From Sanguinoderma infundibulare (Eukaryota > Basidiomycota > Agaricomycetes > Polyporales > Polyporaceae), in NCBI GenBank assembly GCA_032821775.1, contig JAVLRN010000006.1, positions 806,001 to 870,000 on the forward strand: a DNA stretch of 64,000 nucleotides. Reading direction: 5' to 3'. This document shows positions 1 to 64,000 of this stretch, one piece after another; the stretch's first letter is position 1; each line of letters starts with the position of its first letter. Position numbers and translations under genes: made by a program. The notes below the pieces were generated by a model that did not search any database, was not told the origin of the DNA, and saw only the letters and a program-made list of their open reading frames with translations.

Positions 1-3000
1 ACCTCATGAAGGAGTGGCAACTCATCTGGGACATCTCGCACGGCAGCGCGCAAGACTATTTTCGAGTCAAATGCCGCCTCGGGAACAACACGAACCCGGA
101 AGTGGTTGAGGCACGTTTTTTCGTCTCGACATACAATCTGCTCACCACTAACCACAGCCAATTTAGGATCGCACTCGTGAGCTCAATGTCGCTGCATGAC
201 TCTGGAGACACTACGCGATGGTCAAACGCTCGGGGCGCTATCATGGCATCGTGATCCCGCATTACAACCCGCGTGCAATCACCCTACCTTGCATTGCCTG
301 TCCATGGCCTCGCTTCAACCTCCCGCCCGATTGGAAAACTGCGATGCCAGATCATCTCAAGTATGTTTCGAACTTTGTAGCACATGTACTACACTAATTC
401 ACTAACCTTGTTAGGTATATCTACCGCATCATCATGGGTTGTGACGGTAACTTCAGCCTGCAGAAGAAGTCGAAGCGTGACGACCCCAACGATCGCAGCC
501 TCGCGATGGGGGAAGGGTATTTCATCCACCCCGAAACAATGAGACCGTTGATGAAAAAAAAGTGGGCGTCCCACATGATCGTACGTGCCACCCGATTCGT
601 GCTTTTTTGGAGTCTAATCACCTGGGACAGGAGGAGACTTGTAGCGGCTTCAAGGTTGCGCGCTCACAACATCTCAACAAGTTCCGTTTCACCGACTTTA
701 GCGGCATCGTCGGTACCCTTTGCAAACATGTCCTTTTTCGGCCTCAGGCGGTCGTGAACACCCTTGGAGGGGAAGCGTGCGTCTTCGACTCCCCGCCTGA
801 CTGCGACCTTCGCTAACCACGACATTCACAGATTAATATTCTCGGATGCGTCTATCTATAGTGCTCTGCAAGGCACAGAAGAACACGAACACAGGGCGAT
901 GAGCTACAACGTCATTTGTATCATGATTCGACACATACTCGAACACTGGGTGGACTACTTTCCAGATGCACTCCCGATGCTGGAGAACATGCTGATGATA
1001 TTACCAAAGATGCATATGTACGCGCACAAAGACCTCTGTCAGGCCGTCTACTCCCTCGCGTATTCGGCAGGTTTTGGCCTCGACCACGGCGAAGGCGTGG
1101 AAACCCCTTGGGCTGATTTCAACATCGCCGGGCTTGCGACACGGGAAATGAGTGGCGGCAGTCATGAGGACGCGCTCAACTCGCTCATCAACTATTGGAA
1201 CTGGAAAAAAACTGTTGGCATGGGTGAGTAGTTGTGAATTTTCGTCCGCGTTCCATACTCATGCTGTCAATTGCAGCAAACTATCTTGGCCGCAAGCTGC
1301 CCGAGGTGTATGCCGGTCAGTGCCGAACCACGAAGTACCTGGCCGGCCTTTCGGCCCTCGCTGGCCCGAAGAACGTCGCTTCGTGGCTTGCACTCCCGTT
1401 TGATCCCAATGCGCCAACCCCTCTCACTTTCCGCATCAAGGAGCAGGCGTTCGAGCAGAGTCTATTTCTTGTCAATCAATCACAGTGTACATCGCGTTTC
1501 CGGGAGTTAGCGAGGTGTCGCAGCATGCTAAATTATCCACCCAGTGCCTTCTGCGAAGCAAGCGTACAATGCACTGGTCGAGGGTCACCGGGACGAGGGC
1601 GCCAAGACACATGCGCGCCGCGCTGTCGCTCACCTGCGCAAGGACCATGCCGACTTCATGATCACCGGGCTGGAGCTTGAGGGGTGGATGTAAGTCGTCA
1701 ATCATGTCCGTATTATACCCGATCGCGCTTTAAATGATGATAAATTTGGTTCAGGCTGGATCTACAAGAACGCGACAAGCAGAAGAAGAATGTCACCCAA
1801 AACGGTACGATCGTCGATGAGAATACGAATGCTCAGATCACATGGAGCGGCTGGCGCAGGAAGCTGGACAAGTGGTGTGTGTTACAAGCTAAGTATATGC
1901 CATCTCTTGGAATCACCATCCCCTTGACTGCTCACAACCTCACGGATGACCCCTCCTGCCGCCGTGGTTCTCGGCACGAACATGATTCCGACTCTGAGTC
2001 TGATTCTGATAATGAAGATCACCCCGGTTTCGCTTCGACAACGCCATCGTCGCCCAACGAAGAAGTCCTGGGACTCCCATCCGACTTCAACGCCGATGAC
2101 CGCAAGCTGTACGAACTCGACCTTCTCGCTGAGTATGAGGCCAAACTCCGGGTCGGGCAGGCGTTCGACCAGTTGGAGAAGGTTCACGAGGCCGTCAAGC
2201 ACCTGTCCGCGTTCATTGAAGATAAGAAGGCCAACGCTCATGCAGTCGCTGACAATGTCCGTAGCAATGACATCAGCAAGTTCAGCGTCGTGTACTGTCA
2301 AAAACTGGCCAAACGGTACAATCACAACTTCGACCGCATCATCGCCCTGCGCGGCTCGCCGGGGTCTCTCACTTGCTTGGATCCGGCTTCTCGCCTGCAA
2401 CGCATTGATCTAGCGAACAACTTGAAGATCACAAATCTCAAGAAGGCGTGTGAGCAAGGTGATCACGCGCGGTCAGGATCCTGGATTTGGACTGTTTTTG
2501 AAGATGTCATGGGTTGCACTGATTCCGACAGCGTCGAGCAAACAGGAAGCACGCCGTCTGAGAAGGGGAAGGGGAAGGGCTTGAAGAAGAAAGCCGTGAC
2601 CTCCGACATCTATACGTCATGGTGTAAGTGGTTTATGAATCAATGCTGAGAATGCGATTGCTGACTGGATGCTACTAGTCAACCGCGCACAATGGTTCCG
2701 GGCATGGCAGGAGAAGATTCGTTACAACGAGGCGGTAAACAAGCTTTGTGCAGAGTTCCGAGCCACGGTGGCTGGATTCGCTGCGTGGGCAGAGTTATGG
2801 AAAGGCGCTGCTGAACGGGAGGACTTGGAACCAGGCGAGCGGGCGTATGCCTGGCAGCACCATGCTATGTTCGAGCGTATGAGCAGGGAGGCTCAAGCCG
2901 AGTACAATCGCACTCGGAAGGCGGAGGTACCGGCAGAGCAGTTGGATCACATGCGGGTGAGTAACCAGCTATCTCCGCATTGGCATTTGCTAACCAGAAT

Positions 3001-3090
3001 GATTTTTAGTCGCTGCGTTCCTCTCTCTAGAAGCAGGTCCGGGACTTTAATGCATGGGAGGATATTCTCAAACAGCTTGAACACAAGTAG
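1..3090 (+). CDS. KDZ-family transposase, 5' end outside window
   Basis: This is the C-terminal two thirds of a KDZ (Kyakuja-Dileera-Zisupton) transposase in about ten exons with short introns. Visible blocks in order are a MVKRSGRYHG block and CPACP-like CIACPWPRFNLPPDW (220-355), a CDGNF motif (about 437), VGTLCKHV (about 705-730), SYNVICIMIRHILE (about 903), LPKMHMYAHKDLC (about 1000), DHGEGVET (1082-1105) and YWNWKKTVGM (about 1195). These match the RNase H-fold core, where D1082 and E1091 correspond to the family's conserved DGEG acids. The long C-terminal part (1879-3090) has an acidic Ser/Asp stretch and the usual WFRAWQEKIRYNEAVN block. Exons joined at 2660/2679 and 2958/3031 give the stop TAG at 3088-3090. 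The N-terminal CxC zinc-binding region lies left of the window. Several joins near 110-220 and 560-840 were not resolved, so decay cannot be excluded. Confidence 0.8.
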
Positions 3091-4640
3091 CATGTGGATT
3101 ATCTGTTCTGTTCTTGCGGATTATCCTGTAGTTAATCACGCGAATGATCTTCTTTGACATCTCTAAAATCCATTGACTTTGGTGTGATAATACATGTATT
3201 ATCCGCCAGATAATCCGGCAGATTAGCTGCATGACGAGGGGGACTGCAGAGACCTCTCAAAAATTCTGACACTAATCCCGGATTAAGCTTAATCCAGGAT
3301 TGACGTTAGTTAATGTATTTGGATTAACCAAATCTAATACAGTCCCTGGTGAATCATTGTAGGGACAGCGATCTCACACGTGAAGCACTGAACCATGCGA
3401 GCGAGGTGGCTGGCGATATGTGGCTGTTCTTTATGAAGGACAACAGGGAGGAAAACATCCATTTTGACCTCCGAGACAAGAGGACGCGAGCCGGAATGGC
3501 GGGTCACTTGAGTCGAGATGAAGAAAGAAGATCCACCAGAGACCCGGTCGTGCCAAGTAAGCTGCAGATGAAGTGAGCGAAAAGATCAACGAATTTATGC
3601 TTGAATGACTTACTAGGTCCATGATTAGTCTCATGTAACCATCATGCATGCCGCTCCACCAGGTCATGGTCGACTGTAACGAGTGGGCGGTGTAAAAGGT
3701 GGGATAGAGACGTCTGTGGGGGACAGTATCCTCCTTATCAGAGGACCCACCGTGAGTAATGAGGGCGATGGCCATAGCTACGAGGGGAGCTTGGGGGAGG
3801 TCGTGAAGCAAGGGCTGGGTGCGCAGGTGTACAACCATGTCTCCGATGCCCAGTGGAGTGAGGTCGCACTGCGCGAAGGGCATGATTTTCGGGGCCTAAG
3901 GAGCAGCATTGGTGGGGGTGTTATCGGCCTGAGGAGCAGCATTGGCAGGGGTGTTATCAGCCATGGTGGGGGGAGAATAGCAAGGCAACCATGCAGGACA
4001 GCGCCACTGAGGGGGCCTTATAGTGCTGCCATCCAATCGCATTGTGGACAGCGTGGACGGCCGCACAGGATGTCGAGGCATGGAAGCCAAACATGATGCC
4101 AGAAGCGAACTATCAATGTTGAATCGGGAGACATCAGTCCTCAATGATCGTAGAGAAACAACTCACTTACCTTGAAAACACGGCACATACAACTGAACGA
4201 TAACTTCATATACTGCGGTCTATGATAAATTGGGAAAGGTTCTGTTGTTTTCATAAGGAGACCCAAGTGGCTTTTGCATCCCAACAAAGCACTGTCAGAC
4301 CGCCAAGTACTAGCCAAGTTGGAGGAGGCAGAGATTCAAAGCATGCCGTCGCAGTGCAAGAGGATAACAGTAGAATGCATACGGGACAAGGGCGTGATGA
4401 GGAGGGAGGAGGGCATAGTCGCGAATGGTCTGCACGCATTACTTCCTAGTCCGTAGCATATGGTCAACACCCTTGTTCACGTGACTTTTCTGCGACTTTT
4501 CTGACGTTATTTCCTGGACATGGCAAAGTTCTGCCCACCCTCACCAGTTTTTCTGCGCCACGGTAACGCATCCAACCGCCAAAATGACGACGTAAGGGAT
4601 AACATATGGGGTAAAGTATCAGACCTTGCCGCCAGACTGT
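3091..4640. other. Intergenic, AT-rich then low-complexity; no convincing gene
   Basis: After the KDZ stop the sequence is AT-rich, with a perfect 16-bp palindrome at 3280-3295 (GGATTAAG/CTTAATCC) and a TGTATTATCC-type stretch, possibly the non-coding end of the KDZ element. On the minus strand two ORFs (3896-4144, then 3431-3883) could be one broken gene: from 3963 it reads MADNTPANAAPQ in two near-identical 33-bp units before a TAG, then continues from MPFAQCDLTP. I do not recognise it. The rest to 4640 shows nothing I can support. Confidence 0.35.
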
Positions 4641-5585
4641 CTACACTACTACACACCACTTACTGTCCATGCTACTGTCCTCGCTACTGCTACTGTCCTC
4701 ACAGATCTCTACACCTTCCACCAGGACCCCCTTTGCCTGCAACAGTTTACACACAAAGCCACTGTTGTCGTAGAACTCCACATCTACCTGCCATGATTCT
4801 TTGTCATCATCCTCCTCCTTGATTCCTGTGGCACCGAAGTCTATGATGACTCCACATGTAGGTCAGTTCCTAGGAGTGAACAGGATGTGGTCATATCTGA
4901 GGTCCGTGTGGAATATGCCGCATGACAGGAAGCTGTCAACGGCATGCAGAAGTGTGGTGCACACCTCGGGATCCAGCATGGTGGGGTTTACATCACATGC
5001 CTCGATGGCATCCGGGATGAACTTGAAGACTATCATGGGCAAGTGGATGACTCGCTCATCCGGTGGAAGGTAGGTGCCAACGAGAAGCAGCAGTGGGATC
5101 GTGGAGCCCTGGAGGTGGGCCAACCGTTCGTATGCTGTGTGCTCCATACGGAATGCGGAGCTGAAGAGCCTCTGGTAATGCTTCTCCCAGACCGCAGTGT
5201 GCATAGTGAGACCTTCAGCATCGGTTGGCACCGGGTTGTAGCGGGCCTCCCATTCCTCTTCGAACCTGTCTTCCCCTAGGGCAGCCCCTGCTCTCTCTGC
5301 CTCCATGCTCCATGGGCATAAGGATAGGTACGGTGGGAAGGGGAGCCTCTCATTCAAGAATTGGGGATCATATATCTTGATGAGGATGGGCTGGGGACCC
5401 AGCTGTGGAGAGCGGGCGATGAGCATGACCGTTTAGGTGAACAGCACACAAGGTCTGTTGATAGTGAAGACGAGGGTGCGGTCTGCTGCTTGTATAACGA
5501 CTTTCTCGCCAGGCGAGAACGTAGGGCCAGGGTCCATGGGGATTTGAGGGTCGAGGGAAGAAAGGTGTTTTCCTCCTTGATACAT
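4641..5585 (-). pseudogene. Protein-kinase-like gene of basidiomycete type, interrupted by a stop
   Basis: The start at 5585 (MYQGGKHLSS) gives a 46-codon exon, a 45-nt intron (5403-5447) and a second exon. The second exon holds LIKIYDPQFLNER, WEKHYQRLFSSAFRMEHTAY, HLQGSTIPLLLLVG, a catalytic-loop-like HTDLRYDHILF and, after one in-frame TGA (4863-4865), GVIIDFG, which fits a kinase DFG. This order resembles a family of small, divergent kinase-like proteins that is expanded in Agaricomycetes. An acidic Ser/Asp tail runs to the TAG at 4641. The usual lysine and HRD arginine are not obvious, so activity is doubtful even without the stop. The TGA could be removed by an unseen intron. The identification is from memory of the family pattern. 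Confidence 0.5.
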
Positions 5586-7204
5586 GGCGCTTGCTGACTT
5601 ATTCTGCGGCAGAAGAACGGAACTTATCCATCGTGGGATGCCTCTTCTGGTATGCATGAGGTATTCCTGTGCAGGACCTCCCCAATGTCTTCCGCTCCCA
5701 CGCCCAGGTTGCACACCCGGTGCTCAGCATGAAGGATCTTCTCTCTCGTGCTGGGGGGTGTGTGGTCATCAGTCAGCATCACGGTGAGGAACTCACCATT
5801 CCCCCGTTCGACAGCTTCCTCATGGCTAAAATAGCAACGTGGGTGCGCTACGGGCGTGAGCAAACTGTAGGTTCCCGAAAGAAGAGCGTACTTAAGCTGG
5901 GACCTGGGTATCATTCCCCCAGCTTCCCTGCTCTCAATGAAGGTAAGGCCCCCTTTCATCTGCACTCCTGGTCCTCACCATTCTGACCCTACTCTGTCCT
6001 GCAGTCTCCCTTTGAAAAAATGATGAATGCACCCCCTTCCTCCCACGCCTCGATACTTAAGGTGAGTCTGAACCCTTACCTTTCTGTGCGGAACTTACCA
6101 GGTTTGAAGCAGGCATCCCAAAAGAGAGAGTTAAAGGGCGCCATTGAGAGGCTTATGACCTTACGGCCGTTGGAGGTCATCAATTTAGCCTCTGACTTGG
6201 GAAAGAAGACCCAAGCTAGGGGTCTAGGGACCCGAATGATGCAGGGCCTCCAGATGTCTACCCTGCTTAAATCTGATGGCACTGGTTGGCTCCTTTCGTT
6301 TCATGAGCCTGAGACCCACCTAGGGTCAGTCTGGTTGGAGGTGCATATGACGATGGCAGAGAAGCCACTGGCAACCCGGGAGTGGGTTGTGCGCCGCTTC
6401 CTTGAGGCCTGGGAGGATGCTTATGGGGATGCCGTGGAGAACGTTCCAGCCTAGCCACGCATGACCCCATCATGAGCGAGGATGAAGAAGCAGAAGCAGA
6501 CATGACTAATGTACTTATATCTGGGACGAAGCGAAACCGTTTACGTGTAACATGTACTTTTATCTGGTTTACTGTGCTTTTCAGGACGATACAGAAAAAA
6601 CTGTTTTTTGGCGAGCCAGTGTCTATAGAGCGCTTTGCTACCAGAATGCTAAGCCAGCCTGACAGACCGCCAATAAAGCTGGAGAACCGAAGAGTCACCG
6701 TGTCACTCATTTGCTCGATATCACTCTTGGAGCCATTATCCTCAATAGAAACAGAAAAGATCATGTCAGTTCAGTTAATGTTGTGCCGTAGACAAGAAGA
6801 AGTGAGAAATATGCCATTTGGATGAGAGGAACGGCACCGGTAAGGGACATGCTGTTGGTCACCTCTGGGTCACACAGAGTCACTCATCACACCCTTCAAG
6901 GTTTGGATCTCATGATCTCCAGCATCTCCAGAGACACCTTGAGAGCACCGGGCCCGCGAAAAATGCATTTTTCGTATACATATGAAAGTGGCTGTAAGCC
7001 TTGGTTAGCAGAATGAAGCAAAGCATGAGGTGATTTATATCTATCAAAACACAGCGTGTAGCTCTTTGTAATCCTGGACTGAACTACTGCCTATGGGCAC
7101 CTCCCCTGGTGACTAAGCACTGGCTCAGGCCTGGACCTCCCACCCCCTGCGCCTGTTGGGGTTCCAAAATGGGAGATACTCACTGGTGATAAATACTACG
7201 GTAC
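5586..7204. other. Mostly unassigned sequence with one possible ORF
   Basis: Open frames overlap on both strands at 5624-5986 and neither is clearly coding. On the plus strand 6020-6454 encodes 144 residues (MMNAPPSSHASILKV...ENVPA) with an even, protein-like composition (ASDLGKKTQARGLGTRMMQG, HEPETHLGSVWLEVHM, FLEAWEDAYGDAVENV), but I do not recognise a family. From 6460 to 7204 there is no supportable gene. Confidence 0.3.
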
Positions 7205-8230
7205 CTAGGAGACCTTGGGTGGGTGGCCCGCACTGAGGCCCACGACTCCCTTTGACGTCCATTCCAGAGATGACCCCCAGAACAGATTTGCGTGTTGACC
7301 GAGGAGCTCATTGAAGCTTGAGGAGAATAGCTCGAGCGATGCTTTGGGTGTTAATCTCCTCGACGATGACATGAATCTATGGCATGTGAGCAATGACTAC
7401 CACTCTGTAAGCAGCAACAAAGACGCAAAGAAGCAAGATGTACTTACATTTGGCCTCGTCGTCCACCTGCTTGCGTAACCTCACATCTTCTGCTTGAATC
7501 CACTTCTTGCGCTCCTCGGGTGCGCGGGCCACCTTGCGAGACTGTCCGGGTCAGTATGACTTGACTCAGTGACTAGGTGCAGGTTGTGTCAGATTTCGGG
7601 AGGCACATGGGATCCGTAGAGGGTGTCCATGATGCCTTGGCTACATCAGCCAATAAAGACACCTCCCTGAGCTACAGCACATCGTCAGCATGACCTAACA
7701 AGATGAAAGCCACGCATGTACTTACCATCACACCTGTGGCATCAACAATAGGACCAATGCTGGCTTGAGGAGCATCTTGACCCGCCTCTGCGATGATTGC
7801 TTTGTACGTTTTATGCTCAATGCGAGTCTTCGTCTTCTTCAGAGCATCCATACGGGCTTCATGCACCTTTGAGACTTTGCACGTTTTGCGAGCTGTCGCC
7901 TTCGAATCCTTTCCATCACTGACAACTTCACCCTGACGGCACACCTCAGCCTTGGACTGCTCGGTCTTTTCCTTAAAGCGAGATCCATACCTTTCGGCCA
8001 CAGCTTGCTCTCCACCAGGGTCACGATACCGCCTCTGATCATGCCCAGACCCTGCCCAGTCTGCCAACACATCTTCGCCAGCATGCGTAAACCTAAGGTA
8101 CCAGAAATCTTGGAGAAGTGCGCATATTCCGTGGCACTGAGGGGCATTGTTGAGCGGGGCGTACTGGTGCTACAGTCCACATTACAGAGGAAGGAGCGTT
8201 GCTGACAGGCTGCACCGAAGGCAGTGGGGA
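7205..8230 (-). pseudogene. G-patch splicing factor (TFIP11/Spp382-like) fragment
   Basis: The minus strand carries consecutive pieces of a TFIP11-type G-patch protein, the factor that activates Prp43 in spliceosome disassembly. The order is EYAHFSKISGTLG, then the G-patch GLRMLAKMCWQTGQGLG with a degraded GIVTLVESKLWPKGM (about 8000-8130). After a frameshift come EKTEQSKAE, TRIEHKTYKAIIAEAGQ and GPIVDATGVM (about 7740-7960), then REVSLLADVAKASWTP (about 7650), APEERKKWIQAEDVRLRKQVDDEA (7440-7530; quoted in part) and SLELFSSSFNELLGQHA (about 7300). Gene order matches the family, but the N-terminus and the large C-terminal part are missing, the G-patch has Cys for Gly, and at least one frameshift and several stops break it. 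It is a fragment with introns retained, so it came from genomic DNA, not cDNA. Confidence 0.65.
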
Positions 8231-8681
8231 AGTCCTCTGCAGCGACCAGTGCAGATGATGGGGATGCGGAGGACTCAGGAGTGGTGAGGCAAGGGCAGGA
8301 TTGGGTTGTCCAAGGGAGGCGTCAGGTTGTCCAAGGGAGGTATGGGGTCATCCAAGGGGGAAATATGCTTTACGGCATCTATCCACGGAAGCTGCACGCG
8401 CCAGATGCCTAATAGGCAGCGAACAGCCCGAAAAGCCTGAACCACCCGAACCTGAAGGTCCTGTCGTGTACTCTAGTTGTATACTCTACTCTACATCCTT
8501 GTCATGGCTGCTCAATGAGGAAAGGCCTATGCGCTCTGAGGACAGCCTGGCCATTTCCAGGTTGCTCGCCCTCGACGTGCTAAGGAGAGGCTACTATACA
8601 AGTTATGGGTCAAAATATGGGTTATTGCGAGTATTGCTATCAATGCATCTTAGAACTGGTGTATTCTAACATGCTGTTTAG
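8231..8681. other. No gene seen; short tandem GTTGTCCAAGGGAGG units
   Basis: Three imperfect copies of a unit of about 21-24 bp containing GGTTGTCCAAGGGAGG lie at about 8303-8375. The remainder has only short open frames and no recognisable motif. Confidence 0.4.
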
Positions 8682-9864
8682 GTCAAAGCAGATGTAGACC
8701 AAGACTGTAAAAAGTGCCACTGCCATCCCCCAGGACTGGGCGACTTTCCCTCTGGTGAGTTTCCAATGGATGAAGAGCAGCTCCAGGCCTGGCGGAAGAA
8801 GGCTCAGTGGGCAGCCAGCTTTGAAGGAGCATATGAGCAATTCGAGGCGGACTTGTACGAGCATCCCATTATCTTTTCCTTGGGTGCTTTAGAGTCTCTG
8901 CTTAATGTGCGTGCATACATCTGTTTGCATCCCTGCTGATTTCTCATCCCCTGCAGACATGTACTGTTAGGACCAGTCGTGCCCACTGTGTTCAGGACCT
9001 CAACCTCGTTCTCTCACATAAGATGGCTATCCAGTTCAACTGGGACACAAACAAAGAAGCATGGTCCTCCTTCTCAAGGCTAAGGACACTCACCCTCGTG
9101 TATGTCAGATACAGAGACATTCAACCCCTTTGCTGCTACAGTCCCATTGCCCCCTATTTGCCACCCTCACTGGCACTCCTGCGACTTTGGCCATACTGTG
9201 ATGACAAGGTGAGCTCTGGACTTTTTTTTGTGAGGACGTGACTCTGAAGTGGTTGTCCAAGGAATACCGCTACTTCCAAGACCTCATGTATGGAAAGGAG
9301 GGCCAGGTATATCTTTTTTTCATGAACAAGAGTGATGGGCCAGACTTATGGGCTTCACAGATCGTAGACCGGTGCTTACGATTCTGGCAAAAACCAGAGT
9401 GGGCAGCGCAGGTCAAGATCTTTCAGAATATACCCACCATACACATTCACACTTCGGTGTACATTGTGTGGCCTCCCTACTCTGCTACAGCTGCGAAGAC
9501 AGCGTTCTCCTCATGGACTGGTCAGGTAGAGGGGGGGGGGAAGCTAACCACCATCGCAGTCACCTTGTTTCACCCACAGGAGGGGGAGGACATCAAGGTG
9601 GCTGTGAAGAGTGTTTGTGGTGACCTCTCTGAAGAGTTGGGTGGCGACGCTGAGGTCATGGTCAATGACGACATGGTCCTAGATGCCGCAAAGCAGTGGG
9701 GCTACCTGCCCCTGGAAGCAGAAGACACTGAAGACTTTCTGTCGTCAGAGTTGCTGGAATATGACTGGACACGGAGGAACGGCAACTGGGAGGTCAGCTT
9801 GGAGGGGGCGGAGGCTGGGCGATGGGGATGGGACTATCACACTCGCACAGACTGGGGTGAGTAG
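8682..9864 (+). CDS. Hypothetical protein, at least three exons
   Basis: Plus-strand blocks with protein-like composition are separated by intron-like sequence. The first is VKADVDQDCKKCHCHPPG...ALESLLN (8682-8902) after a TTTAG acceptor. The second is KMAIQFNWDTNKEAW...LWPYCDDK (about 9020-9207) before a GTGAGC donor. The last frame is 9238-9864 (VTLKWLSKEYRYFQDLMYG...DYHTRTDWGE), with aromatic-rich and acidic stretches (DTEDFLSSELLEYDW). A CKKCHCH cluster could bind metal, but I do not recognise a family. The last frame contains a poly-G run (9531-9540) that is prone to length change. It lies among decayed gene pieces and may be one itself. Boundaries are approximate. Confidence 0.4.
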
Positions 9865-10289
9865 GAAGAAGAGCAGGGTGAGGAAGAGGATGCAGAGACA
9901 AAAAGTGGATGCATGTCATGGACGTGGACTTGTGTGCATAGAGTTATGATTTGCTACTCAGTTTCATGCACACAAGATTCTTCGGAATGGCATGGAGCAA
10001 TTCCTGAGCAACAATGGTATGGACACAAATGGTATGGACAAAAGTCTTAGTGGCATTCCCGTCCGAAATAATAGTGTGCAATTTGACAAAAGTGTATGTA
10101 GTCGTTACATAGGTGCGTAGCCAGCGCAAGTGTACCTGTAGTTGTCCCCACCATCCCTGTCCTCCTCATCCTCCGCCCTGAGATCGTCCTCATCATCTGA
10201 GGACTGTTCATCCTTCTCCCTGCTACTGTCCTCATATTCCAACCTTTTACTAGACCGTTTCGTTCAGCACCGCAGCCATGCCTTGTCCC
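9865..10289. other. No clear gene; acidic-repeat coding potential on minus strand
   Basis: On the minus strand about 10130-10270 reads as an acidic Ser/Glu/Asp-rich stretch (YEDSSREKDEQSSDDEDD), similar in style to the tail of the kinase-like gene at 4.6 kb. No start, domain or continuation could be supported. Confidence 0.3.
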
Positions 10290-11640
10290 CATAGTGCCTG
10301 TGCCGCACCTGCACCAAAAGGTAAGAACATGTTTTCGATGAGCTGATGTAGAAGCACAGATGAAAGTCTACAAAGATGCACTGGATGGATGGTAGTTATT
10401 CCCCCAGAAGTCGCCCGTGCCCCTATACGAGGTGTTGTTGACGAACCCGTATGCCATCAAATCATCCAAGACCATGGTGAACACCACGTTCGAGTCCCAA
10501 AGCCAAGTCTGGACCTTCAGCAAAATGTAAGCCACCACCGTGCACCACCTCGCCGGTTCATTGACGGAATACGCACTCCAGTATTCATAGCAGTGAATGA
10601 TTGTGCCCTCTCTGCGAGCTTCACGTTGAAGCCTGCGATAACAGTCTTCTCAAGAGCCTGCATGTCAGCGCTCTGAGCCAGCATCTGGGGAAGAGAAATG
10701 GTGAGCTTCTTCATGATAATGTATTGCATCATAACTGACCAGTGGGGACTGGTCGAGAGGTGGAACATTGATGAAGAGGAAGTTCCTCGTGCCGACATCG
10801 CTGCGAGGACACGGTCAGCCAACAAAACAAAAGGCCTCACTGACGCTTGTGCATACTACTGCAGGCGGAAGAATGAAACAACTCACAAGCTCCTGAACCT
10901 GGCCAAAGTACGAGTCCAGGAGCATGTCCGAGAACCTGTCCCGTACATTTAATACATCACCTTCTGCATCGCAACCGTTCACTATGTACTCACGCGTCCT
11001 GGTCTCCGCTCTGGTAGTAGCTGTTTCCAATGTCATTGATCCCGATCCACACCGAGAACAATGCGTTCTTGCTCATCCACAACGCCGTCACGGGCTTGTC
11101 CGTGACCCCGCCATCCAGGAACTTGTTCACCTGGTCGATCAGCGACAGCACCATCGCCTCGTATGGCGTGACTAGCGACCGTTGATCATCGCACCACCAT
11201 GCGCATAGTTGTACGTCAGGATGAGCAAGTTGTTGTACAGGGTCATGTCGATGTCGATCCAGTTCATGCCGCTGACGGCAGTGTAGCCCAGGTACGGAGG
11301 GTTGCCGAGCGAGTTTTGGTGAGCTCTAGGAAGAGGGAAGAGCTGGACAAGGTGACGCCAGGCTCGAGTGTCGGGGCCGGGGCCTGCTCCGGCTCAGACT
11401 GAGGCAGAGTCGGTGGACGGTGAGAGAAAGTGGGAGTGGATTTGGGAACGAGTTCTGGCCCTTGTGCTCATGCTTGTTCTGGGGGTGCAGTCCGGTCGGC
11501 GTGAGATGTGCAGAAGGCGGATGGAAATTCTGAATGCAGCAGATGGAGAATGTGGAGATCGTCCACCGGGAATTTGGTCTACTCACCAGCGTGATAAAGG
11601 TCCACGGGCGGGCTCCGGGAGGAGCTAGGGTCACGATCCA
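10290..11640 (-). pseudogene. GDSL/CE16-type acetylesterase, frameshifted
   Basis: This is a multi-exon minus-strand remnant of a carbohydrate esterase family 16 (SGNH/GDSL) secreted esterase. Pieces in order are APPGARPWTFITL (about 11600), NSLGNPPYLGYTAVSGMNW and DMTLYNNLLILTYNYAHGGA (11190-11310), PYEAMVLSLIDQVNKFLDGG, FSVWIGINDIGNSYYQSGDQ (about 11010-11060), FSDMLLDSYFGQVQEL (about 10900), NFLFINVPPLDQSP (about 10750), then AQSADMQALEKTVIAGFN and a terminal WLWDSNVVFTMVLDD to DFWGNNYHPSS (about 10390-10510). The GxND block is present as GIND. A one-base loss near 11178 (AMINGR then stop) shifts the frame, and the GDS serine block is not visible, so the copy is probably dead. It is oriented against the phosphatase and eIF4G pieces that follow. 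Confidence 0.65.
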
Positions 11641-12171
11641 TCATCCAAGTGAACAAACTGCCATCACATGTGGGTCAGGGAAGAAGACCCTTGTGGAGCA
11701 TTAGACTGGTTGCCGTAGTGGGCGCGTGAAGGGAAGAAGCAGCTGAGGGGCGGCAGGGTGGTGCAGTGGGGTGGGGGTGAGAGGGAGGTGTCGCAGGAGT
11801 TGGCAGAGTGTCCCAAGTCATCAGAGGCTGGTGGTGCAGGAGTGAGAGATAGAGCGGATGCTCGGTGGGGAGGAGGGAGGTACTGAAGGACTCGGTGTGG
11901 AGGGAGTGCGACGGCACCTTGTGCTCGAGGCAAGTGTGATCACAAGAAAGAGGGAGGCAGAAAGCATTAGAGCTGGAGGAGAAAGCATGGTCGCCATAGC
12001 CATAACGGCCCTTGGGGACTCAAACAAGAGAGGGTGCAGTGCAAAGACGGTCACTCCTAGCCAGTCGTGGGCACCTCTAGTCATCTTCATTGTCGACGTC
12101 CTTCATCCTCCAGGCTCTCCCTCAGCACGGACTTGCACGCTGCTCTTCCCACTTATCCTCACTCTAGCGGG
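11641..12171. other. No supportable gene
   Basis: Only short, low-complexity open frames occur on both strands (Pro/Ser/His-rich on the minus strand). Nothing recognisable was found up to the phosphatase remnant. Confidence 0.4.
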
Positions 12172-12985
12172 ATGCCGAGTGACCTTGACAAGTTCGTCAT
12201 CATCGTCTGCAAGCCGATACCCATTCCGCTCAGTCCTTGACATGCCCCGGCAGACAAATTGAGCAGCTCCTCCGGTGCGAGCCCATCTCTGAAGAACAAG
12301 TCAAGCAGCTCCGTCTCAAGACCTGTGAGATCCTCATCAAGGAGGCCAATGTGCAGATGGTCGACTCCCCAGTAACAGTGAGCACATCTCTAGTTAGTCA
12401 TGTGCTGGGACAAACGCACCAAGTAACACAGGGTTTGAGATGTGTGAGGACATATATGGGCAGTTCTGGGACATGATGGAGCTCTTCAAGGTCGGCAGGC
12501 CTTGCCCAGAGATGAATTACCTGTTCATGGGTACGTGCATAATGCGTTGGACACATCTTTGTGCTGAGCTTCGCACCCCGGCCACTTTGTCGATACAGTG
12601 TCCAGATGTTCCTCCTCCTGCTTGCCCTCAAAGTCCGCTATCTGAAATGCATGACCCTCATCCGTGGAAACCACGAGTCAAGGCAAATCACCCAGGTGTA
12701 TGGCTTCTTCGACGAGTGTCAAAGAAAGTAAGGGAGCAGCAATGTTTGGAGGTGGTGTTGTGAGGTCTTCTACTACCTTGTGCTGGGTGCCATCATTGAT
12801 GGAAGGGTGTTTTGCATGCATGGAGGGTTGAGTCCCAGTCTGCAGAGCATCAACCAGGTGAGTTTCATTATACTCATATTCGACCACCGTGCCCCTGGAC
12901 CCCTCAACCCATCATACACCCAGATACGCATGATTGATGGGGAGCAGGAGGTGCCGCACAATGGGGCAATGTGCAACCTATGATG
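12172..12985 (+). pseudogene. PP2A-family Ser/Thr phosphatase catalytic subunit (PP4/Ppg1-like), decayed
   Basis: The start MPSDLDKF (12172) is followed by short exons. They read [20 protein letters not shown] with [12 protein letters not shown] (12250-12378), then [18 protein letters not shown] and CPEMNYLFMG (12440-12530). Next come [13 protein letters not shown], the [20 protein letters not shown] motif (12610-12725), [20 protein letters not shown] (12780-12840) and [16 protein letters not shown] (12928-12970). GNHE, HGGLSP and RGNHES are PPP-family metal and active-site motifs. Two key motifs are damaged: GDIHGQ has become EDIYGQ, losing a metal-ligand His, and most of GDFVDRGYYSVE is missing. 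It ends abruptly and the next sequence belongs to another gene. It is a non-functional truncated copy with introns retained. Confidence 0.75.
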
Positions 12986-13109
12986 GTCAGACCCTGATGG
13001 TACATCGTGTTCTCTTCCATCCCTGCATCTCCATCTTGTTCTCCCTTCGGACCCTGACCAACGGTCGATGTGGAGCAGACCTTACTGGTTGGGGGCTCTC
13101 CCTGCGTAG

Positions 13110-13785
13110 CTGGCTGAGTTCAACATCACCGTTGTCTTCCGGAAAGGCGACAAGAGGAAGAGCCGGAAATCATCTGACAGTCCGATGAACATGTTCTCGA
13201 TGCTCAGTGGGAACCCAGAGAATACTGCGGAGGTCACAGGCAAGTTGAGCTGTCTCCTGAGCAGGAAGAGCTTTACTGATCTTGGACCTAGTGGTGCTCC
13301 CCAAGGCAGCACTCTCCAGTGGAGAAGGCTCCAGCTGCTGCCTCGCACGGTTCCCCTGGACAACAAGTCAGAGTCTACCCCTGCTGCACCTACGGTCAAC
13401 TCCGAGGGCAAGGGCAAGGGCAAGGAAGAGCTGTCTGGCACGCCATTGACATCTGAGTCTGAGGCCAAGACGTGTATCACGGAGGACTTGAAGGTGTTCT
13501 TCTTGATTCATGATCTCGAGGAGGCAGAGGTGTACTTCACGAAGCTTCCGACAGAACACCGACATCTGCTGGTTGACAAGGGTGATCGAGTCGAAGCGGG
13601 CGGACGCTCAGCTCATCGTGGACCTCTTCGGTCTTGCCATTGCTCAAATTCTGTGCTCACCAGCGTCATTCGAGGAGGGCTTCACGCGGATGGCAGAGAT
13701 TATAGACGACATCGTCAACGCACCAAAGGTGTCAGCTGACCTGGTAGGCTTCTTCGAAGCAGGAGTCATTGTGGGGAAAGCTTAA
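13110..13785 (+). pseudogene. eIF4G C-terminal fragment with MA3 domain, frameshifted
   Basis: The frame reads FRKGDKRKSRKSSDSPMNMF, LSGNPENTAEVTGK, RRLQLLPRTVPLD, then DLKVFFLIHDLEEAEVYFTK and LPTEHRHLLVDK. After a +1 shift near 13585 it continues VIESKRADAQLIVDLFGLA, CSPASFEEGFTRMAEIIDD and a stop at 13783-13785. The LDEAEVYFTKLP...EHRH...LV pattern and SFEEGF are typical of the MA3 region of fungal eIF4G, the scaffold of the cap-binding complex. The large N-terminal part, including the eIF4E and MIF4G regions, is absent. The join to the phosphatase remnant upstream is abrupt and on the same strand, which suggests rearranged fragments and not a gene order. Confidence 0.7.
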
Positions 13786-14011
13786 ATTTTGGTGTCGGGA
13801 CTCATCAGGGTAGATCTAGTATGATTAGTAGGTATCACAACTGCTCTGTATGTATACTGGTAGGGTTACAAGCTACGGCCCCATATTGTATGGGCACCCC
13901 AGGCCTTCCATTTTAGGAAATGTTGGAGGGACTTGCGAATTTCTGAACAGTGCACCCCTCGCAATCTAATGCCCACACTGCCACTTTTCGGCACCATGTC
14001 GTGCCCTCGCA
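13786..14011. other. Upstream region of the TET/JBP gene
   Basis: This is about 225 bp without coding signal between the eIF4G remnant and the first exon of the dioxygenase gene. It contains CTATAC/TATGTAT stretches but no clear TATA box. Confidence 0.3.
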
Positions 14012-17000
14012 ATGGAGGTAAGTTGTAAGCCGGCCTTATCATGTACTCATATTGACTATACTATATCCAACTGGAACCCAGAGTTACACATTGGACGAAG
14101 AAGAGATTCGTGTTCTTAGGGTGCACCTCAGCAGCTCCCCAGACCTGGCTCACCAGCCAGTTCTGCAATGCCTACTGCATGCTTGGGGAGGGCCCTTAGG
14201 TGCCTAACTTCATTCTAAGAAATATTCTGCACTTATCGTTGATCAGACTTAGCCCCTAGGCCCGAGGAGGCGCAGGAGGACATGTCCATGCAGGTGAGGG
14301 CTACATCAGGTCAGTGTATTCCCCTTTGGCTGACAGAAAGCGCAGGATGTGTTCCAGCAACCTGTGAGTACAGTCTTGCGACTTTTTGCTTTTACTTAGA
14401 CAGCCTGAACTTAGGAACCTGTCGCCCAGCACACAGCGAGGGGAAAGGTCACCACTGAATTTTCTGGACCCCCTCAACACGGTATGAAGCACAAGAAGAA
14501 CGACGTATCCAGGACAGGGATCCCTCATACCTCTCTCCCTGGCACTGAGAACGTATGAGCCTCTTTGAACGCTAATCCCAATGCCGCAGCGCAAGTGCCT
14601 ACCCTTCAGGCTAAGGCAACCTCGAGCAACACGAGGAACTCCAAGCCTAGAAGAAGACCACCCTGTGCCCGAGGCAGTGTGGCTTGGGAGCCTCCCATGA
14701 AGAGGACGAGGAGCAATGCAGAAGCTGCCGACAATGAAGAGGAGGATACTGTAAGGGTCAGATGGAACATGGTGGCAGCAGATGGCGACCGAATCATACC
14801 TGCACGTGACAAAGAGGCCGACAACACGCTCTTTAAGCTGTTGTCTGGTAAGACTGGTCACCTGGATGACCCTTCATGCCAGCGTTGGGTAAATCATTTG
14901 GTCGAGGTGGTGGCTGACTGCTCCATGCTGGGTCGTGTCTTCCAGTGTGACACTCTGGAGACTCTCATGCAGCGAGTGCAGGGCATTCAAGGTGTAGGCA
15001 GCACAGTATCTTTTACCCAGATGATAACCTGCATTCAGCTGGTGATCAAGGCTGAGAGGTAGGTCTCTGCGTGTGCTATAACTATTACGGGTCTAACGTC
15101 TATACCCTGGTAGCATCTGTGCTGCCCAGAATATCAAACGGCAGGACTTGCACCATCACCTGCTTCAAGCCTACCCTGAAGCTACTCCACAGGAAGAAGA
15201 ATTCGATAAATGGATGGCATGGGGGAGGAAGTACGTCACCCTGGCCACCGGAGGTACGTGGTACAGGTACCACCTGTTTGTACTTTGTCACAAATCGTTC
15301 TGTTATACAGGATCTGTATATTTTTTGCTTGTGGTCGCAGGACGCAGTCAAATGTCATCAGTCAAACTTCTCCCTCACAAGAGCATATGTGCCCTGAGTC
15401 ACTACCTTCGTCAGCCCCAAGGTTAGCGCCCCATCTTTGCCATATTTTTTTCCGCTAACTGAGAGGGGCAGGTGCTGGGGATCAAAACCATGCACTAATC
15501 TGTGATCAGCTTTTTTCCTTGCTACGGGAGTTTGGCTGTCAAGCTCCTCTCACTTTGGCCAACCTCTTTAGCGCGGAACAGCTTGAGCGAAACTCCCTTC
15601 CAGAGATGATCACGTGCTCCAACCTTCAGCAGAGCAACAGGTTATGGGAGCAAATACCGATGCAGTAAGTACGCCCTCATAACGCTCTGGAATATATCAA
15701 GTGCCTTACTTTTCCATGCAACTAGGGACTTCATGCCTATCGATAGAGACTGGTCCCTCTGGGATCCTGCTTTTACAGCTCTGTCTCTAGAATCCAGCGG
15801 CCTACTTTGGGTCTCTCAGCCTTTGGCTGGACTGCAAAGGCGCATGCTTCTTCCTGGTCTAGGCAGCTCTCGGGCTTTGTCCAATCAGTCAATGCCGACT
15901 CTAAGCAAGCTCACACTTCTAACGCCCTCATTGACCTCTCCTAGTCTATCTATCCCCCCGCTGGCCTTGGACTTCTCTGGTCGAGACCTGCCTGGATTCA
16001 ACTTTTCAGATGAAAACGACCTCATCCAAAGGGCAGAGGCTGCTGCCAGTGAGGTCACAGACTTGGAGGCCCTGCCTCCCCTCATTACGGTGCCTGTCGC
16101 TGTGAACCTAGGCCATCTGCACAACAATGTTCCTCTACCACCAGCAGGTGAGGAACGTATGACATGGACATCAGCAGAACAACAATTTGCTGCCCAAGCT
16201 TACGTCCCAGCTGACCTGGAAGATCTCAAGGCGCAGGTAGGCTTTAGGGTGGTCTAGACCTATACATGTAACCATTTACCATCTCTGCCTTCTAGCTCGC
16301 AGATAAACTATTTGACGCTGATGGTGTCAAAGCCAAGGGCCGCTACCTAAGAGTTCCTGAAAGTGTAATTGATAAGTGCATTCTGTTCCCGCACATGCCC
16401 GTTTGTTAGTTACTGAACAAACGCAGTCAAAGAGTGGTGTTCACCTCCGTCGACGGCTCCTTGCTGGTGTTTGTCTTTGGCGATATCCCAAAATGCATTA
16501 CCAACAACCTGGAGAAGAACCTGGAGAGTGCGTTTGCAGCTGTGGAAGCTGACCATCCAGGAAGTGTTCTTCTTCATGTGGAGCATTCAATGCATGACCA
16601 GACCTTTGAGAGTACTCATTGGAACACCTGGGCATGATGTGGTACTCAGGTATGTCTCTGCCTACCTTGCCATGGCACTTAGGGTTTGATGCTATGCCAA
16701 CCCAGGGTGATGATGTGCCAACAGACGTCCATCCACAGTAGATGAAGCGGGCAAAATGCACCAACTATGGCCAATTTGTGCCCTACCCGTCCAAGGATAT
16801 TACATCTCATCCAGAGCTATATCAGAAGTTGAGCCAGGCGTTCTCGGAATTCTTCGGTGAGATGAAACAGCGTATAAGTATTGTGGGCTTTAAGACCTCT
16901 GCAGTTGAGGCTCTGCAGCTAACTACCTTTGTATATGTCGCAGCTGAGGGTGCACTTCCCTGACCTTGTGGACAAGATCCAGTGCTACGCCAGTGCACTT

Positions 17001-17336
17001 CCAGGATACGAGAGCAGTCCTGCAAAGCCCTTCTCTGGCTTCGTTGTCAATCTCAACATTTCCACACATGGTCATCGGGACAGGAAGGACCTCGAAGCAT
17101 GCGTGGTCCTTCCAGTGGGCACCTTCACTGGCGGAGAACTGGCGCTTCAGGAGCTTGGCCTGGTGGTTCCTCTTCGATGCAGAGACTTCATTTTCTTCCT
17201 CTCCCATCACATCACTCACTTCAATCTTCCCTACTCTGGAACTAGAGCGTCCCTGGTGTGCCATTCTGATAGAGAGGGAATGAAGTGGGTACACAACTGC
17301 ATGGGCTGGGATAACAATGCCTACATGAGAGCTTAG
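14012..17336 (+). CDS. TET/JBP-family 2-oxoglutarate/Fe(II) dioxygenase (probable nucleic-acid 5-methylcytosine oxidase)
   Basis: A long multi-exon gene. A start at 14012 (ME joined to SYTLDEEEIRVLRVHL at 14083) fits best; 13969 is an alternative. The N-terminal exons encode a basic, disordered region (14565-14760), then a helical region (14760-15062: WNMVAADGDRI, MITCIQLVIKAER) and long middle exons (15505-15666, 15721-16236, 16430-16634). The last exon (about 16940-17336) holds the catalytic core. It has GHRD with H17073 and D17079 as the HxD pair, VLPVGTFTGGELALQELG, DFIFFLSHHITHFN with distal His 17217, and GTRASLVCHSDR with Arg 17244 as the 2-oxoglutarate ligand. This arrangement is typical of fungal TET/JBP proteins, which oxidise 5-methylcytosine. 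All metal and co-substrate ligands are present. Two in-frame stops (TGA 16635, TAG 16739) and an unresolved join near 16870-16935 may mean decay or a missed intron. It lies about 2 kb upstream of a KDZ transposase on the same strand, a known association. Confidence 0.75.
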
Positions 17337-18419
17337 CTACCCTTGTAGTTTGTTTATCCCTTTATCCCACTGGACACGTATCATCGCTGTTAATTGAAGA
17401 GGATACTTGAAATGACTGAAAGGGTGAGGGAAGAGAGACACGTTGCAACGCACGAGGGGAGGCACGTGCTGGGAATTAGATCGGGGAATGCCCGCAACTC
17501 GGCATTTGGCAACAGATGGGCTAGCGCTTGCTCACTTGTGTACCATGGATTCGGTTCTGACATTCATGGTGAGATGGTCTAGCTTTTCTGTGCAAAAAAG
17601 GGCTGAATTCAGCATCAGTGATCTGGAACAGCGGTCTCCACGCATGTTCACACAAGCATTCCTCAAGGTTGTCCCCATTCCGCAATGAATCAATCCCCTC
17701 ACTGAACCAGGCTGAGCTAAATGTATAAAGGCATCCCAACTGCGCGGACTCCCATCGTACACCTTCCATTTCCTCACAATAACGGTCAGCGATAGTGCAG
17801 TGGATGACGACGGTCATGGTACGCGCAACCACAAAGGCCTTGGCCCTCAACCTGTTCCTCATCACACAGTTGTTGAGCTTCTAGAGCTCATACTCCGCCT
17901 CATAATCTGTCTCATATGCAACGACTGCTGTAAGTGATCTCATACCCCTCCATCTATCCATTTTGACATAGGTACCAGTCAACGATTCTTGGACTCGGCC
18001 ATCTGTCTGCACGCACTGCTTATGGATGGCTCTCAATCGTAAGTTTGCTTCCCTTTTGGTAGCATCAAGGCTTCTGCTGGAGATTCACGCTACTCACAGA
18101 ACCTCCATGTCCGCATGGCACCTTCAAAGATACCCATCCGCGTCCAACCTCATTCCATGACCAGGGGCCTGTTGCTGTCGAATCAAATGTGTGTAACAGT
18201 AACGGCCGAACAACTCCTGCTCCCCATCATGGCACCTCTTTCTGGGTAGTCGTGTCTCTGTCATTTGGCTCGTCGTTGAGTGTCGCTACATCCTGACTGA
18301 CAGGGTTCTGACTTCAAGGCTTCTATTCATCCCATTGGGCATCAAGGATCCCCTTCGACGCCTTCTCAAAAGCATTCTTGTCCTTGGAACCACGATCATA
18401 GTTCTGAGGAGAGTGCTGC
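17337..18419. other. Between TET/JBP and RNase H1-N genes; no firm gene
   Basis: A minus-strand frame (17521-17865, MMRNRLRAKAFVVART...) and plus-strand blocks with GT/AG borders (about 17840-18050) look weakly coding, but I recognise no family and cannot join exons. Confidence 0.3.
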
Positions 18420-18918
18420 TCGCTGCACTTCTCGTGTAAGTACATCATGGGTCATTGATGCACCTCAGCCCTGCACTCATGAATGCGCTTTCACCCTAAG
18501 CTCAGCCAGTGCTTCGCCTTCCATTTTGTCTCATGCGAATCCACAAGTTCAGTCTTGCTCCGATGCCGACACCGACGCCACCGCCACAGACACCACCACT
18601 GTCCCTGAGGTGACGCGAACTCCCCAACCTGTCTCCCTACCCTCATATTCAGCCCATATGGACAAATATGATGCCTCCATGAATGTCTGGTACCTTGTCA
18701 CTGTTGGCACATGTGTTGGTGTCTTCCATCACCTGTGAGTATAGTCCGACCTCCAATTCAAATATGCAGCCGTCTCATTCTCCCAACGCAGGTTTGAAGC
18801 ACACTGCTCGACTAATAGCATGCCAGGACAGAGCTTTCATCACTACACATTATATGACGAAGCTGTCCAGAATTTCTGTAACGCAGAGGCCATGGAGGCT
18901 GTCATTCAGAAGGCATGA
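18420..18918 (+). CDS. RNase H1 N-terminal (viroplasmin-like) domain protein
   Basis: The reading frame at 18526-18735 ends with VWYLVTVGTCVGVFHHL before a GTGAGT donor (18736). After an acceptor near 18792 it continues FEAHCSTNSMPGQSFHHYTL and YDEAVQNFCNAEAMEAVIQK, with a stop near 18918. WYxVtxGxxxGvF, an SGxSxxxxxxYxxxxEA-like segment and a closing F..A suit the RNase H1 N-terminal/caulimovirus viroplasmin domain, which binds RNA:DNA hybrid or double-stranded RNA. A Ser/Thr/Asp-rich leader precedes it. No catalytic RNase H domain follows. Small proteins of this kind are common near mobile elements in Agaricomycetes; here it lies between the TET/JBP and KDZ genes in the same orientation. 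The start is uncertain. Confidence 0.5.
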
Positions 18919-19400
18919 TCGATAGATATGTAGCGGTACTGATGCCTTACTTGGGCGGTATATATTTTTTTGGAGATTCCCATTGACGTGACACACGCGT
19001 ACCCTGCTTGAAATCCGAAGTTGCATGACTTGTATCCAGACTGGTCCATCCTAATATATCTACCACATTTTATCGTTCCAACATTGGGGGTGATATAATT
19101 GACATTTGCGAGACCTTGTTGTCAGTGGATGGCCTAGTCAGTGATTAGCTAAGCAATTCTCTGACGTCCGCTACCTCTTCAAATCGACAGGCTGTTGTGA
19201 AGCCTTATGGAAGCCCACGAAAAGTACAGTTTTTGGCTAATTGGTACTATTAATGGTGATCTCGTCATGATCTTACATGGGTTCTTTCACGTCGGGTCCA
19301 ACTTCGAGAACGTTTACACTGCTGAAGTGGTGCTCAGTTCCCTCATTCCAAGAGGATTTCTGCATCAAAAATACCTCGTTGTGTTGTTTCATATAGTCGA

Positions 19401-20588
19401 ATGATTTTTTCGCTCTTCCCAGCCTTCTTCCTCGGCACTGCTACCATGGAGGTCTCAGCGACTCTCGTGCACCTCCTCGCCAATCTCTCCCTCCCATTCA
19501 GTACCGCAAAACATTCCAAATTTCGTGGAAACAATATGGGCTCCTTCTCTCGTGATGGCAGCTATGGTGAGCGCAAGCTCCCAAGTTTCCCAAAGGCCAC
19601 CATTCACACCCTTACTGACAGTGGTACAACTGTCGCCTTTAGTTCTGCGTCCCTCAAAAGCCAGCTCCACCCTACATCTTCATCAGCACCGACCACGGTC
19701 ACAACTTTGCTTGACGTCTCGGCTGAACCCTTGGCAACAGGCCACGACACCAACCATATCTACAATTATTTGTCTTCGGTAGAGTCAGACTTGCTTGTCC
19801 ATGCCCGCATTGCAGCGGTGAGTTCAATTTCATAATCCGAATCTGAAATTGTATTCATTTATCACAGGAAACATCTGTCCAACAATGGCAAGAGCACAAT
19901 GACAACTATGTCGCTGAGCTCATGCGACTGGATGGGCAAGGCCACTTCGTCGGTAACAAGTGTGGTGGCTGTCGTGAGGTTCTCCCTGGCGGTGTTGGCC
20001 TTCGATGTGATGACTGCTTCGATCAGGCACTATATTGCTTGGGGTGCTGCTTGGCGATCCATACGCGTCACCCACTTCATCGCGTTCAGGTTCGTGTTCA
20101 CGGATTCAGAACATATTGATGACATGCCAAATGACTGTATTTAACTTTCAGTGGTGGACGGGGAACCAGTTTCAGACCGAGGAGCTCAGTCTGCTTGGCC
20201 TGCATTTCCAGTTGGGACATGACCTTGACGGGAAGTGTCCTCACCCCCATGTCTCCCTTTCTAGTCCCATTGTCGTGCTCGACCTGTCGGGCATTCGTGA
20301 AGTCATGGTTGTGTTCTGTAGCTGTGAGGGTGCTGCTTCACCGTCTCTTCAGCTGCTCCGCCAGCGCTGGTTCCCTGCAACCGCCACGGCTCTCTGCACT
20401 GTGGCGATGTTTCGCCTCCTTGAACACTTCCATGCACTGTCCGCTCTGTCGAGCATATCTATCTTGGGCTACTACTGCTCCTTGCTCCTCGTCACCCACA
20501 GTACCGGTGTTAATGCTTCGATGGTGCGTCATTACCTTCTTCTTTTTCAACATTACTATACTCACACACCTGCGTAGAACCAACTGAC
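19401..20588 (+). pseudogene. KDZ transposase with CxC2-type zinc cluster, 5' half (split by Gypsy)
   Basis: A clean exon model is 19401-19817, 19868-20089, 20152-20523 and 20578-20588, all in phase 0. Exon 2 reads ETSVQQWQEHNDNYVAELMR, then a cysteine cluster CGGC...CDDCF...CLGCCLAIH and RHPLHRVQ, the CxC2-type zinc-binding element that precedes KDZ catalytic domains. Exon 3 gives WWTGNQF, LSLLGLHFQLGH, a C-P-H-P motif and FCSCEG, then QLLRQRWFPATATALCTVAMF and LLEHFHALSALS, all standard for this family (longer runs quoted in part). Exon 4 begins NQL and is cut after 11 nt by the Gypsy LTR. The true start may be the ATG at 19446. The protein would bind and cut transposon ends; the insertion abolishes it. 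Confidence 0.85.
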
Positions 20589-21678
20589 TGTCATACGCGG
20601 TGTATGACTGATCTGTTGGACAGGTACAGGCTGGTAGGAGAGCCGGTTCAGCACCGGAACTGCCTTGGCTCTGAAGAGCCTATCTTTAGGTTCAGAGAGC
20701 TGCCGGGGCAAAGGGAGGACAGGGAGTCAGTCCAGGAAGGACCTGGCGAGGAAGGCGAGAGCTCAAGGCGCAGGATGCGTGCCAGGCGCAACACAATCTA
20801 GCATGGACTCTACATGTACTCTCTATTTGTTTGCTAGGGTGCACAGATGATTTGGTTCTTGGCACATGACCTGAAAAGGGCTGACTAAGGTTCAAGCATG
20901 ATGACTGATACATATTACTGTGCACATGCTCAGTCAGCGCAGGTTTTTCTTTTTGTATGATGGGACTTTATTGTTATTTGGGAATGACTATTATACTCTA
21001 TCCTTTTATCCTTTGAACATTCCCACACTACAAACTTTGACCTATTATTCCTCATACTTAATTGTTTGAGGATAATTTTTATCCTAGCCTATTGTACTTG
21101 AGAATATTCTCAGGTATATAGCACTATGATTGTGCATATTTCATGGTATGGATATGTTATTCCCATGCTGATTGGTGGACTATTGTTTATTCCTTTATTG
21201 TCCATAGGATTATTTCTCACAGCCTGTATATACTCATTGTCCAAGGACAATGAGTACTTTAACAGTATTGTGCTATTTTTAGATACAGTATTGTGTCTAT
21301 AGCCTATTGTCCAGACTTAGCACAATAGCACAATAGCCTGTTTATTTGTATTTGGTTCTAGGTAGCTACTAGTATATAAGGACCTCAGCTGGGTCCCCCA
21401 AGAATGACAACTCAGTTTCCCCCAGACTGAAGTCCCACCTCTGACAGGTGTTCCTGGTGCAACTGTGCACAATAGCCTTCTCTTCTGAGAGTTAGAAAGC
21501 CTCTGACAGGCTTGCTCTCTATTATCCCCTTCCATACCTCACCCTTACCTATCATCCCCCATACCTCTGATCACTATCACGAACACCTGGAGGAATATCT
21601 GACCTAAAGTCTGGTCCGATTACTTCAGGCACATATTATCTAGTAGTACTTTCTATTAGGTAGTTTGTGCATATCTCA
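20589..21678 (+). repeat. Gypsy 5' LTR (1,090 bp)
   Basis: It matches 31541-32630 base for base apart from one C/T difference noticed. It starts with an inverted motif GTCATAC...GTATGAC. The AT-rich U3 holds a long palindrome and a TATATAAG box. The short open frames inside it are identical in both LTRs and have no recognisable product. Confidence 0.95.
21231..21380 (+). promoter_or_regulatory. Gypsy LTR promoter region with 26-bp palindrome and TATA box
   Basis: TACTCATTGTCC, AA, GGACAATGAGTA (21231-21256) is a perfect 12-bp inverted repeat about 115 bp upstream of TATATAAG (21373-21380). The same pair occurs in the 3' LTR at 32183-32208 and 32325-32332. The TATA box fits an LTR promoter. 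The palindrome may be a dimeric factor-binding site or form an RNA hairpin; the role is inferred. Confidence 0.5.
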
Positions 21679-21681
21679 AAT

Positions 21682-21700
21682 TGGAGCCCACCGCGAGGGG
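21682..21700 (+). other. Gypsy primer-binding site, tRNA not identified
   Basis: The segment starts TGGAGCCCACC three bases after the 5' LTR end. The TGG matches the complement of a tRNA CCA tail, as expected for minus-strand priming, followed by a GC-rich acceptor-stem-like run. I could not assign the tRNA from memory. Confidence 0.5.
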
Positions 21701-22022
21701 TTTGTGATCAAGACATCTCACTTGTCTACTCCAATCCCTTTCATATTCCACCATACCATCAAGACCATTAGGTGACTTACTCAGCAATTTACCTTTTGCT
21801 GAGTCAGACCTAGACTCAACCTCCTCTACACCCTCTATATCTCATATATCCTCCGACCAATTATCCCTGCCCAGTTCTCTGGCTATATCAAGGCAGTCAA
21901 GCATTAGTCAACAGCAGGCTAGTGCAAGCACTAACCCATCACTTATACCAGTGACAGTGCTGCCATCCTCAATACCCAGTATATCCATCTCACAGATACC
22001 ACCTCCATCACAGACTGCTGTT

Positions 22023-24953
22023 ATGGCTACTCGCTCTGCAGCAGATATGCCACAGCGTGGTTCTAACAAGGCCCCCAAAACCTTTAAAGGAAAACCTCGC
22101 AAGGTCAAGGATTTTATTCAGGATTATGAAGACCTTTTAGACCATAACAATGTCACGGACAAAGCCAAACAGTGCACATATATTCACCGGTATTGCAGCC
22201 GGGATGTGCGCGAAATACTGGAGACTTTGGATAATACTGACTGGACAATTATGAAGGAGCAGATTTTGAAGTTGTTTGATGCTGACCGATATGAAAAGCG
22301 TTACAGAAAGAAAGACCTTTCAAGCTTTATAAAGAAGGCAAGAGCTAGGCCAATGAGTTCACTCAGCAAATTCAGAAATTATTATAGGGATTTTCAAAAA
22401 ATTGCAGGATGGCTCAAGTCAAAAGGTCAAATCTCAGCTGAAGAATATCAGAAATGCTTTTGGAAAGGCATTCCCAAGACACTTCAGGTCCGGCTTGAGG
22501 CAGCCTATCACCAGGAAGTCAGCAAACATGACTACAAGCAACCATTTGAGGTGAGCAAGTTAGTCAAGATAATAGAAAGAATGTATGGTCGAGACCGGTT
22601 TGATGCAGACTTATCAGACTGGGATGATGAAGATGGAGACATTGGTTTGGACAGCTCAGAATCTGATTCTGATTCAGACACAGAAGATAGCGATGAATCA
22701 GATAATGAGTCTGATTATGAGCCTAAACACAAGGACAAGCTGCGGAAAACTCTCAAGTTAGTGCGAAAGCAGAGAAAGGCACGCCAAGTAAAGTTTGACA
22801 CTTTACCCAAGACTATCCCTAAGACCACACGGCGCACATATGAGCCTGGTACCCAGGATGATGTTGAGGATCTCATTATTAGGCTTCAAAGCATGTCTAT
22901 TGATGATCCAAAATATGCATCACTTTTCTACCGAGCATTCAAGCTGGACAAAGATATTGCACTTATTCTCAAGTCACCCAAAGGTGCCTCACCTCGCTCA
23001 TCACCTAAGTCCTCTATGCCTTCAGCAAGGCCCAATAGCATAAACAGCCGAGAGGAGATGAGATGCTATGGCTGTGGTGCACAAGGGCATGGGCTAAATG
23101 ACTGTGTTGCACTGAAGGATCTCACAACCAGCGGAATTGTCAAGCGAGATGGAAATGGGAGGTATGTGATGGGAGATGGTGCAAGGATTATGCGCAATGG
23201 TGATGAACCACTCACCCGTGCAGTTCGCCGCCTTCAGGGAGCTCATGGCAGCTCAAACTTTGTGGCTTTAGCAGCTCAAGCACCCATAGATCATTGGGAA
23301 GAGTCAGATGCAGAGGACGATTACCAATATGTATTCCCTGTAGAACATGCTCCCAAAATGGCAAGGGAAGCACGCAAAGAGCGCTTCGAGGGAGTATTTC
23401 CACCACCACGTCCAAATTGGGCAAAGTGCACTGCCCCGGAGAAATTCAAACCTCCAGGGATCCGTCCGGCTGATATGACACCTCAAGTGTCCCAGCCCAA
23501 GCCAGTTGAGACTCACAAACCCACATTTGACCCACTAAATGATGAAGACATAGTCATGAAGGATGCCACATACAGAGCCCCCAGAAGACAGAAGGCTGAT
23601 GAACCTAAGGTGGAGGGAAATGCCCGGAAACCCTTAGTTCAGTCACAGATTGCAAAGCAAGCAAATCCGAGCAAAATCCTTGACAGGATTCTCAAGACTC
23701 CAGTTACTATGTCAGTAGGAGAGGTTATAGGGACCTCCCGGGATGTATCTCAGCAGCTGCAGGATTTAATGAAGGTTAAAAGACCTATCCCAAGTCAAGG
23801 GGTAAAGGAAAACCCTCCAATTCCCACCTTATTGGCTTATCAAAGTCCATTAATCAGGATTAAGGTATATTTCAATGGGCAGCCAATATCAGCTATAGTG
23901 GACACAGGCTCCGAAATGAACATTGTCAGCAGTGAATTGTGGAAAAGGGTAATCCAATTACCCTTGAACACAACAATAAAGCCAAGAATGTTATCTGCGA
24001 ACAATTCCATGACCACCCTCATGGGAATTATCAGAGGAGTTGTATTGTCCTGTGGAGAGGCCCAGACTGAGGCTACCCTGTGTGTTTCCGAAAATGCACC
24101 TTTCGGATTATTGTTGGGCAGGTCTTGGCAGAGGGACAATTATATTTCTATTGATGAAAGGGAGGAAGGGACATTTTTATTGTTCAAAAACCCTATAAAT
24201 ACAGAACTCGGAGTGCTGGAACTCCTTGCCCAACCAGCACACCAGTCCCGCACCTCCTATCACATTGCCGCTGACAGCCCCGACCCCTCTGACACCTCCG
24301 ACACCCTCGAAACCCCCAATATGACCTCCTACTTTATCCGCGATGATGATTCGATGGCCCTGGCGGCCCCCGAACAGCACTACGTAGGCGGCGTCCTCGA
24401 GCAGACCATGTACCCCGGCTATTTCGGCCACTATCAGGGGTGCTACTTCGAAGACTGGTATATTCCCGCCACTACCTTCTCCGGCACGGTCTCCGACGGC
24501 TTCGATAACTCCCCCAAGCACTCCATAACGCGTCACGGCCAAGTATACATACGTTTTTACCCCACCGAACACCTCAATTCACGTCCGGCACGTGACCTTG
24601 AGATACGAGACCCGCGGCGCCTCCAGGTCAAAGCGCCCGCTTCCCTGGCTCCCAACCGCCACCTCTCCCTGGACTCTCTCCCTTCCCTGGTCTCTCTCTC
24701 TCCCGATACGACTCCCGCCTCATCTCCTATCCACTCCCCTCGTCCCACTCAACCCATTCCTTCCTTCCTGGCCATGACTGGGGCCAAGGGCGAAGACGAC
24801 AACGACGACAACGACGGCGCCGAGCCGAAGACGCGCAAGATAGGCCGAAACACGATGGAGGAGCTGGAGGAGGGGGAGGTAAGGATGGAAATGGACGAGG
24901 AGGACGAGGAGAACGCGAGGGAGGAGGAGATACGAAGAGATGACCGTAAAAAC
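22023..24953 (+). CDS. Gypsy Gag and aspartic protease part of Gag-Pol
   Basis: The ATG at 22023 starts MATRSAADMPQRGSNKAPK. A capsid-like helical region follows (22070-22620: FIQDYEDLLDHNNV, CTYIHRYCSRDVREILETL, FRNYYRDFQKIAGWL), then an acidic Ser/Asp tract, a basic stretch, and the CCHC knuckle CYGCGAQGHGLNDC (23064-23105), which binds RNA. The retropepsin motif VDTGSEMN (catalytic D at 23901-23903) and LLLGRSW (about 24110) mark the protease. After about 24250 the DNA becomes visibly GC-rich and the protein turns disordered and acidic, ending at a possible GT donor at 24954. The frame stays open to 25760 without splicing, but that part overlaps a better frame. The protein would form the capsid and cleave the polyprotein. 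Confidence 0.85.
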
Positions 24954-24993
24954 GTGAGCCCCTTTTTTTTTCGACCCTCCGCGCATTCCCCAG
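24954..24993 (+). other. Candidate 40-nt intron in Gypsy Gag-Pol
   Basis: GTGAGCCCC..., a pyrimidine-rich run and ...CCCCAG. Removing it joins the Gag-PR frame in phase 0 to the 651-residue frame that starts at 25003. No good branch site is visible and 40 nt is very short, so a programmed frameshift or an unused frame is an alternative. Confidence 0.4.
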
Positions 24994-26954
24994 GGCGAGG
25001 ACGTGCTCAACATGGCCTCGACCCCGTCCTTTTTCCTCTCCCCTTTCCCCACTCGAGACCCGAGGCTCACGCAGCCTCAGACGGACGGCCAGGAGCCCAT
25101 CACCACGACGATCAAAGCCCCAACGGCTTCACCTACGACCGCGATTCTCACCGGTGCCCAGGGGGACAACTACCCCCTGGAGCACCCAAACAACGGTGCT
25201 GCAACGGCCCCCGCGTCGCTGGGACCCCCCATTCCCCTCCACTTCGCTGCGCCCACGGATGCACTGTGGCGTATGCCCCCTTCTTGCCCCCAATGCGTCG
25301 ACCAGGTCCAGGAAAACCACGAGGTGGCCACCAGCGGGCAGGACCCCCGCTTTGGTGCGCCCACCCTCCTATTCCTCGATCGTCTGCTTACCCCCTCCAC
25401 GATGTTCCGGCCTTCGACAGCCCCACCGACGACGACGACTCTCACCACTGCTGGCAGTGCCCAGGGGGACGACTACCCCCTGGAGCACCCAAACACCAGT
25501 GCTGCGACGACCCCCGCATTGCCCGAGCCTCCCATTCCCCTTCCTCTCGCTGCGCTCACCAATGCGCCGTGGCGAACGCCCCCGATCAGCTCCCAACATG
25601 TCGAGCGCCGCCCGTCATCCACGAGCGGACAGACCTCCAGCCTCGCCCCAGGAATCAACGAGGAGGCCGCCAGCGGGCAGGATCCCCGCTTTGGCGTGCC
25701 CTTCCTCCTCCTCGACGGCCCCGGGACTGGCCTCGACCTCGCCAGCGACGACGAGGATGACTCCCCCATCACGCCACCATTCACGCCCGAGCCCGCTCTC
25801 CTTCTCAACCGGCTCCTTGCTCCTTCCCCTCCTCCGCGCCCCCGAGATCGCCTCGAGATCGCCCTCGCGCACCTCCGCGAATCGCTCGGCATTTCAGGAG
25901 ACGACCACGTCAAGACAGTCGACCCCGCCCTCCTGCAGGACGGCAGGGGCGACTTCCGCGACCCCATCTCCAACGACGACGCTCGCGCGCAGGCCGCGCA
26001 GGCTCTCCAGTCCCGTCCGGTCGGCTTCGGTCGCTCTGCACATCCTGCGCAAACACAGCAGGACCAGCAGGGCCAGCCGCAACCGTACCAACAACAGGCC
26101 GGTCTCGCGCTCCCGTTCCCCAACGACCACGACCACGACCACGCAATCATGGACGAGCCAATGCTCCCGGAGCTCCCGCCGCTGGATCTTCGCAGCAGCC
26201 TCGGCCTCACGTTGGAGGCCGCTGTCCCCCATCTGCCAACCACTCTCGACGACGATCACGGGCTCAGCCCCATCCCGCGTATCCTCATCCATCCGCCGCC
26301 CATCAAGAAGCCCCGGATCCCCGAGTGTCCTCCAGGCGAGGACACTCGGCTCGCACGCCGCACGACACCGCGTCCGCCGACGACACCCTTCCCCAGTGCG
26401 CCCACCAGTAACGATGACGATGACGATTACGATGCCGACGCCGAGGATGACCCCATGCTCGACGCGGACGACCCCGACGCCGCTCGTGACCAGCAAAGCT
26501 TGGTTCACAAGCGGCGTCAGCACAAGATGGACGTCGTCCACGATACGCTCCCAACAACCACGTTGGAGCTTCCCCGTCGTCCCCCTCATCTTCGTACGTC
26601 CAATCCGCTTTGTGCTTCGAGCTCGTGTGCCGCGCAGGCCGCATCCACTCCCGCCACGTCTTCCCTTTCCGTCTCCTTGCTCCCGCCTCCGGTACCCGTA
26701 TTCTTCGCCACCGCTGGACCCACGGTTGGATCTTCCGACCCCGATTCCCCTTCCCACGATGCTCCACGACCCCCGGAAGAGCACGACGCTCGCAGCTCGT
26801 CTCCCGTGTCACGCGCGCAAGCGGACGCGTATACGGAGTTGTTCGTCAACGGGGAGGTACGTGTTTTCGTCGAGCAGGTGTTGTCCGAGGCACTCCAGAG
26901 CTGCGCAGATGACCTCTGCGAGTTCTTCAAGGACGAGTTCGAGGTTTTTGCCGA
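24994..26954 (+). CDS. GC-rich Pro/Asp-rich extra region between protease and reverse transcriptase
   Basis: The frame contains the ATG at 25003 (MASTPSFFLSPFPTRDPRLT) and runs to 26958 if unspliced. It is disordered and rich in Pro, Asp, Ala and Ser. It has an internal duplication: AQGDNYPLEHPNNGAAT (about 25159) recurs as AQGDDYPLEHPNTSAAT (about 25459), and SGQDPRFG also occurs twice. It ends in a helical segment (ADAYTELFVNGEVRVFVEQV, LCEFFKDEFEVFAE). I recognise no enzyme. Base composition differs clearly from the AT-leaning Gag and Pol on either side. It may be a linker normal for this basidiomycete clade or a captured host sequence. Confidence 0.55.
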
Positions 26955-27015
26955 GTGAGGTACGTTTACGATTTATCTTTTTTTTCCATGCCCAATCCGA
27001 GACCTCCATCCGCAG
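26955..27015 (+). other. Candidate 61-nt intron joining the extra region to reverse transcriptase
   Basis: GTGAGGTACG... to ...CATCCGCAG. Splicing here completes a Glu codon and moves into the frame that holds RT, RNase H and integrase. With the 40-nt intron it gives one uninterrupted frame of 2,891 codons including the stop. The exact splice choice is uncertain, since another frame (ERDPRVQQWRH) after the same acceptor also looks coding. Confidence 0.4.
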
Positions 27016-30000
27016 GAAAGAGATCCCCGCGTGCAACAGTGGCGCCACGTCCGTGATATGTTGTCCCCGTACGTTACGATTGTTTGGTGATCCCATTCCG
27101 CTGCCATCCCCTCGCACACCCACACATCCGTCTTCTCGAGTTTCTGCCTTGAGCTCCTTGCCTGTTATATCCTTCCACCACATGTTTCCTGTCTGTTTCG
27201 GTTGCAGGTCAGTTTCGAGTGCTACGGTTGGCTGTGCCACGTGTCCCCTCATTATTTCCGGTGGCTGTACCCTTGCACATGTATTCTCGTATATGGTGTC
27301 CAGTAGCTTCCTCAATGCAGGTCCTGGTGCTTTGATAGCCCACCCATATCCACCCTTTTCCGTGTGCCCTCTAGCACCCCCACAAACTGTTTTCAGCGGC
27401 AACCAAGGTAATAAAGACTTATTTTTTCACACTCTGTACCCTTTCCGCACTGAGGGCAGTGCAATGCCAAGTGTGGGGCGGGCAGATGAGCATCTGCAGG
27501 AGGAAGGACTTAGCAGTAATTTCGGGCATAACCCTAGCCTAGGGTTACCGATTTTTCGGTCAAACTTCTGCATCTTTGAAGGATCTAAGGACCTATATTC
27601 AGCTACAAGCAGTGTAAACACAGCTTTCAAGCGTGTAGACCAGAAGGTAAAGCCAGTAGCTGGTACAGTGCCTGAAGAATGCAAGGTTACTAGGCGCTTT
27701 CCAGAAAATCCATTAAAGTCCCTACTGCCATTGAGTGCAAATATACCAGATTTTATTCCAACAGCAAAGCTGACTCAGGAGCGCATTGACAAAATCAATA
27801 TCAACCCAGATGGATATCTATGGCCTGAAGAAGAGAAGCTGTTCCTCCATATTCTCAGACTTAATGAAAAGTGCATTGCATTTGAGGATAATGACCGTGG
27901 TACACTCCGGGAGGATTACTTTTCACCATACATTATGCCAGTAGTCCCTCATGAAGCCTGGAAGCTGCCCAACATTCCAGTACCTCCAGGAATTAAGGAG
28001 AAGGTCATTAAGATTATTCGGGAGAAAATTGCTGCAGGAGTTTATGAGCCGAGTCAAGCATCCTATCGCTCGCGGTGGTTTTGTGTGCTGAAGAAGAATG
28101 GAGACTTGCGATTGGTCCATGACCTTCAGCCGCTTAACAAAGTCAGTATAAGAGATGCAGGAGTACCACCTATCCTGGATGACTTTGTGGAGCCATTTGC
28201 AGGATATCAATGCTACACAGTGTTTGACCTATTTTCTGGATATGATGCGCGCATTGTTGATCCACATAGCAGAGACATGACCTCTTTCATGACACCTTTG
28301 GGACTTCTGCGAATCACCTGCATGCCTCAGGGATATACCAATTCCCCCGCAGAATTCCAGAATTGTATGACTTTTATCCTACAAGATGAAATCCCTCACA
28401 CTGCAAACATATTCATTGATGACCTCCCAATCAAAGGACCCAAAAGCCAGTACCTTGATCAGGTGGGAAATCCAGAGACTATTCCTGCGAACCCTGGCAT
28501 CAGGCGGTTTATATGGGAACATGCGTTGGATGTGCATAGGATTTTTCACAGATTATCACATGCAGGTGCGACAGTTTCAGCAAAGAAAATGCAGATCTGC
28601 AAGCCTGAAGTGATCATTGTTGGCCAAAAGTGTAGTTCTAAAGGGCGACTCCCAGAAGATGTCAAGATTGAGAAAGTTCAGAAGTGGCCAGCACTACAGA
28701 CAGTCAAGGATGTGCGAGGCTTTTTAGGGTTATGCGGTACAGTGCGGATCTGGATCAAGGGATATTCAGAAATCTGTCGGCCTTTGACAGAACTCATCAG
28801 AAAGGATGCAGAGTTTATATGGGACCAGAGGCGTGAAGGAGCTTTTCAGCGACTCAAGCAGTTAATCTCCTCTGCACCAGCACTACACCCTATAGACTAT
28901 AACTGTAACAGGCCAGTCTACATATCAATTGACTCCAGCAATATTGCAGTTGGGTTTATTCTTTCTCAAGAGGATGAGAGTGGTCGGCGAAGGCCAGTGC
29001 GATATGGATCCCTTCCCTTCAATGAGCGAGAGTCCAGGTATAGCCAACCCAAGCTAGAGCTGTATGGATGCTTTCGTGCACTGCGACATTGGAGGCTGTA
29101 CCTTATTGGCATTAAAAAGTTGATACTTGAGGTCGATGCGAAGTACATCAAGGATATGCTCAATAATCCTGACCTTCAACCAAATGCCACTATCAATCGC
29201 TGGATTCAGGGAATACTTCTCTTTGATTTTCAGCTACAGCATGTCCCTGCAGACAAACACAGAGGACCTGATGCCCTCTCAAGGAGGAGACCAACAGATG
29301 AGGAAAGGCAAGAGGCTAAAGAGCTGGATCAGTGGATGGATGAGACATCACTATTCCTTATGTGGAAGGATTCCATAACCCCCACACATTCTGAAGTGCC
29401 AGCTCTACATGCAACCGACAGTAAACAAGAGCAGGCACTCCACAACATTCAGCATTTTCTTGAGACCTTAGAGACTCCATCATTTCCATCTATCCAAGCA
29501 AAGAGGCGATTTCTACAGCGAGCAACTCAGTTCTTCATGACTGCAGGAAAGATGTATAAGCGGCGCAATCAGAAATCACCTTTAGCAGTGGTCCTTGACA
29601 GCGATCAGCGGTATAGCATCCTCACAGAAGCTCATGAGAAGCTGGGACACAGAGGAGTCTATGGCGTATTCCATCATGTGTGCGAGCAATTCTACTGGCC
29701 TAATCTATTTCAGGATGTCAAGCATCATGTAAGCACCTGCCATCAATGTCAACTGTGGAACACCAAGCGCATAGAGGTCTCTCCCACCATTCGCACACCT
29801 GTCACTCTTTTTTCTCAGATTTATGTGGACATCATGTTTATGCCAAGTGTCAATGGATATAGGTATATCATTGCAGCGCGCGATGACCTCTCACATGCAG
29901 CTGAAGGTCGTGCACTGCGAAGGATCACTGCGAAGACCATTGCCAAGTTTCTATGGGAGGAAATCATCTGTCGGTATGGACATATTGCAGAAATTATCAC

Positions 30001-30796
30001 GGATAATGGTACGGAGTTTAAGGGAGCAACTGAGCGACTGCTGAAGCGGTATGGCATTCCTCAAATCAAGATATCTCCCTATAATAAACACAGCAATGGC
30101 ATTGTCGAACAAGGCCATTTTACCATCCGTGAAGCAATCCTGAAAGATTGTCAAGGAGATATTCAGCAATGGCCAAAGAAAGTCCATCTGGCATTTTTTG
30201 CAGACCACGTTACCACACGGCGGTCCACAGGATTTAGCCCTTTTTATTTGCTTCATGGTGTCCATCCCATTCTCCCCTTCGACCTTACAGAGGCTACATT
30301 CATGATCAGCGCGTACCAGGCAGGATTATCTTCAGCAGAACTGCTAGCCTTGAGGATGCGGCAGCTAGACAAGCGTCCTCAAGACCTTAAGCGTGCAAGC
30401 GATACTATACTTCGCTCTAGAATCAGGTCAAAGGAACAGTTTGAAAAGCGCTTTAGGCACAGGCTGAAGAAGCTACCCATCCAGCCAGGTACACTTGTCC
30501 TCGTGCGAAACTCAGCCAGGGATGCAGGCCTTGTGAACAAGTATACACCAAGGTACTCTGGACCATACATAGTACACCGGAAGACAGTGCATAATGTCTA
30601 CATCCTGACAGAACTGGATGGCACATTCCTTCGGCAGGGGTATGCTGCATTCAGAGTGATTCCCTACAAGCCGAGGTTGCCCCGAGATCTATCAAAAGAT
30701 TCAGCCTCTGATTCAGATGAAGATGAAGATCTAGAATCTGAGATCGACAGCGAAGCGAGCAGATCCTCAGAAGACTCTAATGAATGGTTCGCATAA
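27016..30796 (+). CDS. Gypsy reverse transcriptase, RNase H and integrase
   Basis: The RT runs from about 27650: RWFCVLKKNGDLRLVHDLQP, VFDLFSGYDARIV, and the catalytic FIDD at 28412-28423. RNase H follows (VYISIDSSNIAVGFILSQ, RYSQPKLELYGCFRALRHW, LEVDAKYIKDML). The integrase has an HHCC zinc finger (HEKLGHRGVYGVFHHVC to CHQC, about 29633-29750). Its catalytic triad is D 29828 (YVDIM), D 30002 (TDNGTEF) and E 30107 (GIVEQGH), the last two 35 positions apart. A C-terminal GPYIVHRKTVHNVYIL segment and an acidic tail end at TAA 30794-30796. All catalytic residues are present and no stops interrupt the frame, so the enzyme set looks functional. The same frame is open back to 25154, but that upstream part is probably not translated. 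Confidence 0.9.
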
Positions 30797-30920
30797 GCGC
30801 TGCCCTGGCCAGTCAAGCGGCGCAGTGCCTACCTCTCATATAATCCTTGCCTCCATCGATACCTTTCTCACCCAATCCCCCCGTCGTTCTCAGCTGTGCT
30901 GACACTCGTCCTGCTTTACT

Positions 30921-31559
30921 ATGCGTTACTCCATCACGTTTGCCCCTCAAACCTGCATCATGGTCCATGCCTTCGGCCCAAACACAGACCTTAGGCCCTT
31001 CATTGCGCGACGAATCCCTCTCTATCCCTCCAGCCGCTTCGCCATGCCGGCGAACATGGTCTGCACCACTCACAGTGAGTCCACCAGCCTGTGGACCCTC
31101 TTCCCCTTCAGCCCAGACGCCGACACCACCCTCCACTTCAACTCCATCTTTTACCTATCCGACTATCGCCACTTTCATGTCGACATCCCCGCCCTCTGCG
31201 TCTTCAATGACCCCGCCGACATCATCTTTCAACATGGCGAGCGGTACTTCGTCGTCCCTGGATGGATCTTTGAGGACGGGCAGACCATTGGAGATGGTGA
31301 CTCCTCGGATGGCAGCGATGAAGGCGCCTCCATGACCTTGTCTGGTCCCATCCTCTCCTCCGCCGACTTCTGCCTGCCAGTGCGCAGCTTCAATGCGGAC
31401 GACCTCCCACTCGAGCTCAGGCTCCTTCGCTTCCTCCCTCTCCAACTGGCTCAGTGGCTGGTTAGGAAGCGCTATGAGTACGTGGTCCTGTTCTTCTCAG
31501 CCTTCGCAACGGGGACGTTGCACTTCAAGTGTGGAGCGGTTGTCATACGCGGTGTATGA
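30921..31559 (+). CDS. Additional ORF between Gypsy pol and 3' LTR, 212 residues
   Basis: The frame starts MRYSITFAPQTCIMVHAFGP and is GC-rich at third positions, unlike pol. It reads on with FHVDIPALCVFNDPADIIFQ and HGERYFVVPGWIFEDGQ, then a hydrophobic C-terminal stretch (YVVLFFSAFATG, about 31480-31510) and ends inside the 3' LTR at 31557-31559. No family is recognised; no signal peptide or clear envelope features are seen. It lies in the place where some Gypsy elements carry env-like or accessory genes. It could be a captured host segment. Confidence 0.45.
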   Translation: MRYSITFAPQTCIMVHAFGPNTDLRPFIARRIPLYPSSRFAMPANMVCTTHSESTSLWTLFPFSPDADTTLHFNSIFYLSDYRHFHVDIPALCVFNDPADIIFQHGERYFVVPGWIFEDGQTIGDGDSSDGSDEGASMTLSGPILSSADFCLPVRSFNADDLPLELRLLRFLPLQLAQWLVRKRYEYVVLFFSAFATGTLHFKCGAVVIRGV

Positions 31560-32630
31560 CTGATCTGTTGGACAGGTACAGGCTGGTAGGAGAGCCGGTT
31601 CAGCACCGGAACTGCCTTGGCTCTGAAGAGCCTATCTTTAGGTTCAGAGAGCTGCCGGGGCAAAGGGAGGACAGGGAGTCAGTCCAGGAAGGACCTGGCG
31701 AGGAAGGCGAGAGCTCAAGGCGCAGGATGCGTGCCAGGCGCAACACAATCTAGCATGGACTCTACATGTACTCTCTATTTGTTTGCTAGGGTGCACAGAT
31801 GATTTGGTTCTTGGCACATGACCTGAAAAGGGCTGACTAAGGTTCAAGCATGATGACTGATACATATTACTGTGCACATGCTCAGTCAGCGCAGGTTTTT
31901 CTTTTTGTATGATGGGACTTTATTGTTATTTGGGAATGACTATTATACTCTATCCTTTTATCCTTTGAACATTCCCACACTACAAACTTTGACCTATTAT
32001 TCCTCATACTTAATTGTTTGAGGATAATTTTTATCCTAGCCTATTGTACTTGAGAATATTCTCAGGTATATAGCACTATGATTGTGCATATTTCATGGTA
32101 TGGATATGTTATTCCCATGCTGATTGGTGGACTATTGTTTATTCCTTTATTGTCCATAGGATTATTTCTCACAGCCTGTATATACTCATTGTCCAAGGAC
32201 AATGAGTACTTTAACAGTATTGTGCTATTTTTAGATACAGTATTGTGTCTATAGCCTATTGTCCAGACTTAGCACAATAGCACAATAGCCTGTTTATTTG
32301 TATTTGGTTCTAGGTAGCTACTAGTATATAAGGACCTCAGCTGGGTCCCCCAAGAATGACAACTCAGTTTCCCCCAGACTGAAGTCCCACCTCTGACAGG
32401 TGTTCCTGGTGCAACTGTGCACAATAGCCTTCTCTTCTGAGAGTTAGAAAGCCTCTGACAGGCTTGCTCTCTATTATCCCCTTCCATACCTCACCCTTAC
32501 CTATCATCCCCCATACCTCTGATCACTATCACGAACACCTGGAGGAATATCTGACCTAAAGTCTGGTCTGATTACTTCAGGCACATATTATCTAGTAGTA
32601 CTTTCTATTAGGTAGTTTGTGCATATCTCA
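31541..32630 (+). repeat. Gypsy 3' LTR (1,090 bp)
   Basis: Copy of the 5' LTR with TG...CA ends, followed directly by the duplicated TGAC. The purine run before it (GTGGAGCGG) is a weak polypurine tract. Confidence 0.95.
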
Positions 32631-34915
32631 TGACTGCTTTTCTTACCATGATGAGACAATGGCAACTTTTGAAGGGATTGAAGAGGTCTGGGACACAGAA
32701 GGACCCCGACAGTGTTGCTGCAACTCTGGAAGGCCATGAAGATGCACCCTGTGATCATAGCAAGGTATCTCCCAAGCACAGTTTCATCTTGAGTTCACCA
32801 TGATAGTCCAACCCTGATATATCACGATACAGCTGGCTGCACCATTTCTCTCAGACTCCGGACTCCAATGCCCTGAAGTACAAACTCTTCGATGGGGAAC
32901 ACGGTAACCAAGGCCCTAATCTTCCATCTGGGAGGGATGGAGGTTAGGAGTTTGCAAAATCACATCATGCGCGATCATGCTTACCAACGCACTTTCTCAG
33001 GCCTGATGACCATCGCATGTCCCCACCACGAGGTGTGCGCTTGCGCAGTAGAGACTGGGAGGTATGTCAGCCGATCATGTCGACTACATATCTTTGTTAT
33101 CGCTCACCTATTCCGCCACCCTACAGTGACTCCACATTTCCTTCGAGCGTGCTTCTTCCTGATCTTGTATACGACTGTGAAGACCTGGATGGTAACTGTC
33201 AAGAACTGTCTCGCGTCACCGACTTCTCTCGCCAGCGCAACGCCATGGACGTTGTATGGGGAACCCCAACCATCCCGATTGACAGAGGCTGGGGCGAGGA
33301 TGTCCTTGAACATACCCTTAGATGTTGGAACTGGACCAAGGTCACCATGCTGCGTACATTTCGTTTAGTCCAAATTTGATGCTGTAGTTGTGACCTGAAC
33401 CGCATGCAGCCATGACTCTTTTTATGGACACCAAACATGCCGTCTTCCAGCATCGGTTATATGACAAGGTTTTCCATGTTCTTACCGAGTGCGTTTCTTC
33501 CCGCCATGCGGAGTTGTGGCGGGAAATGATAGCAACATGGGAGACGGAGGGCAAGATGGCTCCCAACCCCTTTGAGACAACACATAGTCATGCATATACT
33601 TGTCTTAGGCACCATGGCCCGGTCTCACAAGCGTTACTGCAGACTTAACCCAGAAGACCATTTGTCTTGAGCTATACCAGCAGGATCTGAAGGCGATTCA
33701 TTGCGGCGAGGCTACGTTTGGGTCTCCCAGTGGGGAGACAACCAGCAAGATCATCGCTATGGGACTAGATCTTGAAGACAAGCAGTAAGTTATTCTTAGC
33801 TATAGCAGTTAAGTCGTTTCTCAATCCCATCATACCTACACGACGGCTGCATGCTACTTTGGCCAGGTCAGAATCCCAGTCTGTCGACCTCCATTGGGCA
33901 AGGCTCGTGGAGGATCAGGGCCGCCTGCGACACCGAATTAACACATGGCATGACCTTGTGCAGCACCTCATGCCCATCGTCACGTCACTGCGAACGAAAC
34001 CCACCTTCAATGCTATCTCGGCCTCCCAGGATTTGCCACTATTTTTTCCCTCAGTCATTTTTTCCGAATCACACCTCCCCAACAATCTCCTCAAATTTGA
34101 ATGGCGCATGTGGGAGGCCCAGGCCTTTGATGCTGTCGCTTATCTTCATGATTATATTCAGGTCACCGAGTACATCCACGCATGTGCCTATAGGTATCCC
34201 AACGTGGAAGGGAAGGTGAGGCATACCAACCTGGTTGCCGACATTGTCCAGGCAAAAATGGGGATGGACGTAGCTCGTTACTGTGGCGCCTACGCTGGCC
34301 TTAGAAAGCTCACCGCTGCTCTTGGCAAGACCATCGTATACCTCAAAGAGTTGAGGGACAGCGATGTGCATGGCATTCCAAAGGCTGATGGGAGTGCCAG
34401 TGAACTTGACGTGTCGTGGATCTGGCACTTTTGCCGAACTGGGGTCCTGGATCGATCTAAGCTGCTGGATATTCATGCCAATGGGGACTTGAACGATGGT
34501 ACATCATTTAGCTTGTTGCGGCTGCGCTTGTGCATTAATAACATTCTTTGCAGCCTTGAGCATTGAGTGGTGCGAGGCTCGCACTCGGGCATTCACCAGT
34601 GCAAAGAAGTGCAAATTGCTTCACGACGAAATGTGTCGTATCATCAAGCACCATCAGCGACGTGAGCACTGGTGGGAGCAGCAGGTAGGCCGCCACTTTG
34701 AGGATTGACTGGATTATTCTGAGGGGGTCGACTCCTATGCCAACCGACAGGCCTTCACCCATCTTTCTATGAAGGAACACTGCCTCAGCTTGTGGGCCTC
34801 GATGAAGCACTGTTTGTCTGGTCGTCAGTGTGACAGTGGTGACTCATTGGAGAGCTTCCCGTCATATGACAAAGAAGGTTACATGGATGTTGTTCGGACT
34901 GCAGGGGTGAAATGA
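32631..34915 (+). pseudogene. KDZ transposase, 3' half (split by Gypsy)
   Basis: It continues the KDZ gene cut at 20588. After one TGAC copy the frame reads TAFLTMMRQWQLLKGLKRSG to a donor at 32765. Later pieces fit the family: CPHHEVCAC...GRY and DHVDY around 33020-33090 with a frame change, HTLRCWNWTKVTML (33312-33353), LWREMIATWE and NPFE (33510-33580), SKIIAMGLDLEDKQ (33746-33788). Then come SESQSVDLHWARLVEDQGRL and WRMWEAQAFDAVAYL, YCGAYAGLRKLTAALGK (33870-34340), EWCEARTRAF...WWEQQ (34565-34683) and, after a probable intron, GVDSYANRQAF to the stop at 34913-34915. The region of the catalytic DGEG is not convincingly preserved, and frame changes near 32940 and 33075 suggest decay beyond the Gypsy insertion. 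Confidence 0.8.
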
Positions 34916-36229
34916 TCCCAATGTGCTTAGCTAAAATCACCATCATCTCTGATGCATCCTTCGGGCCCTCGTCGCTTACATGTCAAGTTCTTGTCGACTC
35001 CGAGCAGGATGTATTTGTATGTACGTGTATATGGGAATGGATGAGAATAATGCATCAAATCCGCGGAGCCCACACGAGCACTTTCAGAGAGGCAGTGCTC
35101 ATGCCCTCATTTCTTCTCCTTGCTAACACGGTCACCTCCGATACTATACTTTCTGCACTTTCTCTAAGGTAGGGGGCTCTTGTGGTGTTATAAATCAAAG
35201 GTGGCCAACTGGACTGACAACAAGGTTTGATGTCAAGTCTATGAATGTAACGTTACGTGGCATTCACACGTTAACGCGATTCGTCGTCTGTGGTATCCTC
35301 CATTCGGCCACAGATGTAACTTTCAAGGTAAGACAATTCACATAATGAGTTGCTGTGCCTTCCCCAAGATCGAACCAACTGACTGTTGACTGGAAGACGA
35401 CTCACCTGTCCAAAGGCATACCCCTGCAAATTAATGTGGTTGGGAATGAATCGCGTGCTTATCTTTGATGTTTGTAGGCTGGTCGCATTTTGTCCCCGGG
35501 CTGTTAGTTAATCAAGTGAGCTGTACATTTTATCTCTGGCTCTTGTCATCTAAATGGATGGGTGTAGAGCTCTCGCAGATGTGTTACGGCTCCTTGCTGT
35601 CTGGAAAAAAGAGAAGCATCCGTCTCTGATGCTGCCACTGTTCGCAAGATGTCTGCCCTCATGGCATATTGACCTCCCTGTTATAGCAGTCGGGTGCGAT
35701 CTCACATATACCCGCATTTGACCAAATGCTCAATGGTACCCTGGGATTCTAGCGCATGCTTCGGGGAGCGGCCTTGTCACCCCTCTCTTGGCCGTCTCCC
35801 ATTTCTGCTCTGTGCTGCAAATTTCTGCGTCGTCGTGTTCAACTCACCTGTTTCAACCAGTATAAGCTTATGGTGCGTTCATTGCAGAGCTGTTCTATTT
35901 CTACTGCTTGACCTGATTTCTCGTAGTCTGAACAAGGTTCAAGCATTCCTGGTCAGGTGCTGGAGGCACACTCTAGCCCGACACATCTGCAACATGGCTT
36001 CAAAAACCGAAAGTGGCATCTAAATGCACCCGCTACATCCACTTACGATATGCACTTGAGGGGGTGTTCAAAGGCACCTGACTCCACGAATGTTCCACCT
36101 GTGCCAACCCTTGTCCCTGGCATCCAGATTCCACCCCCACTCCAGCGGGGTGGGTGGAGGCGCAAGGCTAATGCATCTGCTGTCAAAGTAGAAGGTGCAA
36201 TTTATTTTTGAAGTAATTGTCTTCTTGGT
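34916..36229. other. No firm gene downstream of KDZ
   Basis: Only short frames occur. About 35570-35690 (ALADVLRLLAVWKKEKHPSL) looks weakly coding but cannot be extended. The 14-mer GAACCAACTGACTG at 35372-35385 equals the pre-insertion target of the Gypsy element. Confidence 0.3.
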
Positions 36230-37019
36230 GTGACGTCAAGTTTTGTAGATGCTGTAAGGTCCTGTGGTGGTGGATGTGGTGGAGCGTCTACGGCAAGATC
36301 AAGTGCGACCTCCCCGCTGGCCAGCTCTGAGGATCTGGTGACTCGAACACAAGCAACCACTCCTCTGTCTACCATCCCTCCCATGGGAGCCATGGTTGGA
36401 CGGCAGGTTGGTAGCAGCTCAATCAGGATGACGTGTTGTGAGTCTCGTTTTTTGTCTTGTCTGCTACACATTGTGTTTGATGTCGGGAACACACAGCACC
36501 ATCGTCGCCCCTACGTATTCCTGGGATGGGTCCGCCACCTACCTCTGTGCATGTAGAAAGCCCCACTGTGACTCCTGAAAGCATCCTTGGTCTAAACACT
36601 GGTGTAATTGGCCACCGTTCCTCCGATGGAGGTGCTGCAAAGAAGAGCAGGGACATGGATGGTGGTCGAGGCGTGGACCTCAGTCGTGTGGGCATTAGCC
36701 GGGACGTTACACTTCTGCCGTTGGCATGGCTGCCTGCTGAATTGTTCCATCTCCGTGGTGATGGGTAAGTTGTTTGAACTTCTCTTGTAATGGCGGTTTG
36801 ACTTACTTGGGCGATCACACTTAAAGATGCGTGGATGATGCGGCAGGTGTCAGCAAGGATGGTCGTGCTCACGGCAGTGCGGAGAGCGAGGTGAAGGGTG
36901 TCTCAGGTGTTCAGATAGAGAGTCTTACTGAAGGTTCGTATTGTTAGTGGCATTCATGGGAGATTTTTGGCTAACCAACCTGTACATACCTAGGTCCAGA
37001 TATCAGCCTCACAGACTGT

Positions 37020-37600
37020 CACACGAACAATCGCAAAAACTGTCATGCAAACGGTCGCACAAACGGTCACACAAATGGCAGTGCAAACGGCAGCGCAAAT
37101 GGTAGCGTGAACAGTAGTGTGGATGGTAGCGCGAATGGTAGCGCGGATGGTAGTGCAAATGGTTGCACGGATGGCAGCGTGAATGGTCACGCGGATGGTG
37201 GTGTGAATGGTAGTGCGGACAGTAGTGCGGACAGTAGCTTAAATGGTAGACCGGAGGGTTTCTCGGAGTTCCAGTTTCCAGTGGAAGGTTGGAGTGAAGG
37301 TTCATTTGGTGCATAGCCTTAGCAGGCAATCCATGGCTAACAAGCCTGTACATCCTTAGGTCATAAGAGCGGGTGTGCTAAAGGGGGTGCTGCCAGTCGT
37401 GTCGATGGCCACGCTGAAGGGGGCGTTGATGGCCGCACTAAAGGGGGCACTGCTGGTCGTGCTGAAGGGGGCGCTGCCGGTCACGCCGACAGTTGTGTCA
37501 ATGGCCGCGCTGAAGGGGGCGCTGCCTGTCTCACCAACAGTTGCATTAATGGCCGCGCTGAAGGCTGCGCCGATGATCATGCTGACAGTCGCGCTGACAG
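37020..37600 (+). repeat. 12-bp Asn/Asp-Gly minisatellite, locus 1 (two blocks)
   Basis: Block one (37020-37256) is a run of imperfect 12-bp units of the type GGTAGCGCGAAT, encoding NGSANGSADG. After an intron, block two (37375-37600) has a longer degenerate unit built on GGCCGCGCTGAAGGG (NGRAEGG). Both sit inside exons of the unknown gene. Confidence 0.75.
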
Positions 37601-39454
37601 TTGTAGCAATGCCTCCAAGCAGAGGTTCTCAGAGTCTATGCAGTCATGGGACCTTGATTCAAATGACGGACAGGACAATGACCAGAAGGCTGTTGGCCGC
37701 ATATCAGATGCAAACATTGCCACTGTCAATCAAGCATTTAGCACAGTTCATAACCTTGCAAAGGATGTGGCATCGAAGACCGGCTTGCATGTATCCCAAG
37801 TTCTCGACCTCTGGAACTTGACCACTCAGCATACTCACGTCCAGTTGAATCTATGGAACCTGTATGGTGCCTACTTCAAGGACCATCAAAAGGAAGAACT
37901 AGCGCATCTCCAAGATTGTAAGTATTCCTGTATGTTGTATCACAGGGCACTTTCTCAATTATGGCATTCTTTCATAGCTGAACTGCGTAAGTTCCCGCAA
38001 TACAGTATGTGAAAGAGACATTGCGTTAATTGACAAAACCTCAGATAATGCCATCGACGTTCACCTTCATCAGAGATGCTACCAAGCGTTTCTGGAAGTG
38101 TATGGCAAAGAAAATGCCAAGACGTTGTTGGGGAACCATCGAAGGTTGCAAATGGTCCAAGGCAGCCAGATCGCTGGGGAACGTAAAAGCTCATTCAGGA
38201 AAGCCGCAGGCAAGCTGTCAGAACTCATAAGTCGTGGTGGTGATAGCATGTATATGGCTTCTCATGCATAGTGGCTGTACAGCTGAATATGTACGAGTCC
38301 ATGTATGACTTTAGTGGCATAGTCGCCCTTGTTGGCAATAATTCCAATTCCGATGGTGGGCTCGCCACCGTGCATGAGACGAAGGATGCAACTGGTGTAA
38401 GTAATCAAAGCTAATTGTTTGTGATTTGTCTGATCAACTCATTTTTTGCAGTTCTTCGAGATGCGGTGTCGCACAGATTGAGACAGTGTCCTCTCGCATC
38501 TTAAGGCACACATTTAGTAAGTCTATCCATCGCCCCATCCCCCTACATTCTTTTCAAGTCCTAACCAACGTGTTACATAGTCATAACGGCTCCTTGGATC
38601 GCATCGAGAAGGCCTTCGATGCGAGTTGCACTGAGGGTTCACATGCAATCCAGATAGCCGATGACTTCATGTGTGGATACACTAGCAAGCGGGTCGAGGC
38701 GCGGGCTGCCGGTTCTTCCAAAGTGACACGAATGACAAAAGAGCAGGATCTTCCGAGTCTCAAGACACTTCTGGTGTTTGATCAGAAGAAACTAGCTTCG
38801 TGGTGTTCTGAACACCTCCTCAAGGAGCTGAGTATGTGTGATATTCCTAGGATGTTCAAACGCATCTTGTAGCTAACCATCATTGCGCATTCCAGATGGT
38901 TTGGGAATTCTGGGTGACAAGTTCAAGAAGCTCCCCTGAAAGTCGGCCGGGCCCACATTTGTGAGCAGGAAGGTCCGCTGGCGCAACTGGCTGGAAGCTG
39001 TGCCTTTACCACCGATTGCTGCGTCTAAAGGTGATAAATCGAACCGACGGATCGTGAGGAGCATTCACAACCTCCTGCGCAACGACTTGAATTTCCTTGT
39101 CCATGGGATTTTAGACACGGAGCATCCCCTAGGCTTTGAGCGGCTCGACAACACCATCACAGAAGGTGAGCATTCCCTTGAACCTTTACAGGTGTTTCAC
39201 TAATGCAGTGCGCTTTACGTTGTAGGGATGGACGACGGGATTGAGGCTGTTGTTTTGGGCATGCCACCAGAGCACACCTCTTCACACTTATGTAGTCGTC
39301 ACCTGTTCATCGATGGTCGTGTGGATCACTTGGGTCCGGCACGTAAACAATGGCCTGCCGGCTATGACTCGGATGAAGACCAAGACCATTCTGACAGTGG
39401 CAATGACAGCAGCAGCACCCAATGTCTTGATGGTGTGCACACTACCTTAGGGAA

Positions 39455-39570
39455 GAGGAATAAGGGGAAGGAGAAGGAGAGGGAGAGGGAGAGGGAGAGA
39501 GAGAAGGGGAAGGGGAAGGGGAAGGGGAAGGGGAATGGGAAGGAGAAGGAGAAGGAGAAGGCCAGGAGGA
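39455..39570 (+). repeat. Polypurine (GGGAAG/GAGAGG) coding tract
   Basis: About 110 nt are almost pure purine on the plus strand, encoding Lys/Glu/Arg/Gly repeats. Such mirror-like polypurine tracts can form triplex DNA; whether this one does is unknown. Confidence 0.6.
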
Positions 39571-40093
39571 AGAGGAACGTAACCGCTGACACATCTGAGA
39601 CTGAAAACTTGTCAGACAATTACTCCTCTGACTCGGATGTTTCCCATTCAGATGGTCGGGCTCACCAGCAGAAGAAGCAATGGGACACCTTGTTCCGTCC
39701 GTTGACTGTTCCCATCTGGACTTCACCCGTTATGGCGAAGTCAAGACCACACCAGGAGTACATGGAGATCTTGGATGATGAACCAACCCCACAGCCCCAA
39801 TCTTGGAACAACCAGGCTGTGCCATCTGGCAGTCCGAAGCTGAAGCCCATTTTCAAAAGAAAAATCCAACTTTTGGAGACGTCCTTGGGATCAACTGGAG
39901 CTTCATCGTCGAAGGAGATGTTGAAGGAGCACCCTGGCGATCCTGGCATCAACCAACCTAACAAGCAGCCCCGCACCCTTGAGCCCCAACACCCAACACC
40001 ACTACTTGGTCAGAATACCACTGGAGGACCGCATCCCAAGGATGCATCTACAGGCCACCTGAACTACCATGCAGACTACCCTGCAGACTACCC

Positions 40094-40454
40094 TGTTGAA
40101 CGCGCATAGCCGTGCACAGCATTGCATGGCATAGCTGCGTACACAGATATCGGCACAGCCCGATATCTCATCTATCAGCACAGGCGCTGTATAGCCACCT
40201 CACACATGATCGTTTCATGTGATGCACTGCCTACATACCAGTGTACTGGCAGTGCGTTCTGGTACTGTATAGTTCTTACTAATACAGTCTTCCATGTAGT
40301 ATATATACGGCCCCCATTGGCCCTAATAGCAACAGCTCTTCCTGCTCTTCTCCTCACTCGTCTCTACAAGCCTCTCTCCCTCTCTAGCCAGGTAAGTATG
40401 TGTGACTACTGCGTGTAGTTGTCCCCCATAGTGGTATCCCCACTATGCTCAACA
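40094..40454 (+). repeat. Copia 5' LTR (361 bp)
   Basis: It contains the palindrome-like GATATCGG...CCGATATC (about 40147-40166), a TATATATA box (40300-40307) and a strong splice-donor sequence CCAG/GTAAGT (40388-40397). Confidence 0.95.
40300..40307 (+). promoter_or_regulatory. Copia LTR TATA box
   Basis: TATATATA followed by a GC-rich segment and a pyrimidine-rich leader, in the position expected for the LTR promoter. The same box lies at 46484-46491 in the 3' LTR and could drive transcription into the flanking DNA. Confidence 0.5.
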
Positions 40455-40779
40455 GGTTATGAGCCCTGGTCGACGTTGTGGATACTGCGCCGCTCATTGC
40501 TGGCCGCGTTCCACTCCTCACCAGCTTACCTGGCAAACCCTCATTTTATAATGTTTATCATCTATCCCTTGTCGCCGTGATGGCAGACTATCCATGTTGG
40601 ATCAGGCGCGATCATACGCTGCCGGCCACACATGATGGTGGCTTGGATGTGGCGCGATCTTTGTTATCGCTGCCTGCCATGCCACAGAGGGGGAACCTAT
40701 GCCGGTATACGCTTCCGGCATTCCTCTCTTCTCTTTGATCGTCATTCAGAATGATGACTGACTAGTCTCTTCTGGCCAG
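40392..40779 (+). other. Candidate 388-nt 5' UTR intron starting in the Copia LTR
   Basis: The donor CCAG/GTAAGTATG is in the LTR. A CTGAC branch-like motif (40758-40762) lies 17 nt before the acceptor CTGGCCAG (ends 40779), 24 nt before the Gag ATG. Splicing would remove the primer-binding site from the Gag mRNA while leaving it in genomic RNA. Confidence 0.45.
40455..40468 (+). other. Copia primer-binding site matching the initiator tRNA-Met anticodon arm
   Basis: GGTTATGAGCCCTG directly follows the LTR. It is complementary to the anticodon stem-loop of eukaryotic initiator tRNA-Met (CAGGGCTCATAACC in yeast, from memory) and not to its 3' end, as in elements primed by a half-tRNA such as Drosophila copia. 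Confidence 0.7.
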
Positions 40780-40803
40780 ACTTCAATCTCCTCATCGATC
40801 GCT

Positions 40804-41622
40804 ATGTCGTCGAACAAGCTCACCTCCCTCGTTCCGGTCCTCACCGGCCCCAACTACCTTGAGTGGGTGCCGCTTATGCAGGCCTACCTCCAGTCTAACC
40901 GTCGTTGGACTCTCCCCATGACGAAGACCCTGCCGACCCTGCTCCCTGATGGGTCGAACCAGGACAAGGTCGACACCTGGACCGAGGACGATGCTGCCGC
41001 TCGTGGCGACATGCGTCTCCGTCTCAACAAAAGCATCGGGACCGCGATCGATTCCCTCACCACTGCCAAGGCAGTGTGGGACCATCTCAAGGACACCTAC
41101 GGGAAGCCTGGCATCCCGGTCATCTACCAGGACTTCCGTGCTGCCATGGGCATCACCATCCCTGCTGACGGCAACCCTATCCCCGTGATGGACAAGCTCC
41201 GCGCGCACTTCCAGACCCTCGAGACCAACCAGTTCACCATCGCCGAGCACATCAAGGGGATGATCCTCCTCTCGAAGCTCCCACCAGCGATGGACCCCGT
41301 CATCCAGGTCTACATCTCGGGGATCACTGGCACAGCGGCGAACCCTGCCGTGCACCAAGTAACCTTCGACGAGGTGCGCAACTGCGTCATCATGCACTGG
41401 GAGCAGCGCCAGGGGCGCCACCAGCAGAAGCCACGCGACAGCGCGAACAAGATCAGTGCGGTCAAGCGCAAGCCGCAAGACCCCACTTTCTGCCAGCAGC
41501 AGCAGCTTCCGCAAGGGCAGCAGCAGCATCAGCAGCGCCCTCATGGGCAGCAGCACCAGCAGCAGCAAGGCCAAGGCCATCGTGGCAGGTGCAGAGGACG
41601 CGGCCGTTTCCAGCAGCACTAA
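40804..41622 (+). CDS. Copia Gag (ends at in-frame TAA)
   Basis: The ATG follows the leader acceptor. The protein begins MSSNKLTSLVPVLTGPNYLE with the W-x-L/M-x-A style start of Copia Gag (EWVPLMQAYLQSNRRW), then AKAVWDHLKDTYGKPG, HFQTLETNQFTIAEHIKGM and ILLSKLPPAMDPVIQ, typical UBN2/gag-like helices. A Gln/His tract and an RGRCRGRGR basic tail precede the TAA at 41620. No CCHC knuckle is seen. The frame continues past the TAA, so the stop is probably a CAA-to-TAA change or a read-through site. Confidence 0.85.
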   Translation: MSSNKLTSLVPVLTGPNYLEWVPLMQAYLQSNRRWTLPMTKTLPTLLPDGSNQDKVDTWTEDDAAARGDMRLRLNKSIGTAIDSLTTAKAVWDHLKDTYGKPGIPVIYQDFRAAMGITIPADGNPIPVMDKLRAHFQTLETNQFTIAEHIKGMILLSKLPPAMDPVIQVYISGITGTAANPAVHQVTFDEVRNCVIMHWEQRQGRHQQKPRDSANKISAVKRKPQDPTFCQQQQLPQGQQQHQQRPHGQQHQQQQGQGHRGRCRGRGRFQQH

Positions 41623-44043
41623 GGTGCGCACCAGCATGCCCATATCGCGCACGTCGCTGAACTCCCTACCATCACCAAGGGCATGCTGCCGCACTTGGAG
41701 GACCCACGCACGCTCCTGTGCAAGCCCGTCCGCACGGAGACCAGCCCCAACCACCAGTACCCTGCGCTCACATGTGCGTTCGCCCTCACAACGCAGTTAG
41801 GTGTGGAGCCGACCGTCGAGCGCATCAAGATGCTCGAGGTGCTCGTCATGGCCAGCGGCCAGTACAGCCACGTCAACAAGGACGCACTCAAGAACCCCGT
41901 CCTGACACCGGTGACAGAGCCGCACTCAATGCGCTCATTGCCAGAATTCTCCGCGATGCCCAGCGAGGACTCCTGCACCACCAGCCCGGACGTATCGCGC
42001 AGCCCAACACCCCTCGCGGGCCCCAGCAGCATGCGGATTGTCGAGGTGGACAGTGGTGAGGACTCGGACCGCGAGGACCATGAGCCCAAGCGCTGCCGGC
42101 GCACCCTCAAGGAGCGCATCAGGCCGCACCTCAGGGAGCGCATAGGCGCGGTCGTAGAGGACATCGACATGGAGGACACCGTGTCCCTCAGGCTCAGCAG
42201 TGAAGATGAGCAGGACAATGATGTCGAGGAGTTCTTCGATCGTCAATGGTCAGTCCCTTCCCCACTACATTATGAGTTGTATGCTGACTGCATGCCTCAA
42301 TTGGCAGTGACTAGTGTCGCAAGATCCTCTCATCGTGTAGATGTATCGCGCGTACCTGTAGCTACACCTGTATTACAAGTGGCTACAGAAGATAATACAT
42401 GTATTCACCACTCTACATATGCAGCGTGCGCGAAGTGTAAGGGGAAAGTGAAATCAATTGTCAACCGTGACGAAAGTATGTGGATGCTTGACTCAGGAGC
42501 ATCAATGCACTTTACCCATTCTATGGGTGATTTTGCTGATTTTCGCTATTACAAGACCAAACTGCCACTCAACACTGCTGATGGCGTAACCTATATGACT
42601 GGTGAAGGCACTGTCTTCCTATTACTGGAGACAGGCAGAACTTTAAGGCTGAAGAATGTCGCCTTGGTTCCAAGTCTCACCAACAAACTCATTTCTATGG
42701 GTGCTCTTCTGCGAGACGGGATGTCGGCGCGTGCTACTACCACCAAGATCTCACTCTACCGCAATAATGAGCGCGTCGTTTCCTTTGAACCGCGCAATGT
42801 TGGTGATACAATCTATGTGATTTATACGCAGACTGTAAAGGCGCAAAACATGGTTGCGCTAAAAGGCGTAGATCATGAAACTCTTCACCGTCACTTAGGT
42901 CATCCTTCAGATGATGTGTTGAGACATCTTCGGAAACACACTGAGAAGTGTCCGATTGTCGAGACTCCCAAAAAGAACTCGATTTGCCGTGGATGTGCTG
43001 AAGGCAAGATGCCATCACAATCACACCCGATTGACAATCGGCGTGCATCCCGACCTTTTGAGCTGATCCATGTTGATCTGAAATCGTTCCCCGTGCCGTC
43101 GTACCACAAGTACCAGCACGCAATCCTACTCTATGATGACTACTCGTCACATGTGTGGGCGATTTGCCTTTGCACCAAAGACAATGCACTGCAGGCTACA
43201 CGACAATGGTTCTCATATGTCGAGACGCAGTTCAATGCGAAAGTAATCAAGTGGAAATCAGATTCTGGAGGCAAACTCAAATCGCACGCCTTCAACAACA
43301 TGCTCAAAGACAGAGGCATCGAAATCATTCCTAGCGCGCCTCATATTCATCAACAGAATGGCCGCGCTGAGCGAATCATTTGTACGCTCATGGACAAGAG
43401 CGAGGCAATGCGGCACGATGCCTGCATCCCTCAATCTTGGTGGGAATTCTCCTTCGAACACGCAGCGCACCTGTATAACAGGACTCCCATGCGTCACCTT
43501 GAATGGCGAACGCCTTATGAACTTTTGAATGGTATCAAGCCAGACATCAGTCACCTACGCGTCTTCGGTTGTGGCGCATATGTCTTTTTGCCACCTGAAG
43601 TTCGCAAGAACAAATTATCGCCCAAATCGGAGCTGATGATTTATCTTGGTGTCGGTGCCAGTAACCACAACCATAAGTTCATGCGCTCACCAAACAATGT
43701 CATCTTTACTGCTGAACAAGCGTTATTTGATGAAATTTTGTTTCCGAAATGCACACATGAAAAGAAGCGACATGGGCAGCAGAGTGCACCCAAACCAGTT
43801 GAACCTGCGGACCAGGCAACTACTCCTTCTTTACTCCCTGATGACGACAAAGAGCAACATCGTCCTCCCAGAAAACCTTCCACAAAGGGCAAGGGAAATG
43901 CGCAAGGCCAAGCGCATGCACCAGCTCCGGCTGTACCCCCTGTACCTCCTCAACCTCGCGCACAGCGCGGAGGAGATGTACCAGTAGTGCAACACCCTTT
44001 GCCGCCGCAACCTCCTCTGGTTGAACAGCCAGTTGCACCATGA
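41623..44043 (+). CDS. Copia protease and integrase region of Pol (between two in-frame stops)
   Basis: The frame continues from Gag. The protease motif MLDSGASMHFT has its catalytic D at 42490. GAG-pre-integrase HRHLGHPSDDVL and CRGCAEGK form the zinc finger (42886-43000). The integrase triad is D 43075 (HVDLKS), D 43261 (SDSGGKL, where SDNGGEF is usual) and E 43369 (NGRAERI), with 35 residues between the last two. WRTPYELLNGIKPDISHLRV and FGCGAYVFLP follow (about 43507-43600). A Pro/Gln-rich linker leads to TGA 44041-44043. The changed residues next to the second Asp may weaken activity. Confidence 0.85.
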   Translation, partial: GAHQHAHIAHVAELPTITKGMLPHLEDPRTLLCKPVRTETSPNHQYPALTCAFALTTQLGVEPTVERIKMLEVLVMASGQYSHVNKDALKNPVLTPVTEPHSMRSLPEFSAMPSEDSCTTSPDVSRSPTPLAGPSSMRIVEVDSGEDSDREDHEPKRCRRTLKERIRPHLRERIGAVVEDIDMEDTVSLRLSSEDEQDNDVEEFFDRQWSVPSPLHYELYADCMPQLAVTSVARSSHRVDVSRVPVATPVLQVATEDNTCIHHSTYAACAKCKGKVKSIVNRDESMWMLDSGASMHFTHSMGDFADFRYYKTKLPLNTADGVTYMTGEGTVFLLLETGRTLRLKNVALVPSLTNKLISMGALLRDGMSARATTTKISLYRNNERVVSFEPRNVGDTIYVIYTQTVKAQNMVALKGVDHETLHRHLGHPSDDVLRHLRKHTEKCPIVETPKKNSICRGCAEGKMPSQSHPIDNRRASRPFELIHVDLKSFPVPSYHKYQHAILLYDDYSSHVWAICLCTKDNALQATRQWFSYVETQFNAKVIKWKSDSGGKLKSHAFNNMLKDRGIEIIPSAPHIHQQNGRAERIICTLMDKSEAMRHDACIPQSWWEFSFEHAAHLYNRTPMRHLEWRTPYELLNGIKPDISHLRVFGCGAYVFLPPEVRKNKLSPKSELMIYLGVGASNHNHKFMRSPNNVIFTAEQALFDEILFPKCTHEKKRHGQQSAPKPVEPADQATTPSLLPDDDKEQHRPPRKPSTKGKGNAQGQAHAPAPAVPPVPPQPRAQRGGDVPVVQHPLPPQPPLVEQPVAP

Positions 44044-46227
44044 CGGTCTGTGAGGGAGCGGAATGTACCAGTTCACGAAGGTAATGTCTATGGTGAATCA
44101 CGTCACCCTACAGACATTTTTAAGGATGTTGAGAAATGGGGATCGTGGAAAAGGTTGATTGGCGAGCTCCCGAGTCGCTCTCGGACCGCACCACCTTCAA
44201 GGGATGAGCAGGTTCCCGGACCTAGCCATGCCCGATCACTTCCACAATCACGCGATAGATCCGCTGTACGCGGACCACCTGTTCCACTTCCACCTTCGAT
44301 GCGCACGCACAGGGAATCAACCCCTGTAATCTCGTCTAGTGGTAGCAACGACGATGATGAGGAAGAGGAGGACTTGGGCTCAGACCCAATACCTATACCT
44401 GCAGAACCCCTGCCTCAACCTCAGTCAGCTGCTCCTAGTCCAGATCGCTCAGACCCCGACAAAGATGATGATGACGATGATGACGAGGAAGAAGACGAAG
44501 ATGAATATGAATCTGAAGAAGAGTCATCAGGTCACTCGTCAGAAGAAGTCAAAGGTGTCTTGCGTGCCTCTAGAATTGATGTGGCAAAACTATGCCGGGA
44601 AGGGGGAGCTAGTCTCATCCAATACCTTATCGCAAAGGCGATTCCACCAGATGAGGGGGAGAAAGTCTCACCGCCCAATGTGCGCGAGTGGACTTACCGT
44701 GATATTGCCAGTCTACCAAAGGCTGAGCAAAAGGAGTGGTTTACCGCTTGCCGCGAAGAACTAGAGGCCCTTCGCAGGCGCGATGTTTATGACTTGGTCG
44801 ACCGTCCGAAAGGACGTAAGGTCGTGAAAAACCGCTGGGTATTCGACGTCAAAACTGACGGTCGTAAGAAAGCCAGACTTGTAGCAAAAGGCTTCTCCCA
44901 GGTCGAAGGCGAGGACTTCGACAAGATATTCTCTCCAGTTGTACGCTTTGAGACAGTCCGTCTCATCATGGCGCTTGCAGCACTCGAGGACTGGCACATC
45001 TCAGGACTTGATGTTCGCAGTGCTTACTTGTATGGCAAGCTGGATGAGGAAATCTACCTGGAGCAGCCAGAAGGATTTCGCATCCCTGGCTCTGAGCACA
45101 AAGTCTTCAGACTGAAGCATGCTCTATATGGGCTTAAGCAGGCAGGATTAGCATGGTGGCGCACCTTGTCTGAGTCCATGAAGTTGATGGGCTATAAACG
45201 GCTCACCAACGATGCAGGTTTATACATCTACAAATGTCACTCCGATGGCGCGATGGTAGTTGTAATCGTCTACGTTGACGATGCGCTTTTCTGTGGGCAC
45301 GACAAGAAGCTTGTAGCATTACTCAAAGCTCGCTTCATGAAGAAATGGGAATGTCGCGATTTAGGTGATGCGAAAGAGTTTCTGCGCATGCGCATTACTC
45401 GCATTGGCCGAAAGATCTTTTTAGATCAGCGTGCATACTTGGAGAAAGTACTGGACTGCTGCGGCATGACAAACGCACGACCGTCTTCAACTCCACTCCC
45501 TGCAGGTTACATACCTGCCCCCAACACAGGACAAGCTACACCGGAGCTTCGCTCCAGGTATCAGAAAGTTATCAGCTCTCTACTCTACCTCATGCTGGGT
45601 ACGAGGCCAGACATAGCTTTCGCTGTGACCAAATTGGCACAGTATGCCGCAAATCCGACCGAGGATCATCTCAGCAAGGCACTGCACATTTGCCGCTACC
45701 TCGTCGGTACCAAGAACTACGCCTTGGTTTACAACGGCGATTCTCAGCTCGGCTTAATTGCCGCAACCGATAGTGATTGGGCTTCTGACCCACACTCTCG
45801 ACGATTGCAAACCGGCTTCATGCTGAAGTTAGCGAACTGTGCATTCTCGTGGGTTTCACGTGCACAGAAGACCATTGCCCTCTCCTCCACTGAGGCTGAG
45901 TATATGGCAATGAGCGACTGTAGTCGTCAAGTAGTCTGGGTTCACAACTTGCTTGCTGAACTTGGCTACAACCTCGGTCGCGTACCACTATCTGGAGATA
46001 ACCAAGGCTCCATACACATCGGACAAAATGCTGTCACGGAAGCAAGGTCGAAGCACATCGACATCTGTTACCATTATGTTCGAGAGGTGTACGATCGAGG
46101 TATCACCGACATATTCTATGTCGAAGGGACTAATAATCCCGCTGATATTTTTACCAAGAACTTGGGCACCGTGAAGTTCCACCACTTTCGTCCCCATCTT
46201 GGCTTGCATTTCCCTAAGGCAGCTTAA
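44044..46227 (+). CDS. Copia reverse transcriptase and RNase H
   Basis: Same frame as the upstream part; first ATG at 44050. An acidic linker (44330-44540) precedes the RT. Its blocks are KNRWVFDVKTDGRKKARLVA, SPVVRFETVRLIMALAA, YGLKQAGLAWWRTL and the catalytic YVDD at 45271-45282. RNase H follows with ATDSDWASDPHSRRLQTG, IALSSTEAEYMAMSDCSRQ and EARSKHIDICYHYVRE. NNPADIFTKNLG ends the domain, and the stop is TAA 46225-46227. Intact, but without a start of its own unless the TGA is read through. Confidence 0.9.
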   Translation, partial: RSVRERNVPVHEGNVYGESRHPTDIFKDVEKWGSWKRLIGELPSRSRTAPPSRDEQVPGPSHARSLPQSRDRSAVRGPPVPLPPSMRTHRESTPVISSSGSNDDDEEEEDLGSDPIPIPAEPLPQPQSAAPSPDRSDPDKDDDDDDDEEEDEDEYESEEESSGHSSEEVKGVLRASRIDVAKLCREGGASLIQYLIAKAIPPDEGEKVSPPNVREWTYRDIASLPKAEQKEWFTACREELEALRRRDVYDLVDRPKGRKVVKNRWVFDVKTDGRKKARLVAKGFSQVEGEDFDKIFSPVVRFETVRLIMALAALEDWHISGLDVRSAYLYGKLDEEIYLEQPEGFRIPGSEHKVFRLKHALYGLKQAGLAWWRTLSESMKLMGYKRLTNDAGLYIYKCHSDGAMVVVIVYVDDALFCGHDKKLVALLKARFMKKWECRDLGDAKEFLRMRITRIGRKIFLDQRAYLEKVLDCCGMTNARPSSTPLPAGYIPAPNTGQATPELRSRYQKVISSLLYLMLGTRPDIAFAVTKLAQYAANPTEDHLSKALHICRYLVGTKNYALVYNGDSQLGLIAATDSDWASDPHSRRLQTGFMLKLANCAFSWVSRAQKTIALSSTEAEYMAMSDCSRQVVWVHNLLAELGYNLGRVPLSGDNQGSIHIGQNAVTEARSKHIDICYHYVREVYDRGITDIFYVEGTNNPADIFTKNLGTVKFHHFRPHLGLHFPKAA

Positions 46228-46265
46228 AGCGCCATATCCGCTTGCGTACTTGCGAGTGCGTACTT

Positions 46266-46277
46266 AGCGAGAGGGAG
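46266..46277 (+). other. Copia polypurine tract
   Basis: AGCGAGAGGGAG immediately precedes the 3' LTR, the expected primer for plus-strand DNA synthesis. Confidence 0.7.
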
Positions 46278-46638
46278 TGTTGAGCACGCATAGCCGTGCA
46301 CAGCATTGCATGGCATAGCTGCATACACAGATATCGGCACAGCCCGATATCTCATCTATCAGCACAGGCGCTGTATAGCCACCTCACACATGATCGTTTC
46401 ATGTGATGCACTGCCTACATACCAGTGTACTGGCAGTGCGTTCTGGTACTGTATAGTTCTTACTAATACAGTCTTCCATGTAGTATATATACGGCCCCCA
46501 TTGGCCCTAATAGCAACAGCTCTTCCTGCTCTTCTCCTCACTCATCTCTACAAGCCTCTCTCCCTCTCTAGCCAGGTAAGTATGTGTGACTACTGCGTGT
46601 AGTTGTCCCCCATAGTGGTATCCCCACTATGCTCAACA
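46278..46638 (+). repeat. Copia 3' LTR (361 bp)
   Basis: Differs from the 5' LTR at four positions, all G/A; three are CG in the 5' copy and CA in the 3' copy. Followed by the TACCC duplication. Confidence 0.95.
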
Positions 46639-46643
46639 TACCC

Positions 46644-47127
46644 CATGGACTATAGCACGGACAATTGCGCAGACAGTTGCAGAGACGGTTGCGGGGACAA
46701 TCGCGGGGACAATTGTGGGGATGGTCGCGCGGACAATTGCGGGAATGGTCACGCGGACAATTGTGGGAACGGTCGCGTGGACAATTGTGGGAACGGTCGC
46801 ATGGACGATCGCTTGGGCTTGAGCGCTACGGTGCAAGAGCCAGGCATGCCTGGGCCTTCCATTAACCCTGCCTTTCAGGAAGGAGGCTACGGTCTGCAAG
46901 TCGCAGCTCCCCTGGCACACAACCACCCCACGCTCAACGGCGGACACCAGGATGGAACCCATCACCTGTGAAATGGCATCCCTCACTACCGGTTCACAGG
47001 AGCATACATGTATGGTCCTTCTATCATACAGCACACTCCGAATGCTCCTCCCTACATGCCTCACAATATCACAGCAGGCTTGAGTGTACCATTAATATAT
47101 TATCCCACAATGCCTATCCAGCAGGGA
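46644..47127 (+). pseudogene. Repeat-rich unknown gene, part downstream of Copia
   Basis: Joined in frame to 40093, this reads MDYSTDNCADSCRDG and about a dozen D-N-C-G-N-G repeats, then RLGLSATVQEPGMPGPSINP to HHL and TGA (46968-46970). The frame stays protein-like after the stop (NGIPHYRFTGAYMYGPSII, YMPHNITAGL, YYPTMPIQQ) up to the inverted-repeat element at 47128, so the TGA is probably a CGA-to-TGA mutation. A matching Pro/Met-rich C-terminal piece resumes at 58730. Confidence 0.55.
46650..46810 (+). repeat. 12-bp Asn/Asp-Gly minisatellite, locus 2
   Basis: About 13 imperfect units of GGTCGCGCGGACAATTGCGG character (12-bp step), encoding DNCGNGRADNCG. It is the C-terminal repeat region of the same gene as locus 1, separated from it by the Copia element. 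Confidence 0.75.
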
Positions 47128-47727
47128 TGTCGGTCCGTGAAATATTTGTAGAACGTTAGTTATAGTTATACTCAAATTTTTTAGCCCAATGACTATCAAT
47201 GGCCCCCCAAATATTTCGTGCTCCGCCCCGACATATTTCGACGTGTCATCCGGGTGTCACTTCAAATATTTCGGCTGTACTTACAAATATTTGTCTCATC
47301 CTGTGGATGTCATCGTCGATGTAGTAGATACTCCCCCAGGGGACTCTTCTAAATATTCTCAAATATTTCGAGATATTTCGTCCGCAGTCAGGAAGCATGA
47401 GGCGTGCCCCTAGCTGATGTGTCCCCCAGATATTTCGAAATATTTCAAGCAAGTGGGAGGGACGTCTCCCCTCACAGCAGAGCCCCAAATATTTCAATGC
47501 CAGCCCAAATATTTGATGTGCATGTCATCAACGCCAGTCTCGCAGATAAATCACTCTTTCACCAAATATTCTGGCAGCCCCAAATATTTGGACAGCCTCA
47601 AGTTAGCGCTGTGGAGAACGTCCCTCCCTAGGTCGCTTTCACATACTTCTAAATATACTGAAAATATTTCAACCCCGGCCCGTGGGGCATATCTACCAAA
47701 TATTCAGTGGCACGAACAAATATATTG
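47128..47727 (+). repeat. Left inverted repeat (600 bp) with AAATATTT array
   Basis: About 16 AATATT-core sites, mostly CAAATATTTCG or CAAATATTTG, spaced irregularly at 20-60 bp. It aligns to the reverse complement of 58196-58729 along its length, for example TTAGTTATAGTTATACTCAAA, ATGACTATCAATGGCCCCCC and GTAGATACTCCCCCA (each quoted in part). Confidence 0.8.
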
Positions 47728-47779
47728 CGTACACGCTGACAGCGATGCGGCTTTGGACGCAGTGCGCTTCCACCATTGG

Positions 47780-48300
47780 ACCTCCCGCCAGCCATGAACT
47801 CCACGACGAACTGTGCGATCGCCCGCTCGCCCACCTCCGTCAGCGCCCGCACGCCCCACCGCCACTCGTACGTCTGTAGCTGGTCGTCGCCTGCGGGGGC
47901 CTGCATACCACGCGCACATTTCACGCCGCGGTGCTCCATCGGACTGTCAGGATCGAGGATGCGTGGGGACCGCTCAATGGACTGCCTGATGTCCTCGTAC
48001 AGAGCCTGCTTGCTCAGGGTACTGTGCTTGTGGAAGTGGGGGTAGGTCACATTGCGAACATGGCTCAGCTTTGTGGGGATCGTCGACATGGGCAGGGACC
48101 GCTTCCGTTCGGTTTTAAGGGACACAGAGAAGTCGTAATGCACTTTGAGCGATGTCAAAGCATCAAGGGTGAAACTGTTCAACCTCCGCTCAGCCATGAA
48201 GCCGCCAACAGTTCCATGGGCCTTGGCAACGTTCTCGAGCTTCATCTTGAGCGACGCGAGGCTGGCCATGTCCGGAGTCGAGGGGACGCCAGGGACGCAG
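47780..48300 (-). pseudogene. MAGE/Nse3-like C-terminal fragment fused to unidentified coding sequence
   Basis: The minus-strand frame has TYEWRWGVRALTEVGERAIA with QFVVEFMAGG at 47780-47870. This is the end of a MAGE-homology domain as in Nse3, the Smc5/6-complex subunit. Upstream in the same open frame is protein-like sequence I do not recognise (LENVAKAHGTVGGFMAERRL, TKLSHVRNVTYPHFHKHS, EDIRQSIERSPRILDPDSP). It may come from another gene joined here. The frame runs on into the left inverted repeat, so the end is cut. Confidence 0.4.
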
Positions 48301-48319
48301 GACGTGGACGAGGGACCTT

Positions 48320-49105
48320 GGCGAAGACGACCTCGTAGTTCAAGTTGCCATTGTTGTCCCAAACCTCGCGACCAGCGACGTTATATCGCAGCGCAAAAAA
48401 CATGGTCTTCTCGTCGATCCGCGCAAGCATGTCGCTGAGGCGGATGGTGAATGCAAACCGATCGAAGACACTGCCAGGTATCGAGTCGAGATACTTCGCG
48501 GTGACCTCGCTCGTCGTCTGCCAGTAGTCGACCGTGAAGTGGACCGCGAGCCACTTTTCGAAGGCAATGTTGCGCACACAGATGTGGCCGTTGAGGGAAA
48601 GGTCGTCTTCGGAAAGGGTGAGCTCCTCGAGGGCAACGTCGGCATCCACACGTGGCGTGGCGGGCATGTTGGTCATGGTCATGGTGAGCATCTTCTCTTG
48701 CTCCAGAACGTTCTTCCGGCCAAAGATGAGACGTGGGAAGTTGCTTTCCGTGCCACTCGTGTCTGTCGGGGAGCCCTTGCTAGAGATGGCCAGGGGCTTC
48801 TGTTCGGCCAGGAAGAGCTTGACGTGCTCCAAGCGGGCGTCGAAGTGGACCGACTTCATCGGAGTGCTCGGCTTGCTCTTGGTCGAAGGCATGCTAGTCA
48901 CGACAGACAGATCGCCACGGACAGCTGGCCGCCGCGACTTCAACGAAGACTCGAGAGGCTCACCAGACTTCTTCCGCGCCGTCTTCGTAGAGTCGAAATG
49001 TGCTGCGGCAGTGCGGACGTGGTGCTTCTCGATGTAGCCCTGGCAGGAAAGGATGAAAGAGGAGTAGGGGATGATAAGGCCCGCCTTTCTTCGGGCCTTG
49101 CGCAA
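48320..49105 (-). pseudogene. CBM21-domain fragment (PP1 glycogen-targeting subunit, Gac1-like)
   Basis: The minus-strand frame contains KSVHFDARLEHVKLF, where SVHF fits the RVxF-type PP1-binding motif. Then come SNFPRLIFGRKN and LEELTLSEDDLSLNGHICVR, with NIAFEKWLAVHFTVDYWQTT. VFDRFAFTIRLSDML and MFFALRYNVAGREVWDNNG close the domain near 48330. The pattern of conserved Trp, the V-x-V-R-N start and the F-A-L-R-Y-xxxG-xx-WDNN end define CBM21, which tethers protein phosphatase 1 to glycogen. The long flanking regions of Gac1-type proteins are missing, and the frame ends at 48242 in unrelated sequence. Confidence 0.65.
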
Positions 49106-49109
49106 AGTG

Positions 49110-49858
49110 ACTCACCGAAAAAGCGAGAGATCTCAAGTCATATTCAATGCACTGTGGCATCCCGGGAGCCTGCCAGTGGTGTCTTGGCCTTCGAGTTAGG
49201 GTGTAATCTGAAGCTGAGGCAGGACGCTGATTCTAACAGAGCAGTAGGCAAACAAGGCATAGGGGAACGGATAGGTGTAGGCGATCATGACGGTGAGGAC
49301 GAAAAATGTGGGCGCCTATGGGATGCTGCCAGCTTGAAGGTGACCCATAACGCATAACGTAACGCTATGTCACAGAATGCGACCGTAATTCCAGCTTCAT
49401 ACGGCTCCGGCTCCCAATGCAGTCCCTACCAGAAACCTAACGTATCGTACACGGGCGGTTTCACCCCGCTATGACGCACCTTAGCCACCGGAGACGGCCA
49501 GGATCCAACATTCCGAGGTGTTGTTCAAGAAGATTTTTAGGATACTAGAGGGTGGCGTAGGTGGTTTGTACCGCCTTGCGATTCATATTTGGAGGTTCGT
49601 TCCCCACAGATCCCCCCCTCCAACCTGTTTGACGTCGCTAACAAGCTCACAGTCTATCTCGCCGCCTTCCTGGCTCTTCTCACCCCCAACGTCTCTTCCT
49701 TGTCCAAACCGCTCAGCTCCGGAGCCGTTCTCGCCGTCTGACTGCCTGCAGCCGTTGCTAGTGCCATAGTCATTCCTAGGTGGCGACTCACCGCTCTCGC
49801 ATTTGCCGTTATCGCTGATTAGTATGTTTTCCCCTCGCGACCCCAACCGTGGTCACTA
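49110..49858. other. No supportable gene inside the Pack-like element
   Basis: Short frames only; a Ser/Pro-rich plus-strand stretch (49518-49769) has no recognisable domain. Confidence 0.35.
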
Positions 49859-50165
49859 ATACGACCCGGACAAGTTCGACGAGCGCATGCACAAGGGCGA
49901 CAAGAAGGCGGTCGAGCTGAACCGGCTCGGGACCCAGTGGGAAGGTAACTTCTCCGAGGGCGTGTTTCGCACATGGGAAGAGCTCGCGTTCATCCGGAGG
50001 CACTGGCACGGACCACTCGTTCTCAAGGGCATCCTTAGCGTGCAGGTACGTGGACCACGCACTCTTTCCAGAATCACACCTGACCTCCCGGCTGTGCAGT
50101 GCACATACAGGATGCTGAGCGCGCCTGGATCGACGAGAATGGAAACCCTGGTGCAGGTTTTATCA
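49859..50165 (+). pseudogene. FMN-dependent alpha-hydroxy-acid dehydrogenase fragment
   Basis: YDPDKFDERMHKGDKKAVEL, NRLGTQWEGNFSEGVF and RTWEELAFIRRHWHGPLVLK with GILSVQ, then a GTACGT donor (50047), an intron, and DAERAWIDENGNPGAGF. TW..L..IR..W.GPL.LKGI...DA is the FMN-binding core of cytochrome b2/lactate-oxidase-type enzymes. The catalytic His block (SNHGGRQ) and everything after it are missing, as is the N-terminal half. The preserved intron shows capture from genomic DNA. Confidence 0.7.
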
Positions 50166-50855
50166 GCTCAGAGGTTGTCGTGCTGCGTGCAGGGCCTCAT
50201 GAAGAGCTATGAATCATGTGGGCAACCAATTGCTACACTTTTCACGCCCTGTTCTCCCATTGTGTGCTAGCACTCGCAGGGGCGACTATGTGTCGTTGGC
50301 AGTGGTTGCGAACTCTAAGATTCTAACCACTCGCTGCCCTCTGCCACAGTTTGGACAGCCTTTGGCCCTTGTCTCTCGCCACCGCTATACAACACACCAC
50401 AGCATAGAACATCATCCTAGGCGACACCTTCGACACACCTGTATCCAACAACCATGGTATGTTCTAGCCACTCGACAAAGGAATTTGAACGTACAGGCTA
50501 ACTGTCGCATACCAGAGCGACTCCGAGAGCGAATTCTGGGGGGGGGGGGGCAATTCAGACTCTATCTCGTGAGCTCAACAGTTCCTCAGGGACACCAGCA
50601 ATGCATCTCCCATTCAGAGTTACCTGGTGGCGCTTTTCGCCTCCTCTGCATGTCTGACGGAGTCAGTCTCTTTCCGGAGCTTATCCTGTAACCTCTGTTT
50701 GATCAACTGCTGCTTCTTCGCCTACTCATTCCGAACATTCCAACGCGACTCAGGCCAATGAGCATGGGCACCCCCAGACCAAATCAAAGATACCCATCAG
50801 TCAACCCAACAAAAATGCAAGGCATGACGGTCAGCGTGCGAAGGAAACAGGTGGA
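50166..50855. other. No gene seen; G12 homopolymer
   Basis: Unassigned sequence with a run of about 12 G (near 50538-50550). No coding signal could be supported. Confidence 0.35.
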
Positions 50856-51060
50856 CGATAGGAGATGCACCGTGTCGCTCGTGTTCCGCTCCTTGTCCTC
50901 GTTCTTTGCCTTCGTTAGCGTGCTCAGCATCATCCCGAAGGCCGTCTTGCCCCGCTTGTGCTCCCACGGCTCGACCGCCTTGTCGAGCTGCGGCCGCTTC
51001 TTCGTCTTCTCCCCCTCGATGGGCGGCGCAGTCACGGCCTCGGGCGTGGCTTGCATTGGT
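50856..51060 (-). pseudogene. Pinin/SDK/MemA-domain fragment
   Basis: The minus-strand frame reads EGEKTKKRPQLDKAVEPWEH and KRGKTAFGMMLSTLTKAKNE with DKERNTSDT. KRGKxxFGxxLxTLxKxKxED..R is the pinin/SDK/MemA core, a splicing-associated nuclear protein. Only this short core is present; the reading stops making sense on both sides. Confidence 0.5.
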
Positions 51061-51149
51061 CTGTACAGCAGAAAGGAGGGCGTTGTGTGTGAGGCAAGAA
51101 CCCATAGAAGGGAAGAGCATGCAACCGAGATACACACTCGTCGGTGATC

Positions 51150-53095
51150 ATTTTGAGTGGGGTCGGGGCTGGGGTTAGGAAGAGTGAGAGGGAGTGTGGG
51201 ATGGAGAGGGTAAGAAGACGGTGACCAACCATGTTTCTTACCAGCGACTTACCCGATTGAAACACCGACTATTGTTCATTAACAGAGAGCTTTGAGTCTG
51301 AATAAACAAGATTTGCTTATTGCTCGGGCATCAAGCGCACATCGCCCTAACTTGCTCTCGCCCATCTGCCTAACTTGCTCTCGCCCACTGTCCTGCTCAG
51401 GCAAAATTCACCCCATGTCGCCGTGCGGAGCGTCCAGTTAGACTCGAAGATATCATTAAGATGGCTTAACTGAGCGACCATGGACCCCTTTGACTTGCGC
51501 TCGACTTGTGCTCGTTCGGCGACTAGACGCGTACGTCTGTTCCTCATCTGCCCGTCCGGACGTCCTGAACGACCTCCAGCTCCCAACAGTCCATCAAAAA
51601 GATCGTGGGATATACTTTGAAGTACTTCTCGTCATGTGGAGAAGGCTTGTGGGACTGTATCATCGAGGAGTGTCAGAAGGTGCATCTCGTCGACTGTTCC
51701 TGACCTCAAAGTGCGATGTTGCGCCATGCTCCACAGCCAAATGGTGGTGTCGTGTACTCCACAACCTGGATTTGCTTCGAGCTATGTGCTGCAGGTATCT
51801 CTCCCTCCGGACAGTTTCTGTAGCTTCCTGCCCCGGCTTTTACCTCCTAGAAGTCAATTTCGACCTCCCTCATGGCTCTGCGAAATAACTTGAGTCCTTT
51901 GCAAACTCGTCCTGCTTGTGCCCGAAGCTGCTCAAATACTGACCATGTTCTGCAGGGTACGCTGAACAGCCACATCAACGATGATTGTGCAGTTATCCTG
52001 CGCTATCACGAGCCCCAGACAATTGTTCGCTGCGAAAGGTCAGCCTCTGCAGGACTAAAATCGTGTTAAGCTAGGTACATGTGAGTTCTGACACTTGCTA
52101 TGGATTTTGGATGTGTTCATACATTATAATTGTATATCGGCATACATATACGCTTTGCACCCTGTTGTCTTACGCCTATCGTTCACAGTGTAATTTTAGT
52201 AGTTCGAGTAGGGTCTGTAGGGATAGCACAATTTCTACAGCAGGCGGCCTTGTCGTTGAACAATCAAGCCATTCCCTCGTCCGCCTCCCTCGCGCATCTC
52301 CTGACCTCCTCAATTCGCTCGTCCAACAGCCACATGGCGTATGCCCTATGGAACCTCTTGACCCACTCTGGGACTGTCTTCTGGGCCCCGCCTTCCTCTT
52401 CCGCCCAGTCATAGTCGTGCACGCACGCGTGGCGGACCTCAACCATGCGCTCTGCGTCCACTTGGGGCCCAACACCAGACTCGTGTCGACCCCCAGATAT
52501 CAGCCGCCACGGGTATCCCCACGCGGCGATCCACCGGAAGAAAGAGACTAACTCGTCTGACAGCCCCCAGGCCACCAGCAGTGAGACACCGGGAGCAGGG
52601 GCTCGGAGGATGAGGAAGACGCTGTGGAGAAGCTTCTGGCCCTCGTGGAAGCTGTGCTCGCCGTAGTCGAGCTGTTCTGAGCATGTCTTTGTGCCCATGA
52701 TGGGCCCCGTCACTCGGAAGAGCTTGTTCTAGAGGAATACGCACGCCCAGCCCTCTTCGAAGCTTTGACCCCGGTTCTTTGCATTGATCAGCCTGCGGGC
52801 AGGGACGCGAGTAGACGTTGAGGTAGGGCGTGTACTGGGCAGATGGATCGGAGGGCGTTCAGAGCACGGGCGTTGTCGATGTTTCTGGGGAGCAAGGAGG
52901 ATATTGAGTTTGGAGGCAGGTGATTGTGTGGTATGCGAAGTATATTGGGGGAACTATAACTATTGCGCTGACTTGCGCTAGAGCGGCGCCGGCGGTGCAG
53001 TGGAGGCTGCGCAGCAGCCATCTCACCGCTCTCTTCTATCAATTCTACCCTGCACTTTATGCCTCTCGGACGGGCCGGACAATCGTTGGCGCAAT
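51150..53095. other. Unidentified captured sequence
   Basis: On the plus strand about 51590-51700 (SIKKIVGYTLKYFSSCGEGL) and on the minus strand 52264-52713 (SEQLDYGEHSFHEGQKLLHS, VSFFRWIAAWGYPW) look like pieces of real proteins. I do not recognise the families and cannot define ends. Confidence 0.3.
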
Positions 53096-53099
53096 GAAC

Positions 53100-53462
53100 A
53101 GACCTCTGCCTTCTATTCTGCAAACGCCGGGGTTTGTGCACTATGGCTTGGCTTGGTCACCGTGACCGTTCCACAACACCAGACTTGCACTTGCAGAGTC
53201 TTCCGCAAATTGCGGACTGGTCGACAACGAGAGGCTGCATGACGTTGTTGGGCTTGGACCAGGACCTGGCGGGTTGCCTCAACCCAGGCTTAACAAGTTG
53301 TGAGTGCATTTCCTTGGTGGATAATGGGGTCGCGGCTTGAGCGGTCCAGTTACGACACGCAGGATAGCTTGTACGCTGTAGCTTGGTCCGAGATCCATGA
53401 AAACCAGCTCGTAACCGCTTCTGGGGATGGGTTCCTGAAGCTCTGGGACATTATGGTCAAGG
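53100..53462 (+). pseudogene. PEX7 (PTS2 receptor) N-terminal fragment
   Basis: LQTPGFVHYGLAWSP (53118-53162), a frame change, FHNTRLALAESSANCGLVDN and VVGLGPGPGG. After a probable intron come YDTQDSLYAVAWSEIHENQ and LVTASGDGFLKLWDIMVK (53350-53460). These are the first WD40 blades of Pex7, the cytosolic receptor that brings PTS2 proteins to peroxisomes. The remaining blades are absent and at least one base change breaks the frame. Confidence 0.75.
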
Positions 53463-53479
53463 TATTTTCGGCGTCCCGT

Positions 53480-54470
53480 GTCCCACACCAGCACCTCCCC
53501 TGGGGATCGGAATGACACCCCTCGCCCCTCGTCCTCGCGTGCGCGAATCGACGGGATGCGCATCGTCGATGTCCATCGGCGCACCTCCACCCGCGTCGTC
53601 CGCACCTGCGCCAACACAAGTGTTTCCCGCACTTCCCCTTCATGGGCGACCTTGGCCCTGTCCATGCCCACCGCGGCCCTGGAGTGCGCCGCGCTTCGCC
53701 CTGCGCCCGAACTGGATCGAGGTGGGGACGAGGGAGAGGGAGTCGAGCGCGTTCGCGAGGCCGTTGACGTCGCCAGCCGCTTTCGCCGCCACTCGCTTCT
53801 CCTTGCCCTTGCCTTTCCGCGGTTTCCGTTCTTGTGGCGCGCCGTTTGCGGTGGTCGCGTGCACGGATGGCCGCTCGATCTGTATCTTCTCAAACAGGAT
53901 CTGGTCTTCGTCACCTTCCTCCTCGTCGTCCCCAGCTGGGTTATCTTCTGGTACGGCTCCCGTGCCATTAGTGTCTGTGTGCGTTTCCGTTTCTGTGTTT
54001 TCCGCGTCGTCCATCGCCTCTCCATCATCCCCCTCCTCTTCGTCCTCCTCCGCGTCTTCACCGCCTGCTGCAGCGCCGTTTTCGGGGGCCTTTCAGGGCT
54101 TGGGAAGCAAACTCGCACCCTCGCCCCACTTCTTCAGGAGACCCCCGACGCCCTTGTTCGTGACAGCGAAAAAGTATTCTTTGGGAAACCCGTATCAGGT
54201 GCATTCTGTGCATCTTCGGCGTGAAGAAGTTGCACGCGCATGTCGCTAGTTGACATGCAAACTAGCGAAGATAACGTTAGATACAGACGGCAGTGCTGGA
54301 AGCGAGAGGTGGTACGCACAATCTTCTCCCCACGCTCCTTGCGCACTGCAGCGAGAGGGTCATGGCACTCTGTCTGGTGCTGCGGCAGCACCACACACAC
54401 GCCCAGAATCAGCACAACATGATCCAAGCGGAACTGCGATCGACGAGTTCTGGCACGACCCCATCGCACG
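53480..54470 (-). pseudogene. Unidentified nuclear-type protein fragment
   Basis: The minus strand reads EYFFAVTNKGVGGLLKKWGE (about 54150), then an acidic stretch (EDAEEDEEEGDDGEA), DQILFEKIQIERPS, a Lys-rich segment (ERKPRKGKGKEKRV), DVNGLANALDSLSLVPTSIQ and a Gly/Arg-rich region with in-frame stops (53640, near 54092). Composition suggests a nucleolar or RNA-binding protein, but I do not recognise it. Confidence 0.35.
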
Positions 54471-54759
54471 CAGAGAGTGAAGAAGCCGACGGCAACACTG
54501 AAAGCTTCAATTCGCCACTCACCAGTTCAAGCAACCGTGCGTCGGGAAAGACGCACCCGCATCCCTTCTGCTCGCATACATGCGCGTGGTACATCGCATA
54601 GTGCTTCGTCATCACAAATATGTTACCCCAGCCCGCCTTGGTGCTCAACCTTGGCGTACAGTGGACTCCTGACTGCCTCCGCTCGCTAACGACCCTCCGA
54701 GCACACCCCACTTGTGTCTACCAAGTCCTCTTCTCAGTCTCCCACCTGTTGTACTCGTC

Positions 54760-55348
54760 CGGAAGTCCTCAGGTGTATAGCACCTGGTTGATCCTGCTAG
54801 TTCTACCGAGTACGGAGCCGGTATAAGCCTCGATGAGGCAATCTCCCTGTACGCCGGATGTGCCTATGAGCTCGCGTTGGGGCACCATGGTGCACTTGAT
54901 GGTGGGGGAGACATCGGAGGCGAAGTCGGCAGAGAAGAGCGGCACGTGCGAGGTCCATGTGTCTGCGACAGGACGCCATTGGACAAGAAGGACGCGAGTG
55001 TTGGCCGAGGCGGAGAGACGGTTTGCGAGGGTGCACCTCTAATGCCGATGCTGGTGTCGACAGAACAAAGTGACAATGGGACTCACCGCATATAAACAAG
55101 CCACTGAGACTCGGGAACTGTGCGGACGACGTTGCGCTCGCGCTCATGTTCGCCGTGGAAGACAAGTCCCCTGTCGCGCTGGCATTGGTAGAGGAGGTAG
55201 GGGTGAACGAAAGGCTGATTGAGATGGAAGGAATGCTGCCTGTACCAGAGGCCGACGGGGACTCGGAGGGGGCCGTGAGGGATGCGGCTGCAGAGGCATG
55301 GGAGGCGAACGCGAGCACGACGAGGTGCAGAGGCAGAAAAGTGAACAA
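54760..55348 (-). pseudogene. Ser/Thr-rich secreted protein fragment
   Basis: The start at 55348 gives a signal peptide (MFTFLPLHLVVLAFASHASA) and a Ser/Thr/Ala-rich segment to about 55090. A second block, one frame off (ANTRVLLVQWRPVADTWTSH, IKCTMVPQRELIGTSGVQGD), runs from about 55030 to 54800. A 48-nt intron (GTGAGT...ATTAG) between them does not by itself fix the frame, so a frameshift is likely. I do not recognise the family. Confidence 0.4.
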
Positions 55349-55379
55349 ACTGAATGCGAGATATTCAGAGGGTTAGGAC

Positions 55380-56365
55380 TCTGGAGTGGTCGTGCTGGGG
55401 TGCTTTTTAGGCAAGGTCCAGGTCACTGTCAGGTGCAACGCTGCCACTGATGGCTCCAAGAGTGGTGTTGCGGGATGCGGAACTGGAGCGTTTGCAGAAG
55501 GTCGCCTTCGCCGACACCCCTGCTTTGCAGCAGTTACCGGGTAGTATTCATCGGAATGAACCTGTATTGTTGCAATTCATGAGCTCTGTGATCTGATGCA
55601 CCTGTATCTGTGGCGAAATGGTATGGTTCATGCAGACGAACGTCGTAGGGTTCCACCGCGAATGATGCAACCCGTACCCGCTACCTCCATCAACTGTATT
55701 ACGTTGGTCAAAAGTTGATACACAGTCAGCAGAATGGAGACATACCCTCTCGCATCAGCCCAGAAGAACACTACCACCGTTGATGTTTCCCTAGGGAACC
55801 TGGCAGCGTGATCCCCTTGTACAAGTACTTCATTAGGGTAACCTGTCCATCCGGCCATAATGACTTCACGATCTGGTGCCGACTTGTCCCGGAACCGAAT
55901 CCTCAACCGAAAGGAGGCTGTCGACGGGACCAAATCCGATCAAGCGTTGGCCCCAGGAGGATATGTGTTAGAGTTCCATGATTTATCGCTAAAGGCTCGC
56001 CGCTATGTACTTACCGAGTACCCGCAGTTGGAATCTGCTGGAGAGATCCGACATTAGCTTCAATTTGAAAATAAACTAAGGAAGCGAGTGGTATAATGAG
56101 GCGACTAACCATGATTGCCAGGTACACCATTGCAGCGAACCAGATCCCTGACTCCGACGAGAATACAAGAACATACATTATGATCTACTTTCGCTAGAGT
56201 ACACTGTACTATGTATATACGAGCAGGCAGAAGAACACATTGAATACAGCGGTACTAGAACCCTATGCACATAGACGGGTTCTGGATGGGACCTGATTAA
56301 TGATTAGTGACGAACAAACACATGGGTTGCACGTAACCGACACAGGACCGAGGCGAGGTCGCAGC
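55380..56365. other. Unidentified; short minus-strand coding-like blocks
   Basis: The minus strand 55628-55933 (LRIRFRDKSAPDREVIMAGW) and about 56120-56190 (SSESGIWFAAMVYLAIM) look like exon pieces of one or two proteins. No family could be named. Confidence 0.3.
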
Positions 56366-56369
56366 GGAT

Positions 56370-57240
56370 CAGCCCAGCACGGCAGCGGAGTCCAAGCATC
56401 TAAAGAAAGAGGTATGGCAGCACTCACTAGAGCCGTCCCAAAACCCGACGCCATACACCATCTCGCGGGGATGGAACGAAAGACTGCTCATCCTTGGCGT
56501 GAAAGGAGCCATCGTGTCACGCGCAGGTGGAACCGAAAGGTTGGTGGTGAGAGAACCAAGGCCTCTCCTTGACTGCAGTGACTGCACATCTGTGCGTTGC
56601 GAACGCGAGTTGGCCGTGGTAAGGGACGACGTACTGCACCGCAACTACATCAGGAAAAAGAAGAGGTACGGGCAGGATGTGACGTACGCTGCAAAGACTT
56701 CGGTTTGCTCATGCACGTCAAATGCGGACAGGCCGTGGGGAAATAGGTCCCATGTCTGCAGAGGAGCGTCGCCGCCACGAATGTCCCAAAGCTTGACCTC
56801 GCCATCCAAGCTGTAAAGGAGGTGGATCAATAATTGGTGACGACGAACGCCACGTATGGTGACCCTCGTACCTGCCGGAGAGGAACTGTCCCGCAAGCGT
56901 CGGATGCTATTTGACGTTCTGCACCCAAAACGTATGCTGGTGATAAGTTCGCAGAGCAGCATCGTCTTCCTCAAGCCGCCGGTCAAATATCCTGACAGTA
57001 CCATCAGCGAAGCTGGCTAGGAACACCGACGACGATCCACCGTCAGACGCAATCGCTGTCGCGGGGCGGCTGTCAGCGTTTGTGTCGAGATCCTAGAATC
57101 AGATTAATGAGCACGATAACCAGATCGTTACTAAACGATCGACGCATACCATCACCTGGCTCTCTGTGTGCGCATGTCCATTCTCAAGAACCAATGTCAG
57201 GTCCAGGATGCTGAGATTAAAAGACAAGGGACTCACGAAG
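56370..57240 (-). pseudogene. Raptor/KOG1 C-terminal WD40 fragment
   Basis: In minus-strand order: VLENGHAHTESQVM, DLDTNADSRPATAIASDGGS and SFADGTVRIFDRRLEED (57000-57220), YQHTFWVQNVK then a stop, SLDGEVKLWDIRGGDAPLQ with TWDLFPHGLSAFDVHEQTEV (56695-56810), and RSQRTDVQSLQ followed by FTPRMSSLSFHPREMVYGVG (56420-56600). This is the WD40 end of raptor, the TORC1 scaffold, as I recall it from basidiomycetes. Stops and lost joins show decay; the N-terminal caspase-like and HEAT regions are absent. Confidence 0.6.
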
Positions 57241-57296
57241 ATTCTACCTCAGTACGCCGCTGTCCTCACTGCTCGAAGTCTTAGACGCTCGATTCG

Positions 57297-58195
57297 GTGG
57301 CGCCTCAGCCGATGTGCCACCGGATCGAGCGTCTAAGACTTCGGCCTCTCCTCCAACCTCCTCCCACTCACCACGTCGCATCTCTTCTCTCCTGTGCATC
57401 TCTCCTCTCGAGCTCATCCCTCGTCACCACGCCCGAGGCATCCCAGCTCGGCCCCCCGGCGTCCCCACCTTGTCCGACAAGCGCTCGCGCCACGAACTCG
57501 ACCAGGCCGTCCCCAACGACGACCGCTTCGTCCACAACCCCGATGCCGGCGAGAGCGGCTAGGGTGATGATGATGACGAGGGCAAGCCAAAGATGAACAA
57601 CAAGGCCGGCCAGTCGCCGTACTTGAGAAAGCCATGAAGGGACGCCAGCCTGCTGACCTTATGCTCCGCTGTGAGTCCACACTTGGTCAAGCACACCGGA
57701 CACGTTCGTTAACCTTGACAGGCCCACAGGTACAATCCTCTACGCTGACAGTCAGTTGGAGCCCTTCCCTTCTGCCCCCTACCTACTCGCCTAACCTTCG
57801 ACCGCCTTGCCTTTCGCGTTTACGTCCCCAGAAAACATCAAGATCATTTCGGGGCAGTTCAGGAAGGTCGAACTGTGTTCCAAGCACCATCTGAACGTAA
57901 GTTTGTCCATCAGCGGGCAGCCGCGTGATCTCCGCAAAATTGATTCACGGATCCCCAACCTCATGCCCACCATCCTGGTGCGAAAGGAAACCATCCTTGT
58001 ACGTAGCCCCCTTCCGTCTCCTACATTCCCTCTAACCAACCCCCTGTCCTTCTCCCACCTTCCCCCCAACAAGGTTAATATCCTCCATCCATGCACTTGT
58101 CAAGGCCGACACCGTCGTCCTCGCTCAGAAGTGTCAGCATGTCGATGCACACACCGGGGAGGTTCACTCCCGGCCCTGTGAGTTTAGAGGATGTT
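57297..58195 (+). pseudogene. MRS2-type magnesium channel N-terminal fragment
   Basis: After a Ser/Pro-rich presequence-like region with stops (57297-57700), exons read ENIKIISGQFRKVELCSKHH (57829-57895). RDLRKIDSRIPNLMPTILVR with KETIL (57926-57998) and IHALVKADTVVLAQ (58088-58130) follow. DLRkiDsrxPnlxPTIlVRkxxILvnxxHIrAlvKad is the N-terminal alpha/beta domain of fungal Mrs2, the mitochondrial inner-membrane Mg2+ channel. The GMN motif and transmembrane helices are absent. The last exon runs straight into the right inverted repeat. Confidence 0.6.
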
Positions 58196-58729
58196 CAATA
58201 TATTTGTTGTTTGCGCTGCATATGTTGTATGTGGCGGATGGGGGTGAAATATTTGAGTATATTGGGAAATATGCCCCTCTTCACGGCGCTGCGTCCAAGT
58301 ATTTGACGTAGGCTGAATATTTAGTGGACAGTTGTTTATTGGGGAGACTTGGCGTGGATCACATGTCCCTGAAATATTTGGGCAGACATGAAATACTTGG
58401 AGATATTTGGAGGGGACGTCCCTCCCGCTTGATCGAAATATTTGGAGATATTCGGGGGACACTGGCATGGCTTGTCTTTCCTGATGGCCGGCGAAATATT
58501 TCAGAATATTTGGGGGAGTCCCTTGGGGGAGTATCTACTCTGACGACATCCACAGGACAAGGTAAATATTTGTAAGTACAGCCAAAATATTTGAAGTGAC
58601 ACCTGGATGACACATCGAAATATGTCGGGGGGGAGCCCAAAATATTTGGGGGGCCATTGATAGTCATTGGGCTAAAAAATTTGAGTATAACTATAACTAA
58701 CGTTCCATCAAATATTTCACGGACCGACA
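58196..58729 (-). repeat. Right inverted repeat (534 bp) with AAATATTT array
   Basis: Reverse-complement partner of 47128-47727, diverged and somewhat shorter, with the same AAATATTT sites. Its inner edge abuts the MRS2 fragment without a spacer. Confidence 0.8.
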
Positions 58730-58877
58730 CAGGTGTATCCAGGCCCACGTGCAGCCCCCGGCAGGAACACAACTCGGCCAACCTCTGCCACCACCGCCCA
58801 TGCCACCCTCGACACCCATCCATCCATATATGCAACTACCACCCGCTGCTAGCCATCCATCTGTACCTGAGACGTAG
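58730..58877 (+). pseudogene. Probable 3' end of the repeat-rich unknown gene
   Basis: It reads CIQAHVQPPAGTQLGQPLPP, then PPMPPSTPIHPYMQLPPAAS and HPSVPET with a TAG at 58875-58877. The Pro/Met/Tyr-rich style matches the sequence cut at 47127, so the two are probably one exon separated by the 11.6-kb insertion. The exact frame across the junction depends on the duplication length and is unproven. Confidence 0.4.
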
Positions 58878-59426
58878 TATTCATGTTGTTATTTGTGTCT
58901 CCAAATGTGGTGATACTTTGGTCAATTGTCATGCGAATGTTTCATGTCTTGCTGTAGCACTGAATGATGCAAACTCTTTTGAAGCTGATTAATTGTAGCT
59001 TTTGTTGTTCAGAGAAATAACCCTCAATGAATGTGTGTCATCCATCATCAGAAAATTCACCGCAATAACAACAGCTATATCGACATCGCAAGCTCGGGCT
59101 AACGGTTGTGCGGACAGTGTTGTGGACCCACGCAAGGAACTAATTCTGGACAGGCTATTTTTCGGGCGTGCGGATGGCCGCGCTAACAGATGGTCGCGCT
59201 AACGGTCATGCGGACGGTCGTGCTAACGGTCGTGCTAACGGTCGTGCGGACGGTCGCGCTAACGGTCGTGCGGACGGTCGCGCTAACGGTCGTGCGGACA
59301 GTGTCGGAGGAAGCAATTCTGGACAGACTATTTTTGGGCTACAGGGAGAGCGAACAACTGGGTGGGAGGTCTCTTTGACTAGTTTCACACGGCACTGGAA
59401 GGAGTCTTAGAGAGGCGTCAGGGTCC
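58878..59426 (+). repeat. 12-bp Asn/Asp-Gly minisatellite, locus 3, and flank
   Basis: 58878-59090 is AT-rich, 3'-UTR-like sequence. From 59098 to 59300 are units of GGTCGTGCGGAC and GGTCGCGCTAAC, encoding NGRADGRANGRADG. The 21-23 bp motif AATTCTGGACAG(G/A)CTATTTTT flanks the array at about 59140 and 59315. It is the same unit type as loci 1 and 2 and may be part of another copy of that gene family. Confidence 0.65.
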
Positions 59427-59879
59427 TGCCTGGGGTGGACGTCCGTCGCGATCGAGGCGGCGGACATCGTGCTCATGCGCTCGGACCTGCTCGACGTCGT
59501 CGCGGCGCTGCACCTCTCGCGCGCCATCTTTGGCACCATCCGCCGGAACCTCGTCTGGGCGTGCCTCTACAACGTGCTCGGCATCCCGCTCGCGATGGGC
59601 CTCTTTTTGCCGTGGGGCTTCAACCTGCCGCCGATGACGGCCGCCGCGGCGATGGCGTTCTCGTCCGTGAGCGTCGTCACGAGCTCGCTGCTGCTCAGGT
59701 GGTGGGCGCGCCCGGCGGCGAGCGTGATGCCGGGCGAGGACGTAAGGGGGAAGACGGTGCTGGACAGCGCGAGGAACGTGCTGGGCGACGCGTGGGACGG
59801 CGTGAGGGGCTTGGTGCGTGGACGGAGAGACTTGGCTGGGTACAGCCAGCTGCCTGTGGAAATGACAGAGACGGTGTGA
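59427..59879 (+). pseudogene. Copper-transporting P-type ATPase (CCC2/ATP7-like) C-terminal fragment
   Basis: TSVAIEAADIVLMRSDLLD, VVAALHLSRAIFGTIRRNL, VWACLYNVLGIPLAMGLFLP and MAFSSVSVVTSSLLLRWW, then a cytosolic tail to the TGA at 59877-59879. GTDVAIEAADIVLM and the last two membrane helices (NxxxxxxYNxxGIP, MAxSSxSVVxxSLxL) are signatures of P1B copper pumps of the Golgi. The phosphorylation site, CPC motif and metal-binding domains are missing; the join at about 59427 is abrupt. The frame shown is intact and GC-rich. Confidence 0.7.
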
Positions 59880-60263
59880 GAGGTGGCGAGATAGGAATGT
59901 GTGGTGTGTTGGAGTGCTATGGACTGCTCTTCTGTGCCGTTTTCGTGTGTCCTCTCTCTCGGTCCGTTCGTTGGTTCCTTCGTTTAGCATAGTTATCTAT
60001 GTGCGCGTGATATAATGCTCTCGAGATGCATTCTGTACTTCTTGTTGTTTTCGTGTATAATAATACATAGTCATTGACGGGTCTAGATCTACAATTGCGG
60101 CGTGACGCAGCGAGATACATAAATGATCTGCGGGGTTGGTATCCACTCTGAGGTTACTTGCCAGTACGGAGCGAAGGAGGAGGCAGGAAGTAGCATCGTA
60201 TCGTCCCGGGTATGCTAAACGTCCCTCTCCAACGCCCGCCTCTACCCGATCGGGTAGAAACTT
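59880..60263. other. Intergenic, no gene seen
   Basis: AT-rich 3' region with TATAATAATAC-type stretches after the ATPase stop. Nothing coding is supported. Confidence 0.4.
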
Positions 60264-60358
60264 TTCGTGTACCTCGAGTGCTGAAGAGACAAATTACCAA
60301 GGATTGTGGCCAAGTGGTGACTCTACGAGATGGTTGACGGTCAGCGTTGAAGCGTGCA
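60264..60358 (+). repeat. 95-bp direct repeat, copy 1
   Basis: Matches 63217-63311 with three differences (for example GAGTGCTGAA versus GAGTACTGAA). It lies just beyond the 3' end of the FunK1 gene. Confidence 0.9.
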
Positions 60359-60506
60359 AATCTACGTAGAAGTATCCAGTCAGCTTCGAGTTGTCATTCA
60401 GCGAGACGCATTTACATCGTGAAACAAGAGAAGGATTCGTATGACGATGTGGTACAACGATACAGCGAACCCATCGCCAGCGCATCACGAACTACATCTC
60501 ACCAGG

Positions 60507-62958
60507 TCAGTCCACTTCCATCTCCTCCCCCTGGTCCGCACTGGGTTCCGGAGTCTCGGCGTGCGACTCCAGCCCGGTGCTACCCTCCGTCCTGAGCTTC
60601 TTCTTCATCGGCTCATCGTCCTTTGTCAAAGAGAACTGGTTGCTCTTGTAAACCATGAGACCGGCGTCCTTGAAGAGGTCCTCGTCCTTCTTGAGGTCAG
60701 CCTCGTCCCAACTGCCTAGTTCGCTACTGTCCTCGAAGAAGGAGAGCAACCGTCCGTGATCCGCCAGGGGCCTGTCTTGCGGGACGCTGGTCGACCTGGG
60801 CATCCCAGCCGCCGCCTGCCTAGCTAGAGCTTGCGCAAGGCGTTTGCCGGCTGCTGTCTCTGCGAACCCAGGGTTGTAGCTGAGATCGTACAGTCTCTTG
60901 TTGATGGTGGAATAGTGCTCAGAGCAAATGGTGGCGAGGGTCTGGAGCGCAGATTCAAGGCTTACATTCCCAGTTGGGTAGAACAAGGGCCTGTTTGAGT
61001 ACATGCACTCGAACTTGAGGGGGCTTCCGAGATGTGCACCATCTTGAGCGCGGATGGTATGAGCGTTGAAGTGAACTTGGAAGAATGCCGCCAAAAAGGG
61101 TGTCTCATCCGTCTCGTGGAAACGTAAGGCGGAGTAGTCATAGACGTGGACGAACGACTCGATGTCGTCCGAGAGCTCGTAAGGCTTGGTGGGATATCTT
61201 CCGAGCACTGCCGAGCGGAAAAGCCACGTTCCCTGATGCTCGTCAATTAGTCTCGTGCTACGGAAAAATGGAATGAATATGACGCACAGTGTTGTCGGGT
61301 TCCCTGGGCCCGGTGCCGGTTTCCATGTCCGCCTTGTACTTCGAGAGATCCCAGTCGCTGAGGATGCCCCTTCGCACGATTACCCCGTGCTCGTCCACGT
61401 ACTCGTAGATGAGGATGTTGTTGAAGCTGACGTCACGATGAAGAACGTCGGCCTTCTCCCACGCGTCTTTGTGACCTGCAAAGCGGTAATCAGTACGAGC
61501 ATGGTGAAAGACTTGCAAAGGAATACGCACCCTGCAATGCATCCCTGAGGATCGCTGCTAGCTCTCGGAAATCCTTGAAGTCGTTCAGCGGCCGGCACAC
61601 TTGCTTGACGAGGATGCGATAGTGACAGCCGGGATAGCACTTGCGTCCGTGAAGCCTGGTGAGCTGAGATGATCCGTCCGCATTGAGCACGTCTCCCGCA
61701 GCCAGACATGTCAAGACATAGTCCCGCACGCCATCGACGCGCAGACGTTCATAGACCTCGTGCTCCGGACGGATTCGAGACTTTGCATCCTTCCTCCGCC
61801 ATGAGTCCTTGAGGAACCTGAGACGCCACGACGTCTTCCTACCCTCTTCAACCTTCTCGAACACGACGTATGCCCGTGTACACCGGCCGAACAACGAACC
61901 ACTTGCGAACGTCGGTCGGCCAATGAAGACGGCCTTGTCGCCGACCGCGAGCTTGTACATAGGCCATTCGAACGACTTGAGCTGCTGGCCCTCCCGCGCG
62001 TTCGGGTCCCAGGAAAGCGCATTGTACGCCTGTGTACGCAAGTATTCGGTCGGCGCGGTAGCAGCGTACTCGCGCATCGATTCTACCTCCGCATCAGTTG
62101 CGAGGCTCACGCTGTCGTCATATCCGAGCTCCTTGTCCGTCATGCGCGCGATCTTCCAGAAGAACATGTGCAGAGTTGGATGGTCGCAAGTACCGTAGCG
62201 GAATGGCTCGGAGATGATAGCACCCGACCGGTCGATGAAGATGATGCGGGCCTGGTCACGGAATGCGTAGACGGCGAAGATGTGGGTGCGGTGCTGGTGA
62301 CCAAAGATCTGTGCGATGCGTTCCAGGAACCGTTCCCGATAATCGGAGACGTCGTGTTCGGAATCGGAATCAGAGCTGTCGCCGTCGGAATCCTCGTCTT
62401 CGTCGGGGGCGTCGAATTGGAACGCGCAGCGGCGGTGGTTGATTTCAGCCTGGAGAAAGACGACGGTCTCGCTCCACACTGGTCGGCCGATCCAGCCGAC
62501 TTCAGCGCCAGCCTCCCCGTTCGTGTTTGTCGCAGCCACACACTCGGCGGGGTTTAAGAGGAGAATCTTCCGCGTGCGGTCGTCATTACGATATACAGCA
62601 ACGTAGGCGGCCATCCTTCCCTTCAATCTGTCATCCTCGTAGTCGGAGTGGTCGCTCGAGCCGTCGCCGCTGAGGCTCTTCCTCCGGCTGCAGACAGAAA
62701 CGTCGTGAAAGAGGAACGGATTCCCGACGTGCTCCGCCACAGACTGGCCAATCGTGCACTGACCAGAACAATGTCAATTCAGCGCCGCTGAAAAAAAATG
62801 CAACGCACTAGCTCATTTCCCAGGGCGTCGCTAGTCAGCGTTTTGAGGTCGCTATCGTAGTGGAAAGAGTCGAGCTCTTGATCTGTGGGGAGACCGCCAA
62901 CATTGAGGTATTCTTCGAGCATCACACGAAGGGATACTTCGTGTACTTTGTCGCCCAT
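60507..62958 (-). CDS. FunK1-type fungal protein kinase, four exons, intact
   Basis: Exons are 62809-62958, 61531-62758, 61288-61475 and 60507-61232, with introns of 50, 55 and 55 nt. The total is 2,292 nt, or 763 residues. The start MGDKVHEVSLRVMLEEYLNV is chosen because it is the only ATG joining in phase to exon 2. The N-terminal half has the FunK1-specific region with an acidic Asp/Ser stretch. The kinase core has RILVKQVCRPLNDFKDFREL, the catalytic loop VLHRDVSFNNILI, and SDWDL in place of DFG. GTWLFRSAVLGRYPTKPYEL, SDDIESFVHVYDYSALRFH and an acidic tail EEMEVD follow. FunK1 kinases are greatly expanded in mushroom-forming fungi; substrates are mostly unknown. No stop or frameshift was seen, so it may be expressed. 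Confidence 0.9.
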
Positions 62959-63216
62959 TATATCACAGTGCTTGTTCTGTAAGGTTGAAGCGCCGCGACA
63001 GCTAGGCTATCCAGAGTGATTGGGCTAGAAGTTGAAGAGCCCCCGCAGAAGATTGGACAGATACGACGGAGAGTAATGCATCAGGTACAGGACTCAATCA
63101 TTGTGCAGGAAAAGCTGGTGCTCACGTTGGAGAAAATGACGCTAAACCAAGGCTGTCAATTGGACCTTCAAAATGATCATCCAATTAGTCGACTCGATGT
63201 TCGTAGCGGCGAAATG
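62959..63216. other. FunK1 upstream region
   Basis: About 260 bp between the FunK1 start and the second direct repeat, with a plus-strand open frame (63016-63237) of no recognisable family. It probably holds the kinase promoter; no clear TATA box. Confidence 0.3.
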
Positions 63217-63311
63217 TTCGTGTACCTCGAGTACTGAAGAGACAAATTACGAAGGATTGTGGCCAAGTGGTGACTCTACGAGATGGTTGACAGTCAGCGT
63301 TGAAGCGTGCA
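63217..63311 (+). repeat. 95-bp direct repeat, copy 2
   Basis: Partner of 60264-60358, same orientation, 2,953 bp away, on the 5' side of the FunK1 gene. Confidence 0.9.
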
Positions 63312-63386
63312 CTGAATCTATAGTATGGCACGTCTGACCAACTTGGCGATCGGATAAGCGCCCGATGTTGTCAACGACCTAGGCTG

Positions 63387-63448
63387 TGGCACGGGTGCGG
63401 GTACGGGTTGGAATTGGCCAACCCGAGGGCAAACCCGCACCCGTGCCA
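63387..63448. repeat. 16-bp perfect inverted repeat, ACCCGC-rich
   Basis: TGGCACGGGTGCGGGT (63387-63402) is the exact reverse complement of 63433-63448, with a nested GGGTTGG/CCAACCC pair. A similar ACCCG-rich stretch recurs at 63918-64000. It could be the subterminal end of a hAT-like DNA transposon; the window ends before this can be judged. Confidence 0.5.
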
Positions 63449-64000
63449 CGGGTTTGCGGGTGCAGACGCCAATATAGGCGCCCACGCCCTCCGTTGATGT
63501 TGACCGTGTTTTCAGCCCCGGCCGGCTGCTCCTGAGCCATGTTCGGAGCCGCTTGAATGCCCAGACCACCCTGGCGGTGTTGTGTGTTGGGGCGTGGACA
63601 TCTGGGGGCCTCGTCGTCGCTGACGATGCCCGCAAGGTTGCCAAGTTGCCGGACATCGAGGATACAGAGGGCTCGGACTACGAGATGGACGAAGGCTGGG
63701 ATGCGATTGATATAATGGCGGTCAGCGGGTAAAGTACAACATGCTCTCGTGTACGCTTCCTGAGTGAGCTGGAGCTCAAGCACGAGCTGAGCTATGCATC
63801 TATGGCACATGCTTGGCGGACCCGTGATACATACATTGTCTGCTACATACATGGTCTGCTCCCATGACGCCTCCACGCAGTCCGGAGTGCCGTAACGACA
63901 GCCAACTTCATCCAAACCCGCGCCCGAACCCGTACATCGACGGGTACGGGTTGTACCCGCCGCACCCGGCGCTCATCACCCGCACCCGAGGCAGACCCGC
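63449..64000. other. No firm gene at right edge
   Basis: A minus-strand frame (63379-63915) is open but of biased composition, with both ends in ACCCG repeats. No family is recognised. Confidence 0.35.

Follow-up and report, generated by a model that had tools for sequence, protein, structure and literature searches.

A putative Kyakuja-like Pack-type transposon filled with host DNA fragments in the polypore Sanguinoderma infundibulare

Introduction

Most of what is known about Pack-type gene capture comes from plants. A 64,000-nt window of the Sanguinoderma infundibulare genome (assembly GCA_032821775.1; JAVLRN010000006.1, positions 806,001-870,000, forward strand) raises the question of whether a fungal transposon does the same. 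The initial annotation of this window proposed an 11.6-kb Pack-type element, in which truncated pieces of at least eight host genes are enclosed by two inverted repeats. Here, we ask whether the repeats are the ends of a transposon, to which superfamily it belongs, where the enclosed DNA came from, and whether ends and cargo have moved together. Positions without a contig prefix are those of the window, and fragment strands are given with respect to the source contig.

Results

Ends, target site and insertion of E1

The element, designated E1, occupies positions 47122-58735 (11.6 kb). Its edges were fixed to the base, and it is flanked by a perfect 7-bp target-site duplication (TSD), TATCCAG, at 47115-47121 and 58736-58742, which was absent from the initial annotation. 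The actual ends, CAGGGA...CAGGTG, lie 6 bp further out on each side than the bounds of 47128-58729 given there. The left end and terminal inverted repeat (47122-47786, + strand) starts with CAGGGATGTCGGTCCG and contains 10 AAATATTT motifs within its first 600 bp; the stretch 47731-47786 matches the inner repeat of a related element, E4. The right end and terminal inverted repeat (58123-58735, − strand) closes with CCGACACAGGTG and contains eight AAATATTT motifs in its last 600 bp. The two repeats are inverted copies as proposed, with 164 nt aligning at 93% and 48 nt at 90%, and a further alignment covers 468 aligned bp at 79%.

E1 sits inside a giant KDZ element, whose left end (C6:777514) is located outside the window and whose right end (feature 59425-59445, + strand) consists of CCTGCCTGGGGTG to position 59437, followed by an 8-bp duplication, GACGTCCG, at 59438-59445. 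The empty sites that had been suggested as a check were found: in all four other giant-element copies examined, the E1 site is uninterrupted and has one TATCCAG. Together with the TSD, these empty sites imply that the E1 ends were inserted as a unit. Joining the flanks of E1 yields a 94-aa open frame that spans the site, and a landing in an ordinary host gene was considered for this reason. It was rejected, since the flank lies inside the giant KDZ element; no homologue was found with this frame as the query.

The E1 family

Ten ends with the terminal repeat were found in the genome (more diverged ends may have escaped detection), and they form five inverted pairs that bound elements of 11.6 to 48.5 kb, namely E1, E2 (33.7 kb), E3 (48.5 kb), E4 (13.4 kb) and E5 (23.3 kb). 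Repeats scattered singly, which the initial annotation had named as evidence against its reading, were not seen, all 10 ends found being paired; besides these, one partial internal repeat copy is present within E2. Long inverted repeats and perfect 7-bp duplications occur in five of five elements, each duplication being different, and the termini are CAGGGA...CAGGTG in four of the five (E2 in reverse orientation). The AAATATTT motif is present 8-13 times per terminal 600 bp at all ten ends and 0-6 times in whole interiors. In E5, the right repeat region contains 96.9% direct repeats of 356 bp flanking an insertion, and an LTR-type insertion that split the right repeat best accounts for the internal repeat piece of this element.

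Origin and arrangement of the cargo

Alignment to parental sequences, as the initial annotation had advised, placed the fragments at source loci elsewhere in the genome. Cargo was confirmed for 9,087 of the 10,336 interior bases (~88%), which map to roughly ten dispersed loci, and inclusion of a block shared with E3 raises the mapped interior to 9,519 of 10,336 bases. The parents come from the 39 candidates scored out of 143, and other or closer parents may exist. The cargo is kept as genomic DNA; its many short pieces stem from several contigs, lie in either orientation and often abut.

At the left edge, the claim that a gene fragment runs directly into the repeat did not hold, with 146 unmapped bases separating the repeat-like sequence from the first piece; a 243-aa open frame spans this edge. 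Fragment A (47933-49026, −; K2P 0.082) derives from C5:3354199-3355291, a 754-aa CBM21 gene, and differs from it by 24/21/39 changes by codon position. It is followed by fragment B (49093-49852, −; C4:903001-903766; K2P 0.099), fragment C (49860-50154, −; repeated locus C10:19669 / C7; K2P 0.114), over which an ORF shows weak FMN_dh similarity, and fragment D (50322-50633, +; K2P 0.095), matching a unit repeated approximately every 17.66 kb on C1. Fragment E (50634-51979, −; C2:381839>380514; K2P 0.087), which shares ~156 bp with an ORF containing a CTK3 domain, is continued by fragment E′ (51972-52036, −; C2:383432>383368).

The C2 piece is interrupted by fragment F1 (52037-53081, +; C8:2674179-2675306; K2P 0.102 over 52037-52979), the last 90 bp of which match at 70%, and by a PEX7 fragment (53062-53465, +; C6:2539028-2539420). 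The latter is itself split by fragment G (53467-54604, −; C16:227938-229067; K2P 0.088), whose source is duplicated at C6:2990216, and resumes at 54629-54735 (+; C6:2539616-2539724). Fragment F3 (54733-55037, +; C8:2680050-2680354, also C8:2662167; K2P 0.099) derives from an ORF that contains a GMC oxidoreductase domain. The C2 piece then resumes as fragment E″ (55038-55482, −; K2P 0.100), where ~10-14 parental bases are lost and no duplication is present. Further to the right lie fragment H (55873-57175, −; C1:4171364>4169936, a WD40-type gene; K2P 0.067 and 0.043), which lacks 131 parental bases at a 3-bp AGG overlap, block X (57176-57607), which contains a dispersed repeat, and fragment I (57612-58122, −; C11:375390>374818; K2P 0.073). 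Here the proposed contact of fragment and repeat stands, as the C11 piece extends to 58122 and repeat-like sequence follows.

The cargo is thus partly nested, the C2 piece being split by a C8-type block that holds the C16 piece. Open frames at 53282-54133 and 54806-55372 (both −) run across junctions. The parent of the PEX7 fragment was taken as C8 and later as C6, and the fragment is present in both, a second copy being located in the C8 locus. This C8 locus is itself a mosaic, so F1, PEX7 and F3 may represent one capture, in which case the independent nesting depth would be smaller. Moreover, the sources of fragments C, D and G are repeated in the genome, and hence not all of the E1 cargo comes from single host genes.

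The gene names first assigned to the cargo fared unequally when 20 of the 98 stop-to-stop ORFs of at least 60 aa in E1 were scanned. CBM21 (E 5.9e-29) and PEX7 (PDB 3w15, E 2.3e-17) were borne out. FMN-dehydrogenase (E 3.2e-5) falls just under the Pfam cut-off, with zero matches of its ORF against PDB, and pinin (E 0.014) is below the cut-off. For "raptor", a label of the initial annotation, a WD40 gene is recognizable from weak Pfam matches below the cut-off, and the names MAGE/Nse3, MRS2 and secreted protein obtained no support in the 20 ORFs scanned.

Shared cargo, relatives and CpG decay

The C11 piece followed by block X is common to E1 and E3 (E3 counterpart of fragment I, C11:375223-375836), in the same order, and the two elements differ in site and TSD, which indicates that this cargo travelled with the ends. 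In E3 it stands beside the opposite terminus relative to E1, so an inversion between the repeats is required. Block X matched E3 only when queried alone. E1 is a single copy, and therefore the proposal that ends and fragments move as one unit is substantiated for the ends, by the TSD and empty sites, and within the cargo for the C11 piece and block X only.

Mosaics were also observed in the searched parts of E3 (10 of 48.5 kb), E4 (8.4 of 13.4 kb) and E5 (10 of 23.3 kb), and genome matches of E2 were few and short (19.0 of 33.7 kb searched). E4 comprises many short pieces from different contigs in both orientations; in E3, 6.1 kb of contiguous C12 sequence is present (C12:797474-803562), broken mainly by one other repeat.

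Comparison of the parents with E1 in 12 fragment alignments revealed changes at 196 of 1551 CpG sites versus 130 of 3309 other C/G sites; the values for the reverse direction were 52 of 1225 and 88 of 3436. No CpG bias was found in fragments B, C and H. This loss of CpG from the E1 cargo relative to its parents suggests that the E1 copy was later silenced.

Transposase candidate and superfamily

The reported lack of a transposase in E1 agrees with the scans made: no transposase family matched the 20 of 98 ORFs scanned, and the 87 genome-wide KDZ matches include no place in E1, nor in E4 or E5. A transposase candidate is present in E2, with CxC2 (E 2.6e-15) and KDZ (E 1.3e-19) domains both above the Pfam cut-off. 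One of these two Pfam matches runs across a stop, which may reflect an intron. Pfam scans of five E2 ORFs, a minority of the total, detected no other transposase family, and no other place among the 87 KDZ matches has the match range and score of the E2 domain. A search with the E2 KDZ sequence listed no second copy among the two candidates scored out of three, with the place of the query itself also unlisted.

The KDZ places in E3 belong to a separate 34.6-kb element that is nested there and flanked by an 8-bp TSD of its own, GACGGTAT; copies of this element at C12, C10 and C2 show 100% identity across the 2.7 kb compared. KDZ as the transposase of E3 itself was therefore rejected, and the idea that E2 and E3 are both autonomous was dropped. 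No nucleotide match of at least 60 bp exists between E2 and this nested element outside the end repeats, so the E2 KDZ sequence is not a copy of it.

With fragments of genomic loci between terminal inverted repeats and a TSD, E1 has the structure of a Pack-TYPE element. The likeness to Pack-MULEs drawn in the initial annotation is accordingly right as to type, and the superfamily looks KDZ/Kyakuja-like instead of MULE. MULE TSDs are about 9 bp, and a MULE identity was rejected on the 7-bp TSDs in five of five elements; Helitrons were rejected on the presence of TSDs and TIRs. Zisupton, a KDZ group with 8-bp TSDs (PMC12730594), was rejected on the same 7-bp length.

Discussion

E1 is very probably a Pack-type, non-autonomous member of a Kyakuja-like family of KDZ DNA transposons, and was probably loaded by faulty break repair. 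A transposase supplied by E2 or by some unseen relative would bind the AAATATTT arrays and mobilise E1 in trans through cut-and-paste transposition. When the element is excised or broken, repair of the gap would proceed from both sides, and repair synthesis may switch to unrelated genomic templates, or the ends may be joined to filler DNA. A new piece would then land inside the element, at times inside an earlier piece, and the E1 copy would be silenced afterwards. Such a repair route predicts inner junctions that are nearly blunt or overlap by a few bases and lack duplications, together with small deletions and a nesting of the cargo.

Among known systems, Kyakuja elements of Agaricomycotina, which belong to KDZ, share the 7-bp TSD, the 5′-CA..TG-3′ termini and the basidiomycete host, and the KDZ transposase domain, which in the E1 family is seen in one member (E2), next to a CxC2 domain (PMC12730594; Kojima 2025). 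Unlike the two Laccaria Kyakuja families, which are described without TIRs (PMC12730594), the E1 family has long terminal inverted repeats, and we thus use the label "Kyakuja-like"; four of its five elements also have no KDZ place of their own. Its cargo consists of many genomic fragments, whereas the term "gene fragment" occurs zero times in the main text of PMC12730594. Plant Pack-TYPE elements and Pack-MULEs are likewise non-autonomous, with several truncated pieces of host DNA inside inverted repeats (PMC8903248); E1 differs from them in host kingdom, superfamily and TSD length, and in having cargo inside cargo, the word "nested" being absent from that paper. In the ascomycete Pyrenophora tritici-repentis, hAT and Tc1/Mariner transduplication, described as the first example in fungi, also placed cellular-type coding sequence between the inverted repeats of DNA transposons. 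These elements are of other superfamilies; their cargo amounts to one or two coding regions and is present in numerous near-identical copies, while E1 carries DNA from many loci in a single copy (PMC3538342). Helitrons of Pleurotus ostreatus are basidiomycete transposons with captured genes as well, but are of the rolling-circle type without a TSD, and no intact element with evidence of P. ostreatus gene fragments is described among them (PMC4289320). Host-fragment capture is thus already published for plants and, in other superfamilies, for an ascomycete; no report of it for Kyakuja/KDZ was found among the titles and abstract beginnings listed from the open-licence literature.

That the family belongs elsewhere, to hAT7, MULE or a new superfamily, with the KDZ gene of E2 as an independent insertion, is rather unlikely. 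This reading would fit the absence of TIRs from described Kyakuja and the 7-bp TSDs of hAT7 elements in rusts (PMC12730594), and E3 illustrates how a 34.6-kb KDZ element can nest in a family member; nor does uniqueness of the E2 KDZ follow from a copy search that left its own place unlisted. However, E2 does not hold a copy of the KDZ element nested in E3, no second place with its range and score exists among the 87 genome-wide matches, the five E2 ORFs scanned contain no other transposase family, and the combination of CA..TG with 7 bp is that of Kyakuja.

With respect to loading, local hopping, in which two neighbouring insertions are mobilised jointly with the DNA between them, is the published model for plant Pack-TYPE elements (PMC8903248). 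It could yield the contiguous C12 stretch in E3, and the partial second repeat copy inside E2 would suit it. We nevertheless regard it as quite improbable for E1, since E1 and E4 consist of many short, often abutting pieces that stem from several contigs and lie in either orientation, no internal family end was seen in E1, E3 or E4, and the internal piece of E5 has its better explanation in the LTR-type insertion. That the host itself made the fragment cluster, by segmental duplication, as break-repair debris or through assembly error, and that the repeats came to enclose it later or only seemingly do so, is the least credible reading and has very little probability. The mosaic at C8:2674-2681 kb, in which no family ends were detected, indicates that this genome builds such mosaics elsewhere, and large tandem arrays of cargo-matching units exist in it. 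But the perfect TSD and the four empty sites place the insertion edges exactly at the E1 ends, E1 and E3 hold common cargo at different sites, and the empty sites largely refute this reading.

The content of E1 suggests that host gene fragments can be captured and mobilised by a group of fungal transposons that has received little study. E1 represents Pack-type capture in another kingdom, and probably by a different transposase superfamily. The anatomy is visible in one genome, in which a possible provider of the transposase, several mosaic elements, unoccupied insertion sites and the loci of origin occur together, and the nested pieces give an order of capture, so that gap repair and joint mobilisation of neighbours can be tested against each other by sequence alone. 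It is conceivable, albeit doubtful, that KDZ transposons of polypores are general collectors of host DNA that patch broken copies with random templates inside earlier patches, which would explain the TET/JBP, protease and kinase cargo of KDZ and other fungal transposons. The transfer of these genes by fungal transposons is described only as passive in PMC12730594, and E1 offers a concrete route by which such transposons may acquire useful genes, for example TET/JBP dioxygenases.

Termini and insertion site of the element

The initial annotation had proposed a Pack-type element at 47128..58729 that moves as one unit. Alignment showed the two inverted repeats enclosing the cargo to be real, whereas the exact ends required correction. 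The 6 bp beyond the reported repeat are common to all five elements of the family (CAGGGA at one end, CAGGTG at the opposite one; E2 is reversed), and once they are counted in, each element carries a perfect 7-bp target duplication (TATCCAG, ACGGCAC, AATCCTT, GCGGATT and CGCAAGT). The element, E1, therefore occupies 47122-58735 (11,614 bp) on contig C6.

The single assembly used (48.9 Mb, 87 contigs; the window is C6:806001-870000) was searched with the left repeat of E1, and all 11 first-look candidates were scored, although more diverged relatives could escape such a search. The results revealed ten family ends forming five inverted pairs, and one additional partial repeat copy inside E2. 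No solo ends appeared in this search; repeats scattered singly, which would have spoken against a unit, were thus not seen. E1 is single-copy, and its four relatives, mapped in part, are E2 (C5:53854-87559, reversed orientation), E3 (C18:174461-222921), E4 (C13:583615-597045) and E5 (C5:3656296-3679573). Copies of AAATATTT number 8-13 per 600 bp at all ten ends, compared with 0-6 in the entire interiors, and these arrays represent putative transposase-binding sites.

E1 is flanked by parts of a giant KDZ element, which extends from C6:777514 to window position 59437, is bordered at each end by the 8-bp duplication GACGTCCG and spans 87.9 kb with E1 included. The stretch of left flank nearest E1 (0.4-0.5 kb) matched at least four other places among the best 40 of 91 candidates scored, and in all four (C18, C2, C10 and C12) the homologous site was uninterrupted, with one TATCCAG. 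E1 was therefore inserted exactly at the named ends, into an already resident KDZ element.

Another copy of this KDZ element lies inside E3 (C18:186295-220886, 34.6 kb, ends CACCTAAGGCAGG...CCTGGGGTG), with the 8-bp duplication GACGGTAT there and GACGTCCG at the C6 copy, and encodes KDZ, Ulp1-type protease and TET/JBP domains. It looks recently active, since the 2.7 kb compared were 100% identical at C18, C12, C10 and C2. Part of a high-copy repeat (window 45000-46639) ends some 480 bp to the left of E1; most of its 1.64 kb is matched at 88-98% by 27 further places, one within E5, and reading frames examined by eye in E5 make it look like an LTR retrotransposon.

Origin of the cargo

When the fragments were aligned to parents elsewhere in the genome, 9,087 of the 10,336 interior bases (88%) found a match, or 9,519 including the block shared with E3. 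They derive, in both orientations, from about ten loci (parents being the best of those scored): C5 (a CBM21 gene), C4, C10/C7, a C1 tandem repeat, C2 (beside a CTK3-domain ORF), C8, C6 (PEX7), C16/C6, C1 (a WD40-type gene) and C11. The C10/C7, C1 array and C16/C6 sources are repeated in the genome. The CBM21 parent is a 754-aa open frame, of which E1 keeps about 364 codons; its relatives in other polypores are similarly long, the best among the matches listed being from Ganoderma (67%, 67%) and Dichomitus (66%), which makes a polypore the probable host. Among the cargo fragments, lettered A to I, gap columns against the parents were few in A (3), C (0), F3 (0) and H (4 and 4), and more in the others (up to 190, in F2). 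E3 holds a 6.1-kb genomic stretch broken mainly by one inserted repeat. Together, these observations suggest that capture was most likely from DNA, not from spliced RNA.

Matches to cargo pieces also recur at fixed spacing, about 17.66 kb on C1:4.25-4.34 Mb and about 18.06-18.09 kb on C5:3.57-3.59 and 3.78-3.86 Mb and on C23, so that large units form long tandem arrays at these places; the two C5/C23 units compared contain CBM21-like sequence.

Cargo shared by E1 and E3

E1 and E3, which lie on different contigs with different target duplications, both carry a C11-derived piece beside a repeat (I in E1; overlap 168 bp), followed inward by block X (57176-57607 in E1; 82%). Block X contains a dispersed repeat, and full-length matches were confined to E1 and E3 among the best 40 of 57 candidates. 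The joint presence of both pieces at different sites is evidence for a common ancestor that was already loaded. In the two elements this cargo adjoins opposite termini, as would be explained by an inversion between the repeats.

Nesting and junctions

One C2 piece breaks off at 52036 and continues at 55038, only about 10-14 bases of the parent having been lost, and the 3.0-kb block inside it reads C8, PEX7, (C16), PEX7, C8/GMC; the PEX7 piece is split by the C16 piece and lacks 195 bases of its parent. At several E1 junctions the pieces meet bluntly or with a few bases of overlap: D and E abut, as do C2b and F1, and H1/H2, the two parts of H, have AGG in common with 131 parental bases missing. 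Other pieces are set apart by short unmapped stretches (66, 167, 390 bp and so on). Many pieces of E4 and E5 meet within 0-9 bp by mapped coordinates, and some have unmapped sequence between them. No target duplications were seen among the inner E1 junctions inspected. Such junctions fit a repair process that involves template switching or end joining.

A mosaic at C8:2674179-2681200 (L031, L048), at which no family ends were detected, comprises an SNF2 piece (95% to C9), a PEX7 piece (C6) and a copied GMC oxidoreductase gene (97% to C8:2661560), in an order common to part of E1. As the C8 source already combines several pieces, PEX7 among them, E1 may have acquired part of its nesting in finished form. 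Palindromic elements of about 613 bp (L021:4801-5414) and 670 bp (L024:3016-3686) interrupt captured pieces in E4 and E5; both occur in many copies, with identities of up to 96-97%. Two minus-strand open frames in E1, 53282-54133 (284 codons) and 54806-55372 (189 codons), cross junctions of pieces from different loci and are possible chimeric reading frames.

Age and probable silencing

K2P distances to the chosen parents were 0.08-0.11 for pieces A-G and for those from C2, 0.073 for I and 0.067/0.043 for H. Across 12 fragment alignments, C>T changes from parent to element affected 196 of 1,551 CpG and 130 of 3,309 other sites, compared with 52 of 1,225 and 88 of 3,436 in the reverse direction. 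The plain reading of this CpG concentration is that E1 would have been methylated and deaminated after most captures. The concentration was absent in H (10/184 vs 11/191), B and C, and H is probably the youngest piece. Changes in piece A fell 24/21/39 by codon position, a slight excess at the third position, which would be expected had most of them arisen in an unconstrained copy.

Candidate transposase and classification

Reading frames of E2 match the CxC2 and KDZ transposase domains above Pfam cut-offs, and TET/JBP below threshold (E 6.7e-4). The KDZ found within E3 was rejected as E3's own, as it belongs to the nested 34.6-kb KDZ element; sequence comparison showed the E2 KDZ to be no copy of that element. 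None of the 87 KDZ matches genome-wide, some of which are pieces of one gene, fell in E1, E4 or E5.

Pack-TYPE elements have been documented in plants (in one account, PMC8903248), and transduplication by hAT and Tc1/Mariner elements in an ascomycete (as described in PMC3538342); Helitrons of one basidiomycete were reported without host fragments in the source cited (PMC4289320). No KDZ case of host-fragment capture was found among the open-licence papers listed. Kyakuja elements, as described by Kojima (PMC12730594), have 7-bp target duplications and CA..TG ends without terminal inverted repeats. The E1 family shares the duplications and ends but possesses such repeats, and is therefore termed Kyakuja-like, a label based on the duplications, the termini and the domain in E2 rather than on phylogeny. 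E1 itself is probably a non-autonomous Pack-type member of the KDZ (Kyakuja-like) elements.
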